From NCBI GenBank assembly GCA_020027965.1, contig JAHRHE010000027.1, forward strand, positions 1 through 53,257: 53,257 nucleotides of DNA, read 5' to 3'. A program made the translations under genes and the position numbers. Of this stretch, positions 1-53,257 are shown piece after piece (within the stretch, counting starts at the first letter, position 1; each line of letters opens with the position of its first letter). This DNA is from Nitrospirota bacterium. Lineage in GTDB: Bacteria > Nitrospirota > Nitrospiria > Nitrospirales > Nitrospiraceae. The notes beneath the pieces are model-generated. The model saw nothing but the letters and a program-made list of their open reading frames with translations, ran no database searches and was not told the DNA's origin.

Positions 1-398
1 GCAAACAGCCTGTTCGCTTCAAGATCAAGCGGCGATCCATGACGGTCGAAGCCCTGGACCCGAACCATCGAGGGACGCGTCACCTTCCCGCGGAGCCCGT
101 CCACGCTGAGGCAGCCCTCCCAATTCTCAACCTGGTTGGGACCGTAATACACAATCCTGGGATTAATCAGCACCGTTTGAGGAAAGCCGTCCTCCCCACG
201 GCATTCCATCACAATCAGTTGCTGCGACCGTGACACCTGCGGCGCCGCCAGACCAATACCCTGGGCGTCGTTCATCGTCTCGAACATCTCGTCGATGAGG
301 CGCTGAAAAGCCCTGGTGTTGATTTCCTCAGAAGGCACCGGCTGAGCGATGGAGCGCAGCACCGGATTCCCCAATTTCGCGATCTTGAGCACAGCCAT
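1..398 (-). CDS. def: Peptide deformylase, 3' part cut by window edge
   Basis: Removes the formyl group from the N-terminal methionine of new proteins, in the cytoplasm, with a bound Fe/Ni/Zn ion. The first 132 codons are visible. Motif I GIGLAAPQ is at residues 47-54 and motif II EGCLSV at 94-99, whose Cys is a metal ligand. The HExxH motif III would lie beyond position 1, so activity cannot be judged. The start ATG (396-398) is preceded by purine-rich GGAGAAGGGAG. It is the last visible gene on the minus strand after the HEAT protein and has its own probable promoter (463-492). Identification is firm from two signature motifs. Confidence 0.95.
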   Translation of the reverse strand, partial: MAVLKIAKLGNPVLRSIAQPVPSEEINTRAFQRLIDEMFETMNDAQGIGLAAPQVSRSQQLIVMECRGEDGFPQTVLINPRIVYYGPNQVENWEGCLSVDGLRGKVTRPSMVRVQGFDRHGSPLDLEANRLF

Positions 399-462
399 CC
401 CTCTATCTCCCTTCTCCAGCCTGCAAGCACGCAATGCGTGCACTCACTGCAAAACTTAGGAC

Positions 463-492
463 TGTATACCATAGCCTCTCCCGCGCTCGCAA
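463..492 (-). promoter_or_regulatory. Probable sigma70 promoter of def
   Basis: On the minus strand TTGCGA (487-492) and TATACA (463-468) are separated by 18 bases, predicting a start near 456 and a leader of about 57 bases. That leader contains a perfect 15-base palindrome, GCACGCA-T-TGCGTGC (427-441), which may form a hairpin or bind a dimeric regulator. This is pattern reading only. Confidence 0.5.
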
Positions 493-571
493 GATTGGCC
501 AAGTTCCGGACTCAGCACGAATAATTTTCAATTGCGAATTGTTGCATGACAGTCCTCAGCCCTGCGACCCG

Positions 572-1366
572 TTACAATCCTTTCTTCTGACGGGAAGAGT
601 CCGGCAGCTCAAAGGTCTCCTGGCTTGCCTTCCACCAGTCGCTCCATTCCTGCGCCCACTCTGCGCGATCTTGTGGAGTTGAAGTCTCCCAGTCGTGCAT
701 CTCAGTCGTGTGTCGGGTGAGCAGCCACAGCGATTGAACGGCCGTGATCGCGACGAATCGTTCCTGATCATCACGAAGCACCTCGATCAGAAGCGGCACG
801 ACGGCCTTGTTCCGGACGTATCGAGCTTCAAACGCGGCCGCCTTTCTGATCGCGGGCTCGGGATCCTTGGTCATGGTCTCGATGGCCAGCGCGCCCCGTG
901 ATGCGTCAAGACGCACGGCAGCTCGCAGAGCGTGCTCGCGGATTCGCGGCATTTCCGCCGGCTCTCTGGCGGTTTCGATCAACGCCGGTACTGCGCTCTG
1001 ATCCTTGATGATCAACATGGCCTCGATGGCATTGTACCGGATTCGCGGACCGGGCATCTTCAGGGCCTTGACCAACACCGGAACCGCCGGAGGGCCGAGA
1101 TGCACAAACTCGCCGATCGCCCAGAGCTCCTGTTTCCCCTCCAGCAGCGGGAGCAACGCCTCGGCCCTCCGAAGCTCTTCCGGGGTGAGAGGAGTGGTGT
1201 TGGGAGGCACCGAGGTATCAGGCGCCGGCTGCGGTTTCGGAGGGGCCTCATAGGGCATCTGCACGGACAGCGCATCATTCCATGATGCGAGCGCGACATG
1301 CTCCGCGAGTGGAGTCGCGAACGCGCCGACCCCGAGGAGCCAGCCACTCAACAAGATTCGAATCAT
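572..1366 (-). CDS. Secreted HEAT-repeat protein
   Basis: 264 residues. The N-terminus (MIRILLSGWLLGVGAFATPLAEHVALA) looks like a signal peptide, so a periplasmic location is likely. From about residue 65 onward it is a series of helical pairs of HEAT/PBS-lyase type (for example GPPAVPVLVKAL, QSAVPALIETA, KAVVPLLIEVL), a protein-binding scaffold with no catalytic motif. The C-terminal end is rich in Trp and acidic residues (AEWAQEWSDWWKA). The start at 1366 is chosen because GGAGG lies 9 bases upstream; a longer reading to 1435 would hide the signal peptide. It sits between the efflux operon and def. Partner unknown. Confidence 0.75.
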   Translation of the reverse strand: MIRILLSGWLLGVGAFATPLAEHVALASWNDALSVQMPYEAPPKPQPAPDTSVPPNTTPLTPEELRRAEALLPLLEGKQELWAIGEFVHLGPPAVPVLVKALKMPGPRIRYNAIEAMLIIKDQSAVPALIETAREPAEMPRIREHALRAAVRLDASRGALAIETMTKDPEPAIRKAAAFEARYVRNKAVVPLLIEVLRDDQERFVAITAVQSLWLLTRHTTEMHDWETSTPQDRAEWAQEWSDWWKASQETFELPDSSRQKKGL

Positions 1367-1866
1367 ACTGCCCGCCCTCCGGAACGATGCCACCCGCCTA
1401 GCCAGAACTTTGCCTTTCTGTCTGACGGAAGACATCCCTGAATCTTCACCCGAATCGCCTCTTGCGCCATCCTACTGGTGGGCCGACGACAATGCAACCG
1501 CCTTGGCGACCAGGCACCGAGGACGCGCGGACCTGCTGCAGATCTCCACAGCTGTCGCCTCCAGACTCGCCCGCCCCATTGTCCACCGCCGCCCTCTTTC
1601 TCTTGTCCCCTCACCCTCCCCTGTCTCCTCGTCGCGGCCGGGCGCGGAAGCGGCTGGACGGGATGGGTCCTGAGCGCACGCGACCTGGCGTCGAATGCAG
1701 TTCCACTGGGAACCCTGCTGCCGGGCGCCGTTCCGCCTAATCCGATAAGGCGCCCGGCGATAACCACGGACATCAGAGACCTAGGGACACCATCGCATCA
1801 GGGCGCGAGCGAAGGACCCGCCCGTCGTCAGCCGCACACACCATCAAATACCGCGTCACCTGCTCC
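1367..1866. other. 500-base gap without a convincing gene
   Basis: Open frames here have arginine/proline-rich, low-quality translations and no ribosome-binding site, so I call no gene. The one clear structure is the 10-bp inverted repeat at 1720-1758. The gap separates the 3' end of the efflux operon from the HEAT gene. Confidence 0.6.
1720..1758. repeat. Perfect 10-bp inverted repeat downstream of the efflux operon
   Basis: GCCGGGCGCC (1720-1729) and GGCGCCCGGC (1749-1758) are perfect complements around a 19-base loop. The stem is very GC-rich and lies about 110 bases past the stop of the last RND gene. No T-run follows on either strand, so it is not a canonical intrinsic terminator. It could protect the 3' end of the operon mRNA. 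Confidence 0.6.
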
Positions 1867-4800
1867 TCACTCAGCTCCGCCGCTCGCCCCGTTGTCCACC
1901 TCCTCACCGGCTCGCCCCCGATGCACGATCTGGTAGAGGACCGGCAGCACGATCAGAATAAGCACCGCCGAGGTAAGCATCCCGCCTACTACCACACGAG
2001 CAAGCGGCTGTTGAGCTTGGGAACCGATTCCGGTCGCGACGGCTGCCGGGAGAAGCCCAATAGCTGCAGCCAGGGTGGCCATGAGGATCGGCCTCAGTTG
2101 GACATCCGCGCCTTTCAGGATCGATTCGGATAAGGGCAGTCCTTCCGTCCGGTATTCGCGAAGACGCGACACGAGGAGGACCCCTCCCAGGATGGCGACC
2201 CCGAGGGTTGAGATCACGCCCACGGCTGCCGAGATGCTGAATGGGGTACCGGTTGCGACCAGCGAGAAGACGCCGCCGATCAGGGCGAAAGGGATCGTGA
2301 CCAACACCAGGACCGCGTCCAGAACCGACTGAAACGCAATGTACAAGAGAAACAGAATAAGTACGAGCGCAAGCGGTACGATGATGGCGAGACGCTTCTG
2401 CTCGTCCTTCAACTGATCATACTCTCCGGCCCATTCGGTCCGATAGCGTTCCGGAAGCTCCACCACTTCGGAGAGCCGCGCCTGGGCCTCCTGAACGGTA
2501 CTCTCAAGGTCACGCCCCCGAACGCTGAACTTGATCGGGATGTAGCGTTCATTGTTCTCCCGGTAAATGATAAAGGCGCCGGTTTGCATGGAAATAGAAG
2601 CCAGTTGCTTCAGCGGAATACGGGCTCCATCCGGGGTGTTCACCAGGACGTTCCCGATCGCGTCAAGATCCTGCCGGTACTCCGGCAGAAACCGAGTCAC
2701 TAACTCGAACCACCGCTCGCCTTCGAACACATGGGTGAGCACCTTTCCGCCGATGGCCGCTTGGATGACCGCGTTGACGTCTGAGACCAGCAACCCATAC
2801 CGCGCGCACGCCTGCCGATCCACCTGGATCATGAGGTTCGGCTGGCCCAGAAGGCGCAGCACTCCGAGATCCTTGATACCCCTGACCTGGTTCATCACCT
2901 TTTCGATCTTGGCAGCAGTGGATTCCAAGACCTTCAGATCCGGGCCGAACAGCTTGATCGAGTTCTCACCCTTGACGCCCGACATCGCCTCTTGGACATT
3001 ATCCTGAATCATTTGTGAAAAATTGAAGGTCATGCCGGGGATCCTCGCCAGGACCTTCTCGATCTCCTCAATCAGCTTTTCTTTTGACGTCACCTCCCGT
3101 CTCCATTCCTTGGCCTGCTTCAGATTCACCAGGAATTCAGCATTAAAAAAACTTGTCGGATCAGTGCCGTCATCGGGCCGGCCAAGTTGCGAAACCGCAT
3201 TGCTCACCTCAGGAAACGTCCGAAAGATACCCCGGATTTCAGTGGCCAGGCCAGCGGCTTGCTCGAAGGAGATATCCACCGGCATCGTCGCCCGGACCCA
3301 GAGATTGCCTTCCTCCAGGGCCGGCATGAATTCTCCTCCCATGAACTGGAGCGCGATCACCGCCAGCAGCAGCAGGGCAAGCGCAGTGCCGACCACGATC
3401 ACCTGATGTCTCAGGGCCCAGTCAAGAAGTGACAGGTATACCCGGCGGATTACCCGGACGACAACCGTCTCCTCTTCCCGAATCGGTCCTGTTAGGAGGA
3501 GCGAACATAACAGTGGCGCTAAGGTAAAGGCCATCATGAGCGCTCCCAACAAGGCGAATCCGTAGGTGATCGACATCGGCGCGAAGATTTTGCCCGGCAC
3601 ACCGGTCATGGTGAAGAGCGGGATGAAAGCCACTACAATGATGGCCGTGGAGAAAAAGATCGGGCGACCGACCTGCCTCGCCGCTCGCATAATTTGTTGA
3701 GGCGGCGTCAATCCCGTCCCTACGTGATGACTGAGATGATAGAAGACACTTTCTACCATGATCAGCGTCGCATCCACGATGATGCCGAAATCGATCGCTC
3801 CGAGGGAGATAAGGTTCGCCGATTGGCGGAACATGACCATCATGGCGAAGGTGAACAGGAGCGAGAACGGGATGGTCAGCGCGACGATCAAAGCAGCCCT
3901 GAGGTGCCCCAGAAAGATGAACAAAATCACAAACACCAACCCAATGCCGCTCAGTACAATGTCCGTCACCGTCTCGATGGTGGTATGGATCAGTACGGTC
4001 CGGTCGTAAAAGGTCTTCACCTGGACCCCCTTCGGGAGCTTCCAGGTGTTGAGCTCTTCGACCTTGTTCTTGACCCGCTCGAGCACCGGGAGCGCCTTAT
4101 AGCCCCGCTGAAGCAGGACCACGCCCTCCACCACATCATCCCGGTCGTCGATACCCACCTTGCCCAGCCGGATTCTATGGCCCACGCTGACATTCCCGAG
4201 GTTCTTGATGAACACCGGCGTCCCGTTCTTCTGAACGACCATCACTTTCTCGATATCGCTCAGACTGTCGATCAATCCGAGCCCCCGGACATTGAAGTTC
4301 TGTGCACCGACGGTGAGGTAATTCCCTCCCACGTTCGCGTTGCTGTTTGCGAGCGCCGTCATTACCTGAGGTAAGCTGACTCCATAGCCGATCAAGGCCC
4401 CTGGATTGAGATCCACGTGGTATTGCTTGGTGGTGCCGCCGAACGCGACGACATCCACCACCCCCGGCACCCGCTTAAACTCGCGCTGTAGCTTCCAGTC
4501 CTGGAGCGTTTTCAGGTCCGTCAGCGAGGTGCCCTCCCCGACCAGCTCGTACCGGTAGATCTCGGCAATGGCCCACCAGGGTGACAGGGTCGGCTGAATG
4601 GTTTCCGGCAAGGTCATCATCGCCAGCCGGTTCAGGACCTCCTGCCGGTCTCTGAAATAGTTGGTTCCGAAGTTGAAATAGAATTTGATGTCGCTCAATC
4701 CGAAAATGGACAGCGACCGCATATCCTTGAGCCCGGGCATACCCGTGAGCGCGGTCTCGATGGGGATCGTCACCTGCCGTTCGATTTCTTCGGCTGACCA

Positions 4801-4965
4801 CCCCGGAAACTGGGTGATCACCTCAACCATGGGAGGAGACGGATCCGGATAGGCGACAATGTCGAGGACGTGGAAGGCGTACAGCCCTCCGAAGAGAAGC
4901 ACGAGGCCCAGGGCGCAGACGAGGACCTTCTGCACCAGGGCAAATTCGATCATACGCATAATCAT
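1867..4965 (-). CDS. RND efflux pump, heavy-metal (CusA/CzcA) type, second copy
   Basis: 1032-residue inner-membrane proton-driven pump, usual length for the HME-RND family. TM1 is at about residues 10-30, followed by the first periplasmic porter/docking loop (YPDPSPPMVEVITQFPGWSAEEIERQ). TM4 carries GAIDFGIIVD, where the Asp is the expected proton-relay residue of this family. The second periplasmic loop begins GGEFMPALEEGNLWVRATMP. It is very similar along its whole length to the next pump upstream (5049-8141), 83 bases away, so the pair is a tandem duplication. Substrate is not readable; a divalent metal such as Zn, Co, Ni or Cu is inferred from the family. Last gene of the operon. Confidence 0.92.
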   Translation of the reverse strand: MIMRMIEFALVQKVLVCALGLVLLFGGLYAFHVLDIVAYPDPSPPMVEVITQFPGWSAEEIERQVTIPIETALTGMPGLKDMRSLSIFGLSDIKFYFNFGTNYFRDRQEVLNRLAMMTLPETIQPTLSPWWAIAEIYRYELVGEGTSLTDLKTLQDWKLQREFKRVPGVVDVVAFGGTTKQYHVDLNPGALIGYGVSLPQVMTALANSNANVGGNYLTVGAQNFNVRGLGLIDSLSDIEKVMVVQKNGTPVFIKNLGNVSVGHRIRLGKVGIDDRDDVVEGVVLLQRGYKALPVLERVKNKVEELNTWKLPKGVQVKTFYDRTVLIHTTIETVTDIVLSGIGLVFVILFIFLGHLRAALIVALTIPFSLLFTFAMMVMFRQSANLISLGAIDFGIIVDATLIMVESVFYHLSHHVGTGLTPPQQIMRAARQVGRPIFFSTAIIVVAFIPLFTMTGVPGKIFAPMSITYGFALLGALMMAFTLAPLLCSLLLTGPIREEETVVVRVIRRVYLSLLDWALRHQVIVVGTALALLLLAVIALQFMGGEFMPALEEGNLWVRATMPVDISFEQAAGLATEIRGIFRTFPEVSNAVSQLGRPDDGTDPTSFFNAEFLVNLKQAKEWRREVTSKEKLIEEIEKVLARIPGMTFNFSQMIQDNVQEAMSGVKGENSIKLFGPDLKVLESTAAKIEKVMNQVRGIKDLGVLRLLGQPNLMIQVDRQACARYGLLVSDVNAVIQAAIGGKVLTHVFEGERWFELVTRFLPEYRQDLDAIGNVLVNTPDGARIPLKQLASISMQTGAFIIYRENNERYIPIKFSVRGRDLESTVQEAQARLSEVVELPERYRTEWAGEYDQLKDEQKRLAIIVPLALVLILFLLYIAFQSVLDAVLVLVTIPFALIGGVFSLVATGTPFSISAAVGVISTLGVAILGGVLLVSRLREYRTEGLPLSESILKGADVQLRPILMATLAAAIGLLPAAVATGIGSQAQQPLARVVVGGMLTSAVLILIVLPVLYQIVHRGRAGEEVDNGASGGAE

Positions 4966-5048
4966 GGCACGATGTGATCACCCGGGTTCATTGCTGAGGA
5001 GACCCCTCCCTGACGCTGGCCACCGGGGCGCCTTCGCCCGTTGACAAG

Positions 5049-8000
5049 CTAGGCAGGGTCATTCTGGCGCTCGCCTGATGAACCGCTCCGCCTGCCATGC
5101 ACGAGAGAGAAGAGAACCGGAAGCACGAGCAAGATGAGGACCGCCGAGGTGAGCATGCCTCCGACTACCACGCGGGCCAGCGGCTGCTGCGCCTGCGCAC
5201 CGATGCCCGTGGCCACCGCCGCCGGCAACAGGCCGATTGCGGCGGCCAACGTGGTCATCAGCACCGGCCTCATCCGCGCGTCCGCCCCTTTCACAATCGC
5301 CGTCTCCACATCAAGGCCCTCCAGCATGAGATCTCTGATCCTGACCATCAGGATGAGTGCTCCCTGAACTGCTACACCGAAGAGCGAGATAAACCCTACC
5401 GCCGCCGAAATGCTGAACTCGGTCCCTGTGAGGAGCAGGGAAAATACACCGCCGATCAAGGCAAATGGAACCGCCATGAGCACGAGTCCCGCATCCCCGA
5501 AGGAGCCTACGGCCAGGTAGACCAGAAAGAGAATGATGACGAGGCTGGCCGGGACGATGGTGGCGAGCCGCTGCTTCTCCTCCTGGAGCTGATCGTACTC
5601 ACCATGCCATTCCAGCCGATAGCGCTCCGGCAGGGAGACCTGTTCCCGGAGACGAGCCTGCGCCTCCCTCACCGTACTCTCCAGGTCCCGGCCACGAACG
5701 CTGAACTTGATCGGAATGTACCGTTCGTTGTTTTCCCGATAAATAATGAACGCGCCCGTCTGTGTCGATATGGTGGTCAACTGCTTGAGCGGAATTCGCG
5801 CGCCGTCCGGCGTACTCACCAGGATGTTCGCGATCGTCTCCATGTCTTTTCGAAACTCCGGCAGAAACCGGACGACCAGATCGAACCAGCGCTCGCCCTC
5901 AAATACTCGGGTGAGAGCCTGCCCCCCGACCGCTGCCTGAACCGCCGCGTTGACGTCGGAAACCAGGAGTCCGTACCTTGCGCAGGCCTCCCGATCGACC
6001 TGGATCAGCAGGTTGGGTTGCCCCAGCAGACGGAAAATCCCCAGGTCCTTGACACCACGGATCTGTTTCATGACCCGTTCAATTTCCACGGCCTTCGCTT
6101 CCAAGACCTTGAGATCCGTGCCATACAGCTTGATCGAGTTCTCCCCCTTCACCCCGGACATCGCTTCTTGCACATTGTCTTGGATGACTTGAGAAAAGTT
6201 GAACGTCAAACCGGGAATTTTCGCCAGATCCTTCTCGATCTCCTCGATCAGCTTGTCTTTCGAGGTAATCTCGCGACGCCATTCCTTTACAGGCTTCAAA
6301 TTGACCAGGAACTCGGCATTGAAGAAGCTGGTCGGATCTGTGCCATCATCCGGCCGACCAAGCTGAGACACCGCGCCGGTCACCTCCTGAAATCCCAGAA
6401 AGATGCCGCGAATCTCCGTCGACAACCGGCTCGCCTGCTCGAACGAGATGTCCACCGGCATCGTCGCCCGAACCCAGAGATTGCCCTCCTCCAAGGCCGG
6501 CATGAACTCACCGCCCAGGAACGGCACCGCCACCAGCGCCAAGAGGAACAGCCCGGCCGCCATAGCCACCACGCGAGTCCTGTGTCCAAGGGCCCACTGC
6601 AGAAACCAGAGATAGCGGCGGCGGATGCCGCGCACGAATGGCGTTTCCTCCTCGCGGATGGGACCCATCAGGAGCAACATGCACAAAGACGGCGCCAGGG
6701 TAAACGCCATGATGAGCGCGCCGATCAGCGCCAGGCCGTATGTGAGCGACATCGGCGCAAAGATTTTTCCCGGTACGCCGGTCATCGTGAACAGAGGGAT
6801 AAACGCCACCAGGATAATGGTGGTGGCGAAGAAAATCGGCCGTCCGACCTCGCGCGCGGCTCGAACGATGTGCATCGGTACCGTCAGACCGTGGCCGGCA
6901 CGCTGCGTGATGTGGTAGAAGATGCTTTCCACCATGATCAGGGTTGAATCGACGATGATGCCGAAATCAATCGCGCCCAGGGAGATCAGATTGGCCGACT
7001 CTCCCAGAAAGACCATCATGCTGAAGGTGAACAGTAGTGCCATCGGCACCGTCAGCGCGACGATCACCGCGGTTCGGACATGGCCGAGAAAGCCGTACAG
7101 AACCAGGAAGACGAGCAGAATCCCGCTGATCAAGATGTTCACCACCGTCTCGATGGTGGTATGGATCAACACGGTGCGATCGTAAAAAGTCTTCACCTGG
7201 ACACCTTTCGGAAGCTTCCAGGTGTTGAGGTCCTCGACCCTTTTCTTGACCCGCTCGAGCACCGGCAGTGCCTGGTATCCGCGCTGGAGTAGGACTACGC
7301 CCTCCACCACATCGTCCCGCTCGTCGATGCCCACCTTACCGAGGCGTACCCGATAGCCCACGTTGACCTTGCCCAGATTCCTGACAAATATCGGCGTGCC
7401 GTTCTTCTCGGCGACCATCACGTTCTCAATGTCATCGAGACTGTTGATCAATCCCAGCCCGCGGACATTGAAGTTCTGCGCACCGACGGTAAGGTAATTA
7501 CCCCCTACGTTGGCGTTGCTGTTGGCCAGGGCCGTCATCACCTGGGGCAAGCTCACGCCATAACTGATCAACGCCCCAGGATCCAGGTCGACGTGATACT
7601 GCTTGGTCGTCCCGCCGAACGCGGTCACGTCAATCACGCCTGGCACGCGTCTGAACTCCCGTTGCAGCCTCCAGTCCTGGAGTGTCTTGAGATCGGTCAG
7701 CGACACGCTGTCCCCGACCAACTCGTATCGGTAGATCTCGGCGATCGCCCACCACGGGGAGAGGGCCGGTTCGATCGCAGCCGGTAAACTCAACAACGCC
7801 AGGCGGTTCAGCACCTCCTGACGATCCACAAAATAGTTGGTGTCGAAGTCGAAATAGAACTTAATGTCGCTCAGTCCGAAAATGGACAAAGAGCGGATAT
7901 CGTTGAGCCCCGGCATGCCGAGAAGAGTGGTTTCGATGGGGATCGTGATTTGCCGTTCGATTTCCTCGGCTGACCACCCCGGATATTGGGTGATCACCTC

Positions 8001-8141
8001 AACCATCGGAGGGGAAGGATCGGGATAGGCGACCACGTCGAGGATGTGAAATGCGTAGAGGCCGCCGAAGAGCAGGATCAGGCCGAAAATGCAGACAAAG
8101 ATACGCTGGACAAGGGCGAACTCAACCAGCCGGGTGATCAT
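5049..8141 (-). CDS. RND efflux pump, heavy-metal (CusA/CzcA) type, first copy
   Basis: 1030 residues with the same architecture as its downstream paralogue: N-terminal TM helix, porter loop, TM2-6 block containing GAIDFGIIVD, a second large periplasmic loop starting GGEFMPALEEGNLW, and a C-terminal TM block with ALIGGVFSLLLTGTEFSISAAVGF. It follows the adaptor gene by 52 bases in the same operon. Differences from the paralogue are spread through the porter region and the C-terminal TM block (for example GVAVQGALILMV against GVAILGGVLLVS), while the first loop is nearly unchanged. The two could form mixed trimers or separate pumps sharing one adaptor and channel. Confidence 0.92.
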   Translation of the reverse strand: MITRLVEFALVQRIFVCIFGLILLFGGLYAFHILDVVAYPDPSPPMVEVITQYPGWSAEEIERQITIPIETTLLGMPGLNDIRSLSIFGLSDIKFYFDFDTNYFVDRQEVLNRLALLSLPAAIEPALSPWWAIAEIYRYELVGDSVSLTDLKTLQDWRLQREFRRVPGVIDVTAFGGTTKQYHVDLDPGALISYGVSLPQVMTALANSNANVGGNYLTVGAQNFNVRGLGLINSLDDIENVMVAEKNGTPIFVRNLGKVNVGYRVRLGKVGIDERDDVVEGVVLLQRGYQALPVLERVKKRVEDLNTWKLPKGVQVKTFYDRTVLIHTTIETVVNILISGILLVFLVLYGFLGHVRTAVIVALTVPMALLFTFSMMVFLGESANLISLGAIDFGIIVDSTLIMVESIFYHITQRAGHGLTVPMHIVRAAREVGRPIFFATTIILVAFIPLFTMTGVPGKIFAPMSLTYGLALIGALIMAFTLAPSLCMLLLMGPIREEETPFVRGIRRRYLWFLQWALGHRTRVVAMAAGLFLLALVAVPFLGGEFMPALEEGNLWVRATMPVDISFEQASRLSTEIRGIFLGFQEVTGAVSQLGRPDDGTDPTSFFNAEFLVNLKPVKEWRREITSKDKLIEEIEKDLAKIPGLTFNFSQVIQDNVQEAMSGVKGENSIKLYGTDLKVLEAKAVEIERVMKQIRGVKDLGIFRLLGQPNLLIQVDREACARYGLLVSDVNAAVQAAVGGQALTRVFEGERWFDLVVRFLPEFRKDMETIANILVSTPDGARIPLKQLTTISTQTGAFIIYRENNERYIPIKFSVRGRDLESTVREAQARLREQVSLPERYRLEWHGEYDQLQEEKQRLATIVPASLVIILFLVYLAVGSFGDAGLVLMAVPFALIGGVFSLLLTGTEFSISAAVGFISLFGVAVQGALILMVRIRDLMLEGLDVETAIVKGADARMRPVLMTTLAAAIGLLPAAVATGIGAQAQQPLARVVVGGMLTSAVLILLVLPVLFSLVHGRRSGSSGERQNDPA

Positions 8142-8193
8142 CGTGTCGCAACGTGACCGTCACGGTCGGTCACATGCATGGTACAAATAAGTC

Positions 8194-9390
8194 TCATCCT
8201 TTGGCTTCCTGGCCTTTGATCAACACCGCTCCTTTCGTCACGATTCGCTCTCCCGGCCGAAGCCCTTCGAGAATCCGCACCTCATCCGCCGCGGCCGGAG
8301 CAGCCTTGACTTCTCGCTTTATGTATTGGCCCTCCGCTGCCACGACGTAGATGAATTGCTTGCCGTCGATCTCCAGCACCGCCTCCTTGGGCACGGACAA
8401 GAATTGCGTACCCTCGCCCACCTGGATGTTCAATCGGGCGAACATTTCTGGCTTCAACTTATGAGCCTCGTTGGTGACCCACGCCCGGACCTTGATCGTC
8501 CGGGTATTGGGATCCACCACGTCCCCGACCATCGCGATGGCGGCCGGGAATTTCACTCCGGGATAGGCCTCGACCGTCACCGTCGCCACCTGAGCGACTT
8601 TGACGAGGTCCAGATCCCGCTCATACACATCGGCCACGACCTGCAACGTATCCAGATCCGCCACCGTGAAGAGCACCTGGGAGGGATCCCCTCCCACCGA
8701 TTGGCCTGGCGTCACGGTCCGCTCTACTACAGTCCCGGCTAGGGGGCTCTTTAATTCGAACCGCGCCGTGATCTTCTGATCGGCCAGCGGCTTCTCCAGT
8801 TCTTCCGCCGGCACTCTGAGCGAAAGCAAGCGCTCTTTAGCCCGGCGGAACTCCGCCCGGGCTTTGATCGCATCGTTCTCGGCGTGTTTGAGATCCTTCA
8901 TAGCGAGGGCCCTGTTCTCAAAAAGATCCTTCGCCAGCTCATAGGCACGCTGGGCGTACTCCAGTTCGGACGCTTCTTTCACAAATTCGGAATAGGCCGA
9001 ACTGATATCCGGGCTATCAATCACCAGGAGCACACTTCCTTGCTTCACACGGTCGCCGAGATGCGCCCGGACTTCCACGACTCGCCCCTGCAACGGGGAG
9101 GAAATTCTGGAGTACCGGTCTTCTCCATAGGCGACCTTCCCCGCCAGCGTGAGCAACGGCTTCCCCGGACTGTACGCCACGACGGCGGTCTCGATACGAC
9201 TCTGGATCTCGACCGGCACGTTGGACGGCGGAGGGGTTGCGGCGTTGGAGGCCGTGGGCTCTTCTGGACGTCCACAGGCAGATAGGAGAGACAAGGCTGA
9301 GGTTAAGATCAAGGTTAAGGTCAAGGTCAAGCCCAGACCATTTCGGATCTCGTGTTTCACCTTAGCCTCAGCCTGAACCTGAACCTTCAT
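8194..9390 (-). CDS. RND efflux periplasmic adaptor lipoprotein (CusB/CzcB-like)
   Basis: 398-residue membrane-fusion protein that would bridge the RND pump and the outer-membrane channel. A lipobox (SLLSAC, Cys at about residue 39) indicates lipid anchoring. It is followed by a biotinyl-lipoyl-like half (RISSPLQGRVVEVRAHLGDRVKQGSVLLVIDSPD), an alpha-helical hairpin (SEFVKEASELEYAQRAYELAKDLFENRALAMKDLKHAENDAIKARAEF), the second lipoyl half (KSPLAGTVVERTVTPGQSV) and beta-barrel and membrane-proximal domains. Start ATG 9388-9390 overlaps the channel gene stop (ATGA), indicating translational coupling. Oddity: the first 35 or so codons, including the hydrophobic LTLTLTLIL core, are written by a 6-base tandem repeat palindrome. 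Confidence 0.92.
   Translation of the reverse strand: MKVQVQAEAKVKHEIRNGLGLTLTLTLILTSALSLLSACGRPEEPTASNAATPPPSNVPVEIQSRIETAVVAYSPGKPLLTLAGKVAYGEDRYSRISSPLQGRVVEVRAHLGDRVKQGSVLLVIDSPDISSAYSEFVKEASELEYAQRAYELAKDLFENRALAMKDLKHAENDAIKARAEFRRAKERLLSLRVPAEELEKPLADQKITARFELKSPLAGTVVERTVTPGQSVGGDPSQVLFTVADLDTLQVVADVYERDLDLVKVAQVATVTVEAYPGVKFPAAIAMVGDVVDPNTRTIKVRAWVTNEAHKLKPEMFARLNIQVGEGTQFLSVPKEAVLEIDGKQFIYVVAAEGQYIKREVKAAPAAADEVRILEGLRPGERIVTKGAVLIKGQEAKG
9293..9387. repeat. Low-complexity palindrome (unit AAGGTT/AAGGTC/AGGCTG) inside the adaptor gene 5' end
   Basis: Left arm 9293-9331 is built of AAGGTT, AAGGTC and AGGCTGAGG units. Right arm 9361-9387 is its approximate reverse complement (CTTAGCCTCAGCCTGAACC...). 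The loop is about 29 bases. The palindrome lies wholly within the translated start of the adaptor gene, just past the 4-base overlap with the channel gene. The same unit family recurs at 27841-27891 and 50546-50615. Confidence 0.8.
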
Positions 9391-10748
9391 GAAGTGATCT
9401 CCCGTCCCACCGCACTCTCGAGCAGGAAGAAACTGCGCTGGTAATTGAACAGGGCTTCGATATAATTTTGTTGAATGGTCCGCGACGTCCGGGCGGCATC
9501 CAGCAGGTCAAGTATTGTCGCCCCCCCGCGTTCGTACGCCCGTTCGACGATGGTCAAGGTCGAGCGGGCATCATCCAGAACACCGCCCAGATAGGTCTCC
9601 ACCAGGCGGCGGGTCTGTAAGAGATTGACGTACGCCAGGTCCACTTGGTTTTCGACCTGGATCATCGTTTTCTGTAACTCAGCTTCGGCCACCTTCACGC
9701 CCACTTCAGCCTGCACAATGCCGCCCTGGTTCCGGTTGAAGAGCGGAACCGGGAGGCTGAGTCCCATCCCCACCTGTTGCTGATTGTCGGGTCCCTGCGG
9801 ACCCTGGACTGCGTAGCCGGCCATGGCCGTCACATCCGGATACCGATACGCCTTAGCCAGTTTCAGATCGGCCATGCGCTGAGATTGAGACAAACGCCTC
9901 TGTCGAAGGTCCGGCCTAGCCTCCAGGGCAACGCGCCGCAGGACCGCGATGTCCGGATCGACGCGGCGGAACTCGAGATCCGTCGTCAGTTCAAGTTGAG
10001 TCATCGCGGAGAGGCGTAAGAGGACACGGAGATCCGCGCGGGCCACCTCCGCATCCTGGATTGCCTGGATCACCTGTGACTGGAAATCCACGACCTGGAG
10101 ACGGATCCGGATCAGATCAACCTCGGCGATGAACCCCTTCTTGAACCGGATCGTGTTCACTTCCAAGATCCGCGTGAACCGGTCCCGGTTTTCTTGAGCG
10201 AGCGCCAGCCGTCGCTGAGCTAATTGTACGCGAAAGTAGGTGTCCCTGACCGTGAAACTCAACTGCCGGATGGCATCTTCAAAGTTTGCTTCAGCCGATT
10301 GCGTCCCGAAGTCGGCGCTCTCGATGCGATAGCCCCGCTTGCCGGCCATTTCGAACAGTTGCTGAACGTACGGATAGACCTGGCCGCTGCGTGCGGCAGT
10401 CTGGCCCTGCGTGTAGGCGCTCAAGGTGCCGACGGTCAGCACAGGGTTCGGAAAGAGCCGTGCGGTGATCTGCTGGCCCTTGGCATGATCGATCCCGAAC
10501 CGAGTCATGATCAGATCGAGGTTCTGGCGCAGGAACAGCGCCAGGGTCTCCTCCAGGCTGAGGCGCAGGACCGGTGCTGGGGAGGGTGCGGGTTTCATCT
10601 CTTCCTGGCCCGCCGCCGAGGCGGACCCCGATCCCGCGCCAGGAGAGCCGGTGAGGAAGGTTATGGCGGCACAGACCATCAGGAGGCGGCGCGTGACGGA
10701 AGGAGCCGCACCTCGTCGCCATTTGCCTATAGCCAGCCAAGGTTTCAT
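9387..10748 (-). CDS. TolC-family outer-membrane efflux channel
   Basis: 453 residues, first gene of the efflux operon. A signal region follows the start (RRLLMVCAAITFLTGSPGAGSGSASA). The mature part shows the two-fold repeated outer-membrane efflux protein pattern: LSLEETLALFLRQNLDL ... FPNPVLTVGTLSAY in the first half and ALEARPDLRQRRLSQSQRMADLKLAKAYRYPDVTAMAGY in the second, with long coiled-coil helices between. The start at 10748 is chosen because AAGGAG lies 9 bases upstream. An in-frame start at 10793 would add 15 residues without a better site. It would form the trimeric exit duct for the adaptor and RND proteins encoded next. Confidence 0.92.
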   Translation of the reverse strand: MKPWLAIGKWRRGAAPSVTRRLLMVCAAITFLTGSPGAGSGSASAAGQEEMKPAPSPAPVLRLSLEETLALFLRQNLDLIMTRFGIDHAKGQQITARLFPNPVLTVGTLSAYTQGQTAARSGQVYPYVQQLFEMAGKRGYRIESADFGTQSAEANFEDAIRQLSFTVRDTYFRVQLAQRRLALAQENRDRFTRILEVNTIRFKKGFIAEVDLIRIRLQVVDFQSQVIQAIQDAEVARADLRVLLRLSAMTQLELTTDLEFRRVDPDIAVLRRVALEARPDLRQRRLSQSQRMADLKLAKAYRYPDVTAMAGYAVQGPQGPDNQQQVGMGLSLPVPLFNRNQGGIVQAEVGVKVAEAELQKTMIQVENQVDLAYVNLLQTRRLVETYLGGVLDDARSTLTIVERAYERGGATILDLLDAARTSRTIQQNYIEALFNYQRSFFLLESAVGREITS

Positions 10749-10849
10749 ACCAGTATTCTCCTTGATGTGAGGTCCCTGCGGTTCTCGCCGCATTATATAG
10801 GGTTTTCCAGCCGTTTGGAATACATTTAGATGGGCTGTGGCCTCCGGCG

Positions 10850-11941
10850 TTAACGTAGCTTCACCTCGGTCCAGGCCCGGTCATAGAGACGGATTGCCTC
10901 GCCCACGTCCACCATCCACTCCAGCCGATCGAAAGCGGTATCCGGCGGGTACACAGCCGGGTTTTCGCGGGCTTTGGGATCAACCAGCGCCTTGGCTTCC
11001 CGATTGGAAGAGGCAAACAGCAGGCGGTTTGTAGTCCTGGCGGCAATATCACGATCTAACAAGAAGTTCACGAATCGCATGGCCAATTCCCTCTTCTGCG
11101 ACGTCTTGAGGACAACCAGGCAGTCGGACCAGATAGTCGCACCCTCCTTGGGTACGACATACCTGATTGATGGGCGCTCGGCCATCGCGCGGGCCACCGG
11201 GCCTCCCCAGCCGTGGGCCAGGACCACGTCTCCCGAGGCCAACAATTGGTCGTAATGGTCGCTGGTGTAGGTTTTGACTAGCGGCTTCTGTCTGATCAGC
11301 TTGGCCTTGGCCCCCTCGATAACCGCCGGGTCTCGGGTGTTCATCGACTGCCCCATCGAACGCAGGGCCGCCCCAAAGACCTCACGCTGGTCGTTCAACA
11401 TGCTGATCTTCCCCTTGTACTTGGCGTCCCAGAGGACCGACCAACTGTCCGGTGGCGTGGAGATGATCGCCGAGTCATACCCGATCCCGACCGTGCCCCA
11501 CAGATACGGGATTGAGTACCGGTGCTCCGGATCGAACGGCAGGCGCTGGAGCCCTTCTGAGAGGTACCGAGCATTCGGGATTTGGGACAAGTCCAGTTCG
11601 GCCAGAAGGCCCTCCCGCGCCATAATGGACACCATGAAATCCGACGGCACTGCCACATCGTACCCGGAAGCGCCGCCTTGCAGTTTGGCCAGCAATTCCT
11701 CGTTGCTGCTGAAGGTGTCCACCACGACCTTGACGCCGGCCTGTTGCTCGAACTCCGCGAGCAGCTCCGGGCCAACGTAGTCCGACCAGGTAAAGTAATG
11801 CAGCGTCGTCGTGGCGGCCTGGGGGCCATTCTTCGGCCCATCCTCCGGCGTCGGCTGGCAGGCCAGGATCGCCGCACATAGGAGGGCGGCGATCCAAGTA
11901 CGATTTGATGATGTTGTGATTTGGCGAAGTGTCAGAGCCAC
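10850..11941 (-). CDS. potD: Polyamine ABC transporter substrate-binding lipoprotein (PotD/PotF-like)
   Basis: 363 residues. The N-terminal hydrophobic stretch ends in a lipobox (AILAC, Cys about residue 28). The mature protein begins with the PotD hallmark LHYFTWSDYVGPELLAEFEQQAGVKVVVDTFSSNEELLAKLQGGASGYDVAVPSDFMV and later has YLWGTVGIGYDS and VVLAHGWGGPVARAM. It binds the ligand in the periplasm for PotABC. The start is a GTG (11941); no ATG precedes the signal sequence. Codons 3-14 (LTLRQITTSSNR) are read from the left arm of a low-complexity palindrome, so this N-terminus is unusual. Ligand (spermidine, putrescine or another cation) cannot be settled by eye. Confidence 0.9.
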   Translation of the reverse strand: MALTLRQITTSSNRTWIAALLCAAILACQPTPEDGPKNGPQAATTTLHYFTWSDYVGPELLAEFEQQAGVKVVVDTFSSNEELLAKLQGGASGYDVAVPSDFMVSIMAREGLLAELDLSQIPNARYLSEGLQRLPFDPEHRYSIPYLWGTVGIGYDSAIISTPPDSWSVLWDAKYKGKISMLNDQREVFGAALRSMGQSMNTRDPAVIEGAKAKLIRQKPLVKTYTSDHYDQLLASGDVVLAHGWGGPVARAMAERPSIRYVVPKEGATIWSDCLVVLKTSQKRELAMRFVNFLLDRDIAARTTNRLLFASSNREAKALVDPKARENPAVYPPDTAFDRLEWMVDVGEAIRLYDRAWTEVKLR

Positions 11942-11987
11942 GCTTGTTCCCCCCTACCAATCACCAAATCACCAGATCACCAAATCT
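11902..11987. repeat. Low-complexity palindrome (unit GATTTGGT/GATCTGGT) at the potC-potD junction
   Basis: Left arm 11902-11929 (GATTTGATGATGTTGTGATTTGG) lies inside the potD coding start. Right arm 11957-11987 is a run of CCAATCA/CCAAATCA/CCAGATCA units, its near reverse complement. The same unit family recurs at 39603-39686 and 42325-42390. Confidence 0.85.
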
Positions 11988-12763
11988 CACTTTCCATTGA
12001 CGCGCTGCATGACCAGCGACAGGGCGATCAGCGCCATCGAAACCAGCACGAGGATGGCCGAGAGCGCATTAATCTCCGGGGAGACGCCGCTCTTGATCAT
12101 CGAATAGACCTTCAATGGGAGCGTCGTCGAGCCAGGACCGGCCGTGAAAAAGGTCACGATGAAGTCGTCCAGCGACACCGTGAAGGCCATCAGCACCCCG
12201 CCGATGATGGCCGGGCTCAGCAGCGGAAGCGTCACGCGGCGGAACGCCTGCCACGCGGTGGCGCCTAAATCGCGAGCCGCCTCTTCCAGCGCAGGATCGA
12301 GCTTGCGGAGCCTGGCCCGCACGATCACCATCACGACCGGCACGTTGAAGGCCGCGTGCCCGATCGTGACCGTCACCAGGCTCAGCGGCACTTGAATCAT
12401 GACAAAGAAGAGCAACAGCGCCACGCCCATCATCACTTCAGGGATCACAAGCGGCAACAGCAGCGCCCCGTCCACAAGCCGCTGTCCGGGAAAATGAGAC
12501 CGTTCCAGGCCCACCGCCGCACTAACACCCAGAATCGTCGCGATCATCGTGGAGACGACCGCCACGAGCAGGCTATTTTGCACGGCAGCGAACAAGGCCT
12601 CGTCCGACGCCAGCATCTGGTACCACTGGAGTGTAAACCCCTGCCATCTCGCCGACAGCCGCGACGCATTGAAGGAGAACACCACCAGCACCGCAATCGG
12701 CGCATAGAGGAACAGCAGGTTGGCGAGGCTCGCACTCCGCAACCACCTTCTCTGTCCAGTCAT
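11987..12763 (-). CDS. potC: Polyamine ABC transporter permease PotC
   Basis: 258-residue inner-membrane permease with about six TM helices. The cytoplasmic EAA loop that docks on the ATPase is visible (LEEAARDLGATAWQAFRRVTLPLLSPAIIGG, about residues 160-190). TM1 is LLFLYAPIAVLVVFSFNAS. It pairs with PotB to form the membrane channel of the importer. It lies 27 bases after potB and is followed by potD, the standard potABCD order. The C-terminal end abuts the repeat palindrome at 11957-11987. Confidence 0.93.
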   Translation of the reverse strand: MTGQRRWLRSASLANLLFLYAPIAVLVVFSFNASRLSARWQGFTLQWYQMLASDEALFAAVQNSLLVAVVSTMIATILGVSAAVGLERSHFPGQRLVDGALLLPLVIPEVMMGVALLLFFVMIQVPLSLVTVTIGHAAFNVPVVMVIVRARLRKLDPALEEAARDLGATAWQAFRRVTLPLLSPAIIGGVLMAFTVSLDDFIVTFFTAGPGSTTLPLKVYSMIKSGVSPEINALSAILVLVSMALIALSLVMQRVNGK

Positions 12764-12790
12764 ACTCTTCTCACAAAGCCCGGTCCCACC

Positions 12791-13669
12791 CTAGACCGCC
12801 ACCTTTGTTTCAACCTTGAAATATACTGCTATGCCCACTAGCACCAGGGCCATCAACGCAAAGGAGATCGCCGAGCCAAACGGCCAATCCCGCACGACCA
12901 GGTATTCATGTTGAATCAGATTCCCCACCATCATCGACCTGGCGCCTCCCAAGAGATCCGGGGTAATGAAAGCCCCGACCGACGGGATGAACACGAGCAG
13001 GCACCCCGCGATCACGCCGGGTTTCGTCAACGGCAGCACCACGCGCCAGAAGACAGACCAGCCGGAAGCGTACAGGTCCCAGGCCGCTTCCACGACCGAG
13101 CGGTCCAACCGCTCGATCGCCGCGTACAGCGGCAAGACCATGAAAGGCAGATAGCCGTACACCAGCCCGATCAGCACCGCCGTGTCCGAATAGAGAATCT
13201 CAATCGGACTTGTCACGAGACCCACGCTTGACAAGACGGTATGGAATAGACCCTCTGACCGGAGGATGAACATCCACGCATAGGTCCTCACCAGGAAGTT
13301 AGTCCAGAAGGGAATGATGATCAACATCAACCACACTGCCTGCCAGCGAGCCGGGGCGCGAGCAATGTAGTAGGCCAGCGGGAAGCCCAGCAGCAAGCAC
13401 ACCACTGTCGTTGCCGCTGCCAGCGCGAGTGAGCGAGCATAGATCCGCAGGTACAGCGGGTCGGCCATGTTCAGATAATTGGCCAGGCTGAAGGTCCACT
13501 CCACTCCCCCATACGTCCCGCGTGCGGCAAAACTGATGACCAGAACCAGGAGTAGTGGAAGGAAGAGGAAAACGCCCATCCAGACCAGCGCAGGCATCAG
13601 AGCCCAGCCCGGAAGGACCCCGGCAGAAGGCTGGCCGGTGGTCGCGCGTGAGGGGGTTGGAAGGTTCAC
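12791..13669 (-). CDS. potB: Polyamine ABC transporter permease PotB
   Basis: About 292 residues with six predicted TM helices (TM1 ALMPALVWMGVFLFLPLLLVLVISF). The EAA loop is VEAAWDLYASGWSVFWRVVLPLTKPGVIAG, about 190-220. The GTG at 13669 overlaps the potA stop as GTGA with AAGGAG about 13 bases upstream, which fits translational coupling. An in-frame GTG at 13702 would overlap potA by 37 bases and has no site, so I prefer 13669. It forms the heterodimeric permease with PotC. Confidence 0.9.
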   Translation of the reverse strand: MNLPTPSRATTGQPSAGVLPGWALMPALVWMGVFLFLPLLLVLVISFAARGTYGGVEWTFSLANYLNMADPLYLRIYARSLALAAATTVVCLLLGFPLAYYIARAPARWQAVWLMLIIIPFWTNFLVRTYAWMFILRSEGLFHTVLSSVGLVTSPIEILYSDTAVLIGLVYGYLPFMVLPLYAAIERLDRSVVEAAWDLYASGWSVFWRVVLPLTKPGVIAGCLLVFIPSVGAFITPDLLGGARSMMVGNLIQHEYLVVRDWPFGSAISFALMALVLVGIAVYFKVETKVAV

Positions 13670-14754
13670 TCGCTTAGCACCACTCCTTCGTCCGCTTGCC
13701 ACCGAACGAACACCGCTTCACCGGCCTGAAATTGTTTATGATCCCCACCCAGGTTGGGCACCCGGGCCTTCCAGATCAGGCCGTCGGTGAGTCGAAGGAG
13801 ATACTGGATCTCGTTCCCGTTGTAGATCGTTTTGTGGATGCGCGCCTGCAACGTGTTGTCAAACCCATCCAACTTGATATCCGCCGAGAGGTGCACGCGC
13901 TCCGGGCGCAAGGACAGCGTGACAAGGGCTCCCTCCGGAGTACCTGGCGGGACCCGAGCCACGATGGCCGGAAGATCCGGGACACGGACCGTGCAGCGGG
14001 TACCCGTCACCATTTCGATCCGGCCGCTCAATCGGTTGGACACGCCGATGAAGGCGGCGACGAACTCGGACGAGGGTGATTCGTACACATCCCGAGGGGT
14101 CCCGATCTGCAGGAGGCGCCCGTGGTTCATGACCGCGACCCGGTCGGACATCGTCAGCGCCTCTTCCTGATGATGCGTCACGCAGATGAAGGTGAGCCCC
14201 ACCTGTTCCTGAATCGTCTTGAGCTCGAGCTGCATCTCCTGGCGGAGCTGCTGGTCCAGCGCGCCAAGCGGTTCGTCCAGGAGCACGACCGCAGGACGGT
14301 TGACCAGGGCGCGAGCCAGCGCCACGCGCTGCTGCTCGCCGCCGGAAAGTTGCGATGGGATCCGTTCCTCCTTGCCCGCCAGCCTGACCATGTCGAGCGC
14401 CGACCGGACCTCGGGCGCGATAATCGCGCGTGGGACCCCGCGCATTTCGAGCCCGAATGCCACATTGCCGGCGACGGTCAGATGGGGAAAGAGGGCATAG
14501 GATTGGAAGACAAGATTAACGGGCCGAAGGTTCGGAGGGACTCCCCGCATAGAACGGCCTTCGATCAGGATCTCACCCTGATCGGGCTCTTCAAAGCCGG
14601 CCAGCAGCCGCAACGTCGAGGTCTTACCGCTTCCACTGGGCCCAAGGATGGAGAAGAATTCCCCACGTTTGACCTGCAGCGACAAGTGGTCAACTGCCAG
14701 GGTCGTCCCGTGGCGCTTGACGATCTCTCGGAGTTCAACGCTGTGCTCACTCAT
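13666..14754 (-). CDS. potA: Polyamine ABC transporter ATPase PotA
   Basis: 362 residues, first gene of the transporter operon. It has Walker A GPSGSGKTST (about 39-48), Q-loop VFQSYALFPHLTVAGNVAFGLEMRGV, signature LSGGEQQRVALARAL, Walker B VVLLDEPLGALDQQLR and H-loop VTHHQEEAL. A C-terminal TOBE-type domain follows (SLRPERVHLSADIKLDGFDNTLQARIHKTIYNGNEIQYLLRL). The start at 14754 (MSEHSVELREIVKRHG) is preferred. A further upstream in-frame start (14802) would read through the low-complexity palindrome at 14766-14842. Confidence 0.93.
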   Translation of the reverse strand: MSEHSVELREIVKRHGTTLAVDHLSLQVKRGEFFSILGPSGSGKTSTLRLLAGFEEPDQGEILIEGRSMRGVPPNLRPVNLVFQSYALFPHLTVAGNVAFGLEMRGVPRAIIAPEVRSALDMVRLAGKEERIPSQLSGGEQQRVALARALVNRPAVVLLDEPLGALDQQLRQEMQLELKTIQEQVGLTFICVTHHQEEALTMSDRVAVMNHGRLLQIGTPRDVYESPSSEFVAAFIGVSNRLSGRIEMVTGTRCTVRVPDLPAIVARVPPGTPEGALVTLSLRPERVHLSADIKLDGFDNTLQARIHKTIYNGNEIQYLLRLTDGLIWKARVPNLGGDHKQFQAGEAVFVRWQADEGVVLSE

Positions 14755-14765
14755 GAGACGTTCAA

Positions 14766-14842
14766 CGTTAACCGTGAATCGTGAGTTGCCGGAAAGACTC
14801 AATCCCTCTTCCCGTTTAACGATTCACGTTTCACGAGTAACG
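14766..14842. repeat. Low-complexity palindrome (unit CGTGAATC) upstream of potA
   Basis: Left arm 14766-14787 (CGTTAACCGTGAATCGTGAG) and right arm 14814-14842 (units CGATTCA, CGTTTCA, CGAGTAA) are imperfect reverse complements around a 26-base centre. It fills the gap between potA and the next gene upstream, so it would lie in the potA leader or in the intergenic part of a longer transcript. Related units occur at 18430-18523 and 35659-35757. Confidence 0.8.
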
Positions 14843-14846
14843 TCTG

Positions 14847-15158
14847 CTAATTGGTGAGACCCGCCTTCGAACTGGCAGCATCGGCGCCAGCCTCACGCTC
14901 GCGCTTACGGACCCGGAGCAGCTCCTGGTGCTCCCGGAGCAGCTCGCGGCGCAAGGCCTCATGATCTTCGCTCACGATCCTGACGAGACGGTCGGCGTCC
15001 TCAGCATGATCCCGGACGAGCTCCGACAGCGTCCGGACCTGGCGCTCAAGCCGGTTGACTCGCCAGATCACATCCGCGAGCACCGCGGCCTCTGCCTTGG
15101 CGCTCTTGAGGCTACGGGTACTTGGTACGGCCTTCCTCTTCGCCAACCTCCTGGGCAT
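14847..15158 (-). CDS. Small coiled-coil protein of unknown function
   Basis: 103 residues. A basic N-terminus (MPRRLAKRKAVPSTRSLKSAK) is followed by one long charged helix (VIWRVNRLERQVRTLSELVRDHAEDADRLVRIVSEDHEALRRELLREHQELLRVRKREREAG) with heptad-like spacing, suggesting a coiled-coil oligomer. There is no signal peptide or TM segment. A strong Shine-Dalgarno (AGAAGGAGG, 6 bases before ATG 15158) supports a real gene. It lies upstream of potABCD and divergent from glgC. Function not recognised. Confidence 0.7.
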   Translation of the reverse strand: MPRRLAKRKAVPSTRSLKSAKAEAAVLADVIWRVNRLERQVRTLSELVRDHAEDADRLVRIVSEDHEALRRELLREHQELLRVRKREREAGADAASSKAGLTN

Positions 15159-15343
15159 CGGCGCCTCCTTCTGAACAAGCTCAGAGCCAGTATCAGACAG
15201 TCACTCACCCAGGACATCTCGCAGCTCGCCACGCTGTTCCTGGCGAGTCGCTTTCCGCTGCCTGTTGCTCGCCTCTCGCTGTAGTATCGTCGTCGGCGCT
15301 GGTGGTGTCAACCGGTCGTCCCGTCTTTCTATTTCATTCCCAT

Positions 15344-15354
15344 CCTGCTAGAAT
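15344..15354 (+). promoter_or_regulatory. Extended -10 box of glgC, probable leaderless start
   Basis: CCTGCTAGAAT contains the extended -10 motif TGC-TAGAAT. Nine bases separate it from the glgC ATG, so transcription would begin within a base or two of the start codon. There is no Shine-Dalgarno and no good -35. The metG gene has the same arrangement (42681-42691). Confidence 0.5.
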
Positions 15355-15363
15355 CGGTCGACC

Positions 15364-16602
15364 ATGAAGAACATTCTCACGATGATCTTGGCCGGGGGAC
15401 GAGGCGAGCGTCTGCATCCGCTGACCCAGTACCGGGCTAAACCGGCCGTCCCGTTCGGCGGCAAGTATCGCATCATTGACTTTACACTGAGCAACTGCCT
15501 CAATTCCGGCCTCCGGAAGATCGCGGTGCTGATCCAATACAAGTCGCACTCGCTGGACCGCCATATTCGTACCGGCTGGAGCATGCTGAACCCCGAACTA
15601 GGCGAGTTTATTGCTTCCATCCCGCCGCAGCAGCGCATCAGTGAAGACTGGTACAGAGGCACGGCAGATGCGGTGTACCAAAATCTCTTTCTGTTGGAGA
15701 ATGAAAGGTCGCCGTATTTACTCGTTTTGGCGGGTGACCACATCTACAAGATGAACTACGCCGATATGTATGATTTCCTGATAGCGAAGCAGGCGGATGC
15801 GGTGGTAGGCGCCATCGAGTTTCCGCTGGCGGAGGCAAGCCGGTTCGGCGTAATCGGAGTGGATGAGGACTGCCAGATCCTGCGTTTCGACGAGAAACCA
15901 AAACATCCGGCGCCGCTGCCCAGCGATCCCACACAAGCCTTCGTGTCGATGGGAATCTACCTATTTAAAAGCGAGGTGATCAGGGAATATTTGGTTCAGG
16001 ACGCCGCAGAAGGCAGCGCACACGACTTCGGAAGGAACATCATGCCCCGCATGATCAAGAGCAGTCGCGTCTATGCCTTCAAGTTCCAGGATGAGAACCG
16101 GAAAGCCGTCAAATACTGGCGGGATATCGGCACGCTGGATGCCTACTGGGAAGCCAATATGGACCTGGTCGCGGTGGATCCGCTGTTCAACCTCTATGAC
16201 CAGAACTGGCCGATCCGAACCTACCAGGGCCAGTTCCCTCCAGCCAAGTTCGTCTTCGCGCAGAACTTCGAGGGCGGACGCATGGGAGTCGCGCTCGACT
16301 CGATCGTCTGCGGAGGGTGCATTATTACCGGCGGCCGTGTCCAGAACTCCGTCCTCTCCCCAAACGTCATTGTGCAGGATCATGCGGCCGTGCAGGAATC
16401 GATCCTGATGGAGAATGTTCTCATCGGCGAGCAGGCCCGGATCAGGCGCGCGATCATCGACAAAGATGTCGTCATTCCGCCGAAGACCGAGATCGGGTTC
16501 GATCCCTTCGCCGACCGCAGCCGGTTCACCGTGACCGAGTCAGGACTGGTGGCCATTTCCAAGGGAATGAAGCTGCATGCCTCCTTCGATCCATCCGGTT
16601 GA
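15364..16602 (+). CDS. glgC: Glucose-1-phosphate adenylyltransferase (ADP-glucose synthase)
   Basis: 412 residues, usual length. Makes ADP-glucose from glucose-1-phosphate and ATP, the committed step of glycogen synthesis. It has the nucleotide-binding signature [32 protein letters not shown] (about 9-40), GTADAVYQN and [14 protein letters not shown], then a C-terminal left-handed beta-helix ([31 protein letters not shown]). The last dozen residues ([11 protein letters not shown]) read through the sequence that also starts the helicase fragment, so the native 3' end may have been replaced by a rearrangement. No Shine-Dalgarno; see the promoter entry. glgA lies about 4 kb away on the other strand. 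Confidence 0.95.
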
Positions 16603-18433
16603 CCTGATCGCAGCACTCCGCCATAAGCACCTCACACCGGCCATCGTGTTCCTGACCTCACGCCGTGCCTGCGATGATGCCATGCAGGCCTTCGAGCGCA
16701 GCCAAGTCCACCTCCCGTCGGAACGCCAGCACACCATTGCGGCCGTCTTGGAAGAACTGGCCGTACAGTACCCCAGCATCGCCGAACATCCCCTCCAAGC
16801 CACCGTCAAACGAGCCGGAGTTGCGGCTCATCACGCCGGCCACCTGCCATCCTGGAAGATCGCGATTGAAGAACTCATGCGCCGCGGCTGCCTCGACGCC
16901 GTCTTCGCCACCACCACGTTGGCCGCCGGCGTGGACTTCCCCGCCCGCACGGTTGTGTTGACGCAGTCTAGCGTGCGTAAGACGCGCGATTTCACGGACC
17001 TGACGATCGGCGAAATCCAGCAGCTGGCCGGGCGGGCAGGCCGCCGCGGGAAGGACCTGGTCGGCTTTGCCGTGGTGACTCCGTCCCCATACATCGACCT
17101 GAGCGTCATCACCAAAGGTCTCACGGGCCAGACGGAAGCGATCGACAGCCAGTTCGTCATCTCCTATCCGATGGTGCTGAACCTTCTGAAAGCGCATCCA
17201 CTGGATCAGATCCAAGCCATCCTCGCGAGGAGCTTTGCGCAGTACCAGCTCAACCGCCGCGCTGAGGCGTTGGAGAGCAAGCTGGACTCGCTACATGACC
17301 AGATGGAGCCCTACGGCCCGCGGGTCTGCACCGACTGGATCACGCAGTGGCAGATCTACGACCATGCCCGGAAGCAGAAGGCCCACCGAGTGCAGGTCAG
17401 GCGGCGCGACCCTCCCGAGTTGGCCGCCCGCATCCAGTTCATGACGCCCGGACGGGTCGTCGGATTGATGAAGGGGCGGGGCATCGTCGTGCGGCAGTAC
17501 CAGAGCCGCGGACAACGGCATCCGATGGTCACCCTCTTGCGACCCGGCGGCTCGGTGACCGAATACCCGGCCTCGCTCATCGCGCACGTCTACGACCGGA
17601 CCTTCGAGGTGGAAGAAGCCCCCGTCTACCCCTGGTGTACGCCACGGAGCATGGAGGACCTGACGCAGCATCTGTCCGAGCTGCCCAGCCGGCTCCCGAC
17701 TCTGCCGATCCTGGTTCAGGAAGAGGTCCAGGAAAATGAGATCGCACAGATCCTCACCGACGAGTTCCCTTGCCCCTCCTGTCCATCTCGGCCGGCGTGC
17801 CACAAGGATCACGCCATCGCGCTCCGCCTCCGTCAAGAGGTCCAGCGCCACACGAAGACGATCCAGGCGCTCCACACAGGCCTCTGGCACCGCTTCCAGG
17901 TCCGCTCCGAGGTACTGCAGCGTTTCGGCTACCTTACCCCGAGCTGTCATCTGACCGAGGATGGAGAATGGGCAAGACTGATCCGGATCGATCACTCACT
18001 GCTCATCACGGAGTTGATCAGGGCAGAGGCCTTCGAGGGTTTAGAGCCGCAGCTGTTGGCCGGGGTCATGGCGAGCATCGCGCACGACGACGACCGGCCT
18101 GGCGCTTTTCCCCGAATGAGTGCGGGACTGGCTTCGCTCCTCGGACAGGTGCGGCAACTGGCCGAGTCCCTGGCTCCGCATGAGGACCCACCTCTGCTCC
18201 GCGCCGACGTGGCGGCTCTCACGGAGCGATGGGTGGGTGACCATTCTCTGACCTGGATCGGCCTTTGCCGCACCACGACGATGGCGGAAGGGGACATCTA
18301 CCGTCTCCTGGCGCGGACCCTGGAGTATTTGTCCCAGCTTCACACGCTGCGCGCCACCCATCCCGGCCTGGCCGGTACCGCCAGCCGCGCGATCGAGGCC
18401 CTGAGGAGGGGCGTCCTGGAAGAGCTACCGTGA
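16577..18433 (+). CDS. C-terminal half of a Ski2/Mtr4-like helicase, displaced
   Basis: 618 codons, uninterrupted. It begins in the middle of a superfamily II helicase: motif IV region TPAIVFLTSRRACDDA (about 19-34), motif V ATTTLAAGVDFPARTVV (about 111-127), motif VI QLAGRAGRRG (about 149-158). A Ski2-type tail follows, with a four-Cys cluster CPSCPSRPACHKD and a DSHCT-like end (LTEDGEWARLIRIDHSLLITELIRAEAF). Motifs I-III are missing here but are found downstream at 18912-19300. The ATG overlaps the glgC end by 26 bases and has no site of its own. Either a rearranged pseudogene or one subunit of a split enzyme. Confidence 0.85.
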   Translation: MPPSIHPVDLIAALRHKHLTPAIVFLTSRRACDDAMQAFERSQVHLPSERQHTIAAVLEELAVQYPSIAEHPLQATVKRAGVAAHHAGHLPSWKIAIEELMRRGCLDAVFATTTLAAGVDFPARTVVLTQSSVRKTRDFTDLTIGEIQQLAGRAGRRGKDLVGFAVVTPSPYIDLSVITKGLTGQTEAIDSQFVISYPMVLNLLKAHPLDQIQAILARSFAQYQLNRRAEALESKLDSLHDQMEPYGPRVCTDWITQWQIYDHARKQKAHRVQVRRRDPPELAARIQFMTPGRVVGLMKGRGIVVRQYQSRGQRHPMVTLLRPGGSVTEYPASLIAHVYDRTFEVEEAPVYPWCTPRSMEDLTQHLSELPSRLPTLPILVQEEVQENEIAQILTDEFPCPSCPSRPACHKDHAIALRLRQEVQRHTKTIQALHTGLWHRFQVRSEVLQRFGYLTPSCHLTEDGEWARLIRIDHSLLITELIRAEAFEGLEPQLLAGVMASIAHDDDRPGAFPRMSAGLASLLGQVRQLAESLAPHEDPPLLRADVAALTERWVGDHSLTWIGLCRTTTMAEGDIYRLLARTLEYLSQLHTLRATHPGLAGTASRAIEALRRGVLEELP

Positions 18434-18523
18434 TCAGTGATACGTGATGAGTGATGAGAAAACAGGAACACGCGACATATTGTTCCACTCCTACGCGTCA
18501 CGCATCACGCATGACGCATCACG
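18430..18523. repeat. Low-complexity palindrome (unit GTGATGA/CGTGATGC)
   Basis: Left arm 18430-18458 (GTGATCAGTGATACGTGATG...) and right arm 18494-18523 (CGCGTCACGCATCACGCATG...) are near reverse complements with 7-8-base periodicity and an AT-rich 35-base centre. It lies exactly between the C-terminal and N-terminal helicase halves. Confidence 0.85.
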
Positions 18524-18532
18524 AGCCTTAGA

Positions 18533-19544
18533 ATGACCACTGACGAACTTGAAAAACTTCTCGCTGAACAGCCGGTTGGCCTGCTGCACCGGCTGGCGCA
18601 AGGGCGCATCCGCCGGCACTTCCGGCTCGGGAAGCGACGGTTGATCGACGCCCTGCTCCACTCGCAAGGCGAAGAGTGCCAGCGCGCTCAGCCTGCGACG
18701 AGCGGAGCCGAGTCGGACAGGCCCTTCGGCGGGGCTCAGAACAGGCCCTTCGATAGCACTCAGGGCAGGCGAGACAGAACCGGCCGAGCCGGCGACAGAC
18801 CTCTCAGCACTGCTGGAAGGGATCGGGGTACCCCCAGCCCAACCATTCGTCCCGGACCCCTGGCAGGAGGAAGCGCTCCTGCACCTGACCACGACCGACG
18901 TCGTCGTCAGCGTGCCCACTGGCAGCGGGAAAACCTATGTGGCGATCGAGGCTACGCGGCGGGCCATCGAGGCGGAGCGGACGGTGATCTATACCTCTCC
19001 GCTCAAGGCGCTGTCGAACACCAAATTCACCGAGTTCACCAAGATTTTCGGGGCGGAGCGTGTGGGAATCTTGACCGGAGATCGACGGGACAATCCGCAG
19101 GCCCCTCTCCTGATCATGACGACTGAGATTCTGCGAAACTTGCTCTACGACGCGGCGGGCGGCGAGATTGACGTGCGTTTGGACACCCTCGGCCTCGTCA
19201 TCATGGATGAGTCTCAGTACCTCGCGGATCCTGAACGGGGCGTAGTGTGGGAGGAGACGATCATCTTCTGTCCCACGCAAGCGCGGCTTCTCCTGCTCTC
19301 CGCCTCAATCGGCAATCCCCAAGAGGTCGCCGCCTGGCTCACCAGCATTAGACCCACCCCCTGCCACCTGGTTCGGCATCACCGCCGCTCCGTGCCGCTA
19401 CGTGCTGCGTACCTGCATCCGAGCGGCAAACTCGTACCGCTTTTCCGATCGCTGAGCATTCCCCATGGCCACAGCGCCCCGTTGCACCCCGAGGCCAAAC
19501 GGCTTTTCGCCCAATACGAAGAGGAAACCCTCCGGCCACGCTAA
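18533..19544 (+). pseudogene. N-terminal half of the same Ski2-like helicase, frameshifted and truncated
   Basis: Codons from 18533 encode a plausible N-terminus (MTTDELEKLLAEQPVGLLHRL...RRLIDALLHSQGEE). A dispersed repeat is then inserted at about 18690-18780, and the helicase continues in another frame from about 18789: DLSALLEGIGVPPAQPFVPDPWQEEALLHLTTTDVVVSVPTGSGKT (motif I), TSPLKALSNTKF (Ia), LTGDRRDN (Ib), VIMDESQYL (II, DESQ rather than the usual DEVH) and LLSASIGN (III). The frame ends at TAA 19544 after ETLRPR, where the C-terminal half would be expected. That half lies upstream at 16577-18433. Frame 3 is open from 18645, so a shorter DExH-domain protein could still be made from an internal start (for example near 18912). 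Confidence 0.8.
18690..18780 (-). repeat. Dispersed repeat (CCTGTYCTGAGCC... family) inserted in the helicase
   Basis: On the minus strand the segment contains GAAGGGCCTGTTCTGAGC and CCGAAGGGCCTGTCCGAC units, matching the array upstream of metG (42435-42634). In the helicase reading frames it gives typical junk peptides (SDRPFGGAQNRPFDSTQGR, GLRTGPSIALRAG). It coincides with the shift from one helicase frame to the other. Exact borders are uncertain. Confidence 0.75.
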
Positions 19545-19857
19545 CTTGAAGCAAAACCTCCCCCCACCTCGCTCCAATTGATAGACCAGGCGCCTGCTAC
19601 TGGCTCTCGTACCGCCTGAAATGACTGCGTGGATACAACCGCCCTGCTGTTGCAAAAAGGACTCACCCATTGGGGTTTTGAAACACTCCCCAAGGGCTTC
19701 CCGGGCAGGTCCATGAAATTTCTTGTTGAAATACAAGCATTTTTCTGGTATTCACAACGGCTACCAATCGGTATGCATCTTGCTGATACCAGGTGGTGTA
19801 GTGGTTCAAAAAGTGAACTGCGTTCGTCACCTTAACACGTTCGGAGAACGCCCTCTG
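19545..19857. other. 313-base gap, no convincing gene
   Basis: The sequence from about 19660 is noticeably richer in A and T than its surroundings. A minus-strand open frame (19398-19736) overlaps the helicase fragment and has no recognisable product. This stretch follows the broken helicase and may be a remnant of the rearrangement. It also carries the leader of the following lipoprotein gene. Confidence 0.5.
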
Positions 19858-20373
19858 ATGAGAAAGTCGCTGATCTTTTGTAGTCTACTCTTGGTATTGG
19901 CTGGATGCCAGACCGGTAACCTGCGCACCAGCTCGACCACGCTGGATAATGCTTCCTTTATGGGCTTGTGGGAGGTCTACAACCACTGCCAGTCTAGTAA
20001 CGATCTGGACTCGATGCGAGGGGATGTGAAGCAACTGACCCTCGCCGCCCAAACGCCGGTCCGCGACAATCCCACGCTGCAGTCCTTGATCAAGCCGATC
20101 AAACGATGGGTATCGGAACCTCCTACCCGCCTGGCAGTGGACCTGAAAGCCATGGCTGTGGCTTGCACGCTTTATACTGGCCAGGCTGCCCTGAACATCG
20201 GGCGTGACGATGTGGCTACCGAGATGTTCAGCTCGGTGGTGTTACGGACGCCTCAGCCAGAATTTGCCTACTATGTGCAGCAGGCCAAGATCGGACTGTC
20301 TCAGGTAGGAACTTCAACCGAGCTGGTGCGCGCCTCAACCCCGAAGGTCATTCCGGTTTCGGCTCCGCGCTAA
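19858..20373 (+). CDS. Small lipoprotein of unknown function
   Basis: 171 residues. MRKSLIFCSLLLVLAGCQTG is a clear lipoprotein signal with Cys at about 17. The mature part (TSSTTLDNASFMGLWEVYNHCQSSNDLDSMRGDVKQLTLAAQ...) is mostly helical, with two or three helical pairs including AALNIGRDDVATEMFSSVVLRTPQPEFAYYVQQAKIGLSQV, which resembles a TPR-like arrangement. The start is the ATG at 19858, with GGAG upstream. An open reading to 19723 lacks a signal peptide at its start. It stands alone on the plus strand, convergent with glgA. Function not recognised. Confidence 0.75.
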   Translation: MRKSLIFCSLLLVLAGCQTGNLRTSSTTLDNASFMGLWEVYNHCQSSNDLDSMRGDVKQLTLAAQTPVRDNPTLQSLIKPIKRWVSEPPTRLAVDLKAMAVACTLYTGQAALNIGRDDVATEMFSSVVLRTPQPEFAYYVQQAKIGLSQVGTSTELVRASTPKVIPVSAPR

Positions 20374-20445
20374 CCCGACCCTAAGAACAGCGTTCTGAGC
20401 TCGAAGTTGGGAGCGGGGACTTCTCCTCTCAGCTCTCAGCATTCA

Positions 20446-21966
20446 TCACTTGCTCTCGAGCGCTAACACCCTTCGGTACAACTCCTCATACGCGCGCGCG
20501 GACCGAGCCCAGGAGACATCCGTCCGCATACCCGCCAGCACGAGCGACCGCCATTCCTCCGGATCCCGATAGACTCGCAAGGCCAGCAGCACGGTGTTCA
20601 ACAGAGCCTCCGAGGTGGCCTCACCGAAGATGAACCCGGTCGCACGGCCTTCCTTTACCGCCAGCGGCGAGTAGGATACGACCGTATCAGCCAGCCCGCC
20701 GGTTCGCCGTACGATCGGAACGGTGCCGTATCGCAAGCTGTACAACTGGTTCAACCCGCATGGTTCATATCGAGACGGCATCAAGAACATATCGGCCCCC
20801 GCCTCGATCCGGTGGGCCAGCCCTTCGTCGAACCCGACCCGCAGCCCGACTTTCGTCGGATATCGTGTCTGGAGGGATTGGAATCTCGCTTCATACGTCG
20901 GGTCGCCAGCTCCCAAGAGCACGAGCTGCACCTCCAATGCCATGAGCTCCGGCACGACATCGGCGAGCAGATCCAAACCCTTCTGGGAAACCAGCCGGGA
21001 GACCACGCCCAACAATGGAACCTCGACCGTCGGAAGCTTCATCTCCCGTTGAAGCGCCGTTTTGCAGGCAGGCTTGTTCGCCAGATCCTCGGCGGAGTAC
21101 CGGACCGGCAAGTATGAATCCGTCGCGGGGTTCCACACCTCGACATCGATCCCGTTGACCACCCCGGCCAGTCGGTCTTTCCGCTCGGCCACGACTCCAT
21201 CAAGACCGAATCCTAACTCGACTGTCTGAATTTCCCGGCTGTAGGTGGGGCTGACGGTGCTCAAAAAATCCGCCAGGACCAGCCCTCCTTTCATCAGGTT
21301 GACAGACCCATGGAACTCCAGTGTCCGCGACGTGAACAGTTCGGGGCCCAACCCGCACTTCGGATAGTCCGAGGCGGGAAAGATTCCTTGATAGCCCAGA
21401 TTGTGCACCGTGAAGAGGGACCTGGGTCGCTGGATACCGACCGGCGCGGCAGAGAGCGTGCGCAGGTACACCGGGCAAAGGGCCGTCTGCCAATCGTGTG
21501 CGTGTATCAGGTCCGGGACCCAGCCGGCGACCTGCCGGAGAGCCCGGAGAAGCTCCATGACGGCCCGGCAGAAGAACGCGAACCGCTCCAGATTGTCGGG
21601 ATAGTCCACCCCGGCCTGCTGATAGAGTCCGTCTCGACCAAAGTAGGGGTCATGCCTCACCGCCAGCACCGAGGCGGCCGTGCCGGGCAGGGACGCCTGC
21701 TCGATGATCGTCGTGACCGAACCTGAGAAGGTCGAGACCTTGAGGCGCTTCCATTCCTTGAAACCATGCACCGCACCGTCAATCGCGCCGTAGCGCGGGA
21801 TCACCAGCTTGACCTCGTGGCCGAGCCGAGCCAACTCACGCGGAAGGGCGCCTGCGACGTCAGCAAGGCCTCCGGTCTTGGCAAACGGGACGGCTTCGGG
21901 AGAGACGAGGAGCAGCCTCAGGGGCTTGGGATCCGTTGGAGCGCCAGCGTTCGGCGAAGCGCGCAT
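20446..21966 (-). CDS. glgA: Glycogen synthase (ADP-glucose, GT5)
   Basis: 506 residues, the usual length. Transfers glucose from ADP-glucose to a growing alpha-1,4-glucan in the cytoplasm. The N-terminal Rossmann domain carries KTGGLADVAGALP (about 30-42), with the Lys that binds ADP-glucose. HAHDWQTAL and FTVHNLGYQGIFP follow. The C-terminal domain has GVVSRLVSQKGLDL and the nucleotide-sugar motif MPSRYEPCGLNQLYSLRYGTVPIVRRTGGLADTV. It uses the product of GlgC, encoded about 4 kb away on the opposite strand. The gene upstream on the minus strand (21973) ends only six bases before this start, suggesting co-transcription. Confidence 0.96.
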   Translation of the reverse strand: MRASPNAGAPTDPKPLRLLLVSPEAVPFAKTGGLADVAGALPRELARLGHEVKLVIPRYGAIDGAVHGFKEWKRLKVSTFSGSVTTIIEQASLPGTAASVLAVRHDPYFGRDGLYQQAGVDYPDNLERFAFFCRAVMELLRALRQVAGWVPDLIHAHDWQTALCPVYLRTLSAAPVGIQRPRSLFTVHNLGYQGIFPASDYPKCGLGPELFTSRTLEFHGSVNLMKGGLVLADFLSTVSPTYSREIQTVELGFGLDGVVAERKDRLAGVVNGIDVEVWNPATDSYLPVRYSAEDLANKPACKTALQREMKLPTVEVPLLGVVSRLVSQKGLDLLADVVPELMALEVQLVLLGAGDPTYEARFQSLQTRYPTKVGLRVGFDEGLAHRIEAGADMFLMPSRYEPCGLNQLYSLRYGTVPIVRRTGGLADTVVSYSPLAVKEGRATGFIFGEATSEALLNTVLLALRVYRDPEEWRSLVLAGMRTDVSWARSARAYEELYRRVLALESK

Positions 21967-21972
21967 GAGAGG

Positions 21973-22479
21973 CTAGTGAGAATGTTGCAGGTCTTTCTCT
22001 AGTCGAATCTTGAACTGGTCGTCCCGCTTCCACAACTTGACCACCGCGTCAAGGTCTTGGGGAGACAACTGCTCCCGGTAGACCAGCCGTTCCTCAGGCA
22101 GGACGCCTTCCAGGAACACGAGCAACTCCCCTCGGTCCGCATAGAGCAAGAAACGTCCTTCCCCGGCCGCAAGCTTGGAATTCCATCCTGGCGGAGCCTC
22201 CCCCAGCGGCGCACGAAACGTCGGCACGTACTCACCGCTCTCCAGGACAAAGAAGGCGGTCTTTTCCTGGCGCTCATGAGTCGGCGGGCCCCAGGTTTCG
22301 ACAAAGGCCGCAGCCGAAAGGGTGTGGACGCGAATGTCATTGTTTCGGATGTGTGCCTTTTGTTCCTCCAGCGGAGGCAAATACACTATCTTACGGTAGG
22401 TCTCACAGGCCCCGAAGGTCAGAGCGAGAAACGCGAGCAGCACCGACAGAACTGACGTCAACCGGACCGGGTTTGCCAT
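21973..22479 (-). CDS. Lipoprotein of unknown function
   Basis: 168 residues. MANPVRLTSVLSVLLAFLALTFGAC is a lipoprotein signal with Cys at about 25. The mature part (ETYRKIVYLPPLEEQKAHIRNNDIRVHTLSAAAFVETWGPPTHERQEKTAFFVL...) is a single soluble domain; the WGPPTHERQ segment is reminiscent of SmpA/BamE-type folds, but this is only a resemblance. ATG 22479 is chosen over a GTG at 22494 because it follows GAGGGG by a usual distance. It directly precedes glgA on the same strand. Function unknown. Confidence 0.75.
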   Translation of the reverse strand: MANPVRLTSVLSVLLAFLALTFGACETYRKIVYLPPLEEQKAHIRNNDIRVHTLSAAAFVETWGPPTHERQEKTAFFVLESGEYVPTFRAPLGEAPPGWNSKLAAGEGRFLLYADRGELLVFLEGVLPEERLVYREQLSPQDLDAVVKLWKRDDQFKIRLEKDLQHSH

Positions 22480-22501
22480 GCGGTGTCCCCTCACCAGACG
22501 T

Positions 22502-22858
22502 TCACAGAAGTCGACGACTCTTCGGCTGCTCCGGCTTCACCGGTTGACAGACATCACACTGACACATGCGCCGCAGCCAGGTGTACGAATAGATGCCGGT
22601 GTCATGGCCGTCGCTCCACTTAAACCGCAGCGCGTAGCGCCCCACCGCTTCGATATCCTGCACCATGATCAGGAGCGGAATGTCGTCCGGTTTGACCCGA
22701 AGCTCCCCCGTCCATTCATCGGTGCAGGCCGCGCAAGGACAGTGCTCCCGGAGGTACCGGACCGGATAGATTCCCTTGTGGCCGTCGCTCCACTCGATCC
22801 CGAGCACGCCCTTGCCGACCCAATCCATGTCTTTGGGTTCGAGAACCGCCGTGCTCAT
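22502..22858 (-). CDS. DUF971 domain protein
   Basis: 118 residues of the DUF971 / gamma-butyrobetaine hydroxylase N-terminal-like family. LGIEWSDGHKGIYPVRYLREHCPCAACTDEWTG is followed by LRFKWSDGHDTGIYSYTWLRRMCQCDVCQP. Both halves share WSDGH and a Cys cluster (CPCAAC, CQCDVC), consistent with a metal site. Such proteins are often fused to or neighbour Mrp-type Fe-S ATPases; none is seen here. ATG 22858 is chosen; a longer reading to 22891 overlaps the preceding gene. Biochemical role is not established. Confidence 0.85.
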   Translation of the reverse strand: MSTAVLEPKDMDWVGKGVLGIEWSDGHKGIYPVRYLREHCPCAACTDEWTGELRVKPDDIPLLIMVQDIEAVGRYALRFKWSDGHDTGIYSYTWLRRMCQCDVCQPVKPEQPKSRRLL

Positions 22859-22862
22859 TGTC

Positions 22863-23117
22863 TCACTTGTCCGGCTGGTGCGATCGCGCAACTAGCGCCA
22901 GGAACAGGCCATAGCTCATGGCCGCAATCCCGGCCGCCAGCAGCCCCAACCCTGTTCTCATGACGACCGGACTTTCTTCCGTGAGCCCATAGATCCCAAG
23001 TAGAAACCCGAAAGCGAGAAAGGCTTTTCCGACCCATCGAGCCACCCCTGGCGCGAATTCCGGCAACCGCCTGAAGCTGTCCGGGGTCTTCTGGGTCTCG
23101 TTCAAGGCCTCCTCCAC
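22863..23117 (-). CDS. Small inner-membrane protein, two TM helices
   Basis: 84 residues. A charged N-terminal segment (EEALNETQKTPDSFRRLPEFAPGVARW) precedes two hydrophobic helices, VGKAFLAFGFLLGIYGLT and TGLGLLAAGIAAMSYGLFLALVA, with a short basic tail. The start is unsure: GTG 23117 is the first possible codon after a stop, and a TTG 12 bases further in is better placed behind GGAGGAGG. It lies five bases before the DUF971 gene and follows recO by 50 bases, so all three may be one transcript. No function recognised. Confidence 0.6.
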   Translation of the reverse strand: MEEALNETQKTPDSFRRLPEFAPGVARWVGKAFLAFGFLLGIYGLTEESPVVMRTGLGLLAAGIAAMSYGLFLALVARSHQPDK

Positions 23118-23167
23118 TTCCTGGTCTGCGTACTATATCGCATCCATTGACGACGGCACAAGGACGC

Positions 23168-23965
23168 TCAGGAGATTGTACCGAGTCCGTAGACCGGCGG
23201 GTTCCCCTCCGCCGCGAGGAAGTCCACTGGGGGAAGGCGTTTGCCCGCAACGATGGTTACGAAGGACTCAATTGCCGCCTCGACTTCAGCGAGGACCTGG
23301 CCGCTCGCCCTCAGACGAGTCAGGACGGCTGGCGACAGGCGAAGCGCCTGTTGGACGAAGGCGACGCCGCCTGGAGACATCGGGAGGCACCGATCGGGAT
23401 GGCGTCGCGCACACGTGGAGCAGACCAGCCCGCCGGCCTCAGGCGAGAACCTGCCGGGATGATCCGCTCGAGTCATCTCACCCGTGGACCCGCAGGCTGC
23501 ACAATGGTCCGTCTGCGGCCGAAACCCCGTCCGCCCGAGCAACCTGATCTGGAAGAGCAGGGTCGTGAGGGTCGGATCGTGTCCATGGCTGAGGGCCCGC
23601 AAACCTCCGAGCAAAGTCTCGAAAATCACGGGAGAAGGGTCCCCTTCCGCTGTCACCGCGGCGACTAGATTGACCATGCGCGCCGCTGCGGATATTAATG
23701 TGAGATCCTCACGGAGGCGGGCAAAGGATTCCCGGATGTCGGCTTGGGTGACCCGATACACGGGATCGTTGGGCTTCTCGAAAAGGTTCAGATCAGAACA
23801 GACAAACGGCTCGAGGGCGCTGCCGAACCGGCTCTTGATCCGCCGAGCTCCGCGGGCCACCCCCCGCAGCTTCCCGAACCGGAGGGTATAAAAGGTGACG
23901 ACCCGGTCAGCCTCGCCCCACTTGCGGCTCTTGAGCGTGATGGCGGGCGTTTTCAGCAGCGGCAT
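23168..23965 (-). CDS. recO: DNA repair protein RecO
   Basis: 265 residues. Recombination mediator that loads RecA with RecR on SSB-coated gaps. The N-terminal OB fold is PAITLKSRKWGEADRVVTFYTLRFGKLRGVARGARRIKSRFGSALEPF, the family signature. A helical core follows (RMVNLVAAVTAEGDPSPVIFETLL). The zinc module has CAAC (about 157-160) and CSTC (about 182-185). ATG 23965 is preferred to a TTG at 23971. The palindrome at 23974-24030 immediately precedes the start. Confidence 0.93.
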   Translation of the reverse strand: MPLLKTPAITLKSRKWGEADRVVTFYTLRFGKLRGVARGARRIKSRFGSALEPFVCSDLNLFEKPNDPVYRVTQADIRESFARLREDLTLISAAARMVNLVAAVTAEGDPSPVIFETLLGGLRALSHGHDPTLTTLLFQIRLLGRTGFRPQTDHCAACGSTGEMTRADHPGRFSPEAGGLVCSTCARRHPDRCLPMSPGGVAFVQQALRLSPAVLTRLRASGQVLAEVEAAIESFVTIVAGKRLPPVDFLAAEGNPPVYGLGTIS

Positions 23966-23973
23966 GCGCAAAC

Positions 23974-24030
23974 CGATGGACGATGGTCAATGGTCGATGG
24001 CTTGTGAATCATGACCCATCCACCATCATC
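23974..24030. repeat. Low-complexity palindrome (unit CGATGGT/CAATGGT)
   Basis: Left arm 23974-24000 has four ATGG-containing units of 7-8 bases (CGATGGA, CGATGGT, CAATGGT, CGATGG). Right arm 24015-24030 (CCCATCCACCATCATC) is the complement. It fills the space just upstream of recO. Confidence 0.75.
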
Positions 24031-24069
24031 TCTTGCATTTCCCCGCTCTGTCCCGTCACACCATCGAGT

Positions 24070-24432
24070 CTACCCACAGGAAGGTGCGGGAGAATTCTGG
24101 AACATTCGCTTGAGTGTCTGCCACCGCTGACTTTCTTCCGGTCCGCTGAGCTGAAACCCGCCTTGTGTCTTGATTTCCAGATCGATATATTCCTTGTACA
24201 GCGCGCACATCTCGGCATTCACAGAGTCGGGAGCCGCCCTCCGATCTGGACGACTGCTCGATGGCGACGTGCCGGACGATGGCCTTTGTCCGGCGTCTGG
24301 CGGCGCTTCCGGGTTCGTACTGAAGGTGCCCTCTGTTTCCTGAAACGGTTTACAGCCTTCACGCGGCTCGTTGGAATACACATCTCCGGGGCAGACCCAG
24401 AGGGTCGTCGCGAGGATCACCACACCGAGCAT
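24070..24432 (-). CDS. Small secreted protein of unknown function
   Basis: 120 residues. A short signal peptide (MLGVVILATTLWVCPGDVYS) precedes a low-complexity middle rich in Ser, Pro and Gly (TNPEAPPDAGQRPSSGTSPSSSRPDRR). A conserved-looking helical end follows: AEMCALYKEYIDLEIKTQGGFQLSGPEESQRWQTLKRMF. Three Cys in the mature part (C27, a mid-protein Cys and the penultimate C) could form disulfides. Strong Shine-Dalgarno GGGAGG six bases before ATG. Not recognised. Confidence 0.7.
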   Translation of the reverse strand: MLGVVILATTLWVCPGDVYSNEPREGCKPFQETEGTFSTNPEAPPDAGQRPSSGTSPSSSRPDRRAAPDSVNAEMCALYKEYIDLEIKTQGGFQLSGPEESQRWQTLKRMFQNSPAPSCG

Positions 24433-24665
24433 AGCTGACCTCCCTGGTTAACGCCAAATGAGTAGCGGTAAAACTGACCCAATGCGGAACCCTGGCGCCC
24501 GCAACTTGGTCCTCCCCGCACCGCCATAGGGGTCCCAGTATGTCAGACTGGTGAGAGTTGTCAAGTGCTGGAGGAACACAAAGAGCAGAACAGGGGGTGG
24601 TGGATTCCCGTTAGGACAGAGCGGGTCTGGGGTGGTGAAGGCTCCGGCGAGTTAACCTCGCCGGC

Positions 24666-25382
24666 TCAGGGGCGCAAGGGATGGTCTGTCAACGCGTGAT
24701 ACGCCTGACTGATCGAACCGACTGGCGTGACGTGAACGAGGAAGGGGGTCCTCCACTCATTCTCGGCCTCGTCCAGCTCATCGGGCACCAACACGCGCCG
24801 CAGGTGCGCCGCGCCTGCGGCGGCCACCTTGAATGACAGACCGCCCACAGGAGCGATATGGCCGTCTGGAGTCACCGCACCGGTAATGACCCGGTCGGAC
24901 GGAATAAGCTCACCCTTGGCTAGGGCAACCACACTGAGCGCGACCATGGCCGACAGGCTCTCGCCATATACCGTCAAGCCTGAATGCGGTACGCTCAGCA
25001 CAACGCTCCATGAGTCCGTGGAGAGCCCGGCGACATGTGCCGTGCGATAGATCGCCTGCTCGACCGCCGTCTGGGCCATTCGGGAGAAGCGGCCCGGGGC
25101 ATTCCGAAACTGGATCGAAAGGCCCGCCCGGTCATGACGCTCTTCGAAGGCGAGAATCAGAAACTCGACCGTGCCGGTAGGCTTCTCGCCCATGGTGACG
25201 CCGAGGATGGGAATCAACTGTTCTCGCTGCTTGTCCTGCGCGTACGCGGGAGCGACCAGCAGCGACAGGCTGAGAAGCACGGTCAGCCAGAAGGCGACCC
25301 CGGTGCCCGATGTGTGGGTGCCAGGAGCGACGATCACGGCACGCGCCACCTGCTCGGTTCTTCTCCCCTGTCCGCCGGCCAT
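24666..25382 (-). CDS. Secreted Lon-type (S16) peptidase domain protein without ATPase
   Basis: 238 residues. A hydrophobic export signal (GVAFWLTVLLSLSLLVAPAYAQ, about 28-50) is followed by a lone S16 domain. It has the catalytic Ser-like position in YGESLSAMVALSVVALAKGE (compare the Lon GPSAG motif) and the catalytic Lys in APVGGLSFKVAAAGAAHLRRVLVPDELDE (compare Lon IGGLKEKxLAA). There is no AAA+ domain and no PDZ domain. The start is uncertain: ATG 25382 gives about 27 residues before the hydrophobic core. It is divergent from the flavin reductase gene. A periplasmic, ATP-independent peptidase or a non-catalytic relative are both possible. Confidence 0.7.
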   Translation of the reverse strand: MAGGQGRRTEQVARAVIVAPGTHTSGTGVAFWLTVLLSLSLLVAPAYAQDKQREQLIPILGVTMGEKPTGTVEFLILAFEERHDRAGLSIQFRNAPGRFSRMAQTAVEQAIYRTAHVAGLSTDSWSVVLSVPHSGLTVYGESLSAMVALSVVALAKGELIPSDRVITGAVTPDGHIAPVGGLSFKVAAAGAAHLRRVLVPDELDEAENEWRTPFLVHVTPVGSISQAYHALTDHPLRP

Positions 25383-25547
25383 ACTCACCGCGACACCCCC
25401 TCGTGGGCTTCGGCAGTTGAGTCAATTCCATCTCCTCTGTCTTAAGTGTATCGCTAGAATTGAAATTCGCCCGACGCGGGATAAAGAACCGACATAAAGA
25501 CTCACAAGATCAACGCGATCCGTGATTCCGCAGGCCCTTCCGATCGC

Positions 25548-25576
25548 TTCGCATAAAGACCTGGACCGGATAGAAT
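25548..25576 (+). promoter_or_regulatory. Probable promoter of the flavin reductase gene
   Basis: TTCGCA (25548-25553) and TAGAAT (25571-25576) are 17 bases apart. The -10 box ends only 5 bases before the first ATG (25582) and 11 before the second (25588), so the mRNA would have almost no leader. The GAGGG between box and start serves the second ATG only if transcription starts upstream of it. Confidence 0.4.
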
Positions 25577-25587
25577 GAGGGATGCCT

Positions 25588-26322
25588 ATGGAGCTGTTTC
25601 AGGCCCAGGTGAGCCGGCTGCGGGACCTCACGCACGATGTGCGCGAAATTGATCTGCGGTTGATCGCTCCCAAGATGATCGCGTTCAAAGCAGGGCAGTT
25701 CGTTTCTTTCGAGGTGAGCCGCCAAAGACAACCGGGCACAGTGACGCGCCCCTACTCCATCGCCTCACCGCCCAGCCAGCCGGAGCTGGTGACCATCGTG
25801 CTGAATCGGGTGCCGGGAGGTCCTGGTTCAACCTATCTGTTCAGCCTGCGAGAAGAGGACCGGACACAGTTCAAAGGTCCGGCCGGCACCTTCTATTTAC
25901 GAGAGGATTTCTCCCGTGATCTGCTGTTCGTCGCGACCGGGACCGGCATCGCCCCCATCCGCTCGATGCTGCTGGATTGGTCCCATCGCGGCGCTCCCGG
26001 GTCGGCCACACTGTACTGGGGGCTACGAAGTCAACGGGACCTCTACTATCAGGATGAGCTGGAGGCCCTGGCAAAAGCGCATCGGAATTTCTCTTTCATG
26101 ACGACCCTGTCACGGCCGGAGAACGGGTGGCAGGGGCGGAGCGGCCGGGTCACCCGCCTGGTGGAGGAGGGCATGGCCTCAGTGAAGCATCTGGCGGTCT
26201 ATCTGTGCGGGAACGGCGGTATGATCAAGGATGTCACCGCCATCCTGAATGGGAAAGGCCTGTGCCCGATCTATCGGGAAAAGTATTACGATGGTGCGGG
26301 CGAGGAGGACCGTGAGGCGTGA
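25588..26322 (+). CDS. Ferredoxin/flavodoxin-NADP reductase-like FAD oxidoreductase
   Basis: 244 residues, a compact FNR-family flavoprotein. The FAD domain has the RPYSIASPPS motif (about 53-62). The NAD(P)-binding domain has FVATGTGIAPIRSML (about 113-127), YWGLRSQRDLYYQDEL and the C-terminal YLCGNGGMIKDVTAIL. No 2Fe-2S domain is attached, so the electron partner is separate. ATG 25588 sits 6 bases after GAGGG and is preferred over the in-frame ATG at 25582. Length and motif order resemble bacterial Fpr-type FNRs; benzoate/phenol reductase relatives are less likely without a ferredoxin domain. Convergent with mgtE. Confidence 0.88.
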   Translation: MELFQAQVSRLRDLTHDVREIDLRLIAPKMIAFKAGQFVSFEVSRQRQPGTVTRPYSIASPPSQPELVTIVLNRVPGGPGSTYLFSLREEDRTQFKGPAGTFYLREDFSRDLLFVATGTGIAPIRSMLLDWSHRGAPGSATLYWGLRSQRDLYYQDELEALAKAHRNFSFMTTLSRPENGWQGRSGRVTRLVEEGMASVKHLAVYLCGNGGMIKDVTAILNGKGLCPIYREKYYDGAGEEDREA

Positions 26323-26421
26323 CGCTGAACTCATGACGCGTCACGCGCTTGCACGACGCAGCGCTCCCGCCTGCCGAAGCCCTGCGGCGGGCAGGTCAAC
26401 CCGCAGGCGCGTCACGTCGTC
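26311..26421. repeat. Weak palindromic region between convergent genes
   Basis: It contains CGTGAGGCGTGACGC (26311-26325), a perfect 10-base palindrome TGACGCGTCA (26333-26342), a CCTGCC/GGCAGG stem around the GAAGCCCTGCGGC loop, and CGCGTCACGTCGTCA at the right end. The outer parts look like a degenerate member of the CGTGATGC family. The left arm overlaps the last codons of the reductase. No T-run is present, so a canonical terminator is not shown. Confidence 0.4.
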
Positions 26422-27826
26422 ATTTGAGGTATTGCAGGAACGCCGTGGCCAGGACGAGGTAGATGGTGGTGCCGGTGATGTCATTAGCCGTCGTGATGAA
26501 GGGACCGGCCGCCACCGCTGGATCGATCGAAAGTCGCCTGAGGATCACCGGCATGATCGTGGCCATGCTGGTGGAGACCAGGAAGGCAATCACGAGTGAG
26601 GCGCCGACCAACATGCCCAGGAATCCCAGCCCGTGCCAGATCCATCCGGCCGCGGTCAAGAGAAGGCCACAGGCGACTCCGAGCAGCAACCCGATCCGGA
26701 CCTCACGAAAAAAGATGACCCTCACATCCGCCAACTCGATGCGGCCGATCGCGAGCCCGCGGATGATCAGCGTGGAGGACTGCAAGCCCACGTTCCCGCC
26801 CATCGCCGCGATGACCGGAATAAAGCTGACGATCGCCACCACCTCCTGGATGGTCAAACGGTAGTACCACAGGATCGCGCCGGAAACGAGCCCGCCGACC
26901 AAATTCGTAAAAAGCCACGGCAGACGCAGGCTGGCCGCCCTCATGATGGAGGACTTCAGTAGACCATCCTCCTCAGTCACGCCGGCCATCTTCATCATGT
27001 CCTCCGTGGCCTCTTCACGGATGACGTCCACGACGTCATCCACCGTGATGATGCCCACCAGCGTGTTGTCTTTTTCCACCACCGGAATGGCGAGCAGATT
27101 GTACCGAGCCACGTGGCGTGCGACCTCCTCCTGATCCATGTCCACCGCCACACTGATGACGTCGCGCGTCATGATATTCTTGAGCGGCGTGGTCGGCGGC
27201 ACGGTCAGGAGCTGGCGAAGGGACAGGACCCCGACCAGGTGGTCATCCTTGTCGGTCACATAGATGTAGAAGACCATTTCCGCGTCGGTGGCCTGCTGAA
27301 GTCGCCGGATGGCATCCTGGACGGTGGCATCCTCGGGAAGCGAGAAAAACTCCGTCGTCATAATGCCGCCAGCCGTATCCTTAGGGTACTTGAGCAGGTC
27401 GGCGATCTCGGTGGAATCCTCGGTTCGCATCAACGCAAGGATTTCCTTGGACACCTCCTCCGGTAGCACACCCAGGATGTAGGCGACATCGTCGGTCGCG
27501 AGATCTTTCAGGAGCCAGGCCACATCCGACGCCGCCAGGTCAGCGAGCACCTGCTGGATGCTCGCAGCATCCAGCTCGCTCAAGACCTGACCACGTGGGG
27601 CCTCCCCGCGGACCAACTCGAAGACCGTGCGGCGGTCCTTGGGCGACGGCAGGTGCATGATCACCTTGGCGATGTCGGCCGGATGCATTCGGCCCAACAT
27701 CTTGCCCAAGTTTGTGATTGCGCCGCGCCGCAGAAGCCGCTGGAATGAGGCGAGGACGAGGTCGAACTTCGTCTGGCCTTTTTCCGCTTCTTTCTCCGCC
27801 TGTCGCGCGCGTTCAACGGGTTGCAT
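26420..27826 (-). CDS. mgtE: Magnesium transporter MgtE
   Basis: 468 residues, usual length. A Mg2+-gated Mg2+ channel of the inner membrane. The N-domain (LLRRGAITNLGKMLGRMHPADIAKVIMHLPSPKDRRTVFELV...) is followed by a CBS pair (MTTEFFSLPEDATVQDAIRRLQ...; NIMTRDVISVAVDMDQEEVARHVARYNLLAIPVV) that senses Mg2+, a plug helix, and five TM helices including FIPVIAAMGGNVGLQSSTLIIRGLAIG and the final PFITTANDITGTTIYLVLATAFL. ATG 27826 is chosen with GGAG nine bases upstream. It is the last gene of the minus-strand housekeeping series. Confidence 0.95.
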   Translation of the reverse strand: MQPVERARQAEKEAEKGQTKFDLVLASFQRLLRRGAITNLGKMLGRMHPADIAKVIMHLPSPKDRRTVFELVRGEAPRGQVLSELDAASIQQVLADLAASDVAWLLKDLATDDVAYILGVLPEEVSKEILALMRTEDSTEIADLLKYPKDTAGGIMTTEFFSLPEDATVQDAIRRLQQATDAEMVFYIYVTDKDDHLVGVLSLRQLLTVPPTTPLKNIMTRDVISVAVDMDQEEVARHVARYNLLAIPVVEKDNTLVGIITVDDVVDVIREEATEDMMKMAGVTEEDGLLKSSIMRAASLRLPWLFTNLVGGLVSGAILWYYRLTIQEVVAIVSFIPVIAAMGGNVGLQSSTLIIRGLAIGRIELADVRVIFFREVRIGLLLGVACGLLLTAAGWIWHGLGFLGMLVGASLVIAFLVSTSMATIMPVILRRLSIDPAVAAGPFITTANDITGTTIYLVLATAFLQYLK

Positions 27827-27840
27827 CACACACTCCAGAG

Positions 27841-27891
27841 GTCGAGGCTAAGGCTAAGGTTGAGAAAGTAGTTCGGCTTCGCCTCGACTTC
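27841..27891. repeat. Low-complexity palindrome (unit AGGCTA/AGGTTG)
   Basis: Left arm 27841-27864 (GTCGAGGCTAAGGCTAAGG...) and right arm 27876-27891. GTCGAGGC (27841-27848) and GCCTCGAC (27881-27888) are perfect complements. It fills the era-mgtE gap and touches the era stop codon. Same unit family as 9293-9387 and 50546-50615. Confidence 0.75.
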
Positions 27892-28774
27892 AATATCCCA
27901 GTGCCGTAAGCGCCTGCTCGTCCTCACGCCACGAAGGCCGCACTTTGACCCAGAGTTCCAAAAACACCTTCATACCAAAGAGCTGTTCCATTTCGATCCG
28001 CGCATAGGTCCCGATCGCCTTGAGCCGGTCGCCGTGCTTGCCGATGACGATGGCCTTCTGGGATTCTTTTTCGACCAAGACCGAGGCGGCGATGCGTGCC
28101 AGCCTGCCCTCCTCCTGGAACCGATCAATCTCCACCGCCACCGCGTACGGGATCTCTTCGCGGGTTTTCTGGAGAATTTTTTCCCGGATGAGCTCGGCCG
28201 CCAGCGTACGCATCGGCTGATCCGTGATCACATCCTCACCGTACAGCGCATCGCCCTCCGGTAGCACCGCCACGGTCAGATCGACCAGTCGGTCCACGTT
28301 CAGTCCAGTCTTCGCCGACAGCGGCACCACCTCGGTCCACCTCAGCATCTGGCTGTAGGACGCGATCAAGGGCAGCAATCTGGGTTTGCTGACCAGATCC
28401 ACCTTGTTAATCAACAGAAATGCGGGACACTCGCCTGACCCGGCAGCCTCCCTCACCCGCTGGATCACAAAGCGATCTCCGGCTCCCGGAGCCGCGGTGC
28501 CCTCCACCATCACATAGAGCAAATCCGCCCCCTCCATGGTCCCCAGAGCCGTTCGCACCATGCGCCGATTGAGCTGGTACTCCGGTTTGTGCAGGCCCGG
28601 TGTATCCAGCAGGACGATCTGAGCATCCTCGCGGTGCAGTACCCCCAGGATTCGGGTTCGCGTGGTCTGCGGCGTATCCGAGATGATCGCGATCTTCTCT
28701 CCGAGAAGCGCGTTCAGCAGGGTGGACTTGCCGACATTCGGTCGGCCAATGATCGCGACCGTTCCGGATTTCAT
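27890..28774 (-). CDS. era: GTPase Era
   Basis: 294 residues. GTPase that binds the 3' end of 16S rRNA and assists 30S subunit maturation. G1 GRPNVGKST (10-18), the G2 region TPQTTRTRILG, G3 DTPGLHKP (57-64) and G4 NKVD are all present. The C-terminal KH domain is visible as ESQKAIVIGKHGDRLKAIGTYARIEMEQLFGMKVFLELWVKV. Length matches the family. It lies between ftsB and mgtE with repeat palindromes on both sides. Confidence 0.97.
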   Translation of the reverse strand: MKSGTVAIIGRPNVGKSTLLNALLGEKIAIISDTPQTTRTRILGVLHREDAQIVLLDTPGLHKPEYQLNRRMVRTALGTMEGADLLYVMVEGTAAPGAGDRFVIQRVREAAGSGECPAFLLINKVDLVSKPRLLPLIASYSQMLRWTEVVPLSAKTGLNVDRLVDLTVAVLPEGDALYGEDVITDQPMRTLAAELIREKILQKTREEIPYAVAVEIDRFQEEGRLARIAASVLVEKESQKAIVIGKHGDRLKAIGTYARIEMEQLFGMKVFLELWVKVRPSWREDEQALTALGY

Positions 28775-28790
28775 ATCGGTCCAACGAGCC

Positions 28791-28904
28791 TATGGCCGAT
28801 AGCAAATGGCCGGTAGCATGCCAAATCAGGTCTCACGACAACCCTTCGTTTGATGTTTGGCATAAGCTATCAGCCATCGGCTATCAGCTATGTCCGCTAT
28901 CGGC
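28791..28904. repeat. Low-complexity palindrome (unit GGCCGATAGC/GGCTGATAGC)
   Basis: Left arm 28791-28830 carries TATGGCCGATAGC and ATGGCCGGTAGC units. Right arm 28851-28904 carries AGCTATCAGCCATCGG and CTATCAGCTATG units. The inner stem ATGCCAAA (28818-28825) / TTTGGCAT (28856-28863) is perfect. The right arm enters the last codons of ftsB (28897 on). Confidence 0.85.
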
Positions 28905-29235
28905 TCTTGTCATCCTCCACAATCTGGTACACCGTTTCGCCCGGCCGAACCAATCCTAACCGCTCCCTGGCCAGTTCTTCGATCCTGACGGGATCGTGCT
29001 GGACGCGCTCGATCTCGGTCCGAAGGTCGGCATTCGCACGCTCGAGGTCCCGGATCTCCCGTTCGAGTTGTTGCGCATGGCTCAGCATCCGCAGGTACTG
29101 TGGGACCCCCATCTCCCCGAAGAAGAGCGAACCTACCAGCATGGTCACGGCACCGCCCCCGAGAATCACGGCGATTTTCTTGAAGGTCCCCCGCCGCCGG
29201 TCCATTGCATGGTGCGTATGGTTTCGTTTGGTCAT
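28897..29235 (-). CDS. ftsB: Cell-division protein FtsB/DivIC-like
   Basis: 112 residues. Single TM helix (KIAVILGGGAVTMLVGSLFF, about 20-39) followed by a periplasmic coiled coil (YLRMLSHAQQLEREIRDLERANADLRTEIERVQHDPVRIEELARERLGLVRPGETVYQIV), the typical FtsB/DivIC layout. It would form the FtsQBL complex at the septum. A start at the internal Met-11 is possible. Eno-ftsB adjacency is common in bacteria and supports the call. The last codons are within the neighbouring repeat palindrome. Confidence 0.88.
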   Translation of the reverse strand: MTKRNHTHHAMDRRRGTFKKIAVILGGGAVTMLVGSLFFGEMGVPQYLRMLSHAQQLEREIRDLERANADLRTEIERVQHDPVRIEELARERLGLVRPGETVYQIVEDDKSR

Positions 29236-29317
29236 AATTCCAAGCCTTCAGCTCTCCGCAATCAGCCGTCAGCGTTGAGCTCTTGACCGAATACTTTTAC
29301 CTTTCTACTTTTGCTTT
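29236..29317. repeat. Low-complexity spacer between eno and ftsB
   Basis: Contains CAGCTCTCCGCAATCAGCCGTCAGCGTTGAGCT, with a weak AGCTC/GAGCT stem, followed by a T-rich run of CTTTT-type units (29291-29318). It looks like a one-sided or decayed member of the palindrome class. No gene. Confidence 0.4.
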
Positions 29318-30610
<1,293 letters not shown>

Positions 30611-31072
30611 TTAGCCTTCCTGCACGGACACTATGGCCAAGTCGCTCACTCGACTCTTCAGCGCATACACATAGTCGTCAAAGATGATTTTTGTGGATCC
30701 ATACGCTAACTCAGGCGGCACAACCGCTATGTCAACCTCCGCACGCGTTTCGACTCGCTTGACTGTCACATTAATGCGAACTGGGGTGGTGGTCCGTCCG
30801 TACCACCGCACCAAGGCCGTCTTTTCCCCTGACACAACTCCCGTATTGACATCGCTTGCTTTGACCGCGAACCCTACGGAGTTCAGTGCCTCCACTGCAG
30901 ATCTGAACGTCTCTTCATAGCCGGACTTGGTTCGGAAGGTTCCTTTGCTTGTGTCCGCACAGCCCGTGAGTCCGTACATCACACCCAACAACGAAAGGCC
31001 TACCGCGAGCCGTACAACAAGAATGGTCTGCCTAAACCGTCTACCATCCTCAGTGACAGGCTGACCTGACAT
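30611..31072 (-). CDS. Lipoprotein of unknown function
   Basis: 153 residues if started at ATG 31072. An N-terminal basic segment and TM-like stretch LVVRLAVGLSLLGVMYGLTGC give a lipobox Cys. The mature domain (TSKGTFRTKSGYEETFRSAVEALNSVGFAVKASDVNTGVVSGEKTALVRWYGRTTTPVRINVTVKRVETRAEVDIAVVP) is a mixed alpha/beta fold in which a short helix is followed by strands. AGGAG directly abuts this ATG, so the true start may differ. The longer reading to 31180 passes through the repeat-rich region. Not recognised. Confidence 0.65.
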   Translation of the reverse strand: MSGQPVTEDGRRFRQTILVVRLAVGLSLLGVMYGLTGCADTSKGTFRTKSGYEETFRSAVEALNSVGFAVKASDVNTGVVSGEKTALVRWYGRTTTPVRINVTVKRVETRAEVDIAVVPPELAYGSTKIIFDDYVYALKSRVSDLAIVSVQEG

Positions 31073-31515
31073 CTCCTCACTGCGCGCGTCCACCGACTCC
31101 CCCTTCCCATACCCCCACTCGAGTCCGGAAGGAAAAGCAGCGGCCGGGCTGACGCTAACTGCGCACGTCATTTTCACCAACCCACCCCGGGCAGGCTCTT
31201 CTTACCCACCCGCCCCGAGCCTGCCAAGACAGGCTCTTGACCCGTGGGACGCGCCCTTGCCCGAGCGAGCACCCGTCCATTTGTTTTCCCCTCTCAGAGT
31301 GTGTGGCGGGGGTGCCTCTAACTGCGCGCGTCGAGCGAGCACACCGTCCTCCTACGCCCTGAACAATCAGGCTTGTGTGCGCGGTGCGCGAGCTTAGACC
31401 CGTTGCATTCCCAGAGCAACGGGTGCCCCGCAGCCTGGCTGCCCCGCCCCTTCCCTCCTGAGTGGGCGCTCTGCGAGCACGGGAGTCAGTCCGGCCGCTC
31501 CCCCTCATGACCCGG
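31073..31515. other. 440-base GC-rich gap with alternative hairpins and G-runs
   Basis: No convincing gene. Three similar 15-base stretches occur (ACTGCGCGCGTCC near 31079, ACTGCGCACGTC near 31158, ACTGCGCGCGTCG near 31320), and a GAGCGAGCAC motif occurs twice (about 31263 and 31334). GGCAGGCTC (31190-31198) can pair with GAGCCTGCC (31217-31225), but the latter can instead pair with CAGGCTC (31230-31236), making two exclusive stems. The minus strand has four G-runs (GGGG, GGG, GGG, GGGG) between about 31181 and 31216. A minus-strand open frame (31155-31508) looks like a repeat read as protein. Confidence 0.55.
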
Positions 31516-32949
31516 TCATCCCGCCAGCTTCTTCTTCAGCAATTCATTCACCTTCCCCGGATTCGCCTTCCCTCCCGAGGCCTTCATCACATGGCCCACA
31601 AAGAAGCCGAACACCGTCTCCTTGCCGCCGCGGTACTGCGCGACCTGCTGGGGATTCTTGGTGATCACCTCGTCAATGATCTTCCCGAGCGTCGTCTCGT
31701 CTGACACCTGCGTAAGCCCCTTCTCCTGCACGATCTGCTCAGGCGTCTTCCCGCTGGCATAGAGCTCAGGAAAAATGTCCCGAGCCACCTTCAGGCTGAT
31801 CGTCCTGCCGTCCACCAGCTTGAGCAGGCTCACTAGGCGCTCCGGGCTGACCGGAGAAGCCGCCGCGTCCGTGCCGGCATTGTTCAACTCCCGCAGGAGC
31901 TCGCCCATCACCCAGTTGCTCATGGTCTTGGGCTGGTCATACAGCTTGACGCAGGCCTCAAAGTAGTCAGCGAGCGGCTTCTCAGCGGTCAGCACCCCAG
32001 CGTCGTACTCGGGCAAGCCGTACTCGGTCACGAACCGCTTCTGCCTGGCGACCGGCAGCTCCGGGACCGTCTTTCGCAGCTCCTCGATCCACTCCTCCGA
32101 GATACTCAGCGGCACGAGGTCGGGATCCGGAAAATACCGGTAGTCGTGCGCGTCTTCTTTACTGCGCATGACGGCGGTCTCGCCCTTTTCGACGTCCCAG
32201 AGCCGGGTCTCCTGCTGGATCCTGCCGCTCTGACTCAAGACCTTGGTCTGCCGCTTGATCTCATACTCCAGCGCGTCCTTCACGAACTTGAAAGAGTTGA
32301 TGTTCTTGAGCTCCACCTTGGTCCCAAGCTCAGTGGTCCCTACTGGGCGGAGCGACAGATTCGGCTCGCAGCGCAAGCTGCCCTGCTCCATGTTCCCATC
32401 ACAGACCTCCAAGTACATGAGGGTATCACGCAGCATTTTGAGGTAGGTCACCACCTCGTCAGCCGAGCGCATATCGGGTTCAGTCACGATCTCCAGCAAT
32501 GGCGTGCCCGCCCGGTTCAGATCAACCCGGCTCCCGTCGGTCCCGCCGTCATGGAGGTTCTTCCCCGCGTCCTCTTCCAGATGCGCGCGACGGATGCGGA
32601 TTTTCTTCTGTGCGCCGGCCCCATTGATCTCTACCCATCCGCTCTCGCAAATCGGCGCCTCGTATTGGGAGATCTGGTAGCCCTTGGGTAGATCGGGATA
32701 GAAATAGTTCTTTCGGGCGAAGCGGTTCCCGGATCGGATGCGACAGTTCAGCGCCAGTCCGGTCCGGATGGCCATCTCGACGGCCTTGTGATTGATGACC
32801 GGGAGGGTCCCCGGCATTCCAAGGCAGACCGGACACGTCTGCGTGTTGGCCGGCAGCCCGAACGTTGTCCCGCAGGCGCAGAACATCTTGGACTGCGTCA
32901 GCAGTTGGGCGTGCACCTCCAACCCGATGACGACCTCGTAGGATCCCAT
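31516..32949 (-). CDS. gatB: Asp/Glu-tRNA amidotransferase subunit B
   Basis: 477 residues, standard. Binds misacylated Glu-tRNA(Gln) or Asp-tRNA(Asn), activates the acyl group with ATP and accepts ammonia from GatA. The family start [21 protein letters not shown] and the zinc cysteines (CACG, CPVC) are seen, then [33 protein letters not shown] and [23 protein letters not shown]. The C-terminal YqeY-like tail ends [20 protein letters not shown] overlaps the stop of the YtxH gene by one base. GatA and GatC are encoded just upstream on the same strand. Confidence 0.97.
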
Positions 32950-33269
32950 CAGCCCTTCTTTTCGCCCGACAGCCGCTCTCGCTCGCGCCGCATCGCCTCG
33001 CGTCCGGCCTCAAAAGCCTCGGTCAGCACCGATTTCTTCTCTGCGATTAATCCACGGCCCCTTCCGACCGCCTTCTCGAATGTCTCACCGGCGGTTTCGG
33101 CCAGCTCACGCAAGCCCTTCTCGGTCCTGCGAGCATACCCCCGCAACTGCTCTCGCGCCTCCTCGCCGACCTGCGGCGCCAGCCACAGCGCCGCGATCGC
33201 GCCCAATGCCGCCCCGCTCAGGAAGGCCAGCAACACAGCCCCTGTCGATACTCCTCTCTCATCCCCCAT
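32949..33269 (-). CDS. YtxH-like membrane protein
   Basis: 106 residues. A glycine/alanine-rich TM helix ([32 protein letters not shown]) precedes an amphipathic charged tail ([34 protein letters not shown]...), the YtxH/gas-vesicle-like layout. Its start overlaps the DUF948 gene by 11 bases and its stop overlaps the gatB start (TGATG). Pairs of DUF948 and YtxH proteins are common; their role, possibly envelope stress, is not firmly known. Confidence 0.8.
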
Positions 33270-33663
33270 TTGACTCCCCCCTTTCCGTCCGAACTCGTCC
33301 CTTCACCACAGCCGACGCAGCCTTGAACCCTGCCACCACGCTGGCCAAGTTCACCAGTAGGTTGCCGCTCTTGCCCCGGACCGTCTCATGCACCTGTTGC
33401 ACGGTGTCGCCCAGGTCACCCACAGCGTGAAGGAGGACAGCAGCATGCTCGACGCCATCACGTGCCTGGTCAGCCAAGTCGTTCACATGTTCCGCGGCGG
33501 CTCGGGCCTCCTTGAGCAGTAAGGGCAATTCGCCATTCAGGGTTGCCAGCGCATGCTGCGCCTCCGCAACCGTCCTCCGGACCTGGATCAGGACGGGCAC
33601 CAGGTACGCCACCAGCACCAGAAAGCCAGCTGTAGCTAACCCCACCGCTATTTCAATGACCAT
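33259..33663 (-). CDS. DUF948 membrane protein
   Basis: 134 residues. N-terminal TM helix (VIEIAVGLATAGFLVLVAYLVPVLIQV) followed by a long helical segment with alternating hydrophobic residues (RRTVAEAQHALATLNGELPLLLKEARAAAEHVNDLADQARDGVEHA...), matching DUF948, which resembles methyl-accepting-protein helices. It overlaps the YtxH gene by 11 bases and is 78 bases downstream of gatA. Function unknown. Confidence 0.8.
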   Translation of the reverse strand: MVIEIAVGLATAGFLVLVAYLVPVLIQVRRTVAEAQHALATLNGELPLLLKEARAAAEHVNDLADQARDGVEHAAVLLHAVGDLGDTVQQVHETVRGKSGNLLVNLASVVAGFKAASAVVKGRVRTERGESNGG

Positions 33664-33741
33664 TTATCCCTCCCCATTTCCGTATTGCTCTCTCTACCCT
33701 CGGCCCACTGCCTTTAACCCCTCACGCGTCACACTCGAGGC

Positions 33742-35208
33742 CTAGCGAATGCTCGGCCTCTTTACGCGCCAATTGGTGGCCTGCTCATATGCGTACGCGC
33801 CGCGCAAGACGGTGTCCTCCTGAAACGGCCGTCCCACGATCTGGAGCCCAATCGGCAGCCCGGCCTTGCTGAAGCCGCACGGAAGCGAGATGGCGGGTAC
33901 GCCCGCCAGGTTCACCGAGATCGTATAGATGTCCGACAGGTACATCTGGAGAGGGTCCGCGATCTTCTCCCCGAGCTTGAACGCGGTGGTCGGCATGACC
34001 GGTGTCACGATCAGGTCCACCTCCTGGAACGCCGCCTCGAAATCCTTGCGAATCAGAGTCCGGACCGCCTGCGCTTTGCCGTAGTAGGCGTCATAGTAGC
34101 CGGCGCTCAGCGCATAGGTGCCCAGCATGATTCGCCGCTTCACCTCGGGACCGAACCCTTCCTGCCTGGTCTTCATGTACATTTCCAGGAGGTCTTTCAT
34201 CTGCTTGGAACGGAGCCCGTATCTGACGCCGTCGTAGCGCGCCAGGTTCGAACTGGCCTCGGCGGTAGCAATCACATAATAGGTGGCGATCGCGGCCCCG
34301 GTCGTGGGCAGCGATACATCCTTAATCTCACCCCCGAGCCGCTTGAGTTCTTCGATCGCCTCCCTGACCGCCTGCTCCACCTCCGGGTCGATCCCTTCCG
34401 CAAAATACTCCCTAGGCACGCCGATTTTCAGTTTCTTCAGGTCCTTCTTCTTCAAGGCCCGCGTGTAATCCGGCACCAGTACGTCGGCTGAGGTCGAATC
34501 CAATGGGTCATGCCCGGCGATCACGTTCAGCAGGATCGCCGCATCGGTCACATCCTTGGTGATCGGCCCGATTTGATCCAGCGACGACGCGAAGGCGACC
34601 AGCCCATAGCGGGACACGCGGCCATAGGTGGGCTTCAACCCCACCACCCCGCAACAGGCTGCGGGTTGCCTGATGGATCCACCCGTGTCCGAGCCCAGCG
34701 CCGCCACGCACTCGTCCGCCGCGACCGCCGCCGCGGATCCTCCGCTGGACCCGCCAGGCACGTAGCTAAGGTTCCACGGGTTCCGGCTGGGCCCGAACGC
34801 CGAATTCTCGGTCGAAGACCCCATCGCGAACTCGTCCAGGTTGGTCTTGCCCAGAAGCAGATACCCCTGCCCCCGCAATAGAGCAATCACGCTGGCGTCA
34901 TAGGGCGGGACAAAATTCCCGAGAATCCGAGAGGCGCAGGTGGTCAACACGCTCTCCGTGCAAATGTTGTCCTTGATCGCCAAGGGCATCCCCATCAGCG
35001 GCATGGTCCGGCGCCAGGCCTTGAGCTTCTGATCCAGCGCCTCGGCCTGGGCCATGGCCGACTCCTTGTGTTGCGTGATGAAGGCCTTCACCTTGGGTTC
35101 CACCTGGTTGATGCGGATGGAATAGGCGTACACAATCTCACGAGCGGTCACCTCGCCAGTGGTGAACTGGTCTTGCAACTCATGGAGCGTGAGTTTGTGG
35201 AGCGACAT
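33742..35208 (-). CDS. gatA: Asp/Glu-tRNA amidotransferase subunit A
   Basis: 488 residues, standard. Glutaminase subunit that supplies ammonia to GatB. The amidase catalytic triad is in place: Lys79 (LAIKDN), the cis-Ser in GGSSGGS (Ser154) and the nucleophile in [12 protein letters not shown] (Ser178). C-terminal segments [28 protein letters not shown] and [17 protein letters not shown] are typical. It lies between panD upstream and DUF948 downstream, with a repeat palindrome on its 5' side. Confidence 0.97.
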
Positions 35209-35217
35209 TGTAAGAAG

Positions 35218-35291
35218 TGTTGAGGTCTAAGTTTTCAGTTTTTAATTGTTTGGACTTACCTCAAAACTAGGAACCAAAACTCACAACTCTC
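35218..35291. repeat. Low-complexity palindrome (GTTTTNAG-type units) between panD and gatA
   Basis: Left arm 35218-35250 (GTGTTGAGGTCTAAGTTTTCAG...) and right arm 35259-35291 (CCTCAAAACTAGGAACC...AAAACTCACAACTCTC) are imperfect reverse complements. AT-rich compared with neighbouring genes. Confidence 0.65.
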
Positions 35292-35646
35292 AGGTCCGGT
35301 TCACGATCCGATTCTGCTCATCCACTTGGATCACCCTCGGCCGATGACGCTTGGCCTCGTCCTCTGCATAAAACTCGTAGCAGAAGATAATGATCTTGTC
35401 CCCGACCACCGCCTTGCGCGCGGTCGGCCCATTCAGCACGATCTCGCCACCGCCCCGCTTCCCGGCCATGGCGTAGGTCGTGAAGCGTTCGCCGTTGTTC
35501 AGGTTCGAGATCATGACCAGTTCGTAAGGCAGAATCCCGGCCGCATCCAGCAAGTCCTCGTCCACGGTCAGGCTGCCATCGTAAGCCAGACAGGCATCGG
35601 TCACAGTTGCTCGGTGGATCTTGGCCCGCAGCATTTGTCTGAACAT
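35290..35646 (-). CDS. panD: Aspartate 1-decarboxylase
   Basis: 118 residues. Makes beta-alanine for pantothenate and coenzyme A. It is a pyruvoyl enzyme made as a proenzyme; the self-cleavage site Gly24-Ser25 (YDGSLT) is present, along with the substrate-binding residues in AKIHRATVT and the segments NGERFTTYAMAGKRGGGEIVLNGPTARKAVVGDKIIIFCYE. GAGGT seven bases before ATG 35646 supports the first Met. It sits between gatC and gatA, an unusual interruption of the gat genes. Confidence 0.97.
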   Translation of the reverse strand: MFRQMLRAKIHRATVTDACLAYDGSLTVDEDLLDAAGILPYELVMISNLNNGERFTTYAMAGKRGGGEIVLNGPTARKAVVGDKIIIFCYEFYAEDEAKRHRPRVIQVDEQNRIVNRT

Positions 35647-35658
35647 GTTTGAGACCTC

Positions 35659-35757
35659 GTTATCTGTTATGCGTAATCCGTAATGGGTGTCAGACCGTTG
35701 CTATTTGCATGCTCTCCCTACTCGTCACACATCACGCCTCACCCATCACGATTCACC
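35659..35757. repeat. Low-complexity palindrome (unit CGTAATG/CATCACG)
   Basis: Left arm 35659-35690 (TTATCTGTTATGCGTAATCCG...) and right arm 35721-35757 (units ACACATCACG, CCTCACC, CATCACG, ATTCACC) are imperfect reverse complements with 7-8-base periodicity. It fills the gatC-panD gap and touches the gatC stop. Related to 14766-14842 and 18430-18523. Confidence 0.75.
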
Positions 35758-36046
35758 GGTCTTCAAGTATCTTGGGGACTCCGAAAAACCCGGCTTCGCT
35801 CTCCGGCGCGTTGGCCAGCGCCTTCTCGGCCGGCAGCGAAGCTCGCGCCTTGTCTTCACGGAACACGTTGGTCTGATCCAGCACCGACGCCGTCGGCTCG
35901 ACCCCCCGGGTGTCCCACGTCTTGAGTTGCTCGACGTAGGTCAGGATGTCGCTCAATTGCTTGGTAAAGGCCTCCTTCTCCGCCTCCGTGATCTCCAACC
36001 GAGCCAGCTTCGCCACCTTTTCGACTTCCGCTTTACTGATTTGCAT
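35753..36046 (-). CDS. gatC: Asp/Glu-tRNA amidotransferase subunit C
   Basis: 97 residues. Small belt-like subunit that holds GatA and GatB together. The family pattern ISKAEVEKVAKLARLEITEAEKEAFTKQLSDILTYVEQLKTWDTRGVEPTASVL is complete. ATG 36046 is used; an in-frame GTG at 36052 lies four bases after GGGAG and could be the start instead, adding two residues. First gat gene in the series, 105 bases after glmS. Confidence 0.95.
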   Translation of the reverse strand: MQISKAEVEKVAKLARLEITEAEKEAFTKQLSDILTYVEQLKTWDTRGVEPTASVLDQTNVFREDKARASLPAEKALANAPESEAGFFGVPKILEDR

Positions 36047-36070
36047 GGTCACTTCGCTCCCTGGCTAGAG

Positions 36071-36150
36071 GCCATGGGCAATGGGTATAGGGGGATCTGC
36101 CGCTTCGTTTCTCTTCCCTATCGCCGATAGCCTATCGCCCATCGCCTGCC
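36071..36150. repeat. Low-complexity palindrome (unit GGCGATAGGC/GGGCAATGG)
   Basis: Left arm 36071-36091 (GCCATGGGCAATGGGTATAGG) and right arm 36116-36150 (CCCTATCGCCGATAGCC...) are imperfect reverse complements. It separates glmS and gatC and ends directly before the glmS stop. Same unit family as 49985-50078. Confidence 0.8.
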
Positions 36151-36151
36151 T

Positions 36152-37981
36152 TCATTCCACTGTCACGCTTTTCGCGAGATTCCGTGGCTGATCCACATCG
36201 GTGCCTCGCAGCACAGCAATGTGATAGGCCAGCAATTGCAGCGCCACCGTGAACAGGATGGGCGTCAGCAGGGCGGGCACATCGGGAATCGTGAACACCG
36301 CGTCGGCCACCTTCCCGAGATCCCGTTCCCCTTCGCTGACCAGCGCGATCACCGGGGCATTACGCGCCGTGACCTCCATGAGATTGCTGCACGTCTTCTC
36401 GTACAACCGATCGCGTGGCACCAGGACGACAACCGGAATGTTCTCGTCAATCAGCGCGATCGGGCCGTGCTTCATCTCCCCTGCCGGATACCCCTCGGCG
36501 TGGATATAGGAGATTTCCTTCAGCTTCAGCGCGCCCTCCAGCGCGATGGGATAGTTGATGCCCCGTCCCAGGTAGAGAAAGTTTCGTTTCGTATGGTACC
36601 GCTTGGCAATAGCCACGAGTTCAGCTTCTCGTTTCAAGATGTGCTCCACATGGGTGGGGAGCGACACGAACCGCTCCAGCCAGATCCGGCCGTCCACATC
36701 GTTGAGCACTCCCCGCACGCGCGCGAAATGCAGGGCCAGCAGATAGAGGGCAATGAGCTGCGCGGTGAAGGCCTTGGTTGAGGCCACCCCGATCTCTGGC
36801 CCGCAGTGGGTGTACAACACGCCGTCGGATTCCCTCGCCAGGGTGCTCCCTACCACGTTGACGATCGAGATGACGCGGGCGCCTTTGCGCTTGGCCTCCC
36901 GGGCCGCCGCGAGAGTGTCGGCTGTTTCGCCGGACTGCGAAATCGTGATGAAGAGGTCGTCCTTTTTGACCAGTGGGTCTCGGTACCGGAACTCCGACGC
37001 GACGTCCACTTGGACAGGCGTCCGGACCATCTCTTCCAGGAGATACTTCCCGACCAACCCGGCGTGCCAGGAGGTTCCGCAGGCCACGATCCAGATGCGA
37101 CCGACAGCCGTCAGTTGCTCACTGGTCAGGCCGAGGTCCGGCAGGTCCGCTTGGCCAGTCTCAAACGCGTAGCGGCCGCGCATGGTATCCAGAATCGTTT
37201 GCGGCTGCTCGTGGATCTCCTTCAGCATGAAATGCGGATAGCCGCTCTTCTCCGCCGCGACCTCATCCCAGGTGATCCGCGTGGTCGGACGTGCCACCCG
37301 GTGTCCCCCGGCATCCGTGATGTGGGCTTCGGATCTCGTGACCACAGCCACATCACCGTCCTCAAGGTAGATCACATCCCGCGTATGGGAGAGCATCGCC
37401 AGCACGTCCGAGGCTACCCATGCCGAGTCGGCGGTCTGGCCGATGACCAACGGACAGCCCGAGCGCGCCGCGACCAGTGTGTCCGGCTCGCCCTCGTCGA
37501 TGGCCGCGATCGCATAACTGCCCCGGATCTCCTGGGTTGCCGTGCGGACACCCTCGGCCAGACTCCGCCCCCGCTTCATGTGGTGCGCAATCAAGTGCGC
37601 GACGACCTCCGTGTCGGTCTCCGATTCGAAGCGATAGCCGGCCTTCTCAAGCTGGTGTTTGAGCGGAAGATAGTTCTCGATGATGCCGTTGTGCACCAGC
37701 ACGCAACCTTCGGAGCGATGCGGGTGCGCATTCTCTTCAGAGGGCTTCCCATGGGTGGCCCATCGAGTATGGCCGAGCCCCAGGGTGCCGTGGAGGCCCT
37801 GTCCGCTCAGTAGGTTCGTGAGATTAGCCAGCTTCCCCACGCTCCGGCGTACCTCGATCTTGGCGCCCTGCAGGATGGCGATGCCCGCCGAGTCATAGCC
37901 CCGGTATTCCAGACGGCGCAACCCTTCCAAGAGGAGTGGGACCGCGTCCTGCTTGCCAACGTACCCGACAATCCCGCACAT
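36152..37981 (-). CDS. glmS: Glutamine-fructose-6-phosphate aminotransferase
   Basis: 609 residues, standard. Makes glucosamine-6-phosphate for peptidoglycan and LPS. The N-terminal Ntn glutaminase begins with Cys2 (MCGIVGYVG) and has GHTRWATHGKPSEENAHPH. Two SIS isomerase domains follow (VACGTSWHAGLVGKYLLEEM; ISQSGETADTLAAAREAKRKGARVISIVNVVGS; YLGRGINYPIALEGALKLKEISYIHAEGYPAGEMKHGPIALI). It ends PRNLAKSVTVE, the universal C-terminus. It starts three bases after the glmU stop, and GlmU uses a later product of the same pathway. Confidence 0.98.
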   Translation of the reverse strand: MCGIVGYVGKQDAVPLLLEGLRRLEYRGYDSAGIAILQGAKIEVRRSVGKLANLTNLLSGQGLHGTLGLGHTRWATHGKPSEENAHPHRSEGCVLVHNGIIENYLPLKHQLEKAGYRFESETDTEVVAHLIAHHMKRGRSLAEGVRTATQEIRGSYAIAAIDEGEPDTLVAARSGCPLVIGQTADSAWVASDVLAMLSHTRDVIYLEDGDVAVVTRSEAHITDAGGHRVARPTTRITWDEVAAEKSGYPHFMLKEIHEQPQTILDTMRGRYAFETGQADLPDLGLTSEQLTAVGRIWIVACGTSWHAGLVGKYLLEEMVRTPVQVDVASEFRYRDPLVKKDDLFITISQSGETADTLAAAREAKRKGARVISIVNVVGSTLARESDGVLYTHCGPEIGVASTKAFTAQLIALYLLALHFARVRGVLNDVDGRIWLERFVSLPTHVEHILKREAELVAIAKRYHTKRNFLYLGRGINYPIALEGALKLKEISYIHAEGYPAGEMKHGPIALIDENIPVVVLVPRDRLYEKTCSNLMEVTARNAPVIALVSEGERDLGKVADAVFTIPDVPALLTPILFTVALQLLAYHIAVLRGTDVDQPRNLAKSVTVE

Positions 37982-37984
37982 CCG

Positions 37985-39637
37985 CTATTTTCCTTTGGTC
38001 TTCTTGCCTCTCGGACCTTTTGAGGCCGAAGGCGTCGGACTTGGACCCCGAGGTCGCGCCTCGAGCCTCGGGCCTCGAGCCCCGGGCCCGCCGCGCCGGC
38101 CAGGCAACGCCCGACGACGAGCGGCCCAGCCGGGGCGATTGACCTGCGAGGTCCTGGCAATCGCCAGCGCATCGGCAGGCACATCCTGTGTCAGCGTGGT
38201 CCCCGCCGCAATGACCGCCCCTCGGCCCACTGTGACCGGCGCAATCAGTTGCGTGTCACTGCCGACGAACACCTCGTCCTCGATCACCGTCTCGTACTTA
38301 CGCAGACCGTCGTAATTGCACGTGATCGTGCCGGCCCCGATGTTGACCTTCTTACCGATCCGGGCGTCCCCGAGATAACTCAGGTGGTTCGCCTTGGAGC
38401 CTTCACCCAGGTCGGCCTTTTTCATTTCCACAAAATTTCCGACCTTGGCCGCGCGGCGCACGACCGTTCCGGGCCGCAGATGGGCGAATGGTCCGACCGT
38501 ACTCTGGTCCTCAAGACGCGACTCCCTGATCACGCAACAGTCGAGCACCGTGACCCGATGGCCCAGCACACTCTCGGCAATGCGCGTCTGCGGACGAATG
38601 ACGCAGTCTTCCCCGATTCGCGTCCGTCCTTCGAGAGTCACGTTCGGGTGCAACACGGTGTCCTGTCCAATCTCCACCTCGGAGTCAATGTACGTGGTCG
38701 AAGGATCGTGGATGGTGATCCCCGCCTGCATCCAGCGGTCGCAGATCTGCCGCCGCACCGCCTGCTCCACCTCCGCCAACTGCTGACGCGTGTTGATGCC
38801 CAACCCTTCGCCGGGGTCCCGCAGGGTCATCGCCGAGACTCGGAGTCCTCGCTCCACAGCCAGTCCTACGATATCGGTCAGGTAATATTCCCTTTGCACG
38901 TTCTGTGGCTGAAGTTTCTGGAGCGCCTCGGACAAGAACGCTCCTTCCACGACATAGGTCCCGACGTTGACCTCGCGGAGACGCGACTCGTTATCGCTCG
39001 CGTCGCGGTCTTCGACAATCCGGCGGACGGGACCCTCGGACCGGTCATTCCGATCGTCTGTTTTCTCGCGCACAACGCGGCCGTAGCCAGTCGGATCGTC
39101 CAGGACGGCCGTCAGGATGGTGACCGCCGCCTTGTCGGTCTCGTGCTGCCGCACGAGCTCACGCAAGGTGGACTCCTTCAGCAAGGGGGTGTCGCCGTTC
39201 AGGATGACATAGGCGGAAGCCGACCTGCCCTGCGCGCGCTGGAATGCGGCGAGCGCCTGCATGACTGCATGGCCTGTCCCAAGCTGCTGTGCCTGCTCGA
39301 CGATCAGTGGGGACCACGTGCGGCCCTCGAGAGGGCCCGTGCTTGAGGCAGCGTTCGGACCGTCCGGGCAGCCGCTTACGAGGCCAGGGCTTCTCCCGGG
39401 CGCATCGAGAAGCAGCTTGACCCCATCTCCCTGATACCCCACCACCACGGCGACGCCCTCGCCTGCAACACGTTCGGCCAGCTCCACTGCGTACAGAATC
39501 ATCGGACGGCCTGCAACAGGATGCAGCACCTTGGCCAGCTTGGACCGCATCCGCTTGCCCCGCCCGGCTCCCATGACAATGGCACGGAGACCCCTCACGG
39601 AAGATTGAGTGATTTCTGGATTTGTTGATTGCTTCAT
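37985..39637 (-). CDS. glmU: Bifunctional UDP-GlcNAc synthase GlmU with extra C-terminal tail
   Basis: About 550 residues, longer than the usual ~455. Acetylates glucosamine-1-P and couples it to UTP. The N-terminal uridyltransferase has LRAIVMGAGRGKRMRSKLAKVLHPVAGRPM; the C-terminal hexapeptide beta-helix has GRTRIGEDCVIRPQTRIAESVLGHRVTVLDCCVIRES and the acetyltransferase loop KKADLGEGSKANHLSYLGDARIGKKVNIGAGTITCNYDG. Extra parts: an insertion of about 40 residues before QAQQLGTGHAVMQA, and a basic, Pro/Gly/Arg-rich tail after ARTSQVNRPGWAA. The start is uncertain: ATG 39637 lies inside a repeat palindrome, a GTG at 39598 begins just before the family start, and a TTG lies at 39655. Confidence 0.92.
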   Translation of the reverse strand: MKQSTNPEITQSSVRGLRAIVMGAGRGKRMRSKLAKVLHPVAGRPMILYAVELAERVAGEGVAVVVGYQGDGVKLLLDAPGRSPGLVSGCPDGPNAASSTGPLEGRTWSPLIVEQAQQLGTGHAVMQALAAFQRAQGRSASAYVILNGDTPLLKESTLRELVRQHETDKAAVTILTAVLDDPTGYGRVVREKTDDRNDRSEGPVRRIVEDRDASDNESRLREVNVGTYVVEGAFLSEALQKLQPQNVQREYYLTDIVGLAVERGLRVSAMTLRDPGEGLGINTRQQLAEVEQAVRRQICDRWMQAGITIHDPSTTYIDSEVEIGQDTVLHPNVTLEGRTRIGEDCVIRPQTRIAESVLGHRVTVLDCCVIRESRLEDQSTVGPFAHLRPGTVVRRAAKVGNFVEMKKADLGEGSKANHLSYLGDARIGKKVNIGAGTITCNYDGLRKYETVIEDEVFVGSDTQLIAPVTVGRGAVIAAGTTLTQDVPADALAIARTSQVNRPGWAARRRALPGRRGGPGARGPRLEARPRGPSPTPSASKGPRGKKTKGK

Positions 39638-39686
39638 TGAAATGACAAAAATCAATAGATTGCCAGATCACCAAATCACAAAATTC
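39603..39686. repeat. Low-complexity palindrome (unit GATTTGTT/GATTGAGT)
   Basis: Left arm 39603-39639 (GATTGAGTGATTTCTGGATT...) and right arm 39653-39686 (CAATAGATTGCCAGATCACC...) are near reverse complements. The right arm touches the DUF502 stop at 39687; the left arm provides the possible N-terminal codons of glmU. Same family as 11902-11987 and 42325-42390. Confidence 0.85.
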
Positions 39687-40358
39687 TTATACGATCGGCA
39701 CCTCCACCTTCGGACCAGGCACGTTGGTCCGTGAGGGAGTGGCACCGGCCGAGTGCATTCGCTGCGGCGAACACAGGCCGCCCGACACGATTAACTTCAT
39801 GGCCTCTTCCACGCTAATATCCAACGCGATCACTTCTTTCTCCGGGACGAGCAGGAAGTACCCGGACGTGGGATTTGGCGAGGTCGGCACATAGACGTTG
39901 AGCAGCGGCTCCGGCGAGATCTCCTGGATCTCCGCATGCGTGACACCAGTGACAAACGCGAAACAGTAGTGTCCGTTCTTCGGGAACTGGATCAACACCA
40001 CGCGGTTGTATTTGTCCCGTTCCTTGAACGAAAGGATGTCCATCATGGACTTGAGTGTGGCGTAAATGCCCCGGACCACGGGGACCCGGTGCAGAAACTC
40101 CTCCCAGAGCTTCACGATCTGACCGCCGATAAAGTTGGTGGCGAGCATGCCGGTCGTGAGAATCAGGACGAAGAGCGTCAGGATCCCGAGGCCTGGGACG
40201 TAGTACTCCTTGATCACCACCTTGGCCAGCATGTTGCCCAAAATGCCATCCACCGTGAGGAAGAGCGTCTTGAGGATCAGGACGGTCCCCCAGATCGGGG
40301 TGATGACCAACAACCCGGTTAGGAAGTATCGTCTGAGAGAAGCCCTGAGTGTTTTCAC
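39687..40358 (-). CDS. DUF502 membrane protein
   Basis: 223 residues. Two TM helices (YFLTGLLVITPIWGTVLILKTLFL; VPGLGILTLFVLILTTGMLATNFIG) are followed by a soluble part with the DUF502 motifs VPVVRGIYATLKSMMDIL, RVVLIQFPKNGHYCFAFVTG, VYVPTSPNPTSGYFLLVPEKEVIALDISVEEAMKLIVSGG. It starts with GTG, seven bases after GAGGT. Divergent from tmk. The role of this widespread family is not firmly known. Confidence 0.9.
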   Translation of the reverse strand: MKTLRASLRRYFLTGLLVITPIWGTVLILKTLFLTVDGILGNMLAKVVIKEYYVPGLGILTLFVLILTTGMLATNFIGGQIVKLWEEFLHRVPVVRGIYATLKSMMDILSFKERDKYNRVVLIQFPKNGHYCFAFVTGVTHAEIQEISPEPLLNVYVPTSPNPTSGYFLLVPEKEVIALDISVEEAMKLIVSGGLCSPQRMHSAGATPSRTNVPGPKVEVPIV

Positions 40359-40415
40359 GATGCCGACCTCAACCTGTCATGATACAAACTTTACAAGGGT
40401 GCCGCAACCATTTAA

Positions 40416-40444
40416 TTGCCATTTTCAAGCACTTGGACTAGGAT
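40416..40444 (+). promoter_or_regulatory. Probable sigma70 promoter of tmk
   Basis: TTGCCA (40416-40421) and TAGGAT (40439-40444) are 17 bases apart, predicting a start near 40451 and a 30-base leader to the tmk ATG. It lies in the divergent DUF502-tmk region and probably drives the plus-strand tmk-holB series. Confidence 0.6.
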
Positions 40445-40480
40445 GGCCCCATTTCATTCAGGCGCATTCAGGGGTGCACT

Positions 40481-41170
40481 ATGCCGGCCGGCGGAGGGCG
40501 CCATCGAGGCATCCTGATCACCTTCGAAGGCATCGAGGGCAGCGGCAAGTCGACTCAGTGCGCCCGGCTCGCCAAGCGACTCCGAGAGGAGGGACATCGG
40601 GTCGTGGAAACCCGCGAGCCAGGGGGAACCCCCTTTGCCGAGCGCATACGACGGCTTCTGCTGGACTACCCGACTCCGGGGGCGTCAGCGGAACCGATCG
40701 AACCGGAGTGCGAGGCCTACCTGATCCTGGCCTGCCGGAGCCAGCATGTCGCCCGGACCATCCAGCCCGCTCTTCGAGAAGGGTCTGTGGTCCTGTGCGA
40801 TCGGTTTTCAGACTCGACACTCGCTTACCAAGGCTATGCTCGAGGGCTGGGCCTGCAGGTCCTTCACCGGTTGAACCGGTTCACCACCCGCGGCCTCACG
40901 CCGGACCTGACGCTGCTCCTCGATGTCCCGGTGACCATCGGGCTGGCGCGGCGCCGGCACCCGGAGAGGGTCCAGAATCGGCTGGATCGCGAGGCTCGGC
41001 GCTTCCATGAGCGCGTGCGCCGAGGTTTTCTCGACCTGGCCGAACGGCATCCTCGGCGGATCAAAGTCCTCGACGGAACACGGGATCCGGACTCCATCGC
41101 CGCCGAGGTCGACATGCTGGTTAGGCGGTTTCTCGAGAAGCGTCACAAGTTGAAAGTCAGAAAGTCTTAA
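40481..41170 (+). CDS. tmk: Thymidylate kinase
   Basis: 229 residues, slightly long. Phosphorylates dTMP to dTDP. P-loop FEGIEGSGKST (about 15-25), TREPGGTPFAERIR, the DR motif VVLCDRFSDSTLAYQGYARGL and the LID region GLARRRHPERVQNRLDREARRFHERVRRGF are present; Arg in the LID suggests a type differing from the P-loop-Arg class. The last residues (KRHKLKVRKS) are read from the left arm of a repeat palindrome and are not family sequence. Followed by holB, a common pairing. Confidence 0.96.
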   Translation: MPAGGGRHRGILITFEGIEGSGKSTQCARLAKRLREEGHRVVETREPGGTPFAERIRRLLLDYPTPGASAEPIEPECEAYLILACRSQHVARTIQPALREGSVVLCDRFSDSTLAYQGYARGLGLQVLHRLNRFTTRGLTPDLTLLLDVPVTIGLARRRHPERVQNRLDREARRFHERVRRGFLDLAERHPRRIKVLDGTRDPDSIAAEVDMLVRRFLEKRHKLKVRKS

Positions 41171-41210
41171 CGTCTCAGACTTGACGACTTGACTACTTGA
41201 AGACGTGACG
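41144..41210. repeat. Low-complexity palindrome (unit AAGTCAG/GACTTGA) across the tmk stop
   Basis: Left arm 41144-41174 (CACAAGTTGAAAGTCAGAAAG...) includes the tmk 3' codons and stop. Right arm 41178-41210 (GACTTGACGACTTGACTACTTG-like units) is its approximate complement. The loop is only a few bases. Confidence 0.7.
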
Positions 41211-41228
41211 ACGGCTTTTCGTAACATC

Positions 41229-42260
41229 ATGCCATTGACCGATATCATCGGCCACGAACGACCGAAAGCCATCTTGAAGGCGGCGATACGGCACGACCGC
41301 GTCGCCCATGCCTACCTATTTCATGGAGACCCGGCGATCGGCAAACGCTTGACGGCCATCTGGTTCGCCCAAGCCCTCAACTGCGACGCCCCCGTTGCCC
41401 CTGAGGGGTCCTCTGGATCGCCGGAACCTGATACCTGTGGAATCTGCCGCTCGTGCCGAGACATCGAATCGCTCACCCATCCCGACTTCATGCTGGTGGA
41501 ACCCGAGCGGGAGGCTGCGAATCTACAGATCAAAATCGAGCAGGTCCGCGAGATTGAACAGCGGATGATCTACCGGCCGCTGATCGGCCAGCGGAAGGTG
41601 TGTCTCATCGACGAGGCGGACCGGCTGACCCTGGGCGCCTCCAACGCGTTGCTCAAGACTCTGGAGGAGCCGCCGGACCACAGCCTGTTCCTGCTGGTCA
41701 CCAGCCGGCCTTCGGCCTTGCCGGCCACCGTGCGATCCCGGTGCCAGACCTTGCGATTCGCCCCGCCGGCCCGCGCGAGGGTGGAGGCGGCGCTCATCGC
41801 GACACGCGAGATGCCGCCGGCCGAGGCCCGGTTCCTGGCCGTGTTCACCGAGGCCCGGATCGGCGAAGCCCTGACCACGGACCCCCAAGCCCTGCGCACA
41901 CAGCAGGCCGAATTCGGCGCCCTGGTGGCTCCAGCGGCGCTTCGCTCGGTGACAGGTGTGCTCAGCGCGGCCGAAGCACTTCACCGGGCTGAGCGCGCCC
42001 CTGAAGCGCTGGAATGGATCTTCCGGTGGGTGCGAGATATCGTGCTGCTCCGGCTGGGAGCGGACCCTGAACTGTTGCTGTACAACGACCGCCTACCCGC
42101 GCTGCGCGAGCCCGCAGAAACAATGTCCCTCGAGATGCTCCTTACGCTCCTCGAGGATCTCGACGCGTTCGCGCGGGCTGGTTCCCGAAACCTGAATCCC
42201 CAGTTGGTCCTGGAGTCGGTCCTCCTGCGCCTGCGGGACGCGGCCTGTGCGGCAGCCTAG
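41229..42260 (+). CDS. holB: DNA polymerase III subunit delta' (clamp loader)
   Basis: 343 residues. Part of the clamp loader that opens the beta clamp. It begins MPLTDIIGHERPKAILKAAIRHDRVAHAYLFHGDPAIGKRLTAIWFAQALNCD, where the P-loop is degenerate (GDPAIGKR), as usual for delta'. The zinc module has CDAP...CGICRSC with a 14-residue insertion before the second Cys. Sensor segments KVCLIDEADRLTLGASNALLKTLEEPPDHSLFLLVTSRPSALPATVRSRCQTLRF are complete, with the SRC arginine finger. ATG 41229 is preferred over GTG 41205; neither has a clear ribosome site. Confidence 0.93.
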   Translation: MPLTDIIGHERPKAILKAAIRHDRVAHAYLFHGDPAIGKRLTAIWFAQALNCDAPVAPEGSSGSPEPDTCGICRSCRDIESLTHPDFMLVEPEREAANLQIKIEQVREIEQRMIYRPLIGQRKVCLIDEADRLTLGASNALLKTLEEPPDHSLFLLVTSRPSALPATVRSRCQTLRFAPPARARVEAALIATREMPPAEARFLAVFTEARIGEALTTDPQALRTQQAEFGALVAPAALRSVTGVLSAAEALHRAERAPEALEWIFRWVRDIVLLRLGADPELLLYNDRLPALREPAETMSLEMLLTLLEDLDAFARAGSRNLNPQLVLESVLLRLRDAACAAA

Positions 42261-42287
42261 AGCTGCGCGGCATCACCTAGGACTGAG

Positions 42288-42420
42288 GTCCCAGGACTGA
42301 GGACTGAGAGCTGAGGAAAGTGGGATTTGGAGATCTTCGATTTCTTGATTGTCAGAAATCTCCAGATCACCAAATCACCAGATCAGAATTACTCTCGCCT
42401 GGTCCTCAGCACCCAGTACT
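42288..42420. repeat. Nested low-complexity palindromes upstream of metG
   Basis: Outer left arm 42288-42314 is made of AGGACTGAG/GAGCTGAGG units, and outer right arm 42399-42420 (CTGGTCCTCAGCACCCAGT) complements it. Inside lies a second palindrome: left 42324-42362 (GATTTGGAGATCTTCGATTT...), right 42362-42390 (CCAGATCACCAAATCACC...). Two different unit families are therefore nested around the same centre. Confidence 0.8.
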
Positions 42421-42434
42421 AATCTTGCCCCGCG

Positions 42435-42634
42435 CCTGTCCTGAGCCCCGTCGAAGGGCCTGTCCTGAGCCCCGTGATTCGACAAGCTCACCACCCCGAG
42501 CTCTGTCGAGGGGTCGAAGGACCTGTCCTGAGCCCCGTGGTTCGGCAGGCTCACCACCCGACTCGACCGAGCTCGTCGCGGACCGAGCTCTGTCGAGGGG
42601 TCGAAGGACCTGTCCTGAGCCTCGTCGAAGGACC
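42435..42634 (+). repeat. Array of a dispersed repeat (core CCTGTCCTGAGCC)
   Basis: Four copies of CCTGTCCTGAGCCYCGT begin at 42435, 42459, 42522 and 42609, separated by segments with GGGTCGAAGGA, TTCGACAAGCTCACCACC-like and GAGCTCTGTCGAGG sequence. The translation is the well-known spurious type (SFDPSTELG, LSNHGAQDRPFDGAQDR). An inverted copy is inserted in the helicase fragment at 18690-18780. The array ends about 65 bases before the metG ATG. Confidence 0.85.
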
Positions 42635-42680
42635 TCACGGCGGCCCGTTTGTATTGGCCGCTGGCATCGGAGCCACCCAA

Positions 42681-42691
42681 CCTGCTATCTT
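42681..42691 (+). promoter_or_regulatory. Extended -10 box of metG, probable leaderless start
   Basis: CCTGCTATCTT contains TGC-TATCTT. Exactly nine bases separate it from the metG ATG, as at glgC, and no Shine-Dalgarno is present. The shared CCTGCTA and spacing suggest an mRNA that begins at or next to the start codon. Confidence 0.5.
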
Positions 42692-42700
42692 TAGCGTGCC

Positions 42701-44677
42701 ATGCCGAAAAGCTTTTACATCACCACCCCGATCTACTACGTCAACGATGTCCCGCACATCGGGCATGCGTACACGACCATCGCCGCGGACGTGCTGGCAC
42801 GCTATCGTCGGCTCGCAGGTGACGAGGTCTTCTTCTTGACGGGGCTCGATGAGCACGGCCAGAAGGTGCAGCAGGCGGCCGCCAAGGCCGGCATTGATCC
42901 GCAGACACACTGCGACCGGCTCGCCCCGCAGTTTCAGGACCTCTGGAAGCGATTGAATATCTCCAACGATGACTTCGTTCGCACCACCCAGCCGCGCCAC
43001 ACGCGCGTGGTCCAGCGGGCGATGCAAGCCCTGTTCGACAAGGGTGAGATCTACCAGGCGAGCTACACGGGCTGGTACTGCACCTTCGACGAGCGATTCT
43101 GGACGGAGAAGGATCTGGAGAACGGTCTCTGTCCCGATTGCAAACGTCCCGTCGAGCAACTGAGCGAGACCAATTATTTCTTCCGGATGAGCAGGTACCA
43201 GGACTGGCTGATCCAGCACATCCAACAACACCAGGATTTTATCCTGCCGCGGTCTCGACGGAATGAGGTCCTAGGCTTCCTCCAGAAGCCGCTGGAAGAT
43301 CTGTCGATTTCGAGACCCAAGGCCAGACTTTCCTGGGGAATCGAGCTGCCTTTCGACTCGAATTACGTCACCTATGTGTGGTTCGACGCGCTGGTGAACT
43401 ACATCTCGGTCCCGGGGTATCTGTCGGACGACACGAGGTTCCGCAAGTGGTGGCCCGCCACTGTACACCTCGTCGGTAAGGATATCCTGACCACGCACGC
43501 GGTCTACTGGTCCACGATGCTGAAAGCTCTTGGACTGCCGCTTCCCAACACGATCTTTGCGCACGGATGGTGGACGGTGGAAGGCGAGAAGATGTCCAAG
43601 AGCCGCGGGAACGTGGTGGATCCCAACGTCCTGGTCCAGGAGTTCGGCGTGGATGCGTTCCGCTACTTCGCGCTCCGGGAGGTCCCCTTCGGCCAGGATG
43701 GTGACTTCTCCAGGCAGGCTCTAATCGGGCGACTCAACACCGATCTCGCCAACGATCTGGGGAATCTCTTGAGCCGGACCCTGACGATGATCGTACGCTA
43801 TGCCGGCGGGGTCATTCCGGAGCCGACCACTCGTGCAGCGCATGAGCTCGATGTGCAGCTCGAGCAGACCGCAGTGCAGGCCACGGCAGCCGTGGGGAGC
43901 TTCCTCGGAAAATTGGAGTTCAACCGCGCCTTGGAAGCCATCTGGACACTGGTCCAACTTGGCAACCAGTACATCGATAAGACCGCACCCTGGACCCTGG
44001 CCAAGCGGGCTGAGGACAAGCCGCGGCTCAATACGGTGCTGTACAATATCGCGGAAGCATTGAGATTTCTCAGCGTCAATCTATTCGCGTTCATGCCGCA
44101 GACGGCTGAAGAAATCAAACGCCAGCTTGGATTCATGGTGACTTTCTCGAAGCCGGTCCTCGGCGGCGAGTTCACGTGGGGGGGACTGATGCCTGGAACG
44201 GAGATTGCCAAGGGCAGCTCTCTGTTCCCCCGAATCGACACCACGACGAAGAGACAAGGAGACACAGGCGTGACTGACACCCAGCAACCAAGCCCTGTTC
44301 CACAGCCGGCGAGTGCTGCGTCATCAGAGCCGACGACAGCGTCGGACACGGCGCAACAGATCACCATCGAAGAGTTTCGGAAGATGCGGCTCCGAACGGC
44401 CAAGGTGCTGACTGCCGAGCGGGTGCCTAAGTCGGAAAAGCTGATCAAGGTTCGGGTGTCCCTTGGTGCAGAGGAGCTCCAGATCGTCGCGGGCATCGGC
44501 AAGAAGTATGAGCCCGAAGCGCTGATCGGGAAAACGGTGGTGGTCGTCGCGAACCTCAAGTCGGCCAAACTGATGGGAGTGGAGTCGCAGGGGATGGTGC
44601 TGGCGGCGGGGGACAAGGAAGTGTTGGGTCTGGTGACGATCCTGGAAGAGGTGGAGCCGGGCACCAAGGTGAAGTGA
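42701..44677 (+). CDS. metG: Methionyl-tRNA synthetase with C-terminal tRNA-binding domain
   Basis: 658 residues. Class I synthetase with HIGH at 19-22 (YYVNDVPHIGHAYTT) and KMSKS at 297-301 (GEKMSKSRGNVVDP). A single CPDC zinc knuckle in the connective domain (GWYCTFDERFWTEKDLENGLCPDCKR) indicates the one-knuckle type. The anticodon-binding helical domain follows (NLGNQYIDKTAPWTLAK). After a low-complexity linker of about 45 residues (DTTTKRQGDTGVTDTQQPSPVPQPASAASSEPTTASD) comes an EMAPII-like dimerising tRNA-binding domain (EEFRKMRLRTAKVLTAERVPKSEKLIKVRVSLG). The stop overlaps the next start (GTGA). Confidence 0.97.
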   Translation: MPKSFYITTPIYYVNDVPHIGHAYTTIAADVLARYRRLAGDEVFFLTGLDEHGQKVQQAAAKAGIDPQTHCDRLAPQFQDLWKRLNISNDDFVRTTQPRHTRVVQRAMQALFDKGEIYQASYTGWYCTFDERFWTEKDLENGLCPDCKRPVEQLSETNYFFRMSRYQDWLIQHIQQHQDFILPRSRRNEVLGFLQKPLEDLSISRPKARLSWGIELPFDSNYVTYVWFDALVNYISVPGYLSDDTRFRKWWPATVHLVGKDILTTHAVYWSTMLKALGLPLPNTIFAHGWWTVEGEKMSKSRGNVVDPNVLVQEFGVDAFRYFALREVPFGQDGDFSRQALIGRLNTDLANDLGNLLSRTLTMIVRYAGGVIPEPTTRAAHELDVQLEQTAVQATAAVGSFLGKLEFNRALEAIWTLVQLGNQYIDKTAPWTLAKRAEDKPRLNTVLYNIAEALRFLSVNLFAFMPQTAEEIKRQLGFMVTFSKPVLGGEFTWGGLMPGTEIAKGSSLFPRIDTTTKRQGDTGVTDTQQPSPVPQPASAASSEPTTASDTAQQITIEEFRKMRLRTAKVLTAERVPKSEKLIKVRVSLGAEELQIVAGIGKKYEPEALIGKTVVVVANLKSAKLMGVESQGMVLAAGDKEVLGLVTILEEVEPGTKVK

Positions 44678-45534
44678 GTGTGGCTGACGGGCTAAGACTT
44701 GTCACCATCGCCCTACTGCTGGCCGGAGTCCTGGTCGCCGACGTTGCGCGCTCGGTCGAGCAACACCACCCGCTCGCTCCAGCGGCCACCAACCTGAGTA
44801 CCACCGAGGTGCTGGTGCGGGTGGTCGCGCACGGCGCCATGGTGGTAGGCAATGAGGTCGGCGGCGCTCGCGTGACGATCACCGATGTCGCCACCGGCAC
44901 CCTGCTGGCCTCCGGCATCCAGACTGGCGAGGCAGGCGACCAGAACCAGATCATGCGCACCCCACGTCTGATGGAGGAGCCCCGTTACTCCTCGCGCCCC
45001 TCGGGGTCGTTTCACGCCACCCTTCACTTGGCGATGCCAACACTGGTCGAGATCGCGGCCGAGGGCCCGCTGGCCTACCCGGCCTCAATGCGACGGGCCG
45101 CCAAGACGGTGCTGCTGGTGCCAGGGCACGATCTCACGAACGACGGAGTCGTCTTGCACCTGTACGGATACATCGTGCAGCTCGAGGACCCTCCCCCGGG
45201 ACAGCCCTTAATCGGGAAGGCGGACGTGAAGCTGACCGCCTCGATCAGGACGCTGTCCGGCGCACCGGTCCGGCCGCATGGCGACTGGGACTCGAGGAAA
45301 GTCCACATCTACGGAGAAGTCCTGATCGGTACTCGCCTGATCGAGCGGCTGCAGATGTTCTATTCCGGATCCAAGGGTCTCTTCGAGGCGCCATTTTTCG
45401 TGCCCACGCCGGCCGAGGCGCCCGACGGCGTCACGCTACGAGTGGTGGCCGCGGATAAGACCGATGCCAATATCGGCATGGGCGAGGCCAGCTACCCAGT
45501 GCTTCCCGAAGATAGGAGCCTTCGAAAGAAATGA
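44674..45534 (+). CDS. Secreted protein of unknown function
   Basis: 286 residues, starting with a GTG that overlaps the metG stop by four bases. A hydrophobic N-terminus (LRLVTIALLLAGVLVADVARSVEQ) looks like a signal peptide or anchor. The rest is beta-rich: TEVLVRVVAHGAMVVGNEVGGARVTITDVATGTLLASGIQTGEAGDQNQIM resembles a carboxypeptidase-regulatory-like beta sandwich, and a second beta domain follows (ADVKLTASIRTLSGAPVRPHGDWDSRKVHIYGEVLIGTRLIERLQMFYSG). No enzyme motif. Translational coupling with metG is probably incidental to function. Not recognised. Confidence 0.75.
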   Translation: MSVADGLRLVTIALLLAGVLVADVARSVEQHHPLAPAATNLSTTEVLVRVVAHGAMVVGNEVGGARVTITDVATGTLLASGIQTGEAGDQNQIMRTPRLMEEPRYSSRPSGSFHATLHLAMPTLVEIAAEGPLAYPASMRRAAKTVLLVPGHDLTNDGVVLHLYGYIVQLEDPPPGQPLIGKADVKLTASIRTLSGAPVRPHGDWDSRKVHIYGEVLIGTRLIERLQMFYSGSKGLFEAPFFVPTPAEAPDGVTLRVVAADKTDANIGMGEASYPVLPEDRSLRKK

Positions 45535-45540
45535 GGGGAA

Positions 45541-45630
45541 TTGTGTGATTGACTGATTGCCGATTGAATCATTGCCTAAATCCTGATGCTCCGAGATCCA
45601 ATGACTCAATGATTCAACCACCAAATTCTT
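45541..45630. repeat. Low-complexity palindrome (unit GATTGACT/GATTGAAT) upstream of ftsH
   Basis: Left arm 45541-45575 (TGATTGACTGATTGCCGATT...) and right arm 45599-45630. The core TTGAATCATTG (45564-45574) / CAATGATTCAA (45607-45617) is a perfect 11-bp stem. It ends ten bases before the ftsH ATG. Confidence 0.85.
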
Positions 45631-45639
45631 AAGAGAGAG

Positions 45640-47481
<1,842 letters not shown>

Positions 47482-47558
47482 CGAGCGGGTTGCTACTCGA
47501 GCTGCGGAGCCGGGGATAAGGATCCAAGGTGCTCATCAGCTCTCATGGGGGTGTTGAC

Positions 47559-48287
47559 ATGATCGCCTGCGAGACAGCGCCTGCTCTATTCCGCCGTCAT
47601 GGTCAGTGGGCGGTCACCACGCTGGCCGTTTTTGTCTGGCTGACTCTCAGCGCAGGGGCGTTCGCACAACATCAGCCCGCGGACCAGAGCCAGCACCGGC
47701 GCCCGTCGGACATCAAGGAGTACATCGAGAGCCTGGAGCGGCCGGACCGGGACCGCGATCAGAAGCCGTCCCAGGTCGTCGAGGCCTTGGCCCTGAAGCC
47801 GGGCATGGCCGTTGCGGATCTCGGTGCAGGCTCCGGGTACTTCACCCGGCGGTTCACAGAGGCCGTGGCTGACAGCGGGAAGGTGTATGCCATTGATGTC
47901 GAGCAGGAGCTACTCACCTACGCCAAAGAAAGCCTCGAGCACCAGCACAGCCCCGTCACAGCCGAGTTCATCCTCGCTCGGCCGGACAGCCCGAAACTGC
48001 CGACAGAGTCCGTGGATCTCATTTTCCTCTGCAATGTCTATCATCATCTGGAGGATCGTTCCACCTACTTCTCCAACGTGAGGTCGGCCCTCAAATCAGG
48101 GGGTCGGGTAGCGATCATCGACTTCTATCACGATCAGCGGTCAGGGGACGTCGGCTTTCCGCGCCGGCATCTGGTGGCGCGTGAAACGACCATCGCGGAG
48201 ATGACCAAGGCCGGGTTCAAGTTGGTGAAGGAGCACACTTTTTTGGAACGGCAGTATTTCCTGGAGTTCGTGCCGATAGCACCGTGA
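47559..48287 (+). CDS. Class I methyltransferase with export signal
   Basis: 242 residues. The N-terminus carries a signal-peptide-like stretch (WAVTTLAVFVWLTLSAGAFAQ). It is followed by YIESLERPDRDRDQKPSQVVEALALKPGMAVADLGAGSGYFTRRFTEAV (SAM motif I, DLGAGSG), YAIDVEQELLTY (motif II region), VDLIFLCNVYHHLEDRSTYFSNV and LKSGGRVAIIDFYHDQ. This is the UbiE/Methyltransf_11 type. ATG 47559, after GGGGGTG, is preferred to a GTG at 47529. A SAM enzyme outside the cytoplasm is unexpected, since SAM is not known to be present there. Substrate unknown. Confidence 0.82.
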   Translation: MIACETAPALFRRHGQWAVTTLAVFVWLTLSAGAFAQHQPADQSQHRRPSDIKEYIESLERPDRDRDQKPSQVVEALALKPGMAVADLGAGSGYFTRRFTEAVADSGKVYAIDVEQELLTYAKESLEHQHSPVTAEFILARPDSPKLPTESVDLIFLCNVYHHLEDRSTYFSNVRSALKSGGRVAIIDFYHDQRSGDVGFPRRHLVARETTIAEMTKAGFKLVKEHTFLERQYFLEFVPIAP

Positions 48288-48345
48288 GACCCGATCGGGC
48301 AGCTTCTGCTTGCTCCCCTGCGCAGACCATGAGAGACTATTAGTG

Positions 48346-49320
48346 ATGCTTCGATCCCAGCCGACTTACGTCCAACTCCGGCACCGCCTCCACTTCGCGT
48401 TGGCCCTCAATGCGGTCATCATCCTGGCTGAATTCAGCGCCGGCCTGCTACTCAACAGCATCGGGTTGATGAGCGACGCCGGCCACAATCTGATCGACCA
48501 GGGATCACTCTTCCTGGCCCTCTATGCCCATATCCTCTCCGCCAGACCGGCCACCGAGGGCAGAACGTTTGGCTACCACCGGGCCGGTATCGTCTCGGCG
48601 TTCATCAATTCGTTCGTCCTGCTCATCACCGCGGTGGCCATCGGTCTGCTGGCCGTGCGACGCATCCTGGAACCGGTGCCGGTCCCGGGCGAGTGGGTGA
48701 TCGCCGTCGCGTTGGTGAGCTTTCTTGCCAATCTGGGCATCGCGCTCCTGCTTCAGCACGGAGCCCGCGACGACCTCAATATCCGGAGCGCCTTCTGGCA
48801 CATGCTGGGGGATGCCTGGGTGTCGCTGGGCGTGGTGGCCAGCGGCGCGGCGATTCTCATCACCAACTGGTCGGTCCTGGACCCCCTCGTGAGTCTCGTC
48901 ATCGTCGGCGTGATCGTAAAGGGAGCGTGGCCGATCTTCCGTGAGGCGCTGGAAGTGCTGTTGGAGTCCACACCGCCGGGGATCAGAACGGTGCACGTCG
49001 TCGAGGCGATCGAGCGGGTGCCGGGCGTCAAGAACGTGCACGATTTGCACATCTGGGCGGTCGAGCCCAGGCTCGTGATGCTCACCTGTCACGTCATGGT
49101 GGAGGGGGACGACTCGCAACTGACCGATGAGCTGCTGCGGACAATCCGGGCACGGGTCGCCTCGGAGTTCGGCATTAAGCACCTGACCGTCCAGATGGAA
49201 ACCCGGTGCTGCCATCCGGAGGCCGTCCACTGCGACCTGAATCAGCTTGCTGGAGAAGACGAGGGGCACGGGTCGCGAGGCGAGAGCTTGACGAAGATCG
49301 GCCCTTCTTCTTTCCCCTAG
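48346..49320 (+). CDS. Cation diffusion facilitator transporter (CzcD/ZitB-like)
   Basis: 324 residues. Inner-membrane divalent-cation/proton antiporter. Six TM helices. The TM2 metal site is GLMSDAGHNLIDQGSLFL and the TM5 site FWHMLGDAWVSLGVVASG, consistent with the zinc His-Asp arrangement. The cytoplasmic dimerising domain is TPPGIRTVHVVEAIERVPGVKNVHDLHIWAVEPRLVMLTCHVMV; the tail has QMETRCCHPEAVHCD, possible extra metal ligands. ATG 48346 is used; a TTG at 48310 would add 12 residues. The stop TAG lies inside the left terminal repeat of a mobile-element-like unit, so the C-terminus may have been set by that insertion. Confidence 0.92.
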   Translation: MLRSQPTYVQLRHRLHFALALNAVIILAEFSAGLLLNSIGLMSDAGHNLIDQGSLFLALYAHILSARPATEGRTFGYHRAGIVSAFINSFVLLITAVAIGLLAVRRILEPVPVPGEWVIAVALVSFLANLGIALLLQHGARDDLNIRSAFWHMLGDAWVSLGVVASGAAILITNWSVLDPLVSLVIVGVIVKGAWPIFREALEVLLESTPPGIRTVHVVEAIERVPGVKNVHDLHIWAVEPRLVMLTCHVMVEGDDSQLTDELLRTIRARVASEFGIKHLTVQMETRCCHPEAVHCDLNQLAGEDEGHGSRGESLTKIGPSSFP

Positions 49321-49425
49321 TGCCGTTCCAACGTTTTTCGCCAATATAGGAACAAGCTTACCTATTAGAACCGGCTTGCCCTATCTTCGGCCCGATTCCG
49401 GGGCACGAAGTTGGAACGGTACTAG
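49317..49425. mobile_element. 109-bp MITE-like unit with 16-bp terminal inverted repeats
   Basis: CTAGTGCCGTTCCAAC (49317-49332) and GTTGGAACGGTACTAG (49410-49425) are inverted repeats with one mismatch and end in CTAG. The 77-base interior is AT-richer and has no gene. Its two ends contain the TAG stop codons of the convergent CDF (49318-49320) and PAP2 (49422-49424, minus) genes. The size and structure fit a miniature inverted-repeat element; a bidirectional terminator or a REP-type unit are alternatives. No second copy was found in this window. Confidence 0.6.
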
Positions 49426-49976
49426 CCCATCGCCTCGCACCTCCTACCCTTTCTGAAGACCGGCCACCGGACCAGCGCCACCGCGGCGCCTGCGCCGATC
49501 AATCCCCCGATCACCCAACCGCCCAGAACATCAGTCACATAGTGCCCGCCAACGTAGACCCGCGAGAACCCGACCAGGGCCACGACTGGCCAGCTCACCC
49601 AGCCGGTCGCCGGATACAGAACCTGCGCGAACGCCGCCGCGGTCGCGGTGTTGAGTGCGTGATTGGAAGGAAAGCTGAACGTGCCGCCGCAGCCGACCAG
49701 CTCGTAGACCTGGTCAAGGACCTGGCAGGGTCTGGCCCGCTGCGCTGCCTGCTTGATGAGCGCGCCGAGCAGGTCCCCCAACGCGACCAGTCCGGCCATG
49801 GTTGTCGCGCCCATCAACGCCTCCCGCCAGTTAACCCACAGCCAATACCCGAAAAGAAGCGCCCCGGGGACCAGCAGGCTGCTCGGCCGCGCCAGTACCA
49901 GCATGGACTCGTCTATCACCCCTGATCGCCCGGCCAGGCCATTGATCGCATGGAATAATGCCACGTCCCAGTTCAT
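49422..49976 (-). CDS. PAP2-family membrane phosphatase
   Basis: 184 residues. Acid phosphatase/lipid phosphatase superfamily, inner membrane with the active site facing the periplasm. The three catalytic motifs are seen: KQAAQRARP (about 73-81), FPSNH (PSGH type with Asn, about 102-106) and SRVYVGGHYVTDVLGG (about 137-152). Five or six hydrophobic helices surround them. Likely substrates are undecaprenyl pyrophosphate or another lipid phosphate (family knowledge). The stop is inside the MITE-like unit and the start lies next to a repeat palindrome. Confidence 0.9.
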   Translation of the reverse strand: MNWDVALFHAINGLAGRSGVIDESMLVLARPSSLLVPGALLFGYWLWVNWREALMGATTMAGLVALGDLLGALIKQAAQRARPCQVLDQVYELVGCGGTFSFPSNHALNTATAAAFAQVLYPATGWVSWPVVALVGFSRVYVGGHYVTDVLGGWVIGGLIGAGAAVALVRWPVFRKGRRCEAMG

Positions 49977-49984
49977 AGTTAACC

Positions 49985-50078
49985 AATTGGGCGACGGGCG
50001 ATAGGCAATGGGTAATGTCCGGAAGAAACGTCCCGTCCTACCCCTATCGCCTATAGCCTCGTGCCTATTGCCTATGCT
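49985..50078. repeat. Low-complexity palindrome (unit GGCGATAGGC/GGCAATGGGT)
   Basis: Left arm 49985-50018 (AATTGGGCGACGGGCGATAGG...) and right arm 50041-50078 (CCCCTATCGCCTATAGCC...) are imperfect reverse complements. It fills the gap between the TonB_C-like gene and PAP2. Same family as 36071-36150. Confidence 0.8.
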
Positions 50079-50080
50079 GC

Positions 50081-50518
50081 CTACTGCGTCCGGAAGTGAA
50101 TCCGCACGGTCAGTTCGCCATCGATTGGCTCATCCCCCCGCATCTGCGGGTCGAACGTCCACTCTCTGAGCGCCTCCAATCCCGAGATGGTCAATTCGCG
50201 GTGCTTGGCCGGTTCCAGAACCACCACCGTGACTCGGGCGTCTTTCGACACCAGCATTCGCGCTTTCATCCAGTCATCAATGACTTTGCCCATCAGAGCA
50301 GGAGGGACGGCCGGCCAGGGTGTGGATTTGGGCACCGGCCCAAGCTGTTGGTCTTTGTTCAGCGGCAGGCCATGCACATGAACTTCAGGCAGAGCCACGA
50401 GGTCTTCATCATGGTCCGACCGATGGGTCGCCCGGTCGCCCTCAACCGCCGAGCCGCCAGCAGGCCACAGCCACACCGTGACTGCGATCATCCACGCCAA
50501 CCAGGTCCGTACCCGCAC
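50081..50518 (-). CDS. Secreted TonB C-terminal-like protein
   Basis: 145 residues from a GTG with AGGG five bases upstream. Signal peptide MRVRTWLAWMIAVTVWLWPAGGSAVE. The end (VVVLEPAKHRELTISGLEALREWTFDPQMRGDEPIDGELTVRIHFRTQ) has the pattern of the TonB C-terminal fold (xxAL..WxFxPxxxxGxPV...VxV.F). The proline-rich periplasm-spanning linker of a true TonB is missing, although PEVHVHGLPLNKDQQLGPVPKSTPWP precedes it. It follows the TonB-dependent receptor gene on the same strand, 98 bases away, so a role with that receptor is plausible but not shown. Confidence 0.7.
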   Translation of the reverse strand: MRVRTWLAWMIAVTVWLWPAGGSAVEGDRATHRSDHDEDLVALPEVHVHGLPLNKDQQLGPVPKSTPWPAVPPALMGKVIDDWMKARMLVSKDARVTVVVLEPAKHRELTISGLEALREWTFDPQMRGDEPIDGELTVRIHFRTQ

Positions 50519-50545
50519 GAATACCCTCCCTCGTCAGTTGACTAC

Positions 50546-50615
50546 GGTTACGGCTGAGGTTCAGGAGAAGGGAGAAATGGGATCTTATCTCAACCCAGGC
50601 CCTAGCCTCAGCCTG
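50546..50615. repeat. Low-complexity palindrome (unit AGGCTGAGG/AGGTTCAGG)
   Basis: Left arm 50546-50573 (GGTTACGGCTGAGGTTCAGG...) and right arm 50588-50615. GGCTGAGG (50552-50559) and CCTCAGCC (50606-50613) are perfect complements. It ends directly at the stop of the TonB-dependent receptor. Same unit family as 9293-9387 and 27841-27891. Confidence 0.75.
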
Positions 50616-50616
50616 T

Positions 50617-53052
50617 TTAGAAGAACCACTGCAATCGCCCAAAGAAGGATCGGGGCATCCCCGCATGTGCGACGCCCAACCCGATGCTGCCTTCGCCGGA
50701 ATTGTAGAAGTAGTGCTGGTCAAACATGTTGATGATATCGAACCCCAGCAAGATCTTTTGGTGGTCCCACGGCAGCGGAATCACGTGGGTGACGGACGCA
50801 TTATAGACGGTATAGGAAGGCATGTGGTCGGAATTCGTCTTGGCCCCGGGCTCCGCTGTCCGGAGGCCCGAGGCGTAGAGCATCTCACCGGATAGGGTGG
50901 TCCGTTCGAGGAACTTGTACGCCAGCACCGCCGAACTGGTCATGAGCTGCGAGTGATCGCAGAAGACGCCGCCATTGGAAAAGATATCGTTAATCTCATC
51001 CTGTTCCAAGAGATATTGCCCGGACTGGAGTCCGTATCCCTTGCATCGTCCCCAGGCCACGTTGCCACGCCCGGAGAGGTTGTCAGTGAACTGCACCTTG
51101 AGGGCCCCATCAATCCCCGCCGTCCAGCCATAGTTGAAGGCAAAGAAGTTCAGCAGGGGCGTACTTCCAAACTGACCGGCATCCGATAAGAAATGAGCAT
51201 TCTTGTAATATCCGGTCAACTCCAACGTGGCGAACTTGCCGAGCGCGTGGTAGCTCCCGATCTCAAAATAGTGCGCCCGCTCCGCTCGCGGCTTGAACCC
51301 GGTGGGGTCCTCGGGTTCCGCGGTGGTCCCCTGGGTATTCAGGTTGACAAAGGCAACTTGTTCAACGTTGGGCGGGGTGAACAGCCGGCCGTAATAGACG
51401 TGGAAGACATTCGACTGGTTGTACTTGTACGTCACGCCGATCCGCGGACTGACCTGTCCTTCGTCATAGAAGCCTTGGATCTGGTCAAACCGCAAGCCGA
51501 CATTGATGGTCCAGTGCTCGTTCGGACTCCATTGGTCCTGCACCCAGAACTCTTCCCGCCACTGGATGTTCCGATTCGACGCCTCTCGCGTCATCACGGG
51601 CCCAACGGGCTGTCCGGTCCCCGGATCACGGTCGAAGACATAGAGCTGGGCCGTGTTGTCCGAATTGGTGTAGTCGATCTGGAACCCCGTCTTCACCAGA
51701 TGCTGGGTGTGAGGGACCCACGTGTGGTCCAGCCTGACACCGCCGGAGTAGGCGGTACGTTTCTGGTTCGCCGCGGAGAAGGGTTCCGCGACATCCGGCG
51801 TATAGGCGAGGACATTGAGCGGATCGGTCGTGAAGTTCGCGTACCCGTGCCGGAAATAGGCTCCCAGACTGAAGAAGGAGGTCGCGTTGACGTCATGCCG
51901 CCAGACCAGTTGGGTATATTGATTGTTCTCCTTCTGATTCTGGTCGACGGCTTGCGAAGCGACCGGCGTGAAGCCTGGCAGCAGAGTCAAGACATCGGGG
52001 TTCGCCGACAACCCATTGAGGGTCGGAATCTGATACTTGGCGACGGCATTCAGGAAGATCCAACTGAAGTTGCTCCGATTGCTCAGCTGATAATCCCCCC
52101 GGAGGTACGTGTTGTTCTTCTCGCTCTGGTCATGAAAGACGGTCTTTCCGAGCGTCGGCGGCTCGATGCCCCGATTCGTCGTGACATAGCTATTCAACAT
52201 ATAGTACCGGAACTTCTCTCCAACCGTTCCGCCGTATTCAAACGATGGATTGACCGTTTCATTGGAGCCGCCGAACATTTGCAGCGACCCGAAGCCCGGC
52301 TGCGTCCCGCTCTTGCTCGTGATATCGAGCACCATGGCGGTCTTGTTGCCGTATTGCGCTTCCATCCCGCCCAGGATGATGTCCGCCCGCTCCCAGGCCC
52401 GCGGCGGCACGATGTCCGCAAAGGCGCCGGTGACCGTGTCCGGAATCGGAATGCCGTCGATCCGGAACTGCTGGTTGGCGTGATCTTGGCGAATGTGGGT
52501 TTGTTTCAAGGCTCCATAGACCACGCTCGGCACGGTCAGCAACACATCCGACACTTCAAGATTGTTGCCGCGCGGCAGGATCTCAATATCCTTTCGGCTC
52601 AGCTGGTAGGTCTCGCTGGAGGCCTTGTACTGGATGGCCGGCAGGGGTGATACAATTTCCAACGCAATTTCTAGCGTGAGGGCCAGAGTCAAGGTGACCG
52701 GAGCCGGCTTCTCGGCGCCGATCCTCACGATCACATACTCACTCCGATAGGTTTCCTGGACCGCGCTCACGGAATAGGTCCCCTCCTGCGAGACCAGTAC
52801 TGAAAATTCTCCGGCTTGGTTCGTGATGCCTTGCCCCACGATGTTGCCGTCCGGATCTCGCACCTGCACGATCGCCTGATCGACGCGCCGCAGGTCCTGG
52901 TTCTGGACAACCCCCGTGATCGTGCGCGCTGTGAGTGAGGTCAACGCGTCCTGGACCGCCGACACCTGGTGTTGAGGCAGCAGGAACGCAAGAGAGGCCA
53001 GAAACGTCACACGAAGCCATGAACGAGCGCCATCGATCGAATCTTGTCCCAT
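50617..53052 (-). CDS. TonB-dependent outer-membrane receptor with N-terminal regulatory-like domain
   Basis: 811 residues. Signal peptide LRVTFLASLAFLLPQHQVSA, then a carboxypeptidase-regulatory-like beta sandwich (TITGVVQNQDLRRVDQAIVQVRDPDGNIVGQGITNQAGEFSVLVSQEGTYSVSAVQETY, about 40-98). A plug domain follows (ISRKDIEILPRGNNLEVSDVLLTVPSVV ... IRQDHANQQFRIDGIPIPDTVTGAFADIVPPRAWERADIILGGMEAQYG), then a 22-strand type barrel ending in aromatic RLQWFF. ATG 53052 lies 7 bases after AGGAG. Substrate not evident; no catecholate or cobalamin signature is visible. A TonB_C-like gene follows. Confidence 0.92.
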   Translation of the reverse strand: MGQDSIDGARSWLRVTFLASLAFLLPQHQVSAVQDALTSLTARTITGVVQNQDLRRVDQAIVQVRDPDGNIVGQGITNQAGEFSVLVSQEGTYSVSAVQETYRSEYVIVRIGAEKPAPVTLTLALTLEIALEIVSPLPAIQYKASSETYQLSRKDIEILPRGNNLEVSDVLLTVPSVVYGALKQTHIRQDHANQQFRIDGIPIPDTVTGAFADIVPPRAWERADIILGGMEAQYGNKTAMVLDITSKSGTQPGFGSLQMFGGSNETVNPSFEYGGTVGEKFRYYMLNSYVTTNRGIEPPTLGKTVFHDQSEKNNTYLRGDYQLSNRSNFSWIFLNAVAKYQIPTLNGLSANPDVLTLLPGFTPVASQAVDQNQKENNQYTQLVWRHDVNATSFFSLGAYFRHGYANFTTDPLNVLAYTPDVAEPFSAANQKRTAYSGGVRLDHTWVPHTQHLVKTGFQIDYTNSDNTAQLYVFDRDPGTGQPVGPVMTREASNRNIQWREEFWVQDQWSPNEHWTINVGLRFDQIQGFYDEGQVSPRIGVTYKYNQSNVFHVYYGRLFTPPNVEQVAFVNLNTQGTTAEPEDPTGFKPRAERAHYFEIGSYHALGKFATLELTGYYKNAHFLSDAGQFGSTPLLNFFAFNYGWTAGIDGALKVQFTDNLSGRGNVAWGRCKGYGLQSGQYLLEQDEINDIFSNGGVFCDHSQLMTSSAVLAYKFLERTTLSGEMLYASGLRTAEPGAKTNSDHMPSYTVYNASVTHVIPLPWDHQKILLGFDIINMFDQHYFYNSGEGSIGLGVAHAGMPRSFFGRLQWFF

Positions 53053-53100
53053 CACGTTCTCCTGACCACTGGAAATGAATGGACCGGTGACAAGCGAACA

Positions 53101-53142
53101 GGCTGCAAGTCGGACCGGAGTCCCTCCGATCAGCGTGCAGCC
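53101..53142 (-). promoter_or_regulatory. Structured leader upstream of the TonB-dependent receptor
   Basis: On the minus strand GGCTGCA (53136-53142) pairs with TGCAGCC (53101-53107), and an inner TCGGA/TCCGA stem (53110-53114, 53125-53129) lies between them, giving a two-part stem-loop about 50 bases upstream of the start. There is no T-run. A palindrome GGACCGGTCC is at 53194-53203. The structure may be a leader control element, but it does not match a riboswitch I recognise. Confidence 0.35.
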
Positions 53143-53257
53143 TTGTCAGCTTGCGAGGTGGAGAGAGGTCAGGACAGCGGAGGAGCGCGGGATGGACCGG
53201 TCCAGATCAGATGGACCGACAGGAGAACCGATGGTGCGGGAAACTCATGTCCGGATG

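Follow-up and report, generated by a model that had tools for sequence, protein, structure and literature searches.

Palindromic elements of Rickettsia are reportedly carried in frame inside protein-coding genes (Ogata, 2000; cited in PMC2759123). Cyanobacteria harbour short tandemly repeated heptamers, which resemble the repeats considered here, by description only, in being short tandem units located near genes. In Yersinia pestis, the RU-2/YPAL repeat forms part of the signal peptide of YPO1552 (Delihas, 2007; PMC2759123). REP elements share a consensus that is about 14-40 nt long and seldom overlap coding regions (PMC12306157). The S23p ORF of Coxiella is located within the 23S rRNA intervening sequence, which has inverted repeats at its ends and is excised by RNase III, and the same source states that the function of the S23/IVS-type protein family is not known (PMC4990558). 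Here, we describe a locus that shares features with several of these systems.

The window, that is, the whole stretch of Nitrospirota DNA analysed here (53,257 nt), encodes on its minus strand an RND pump of the CusA/CzcA family (5049-8141; TIGR00914, E-value 2.1e-273, above the cut-off), a periplasmic adaptor of the CusB/CzcB type that is predicted to be a lipoprotein (8194-9390; PF16576, E-value 4.5e-54; TIGR00999 and TIGR01730; orthologues) and the operon partner of the latter, an outer membrane channel of the OEP family (9387-10793; PF02321). As pointed out in an earlier, sequence-only reading of this DNA, there is a four-base overlap between the start of the adaptor and the stop of the channel: the ATG at 9390-9388 shares the ATGA at 9387-9390 with the stop codon of the channel ORF, and this -4 offset is kept in most orthologues. 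The adaptor leader displays the features of a lipoprotein (Sec/SPII) signal, including the start, an h-region, a lipobox and an invariant Cys. The lipobox LSAC (L36-S-A-C39; 9274-9285, minus strand) lies outside the repeat described below, and Cys39 is invariant in the orthologue alignment (A1). The best 10-residue hydropathy is 2.3, compared with a median of 2.62 in repeat-free leaders.

Codons 2-33 of the adaptor ORF are made up of degenerate hexamer units arranged as an inverted repeat, (AGGYTN)n...(ARCCTN)n, and both arms are thus contained within the first 35 codons, in agreement with the initial observation. Sequence inspection and arm scoring delimit, on the minus strand, a 28-nt 5' arm (AGGTTCAGGTTCAGGCTGAGGCTAAGGT; 9359-9386), which reads KVQVQAEAKV and is polar and charged, and a 38-nt 3' arm (CTTGACCTTGACCTTAACCTTGATCTTAACCTCAGCCT; 9294-9331), which reads LTLTLTLILTSA; the two are separated by a 27-nt loop (9332-9358), defined from the sequence and the RNA fold. 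The 3' arm encodes residues L21-A32, most of the hydrophobic core, with the lipobox located just beyond it. The AAGGTT/AAGGTC unit originally proposed captured a genuine hexamer repeat, but the units are degenerate. A repeat search recovered the inverted pair 9294-9312/9356-9374 (84%).

With an AGGYTN arm followed by an ARCCTN arm, the purine arm coming first, the palindrome fits the definition of a dispersed family, which we refer to as AGGYTN. In the 3.6-Mb genome of the window, the search pattern AGGYTNAGGYTNAGGYT yielded 96 matches (40 forward and 56 reverse) as opposed to 0 and 1, respectively, for the reversed pattern used as a control; these survey counts represent strict pattern matches only rather than every copy. 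Given this excess and the arm scores of 24.0 and 22.0, compared with 99th percentiles of 8.5 and 8 for shuffled leaders, the presence of the palindrome inside the adaptor leader exceeds chance. Among relatives from the same taxonomic family, the pattern is abundant in some genera (for example, 93 matches in genome G004, 202 in G008, 111 in G028 and 93 in G036) and scarce or missing in others. The hexamer unit is a lineage-restricted dispersed family. A second AGGYTN palindrome of the window, recognized by the pattern match and by comparison with the flanks of PF05635 genes (see below), occupies a tandem gene gap (27838-27891, no strand assigned), and further palindromes at 11896-11992, 14756-14845, 42300-42420 and 45557-45624 are built of degenerate 7-8 bp arrays. 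Across 62 two-armed elements, the AGGYTN hairpins retain a mismatch every six bases, and the free sixth base agrees between opposite arms less often than when the pairings are shuffled, only about 1-2% of shuffles being as low.

Among 93 adaptor orthologues, seven, namely, those from the window and from genomes G015, G031, G004, G023, G026 and G022, have the two arms, read in one and the same frame, behind the conserved overlap of start and stop. Most of the remaining 86, including that of Nitrospira defluvii, have an unrelated hydrophobic core downstream of the same ATGA junction, usually in a short leader. Repeat-free orthologues with the same Leu-Thr signal codon for codon, which the sequence-only reading named as grounds for refutation, were not found. 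That reading also asked whether relatives lack the repeat and start further in; the leaders of the repeat-free relatives begin at the same ATGA and are shorter. Decayed arms are discernible in four orthologues (L163, L177 from N. moscoviensis, L111 and L152). In a tree of the mature part of the protein, the seven carriers require six changes, at least three of which are forced by well-supported branches, and members of the same genus differ, the repeat being present in G031 and G022 and missing from their respective congeners G021 and G001. One old insertion followed by loss and decay, several insertions or a combination of both are possible histories. About ten native residues separate the 3' arm from the lipidated Cys in G031 and about six in the window, so that the arm has replaced the core to differing degrees. 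Because the repeat-free relatives have a lipoprotein signal that starts from the same ATGA overlap, the repeat did not invent export; rather, it annexed, extended and partly replaced an existing signal. The original proposal that such repeats create export signals is therefore to be narrowed: the repeat does encode the n-region of the adaptor and the larger part of its h-region, but the signal as such is already found in relatives.

The adaptor is not the only gene family affected. In an M16 peptidase, the leader contains the same palindrome read in another frame, with the 5' arm encoding (RL)n and the 3' arm (NL/SL)n, as in MSRRLRLRLRLRGGVGTWIRLILILAFNLSLNLNLAGAS from G004. Such repeat-written leaders (L072/L301, L191/L307, L208, L312, L313 and L315) were found in G000, G004, G028, G022 and G012, and a partly decayed one in G006; at the same position, an ARCCT array is combined with arrays of other units in G019, G021 and G005, and other relatives have ordinary leaders. 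The M16 start codon, too, mostly overlaps or abuts the stop of the gene upstream; for G028, the candidate starts are a TTG in the arm and an ATG in the loop. As judged from these comparisons, the AGGYTN palindrome appears to have built leaders in two gene families, in two reading frames and in several genera. Elsewhere, palindromes form C-terminal tails and, in a methyltransferase, write a loop in frame whose counterpart in outgroups is shorter. Conserved genes gain both tails and stops from palindromes (KVEA*, EGSG*), with the same gene affected in several genera (L193, L207, L222 and other gene ends), and the surface loop of the methyltransferase contains array-like inserts that differ by genus (L331-L352, L205). 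In an exported protein of G028 (L204, 1559-1680), the arms flank an ordinary hydrophobic core and the second arm reads PQPQPQP. Additional N-terminal overlaps, in L071, L194, L082 (1551-1573) and L220, were rejected as apparent mis-calls of the start codon upstream of a better ATG. The common denominator of the overlaps might be gene ends or loops that are tolerant of changes in sequence and length.

The free sixth position of the hexamer provides a further line of evidence. In the ARCCTN arms of intergenic copies (n=295), this position is occupied by C in 151 cases, T in 88, G in 41 and A in 15. By contrast, T is found at 14 of the 18 free positions in the adaptor 3' arms (p=7e-5) and C at the other four, resulting in Leu (TTA) and Ser, respectively, whereas A or G, which would make a stop, never occurs there (0/18 versus 56/295; p=0.026). 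In the 5' arm, C is enriched (10/20 versus 41/295; p=3e-4), with Gln (CAG) replacing Glu or Lys. All three p-values are optimistic, given that the seven orthologues are related. The bias nevertheless runs in the direction expected of a translated signal peptide. Considering the frame shared by seven orthologues, the unrelated repeat-free leaders, the M16 leaders, the biased free position and the genome-wide family, we estimate a probability of roughly 0.82 that a family palindrome is translated to give the n-region of the adaptor signal and the bulk of its h-region, with the native lipobox following. Under this scenario, an AGGYTN palindrome located just past the channel-adaptor ATGA junction would form the N-terminal end of the translated adaptor. 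The first arm gives polar or charged residues resembling an n-region and the second arm Leu alternating with small residues resembling an h-region, next to which the native lipobox would stand. Such insertions may persist since signal peptides tolerate much sequence change and lie beside gene junctions, and coupled translation at the ATGA could open the hairpin. The repeat-built leader would then work in export.

An unlikely alternative is that the hairpin belongs to an untranslated leader and only controls translation or stability, with the adaptor starting inside or after the arms, at the GTG of codon 11 or at a TTG within the 3' arm. The in-frame GTG and several TTG codons are indeed available, the hairpin at the adaptor start is strong (-36.3 kcal/mol, z=-2.2, better than most shuffles) and repeat-bearing leaders tend toward more stable folds than others. 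However, the start overlap is kept whether or not an orthologue has the repeat, the frame is open across the arms and the loop in all seven carriers, and the codon choice at the free position suits a translated leader. It is still harder to envisage, to the point of being very improbable, that the Leu-Thr core is a low-complexity tract grown by local slippage which merely looks like the family. Although changes in the number of hexamer units would leave the frame unaffected, every full case has both arms in the family polarity and matches the genome-wide family, and the M16 leader is made of the same DNA in a different frame.

Somewhat less remote, albeit also unlikely, is the possibility that the palindromes are RNA-processing, stabilizing or terminating signals of gene junctions and overlap coding sequence incidentally. 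Most copies are located at junctions: by simple gene calls made for this analysis, which render the counts approximate, 94 elements from five genomes comprise 56 in tandem gaps, 9 in convergent and 9 in divergent gaps, a further 17 that fall within called genes and 3 at edges, and many lie within 20 bp of both neighbouring genes. Yet only 9 of the 94 are convergent, a T-run accompanies only 5 of 62 two-armed copies (56/5000 random places) and in-frame copies occur inside genes. A terminator function for the family was dismissed on the grounds of these positions and the scarcity of T-runs, and the palindrome of the window itself has no T-run after the hairpin. Because its members are found mostly in tandem gene gaps without T-runs, the AGGYTN family is not mainly a terminator, although a few copies could terminate, and the argument against a terminator role in the sequence-only reading was sound. 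Compensatory pairing was likewise discarded as evidence for RNA structure: the two arms of an element do not pair better with each other than with arms of other elements, and at the free position they do slightly worse, and we therefore make no claim of selection on RNA.

In the genome of the window, each of two AGGYTN palindromes holds, in a loop about 400 bp long, a PF05635 (23S_rRNA_IVP) gene, which encodes a four-helix bundle (L066, 1502-1925; L082, 3477-3927, between rmlA and rmlB). Among relatives, 61 of 75 PF05635 genes (not all independent, a few having been fetched twice or split) are flanked by inverted repeats scoring at least 12 within 120 bp, compared with none of 148 places chosen at random from these loci, and the corresponding figures for a phylum-wide sample are 17/28 and 3/173 controls. 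Most of the flanking arms consist of degenerate units of 6, 7, 8 or 9 bp repeated in tandem. The rmlA-rmlB junction is instructive: its spacing is 2-10 bp in seven genomes, whereas an AGGYTN element of 450 bp that includes a PF05635 gene is present in G000 and G021, and G015 has a 461-bp element with arms of 8-bp units; G004 carries a PF05635 insertion on the same side of rmlA. These elements look like discrete insertions. Five of the six array-type palindromes of the window match the arms of PF05635 elements, with scores of 14 to 24.5 against about 9.5 for shuffles, whereas eight other inverted repeats of the window score at most 11. The arms of the adaptor palindrome match the flanks of L285 (17.5 versus a shuffled maximum of 12.5), those at 11896-11992, 14756-14845 and 42300-42420 match PF05635-flanking arms of relatives, and 45557-45624 has no match among PF05635 flanks. 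The adaptor palindrome holds no PF05635 gene, its loop being only 27 nt, and is probably a gene-less relative of the PF05635-carrying elements. With slightly less than even confidence, we suggest that PF05635 genes reside in putative mobile elements, which are bounded by inverted arrays of 6-9 bp units and insert at gene junctions, and that the gene-less palindromes, including that of the window, are non-autonomous copies which would repeatedly become signal peptides since their arms read as charged and then Leu-rich residues. Alternatively, in the opposite order, palindromes may have captured PF05635 genes.

We found no report of the link between PF05635 genes and arrays, or of the Nitrospira repeats, in the open-access literature, and, within the literature searched, what is new is the family of elements, the fact that it recurs in two gene families and in two frames, and its association with PF05635. 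The S23/IVS-type genes within inverted arrays between protein genes provide a testable lead on function, and the leaders show concretely, and more than once, how dispersed non-coding DNA has come to form part of exported proteins, for two gene families and two frames. The elements resemble the Coxiella intervening sequence in having a PF05635-type gene between inverted repeats, but they are located between protein genes, their arms are built from degenerate units of 6-9 bp in tandem and the majority of the palindromes are gene-less. Like REP elements, with which they were compared by definition only, they are dispersed, palindromic and near gene ends, whereas their overlap with coding sequence counts against REP membership. 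Two aspects of the locus were already known, namely, palindromes within protein genes, from Rickettsia, and a repeat within a signal peptide, from RU-2. The in-frame palindrome within a coding gene recalls the Rickettsia elements, a likeness by description that implies no claim of membership; here, the array is one of degenerate hexamers and most copies lie at gene junctions. Finally, RU-2/YPAL is a 168-bp unit, whereas here an inverted hexamer array recurs in two gene families, in two frames and in several genera.
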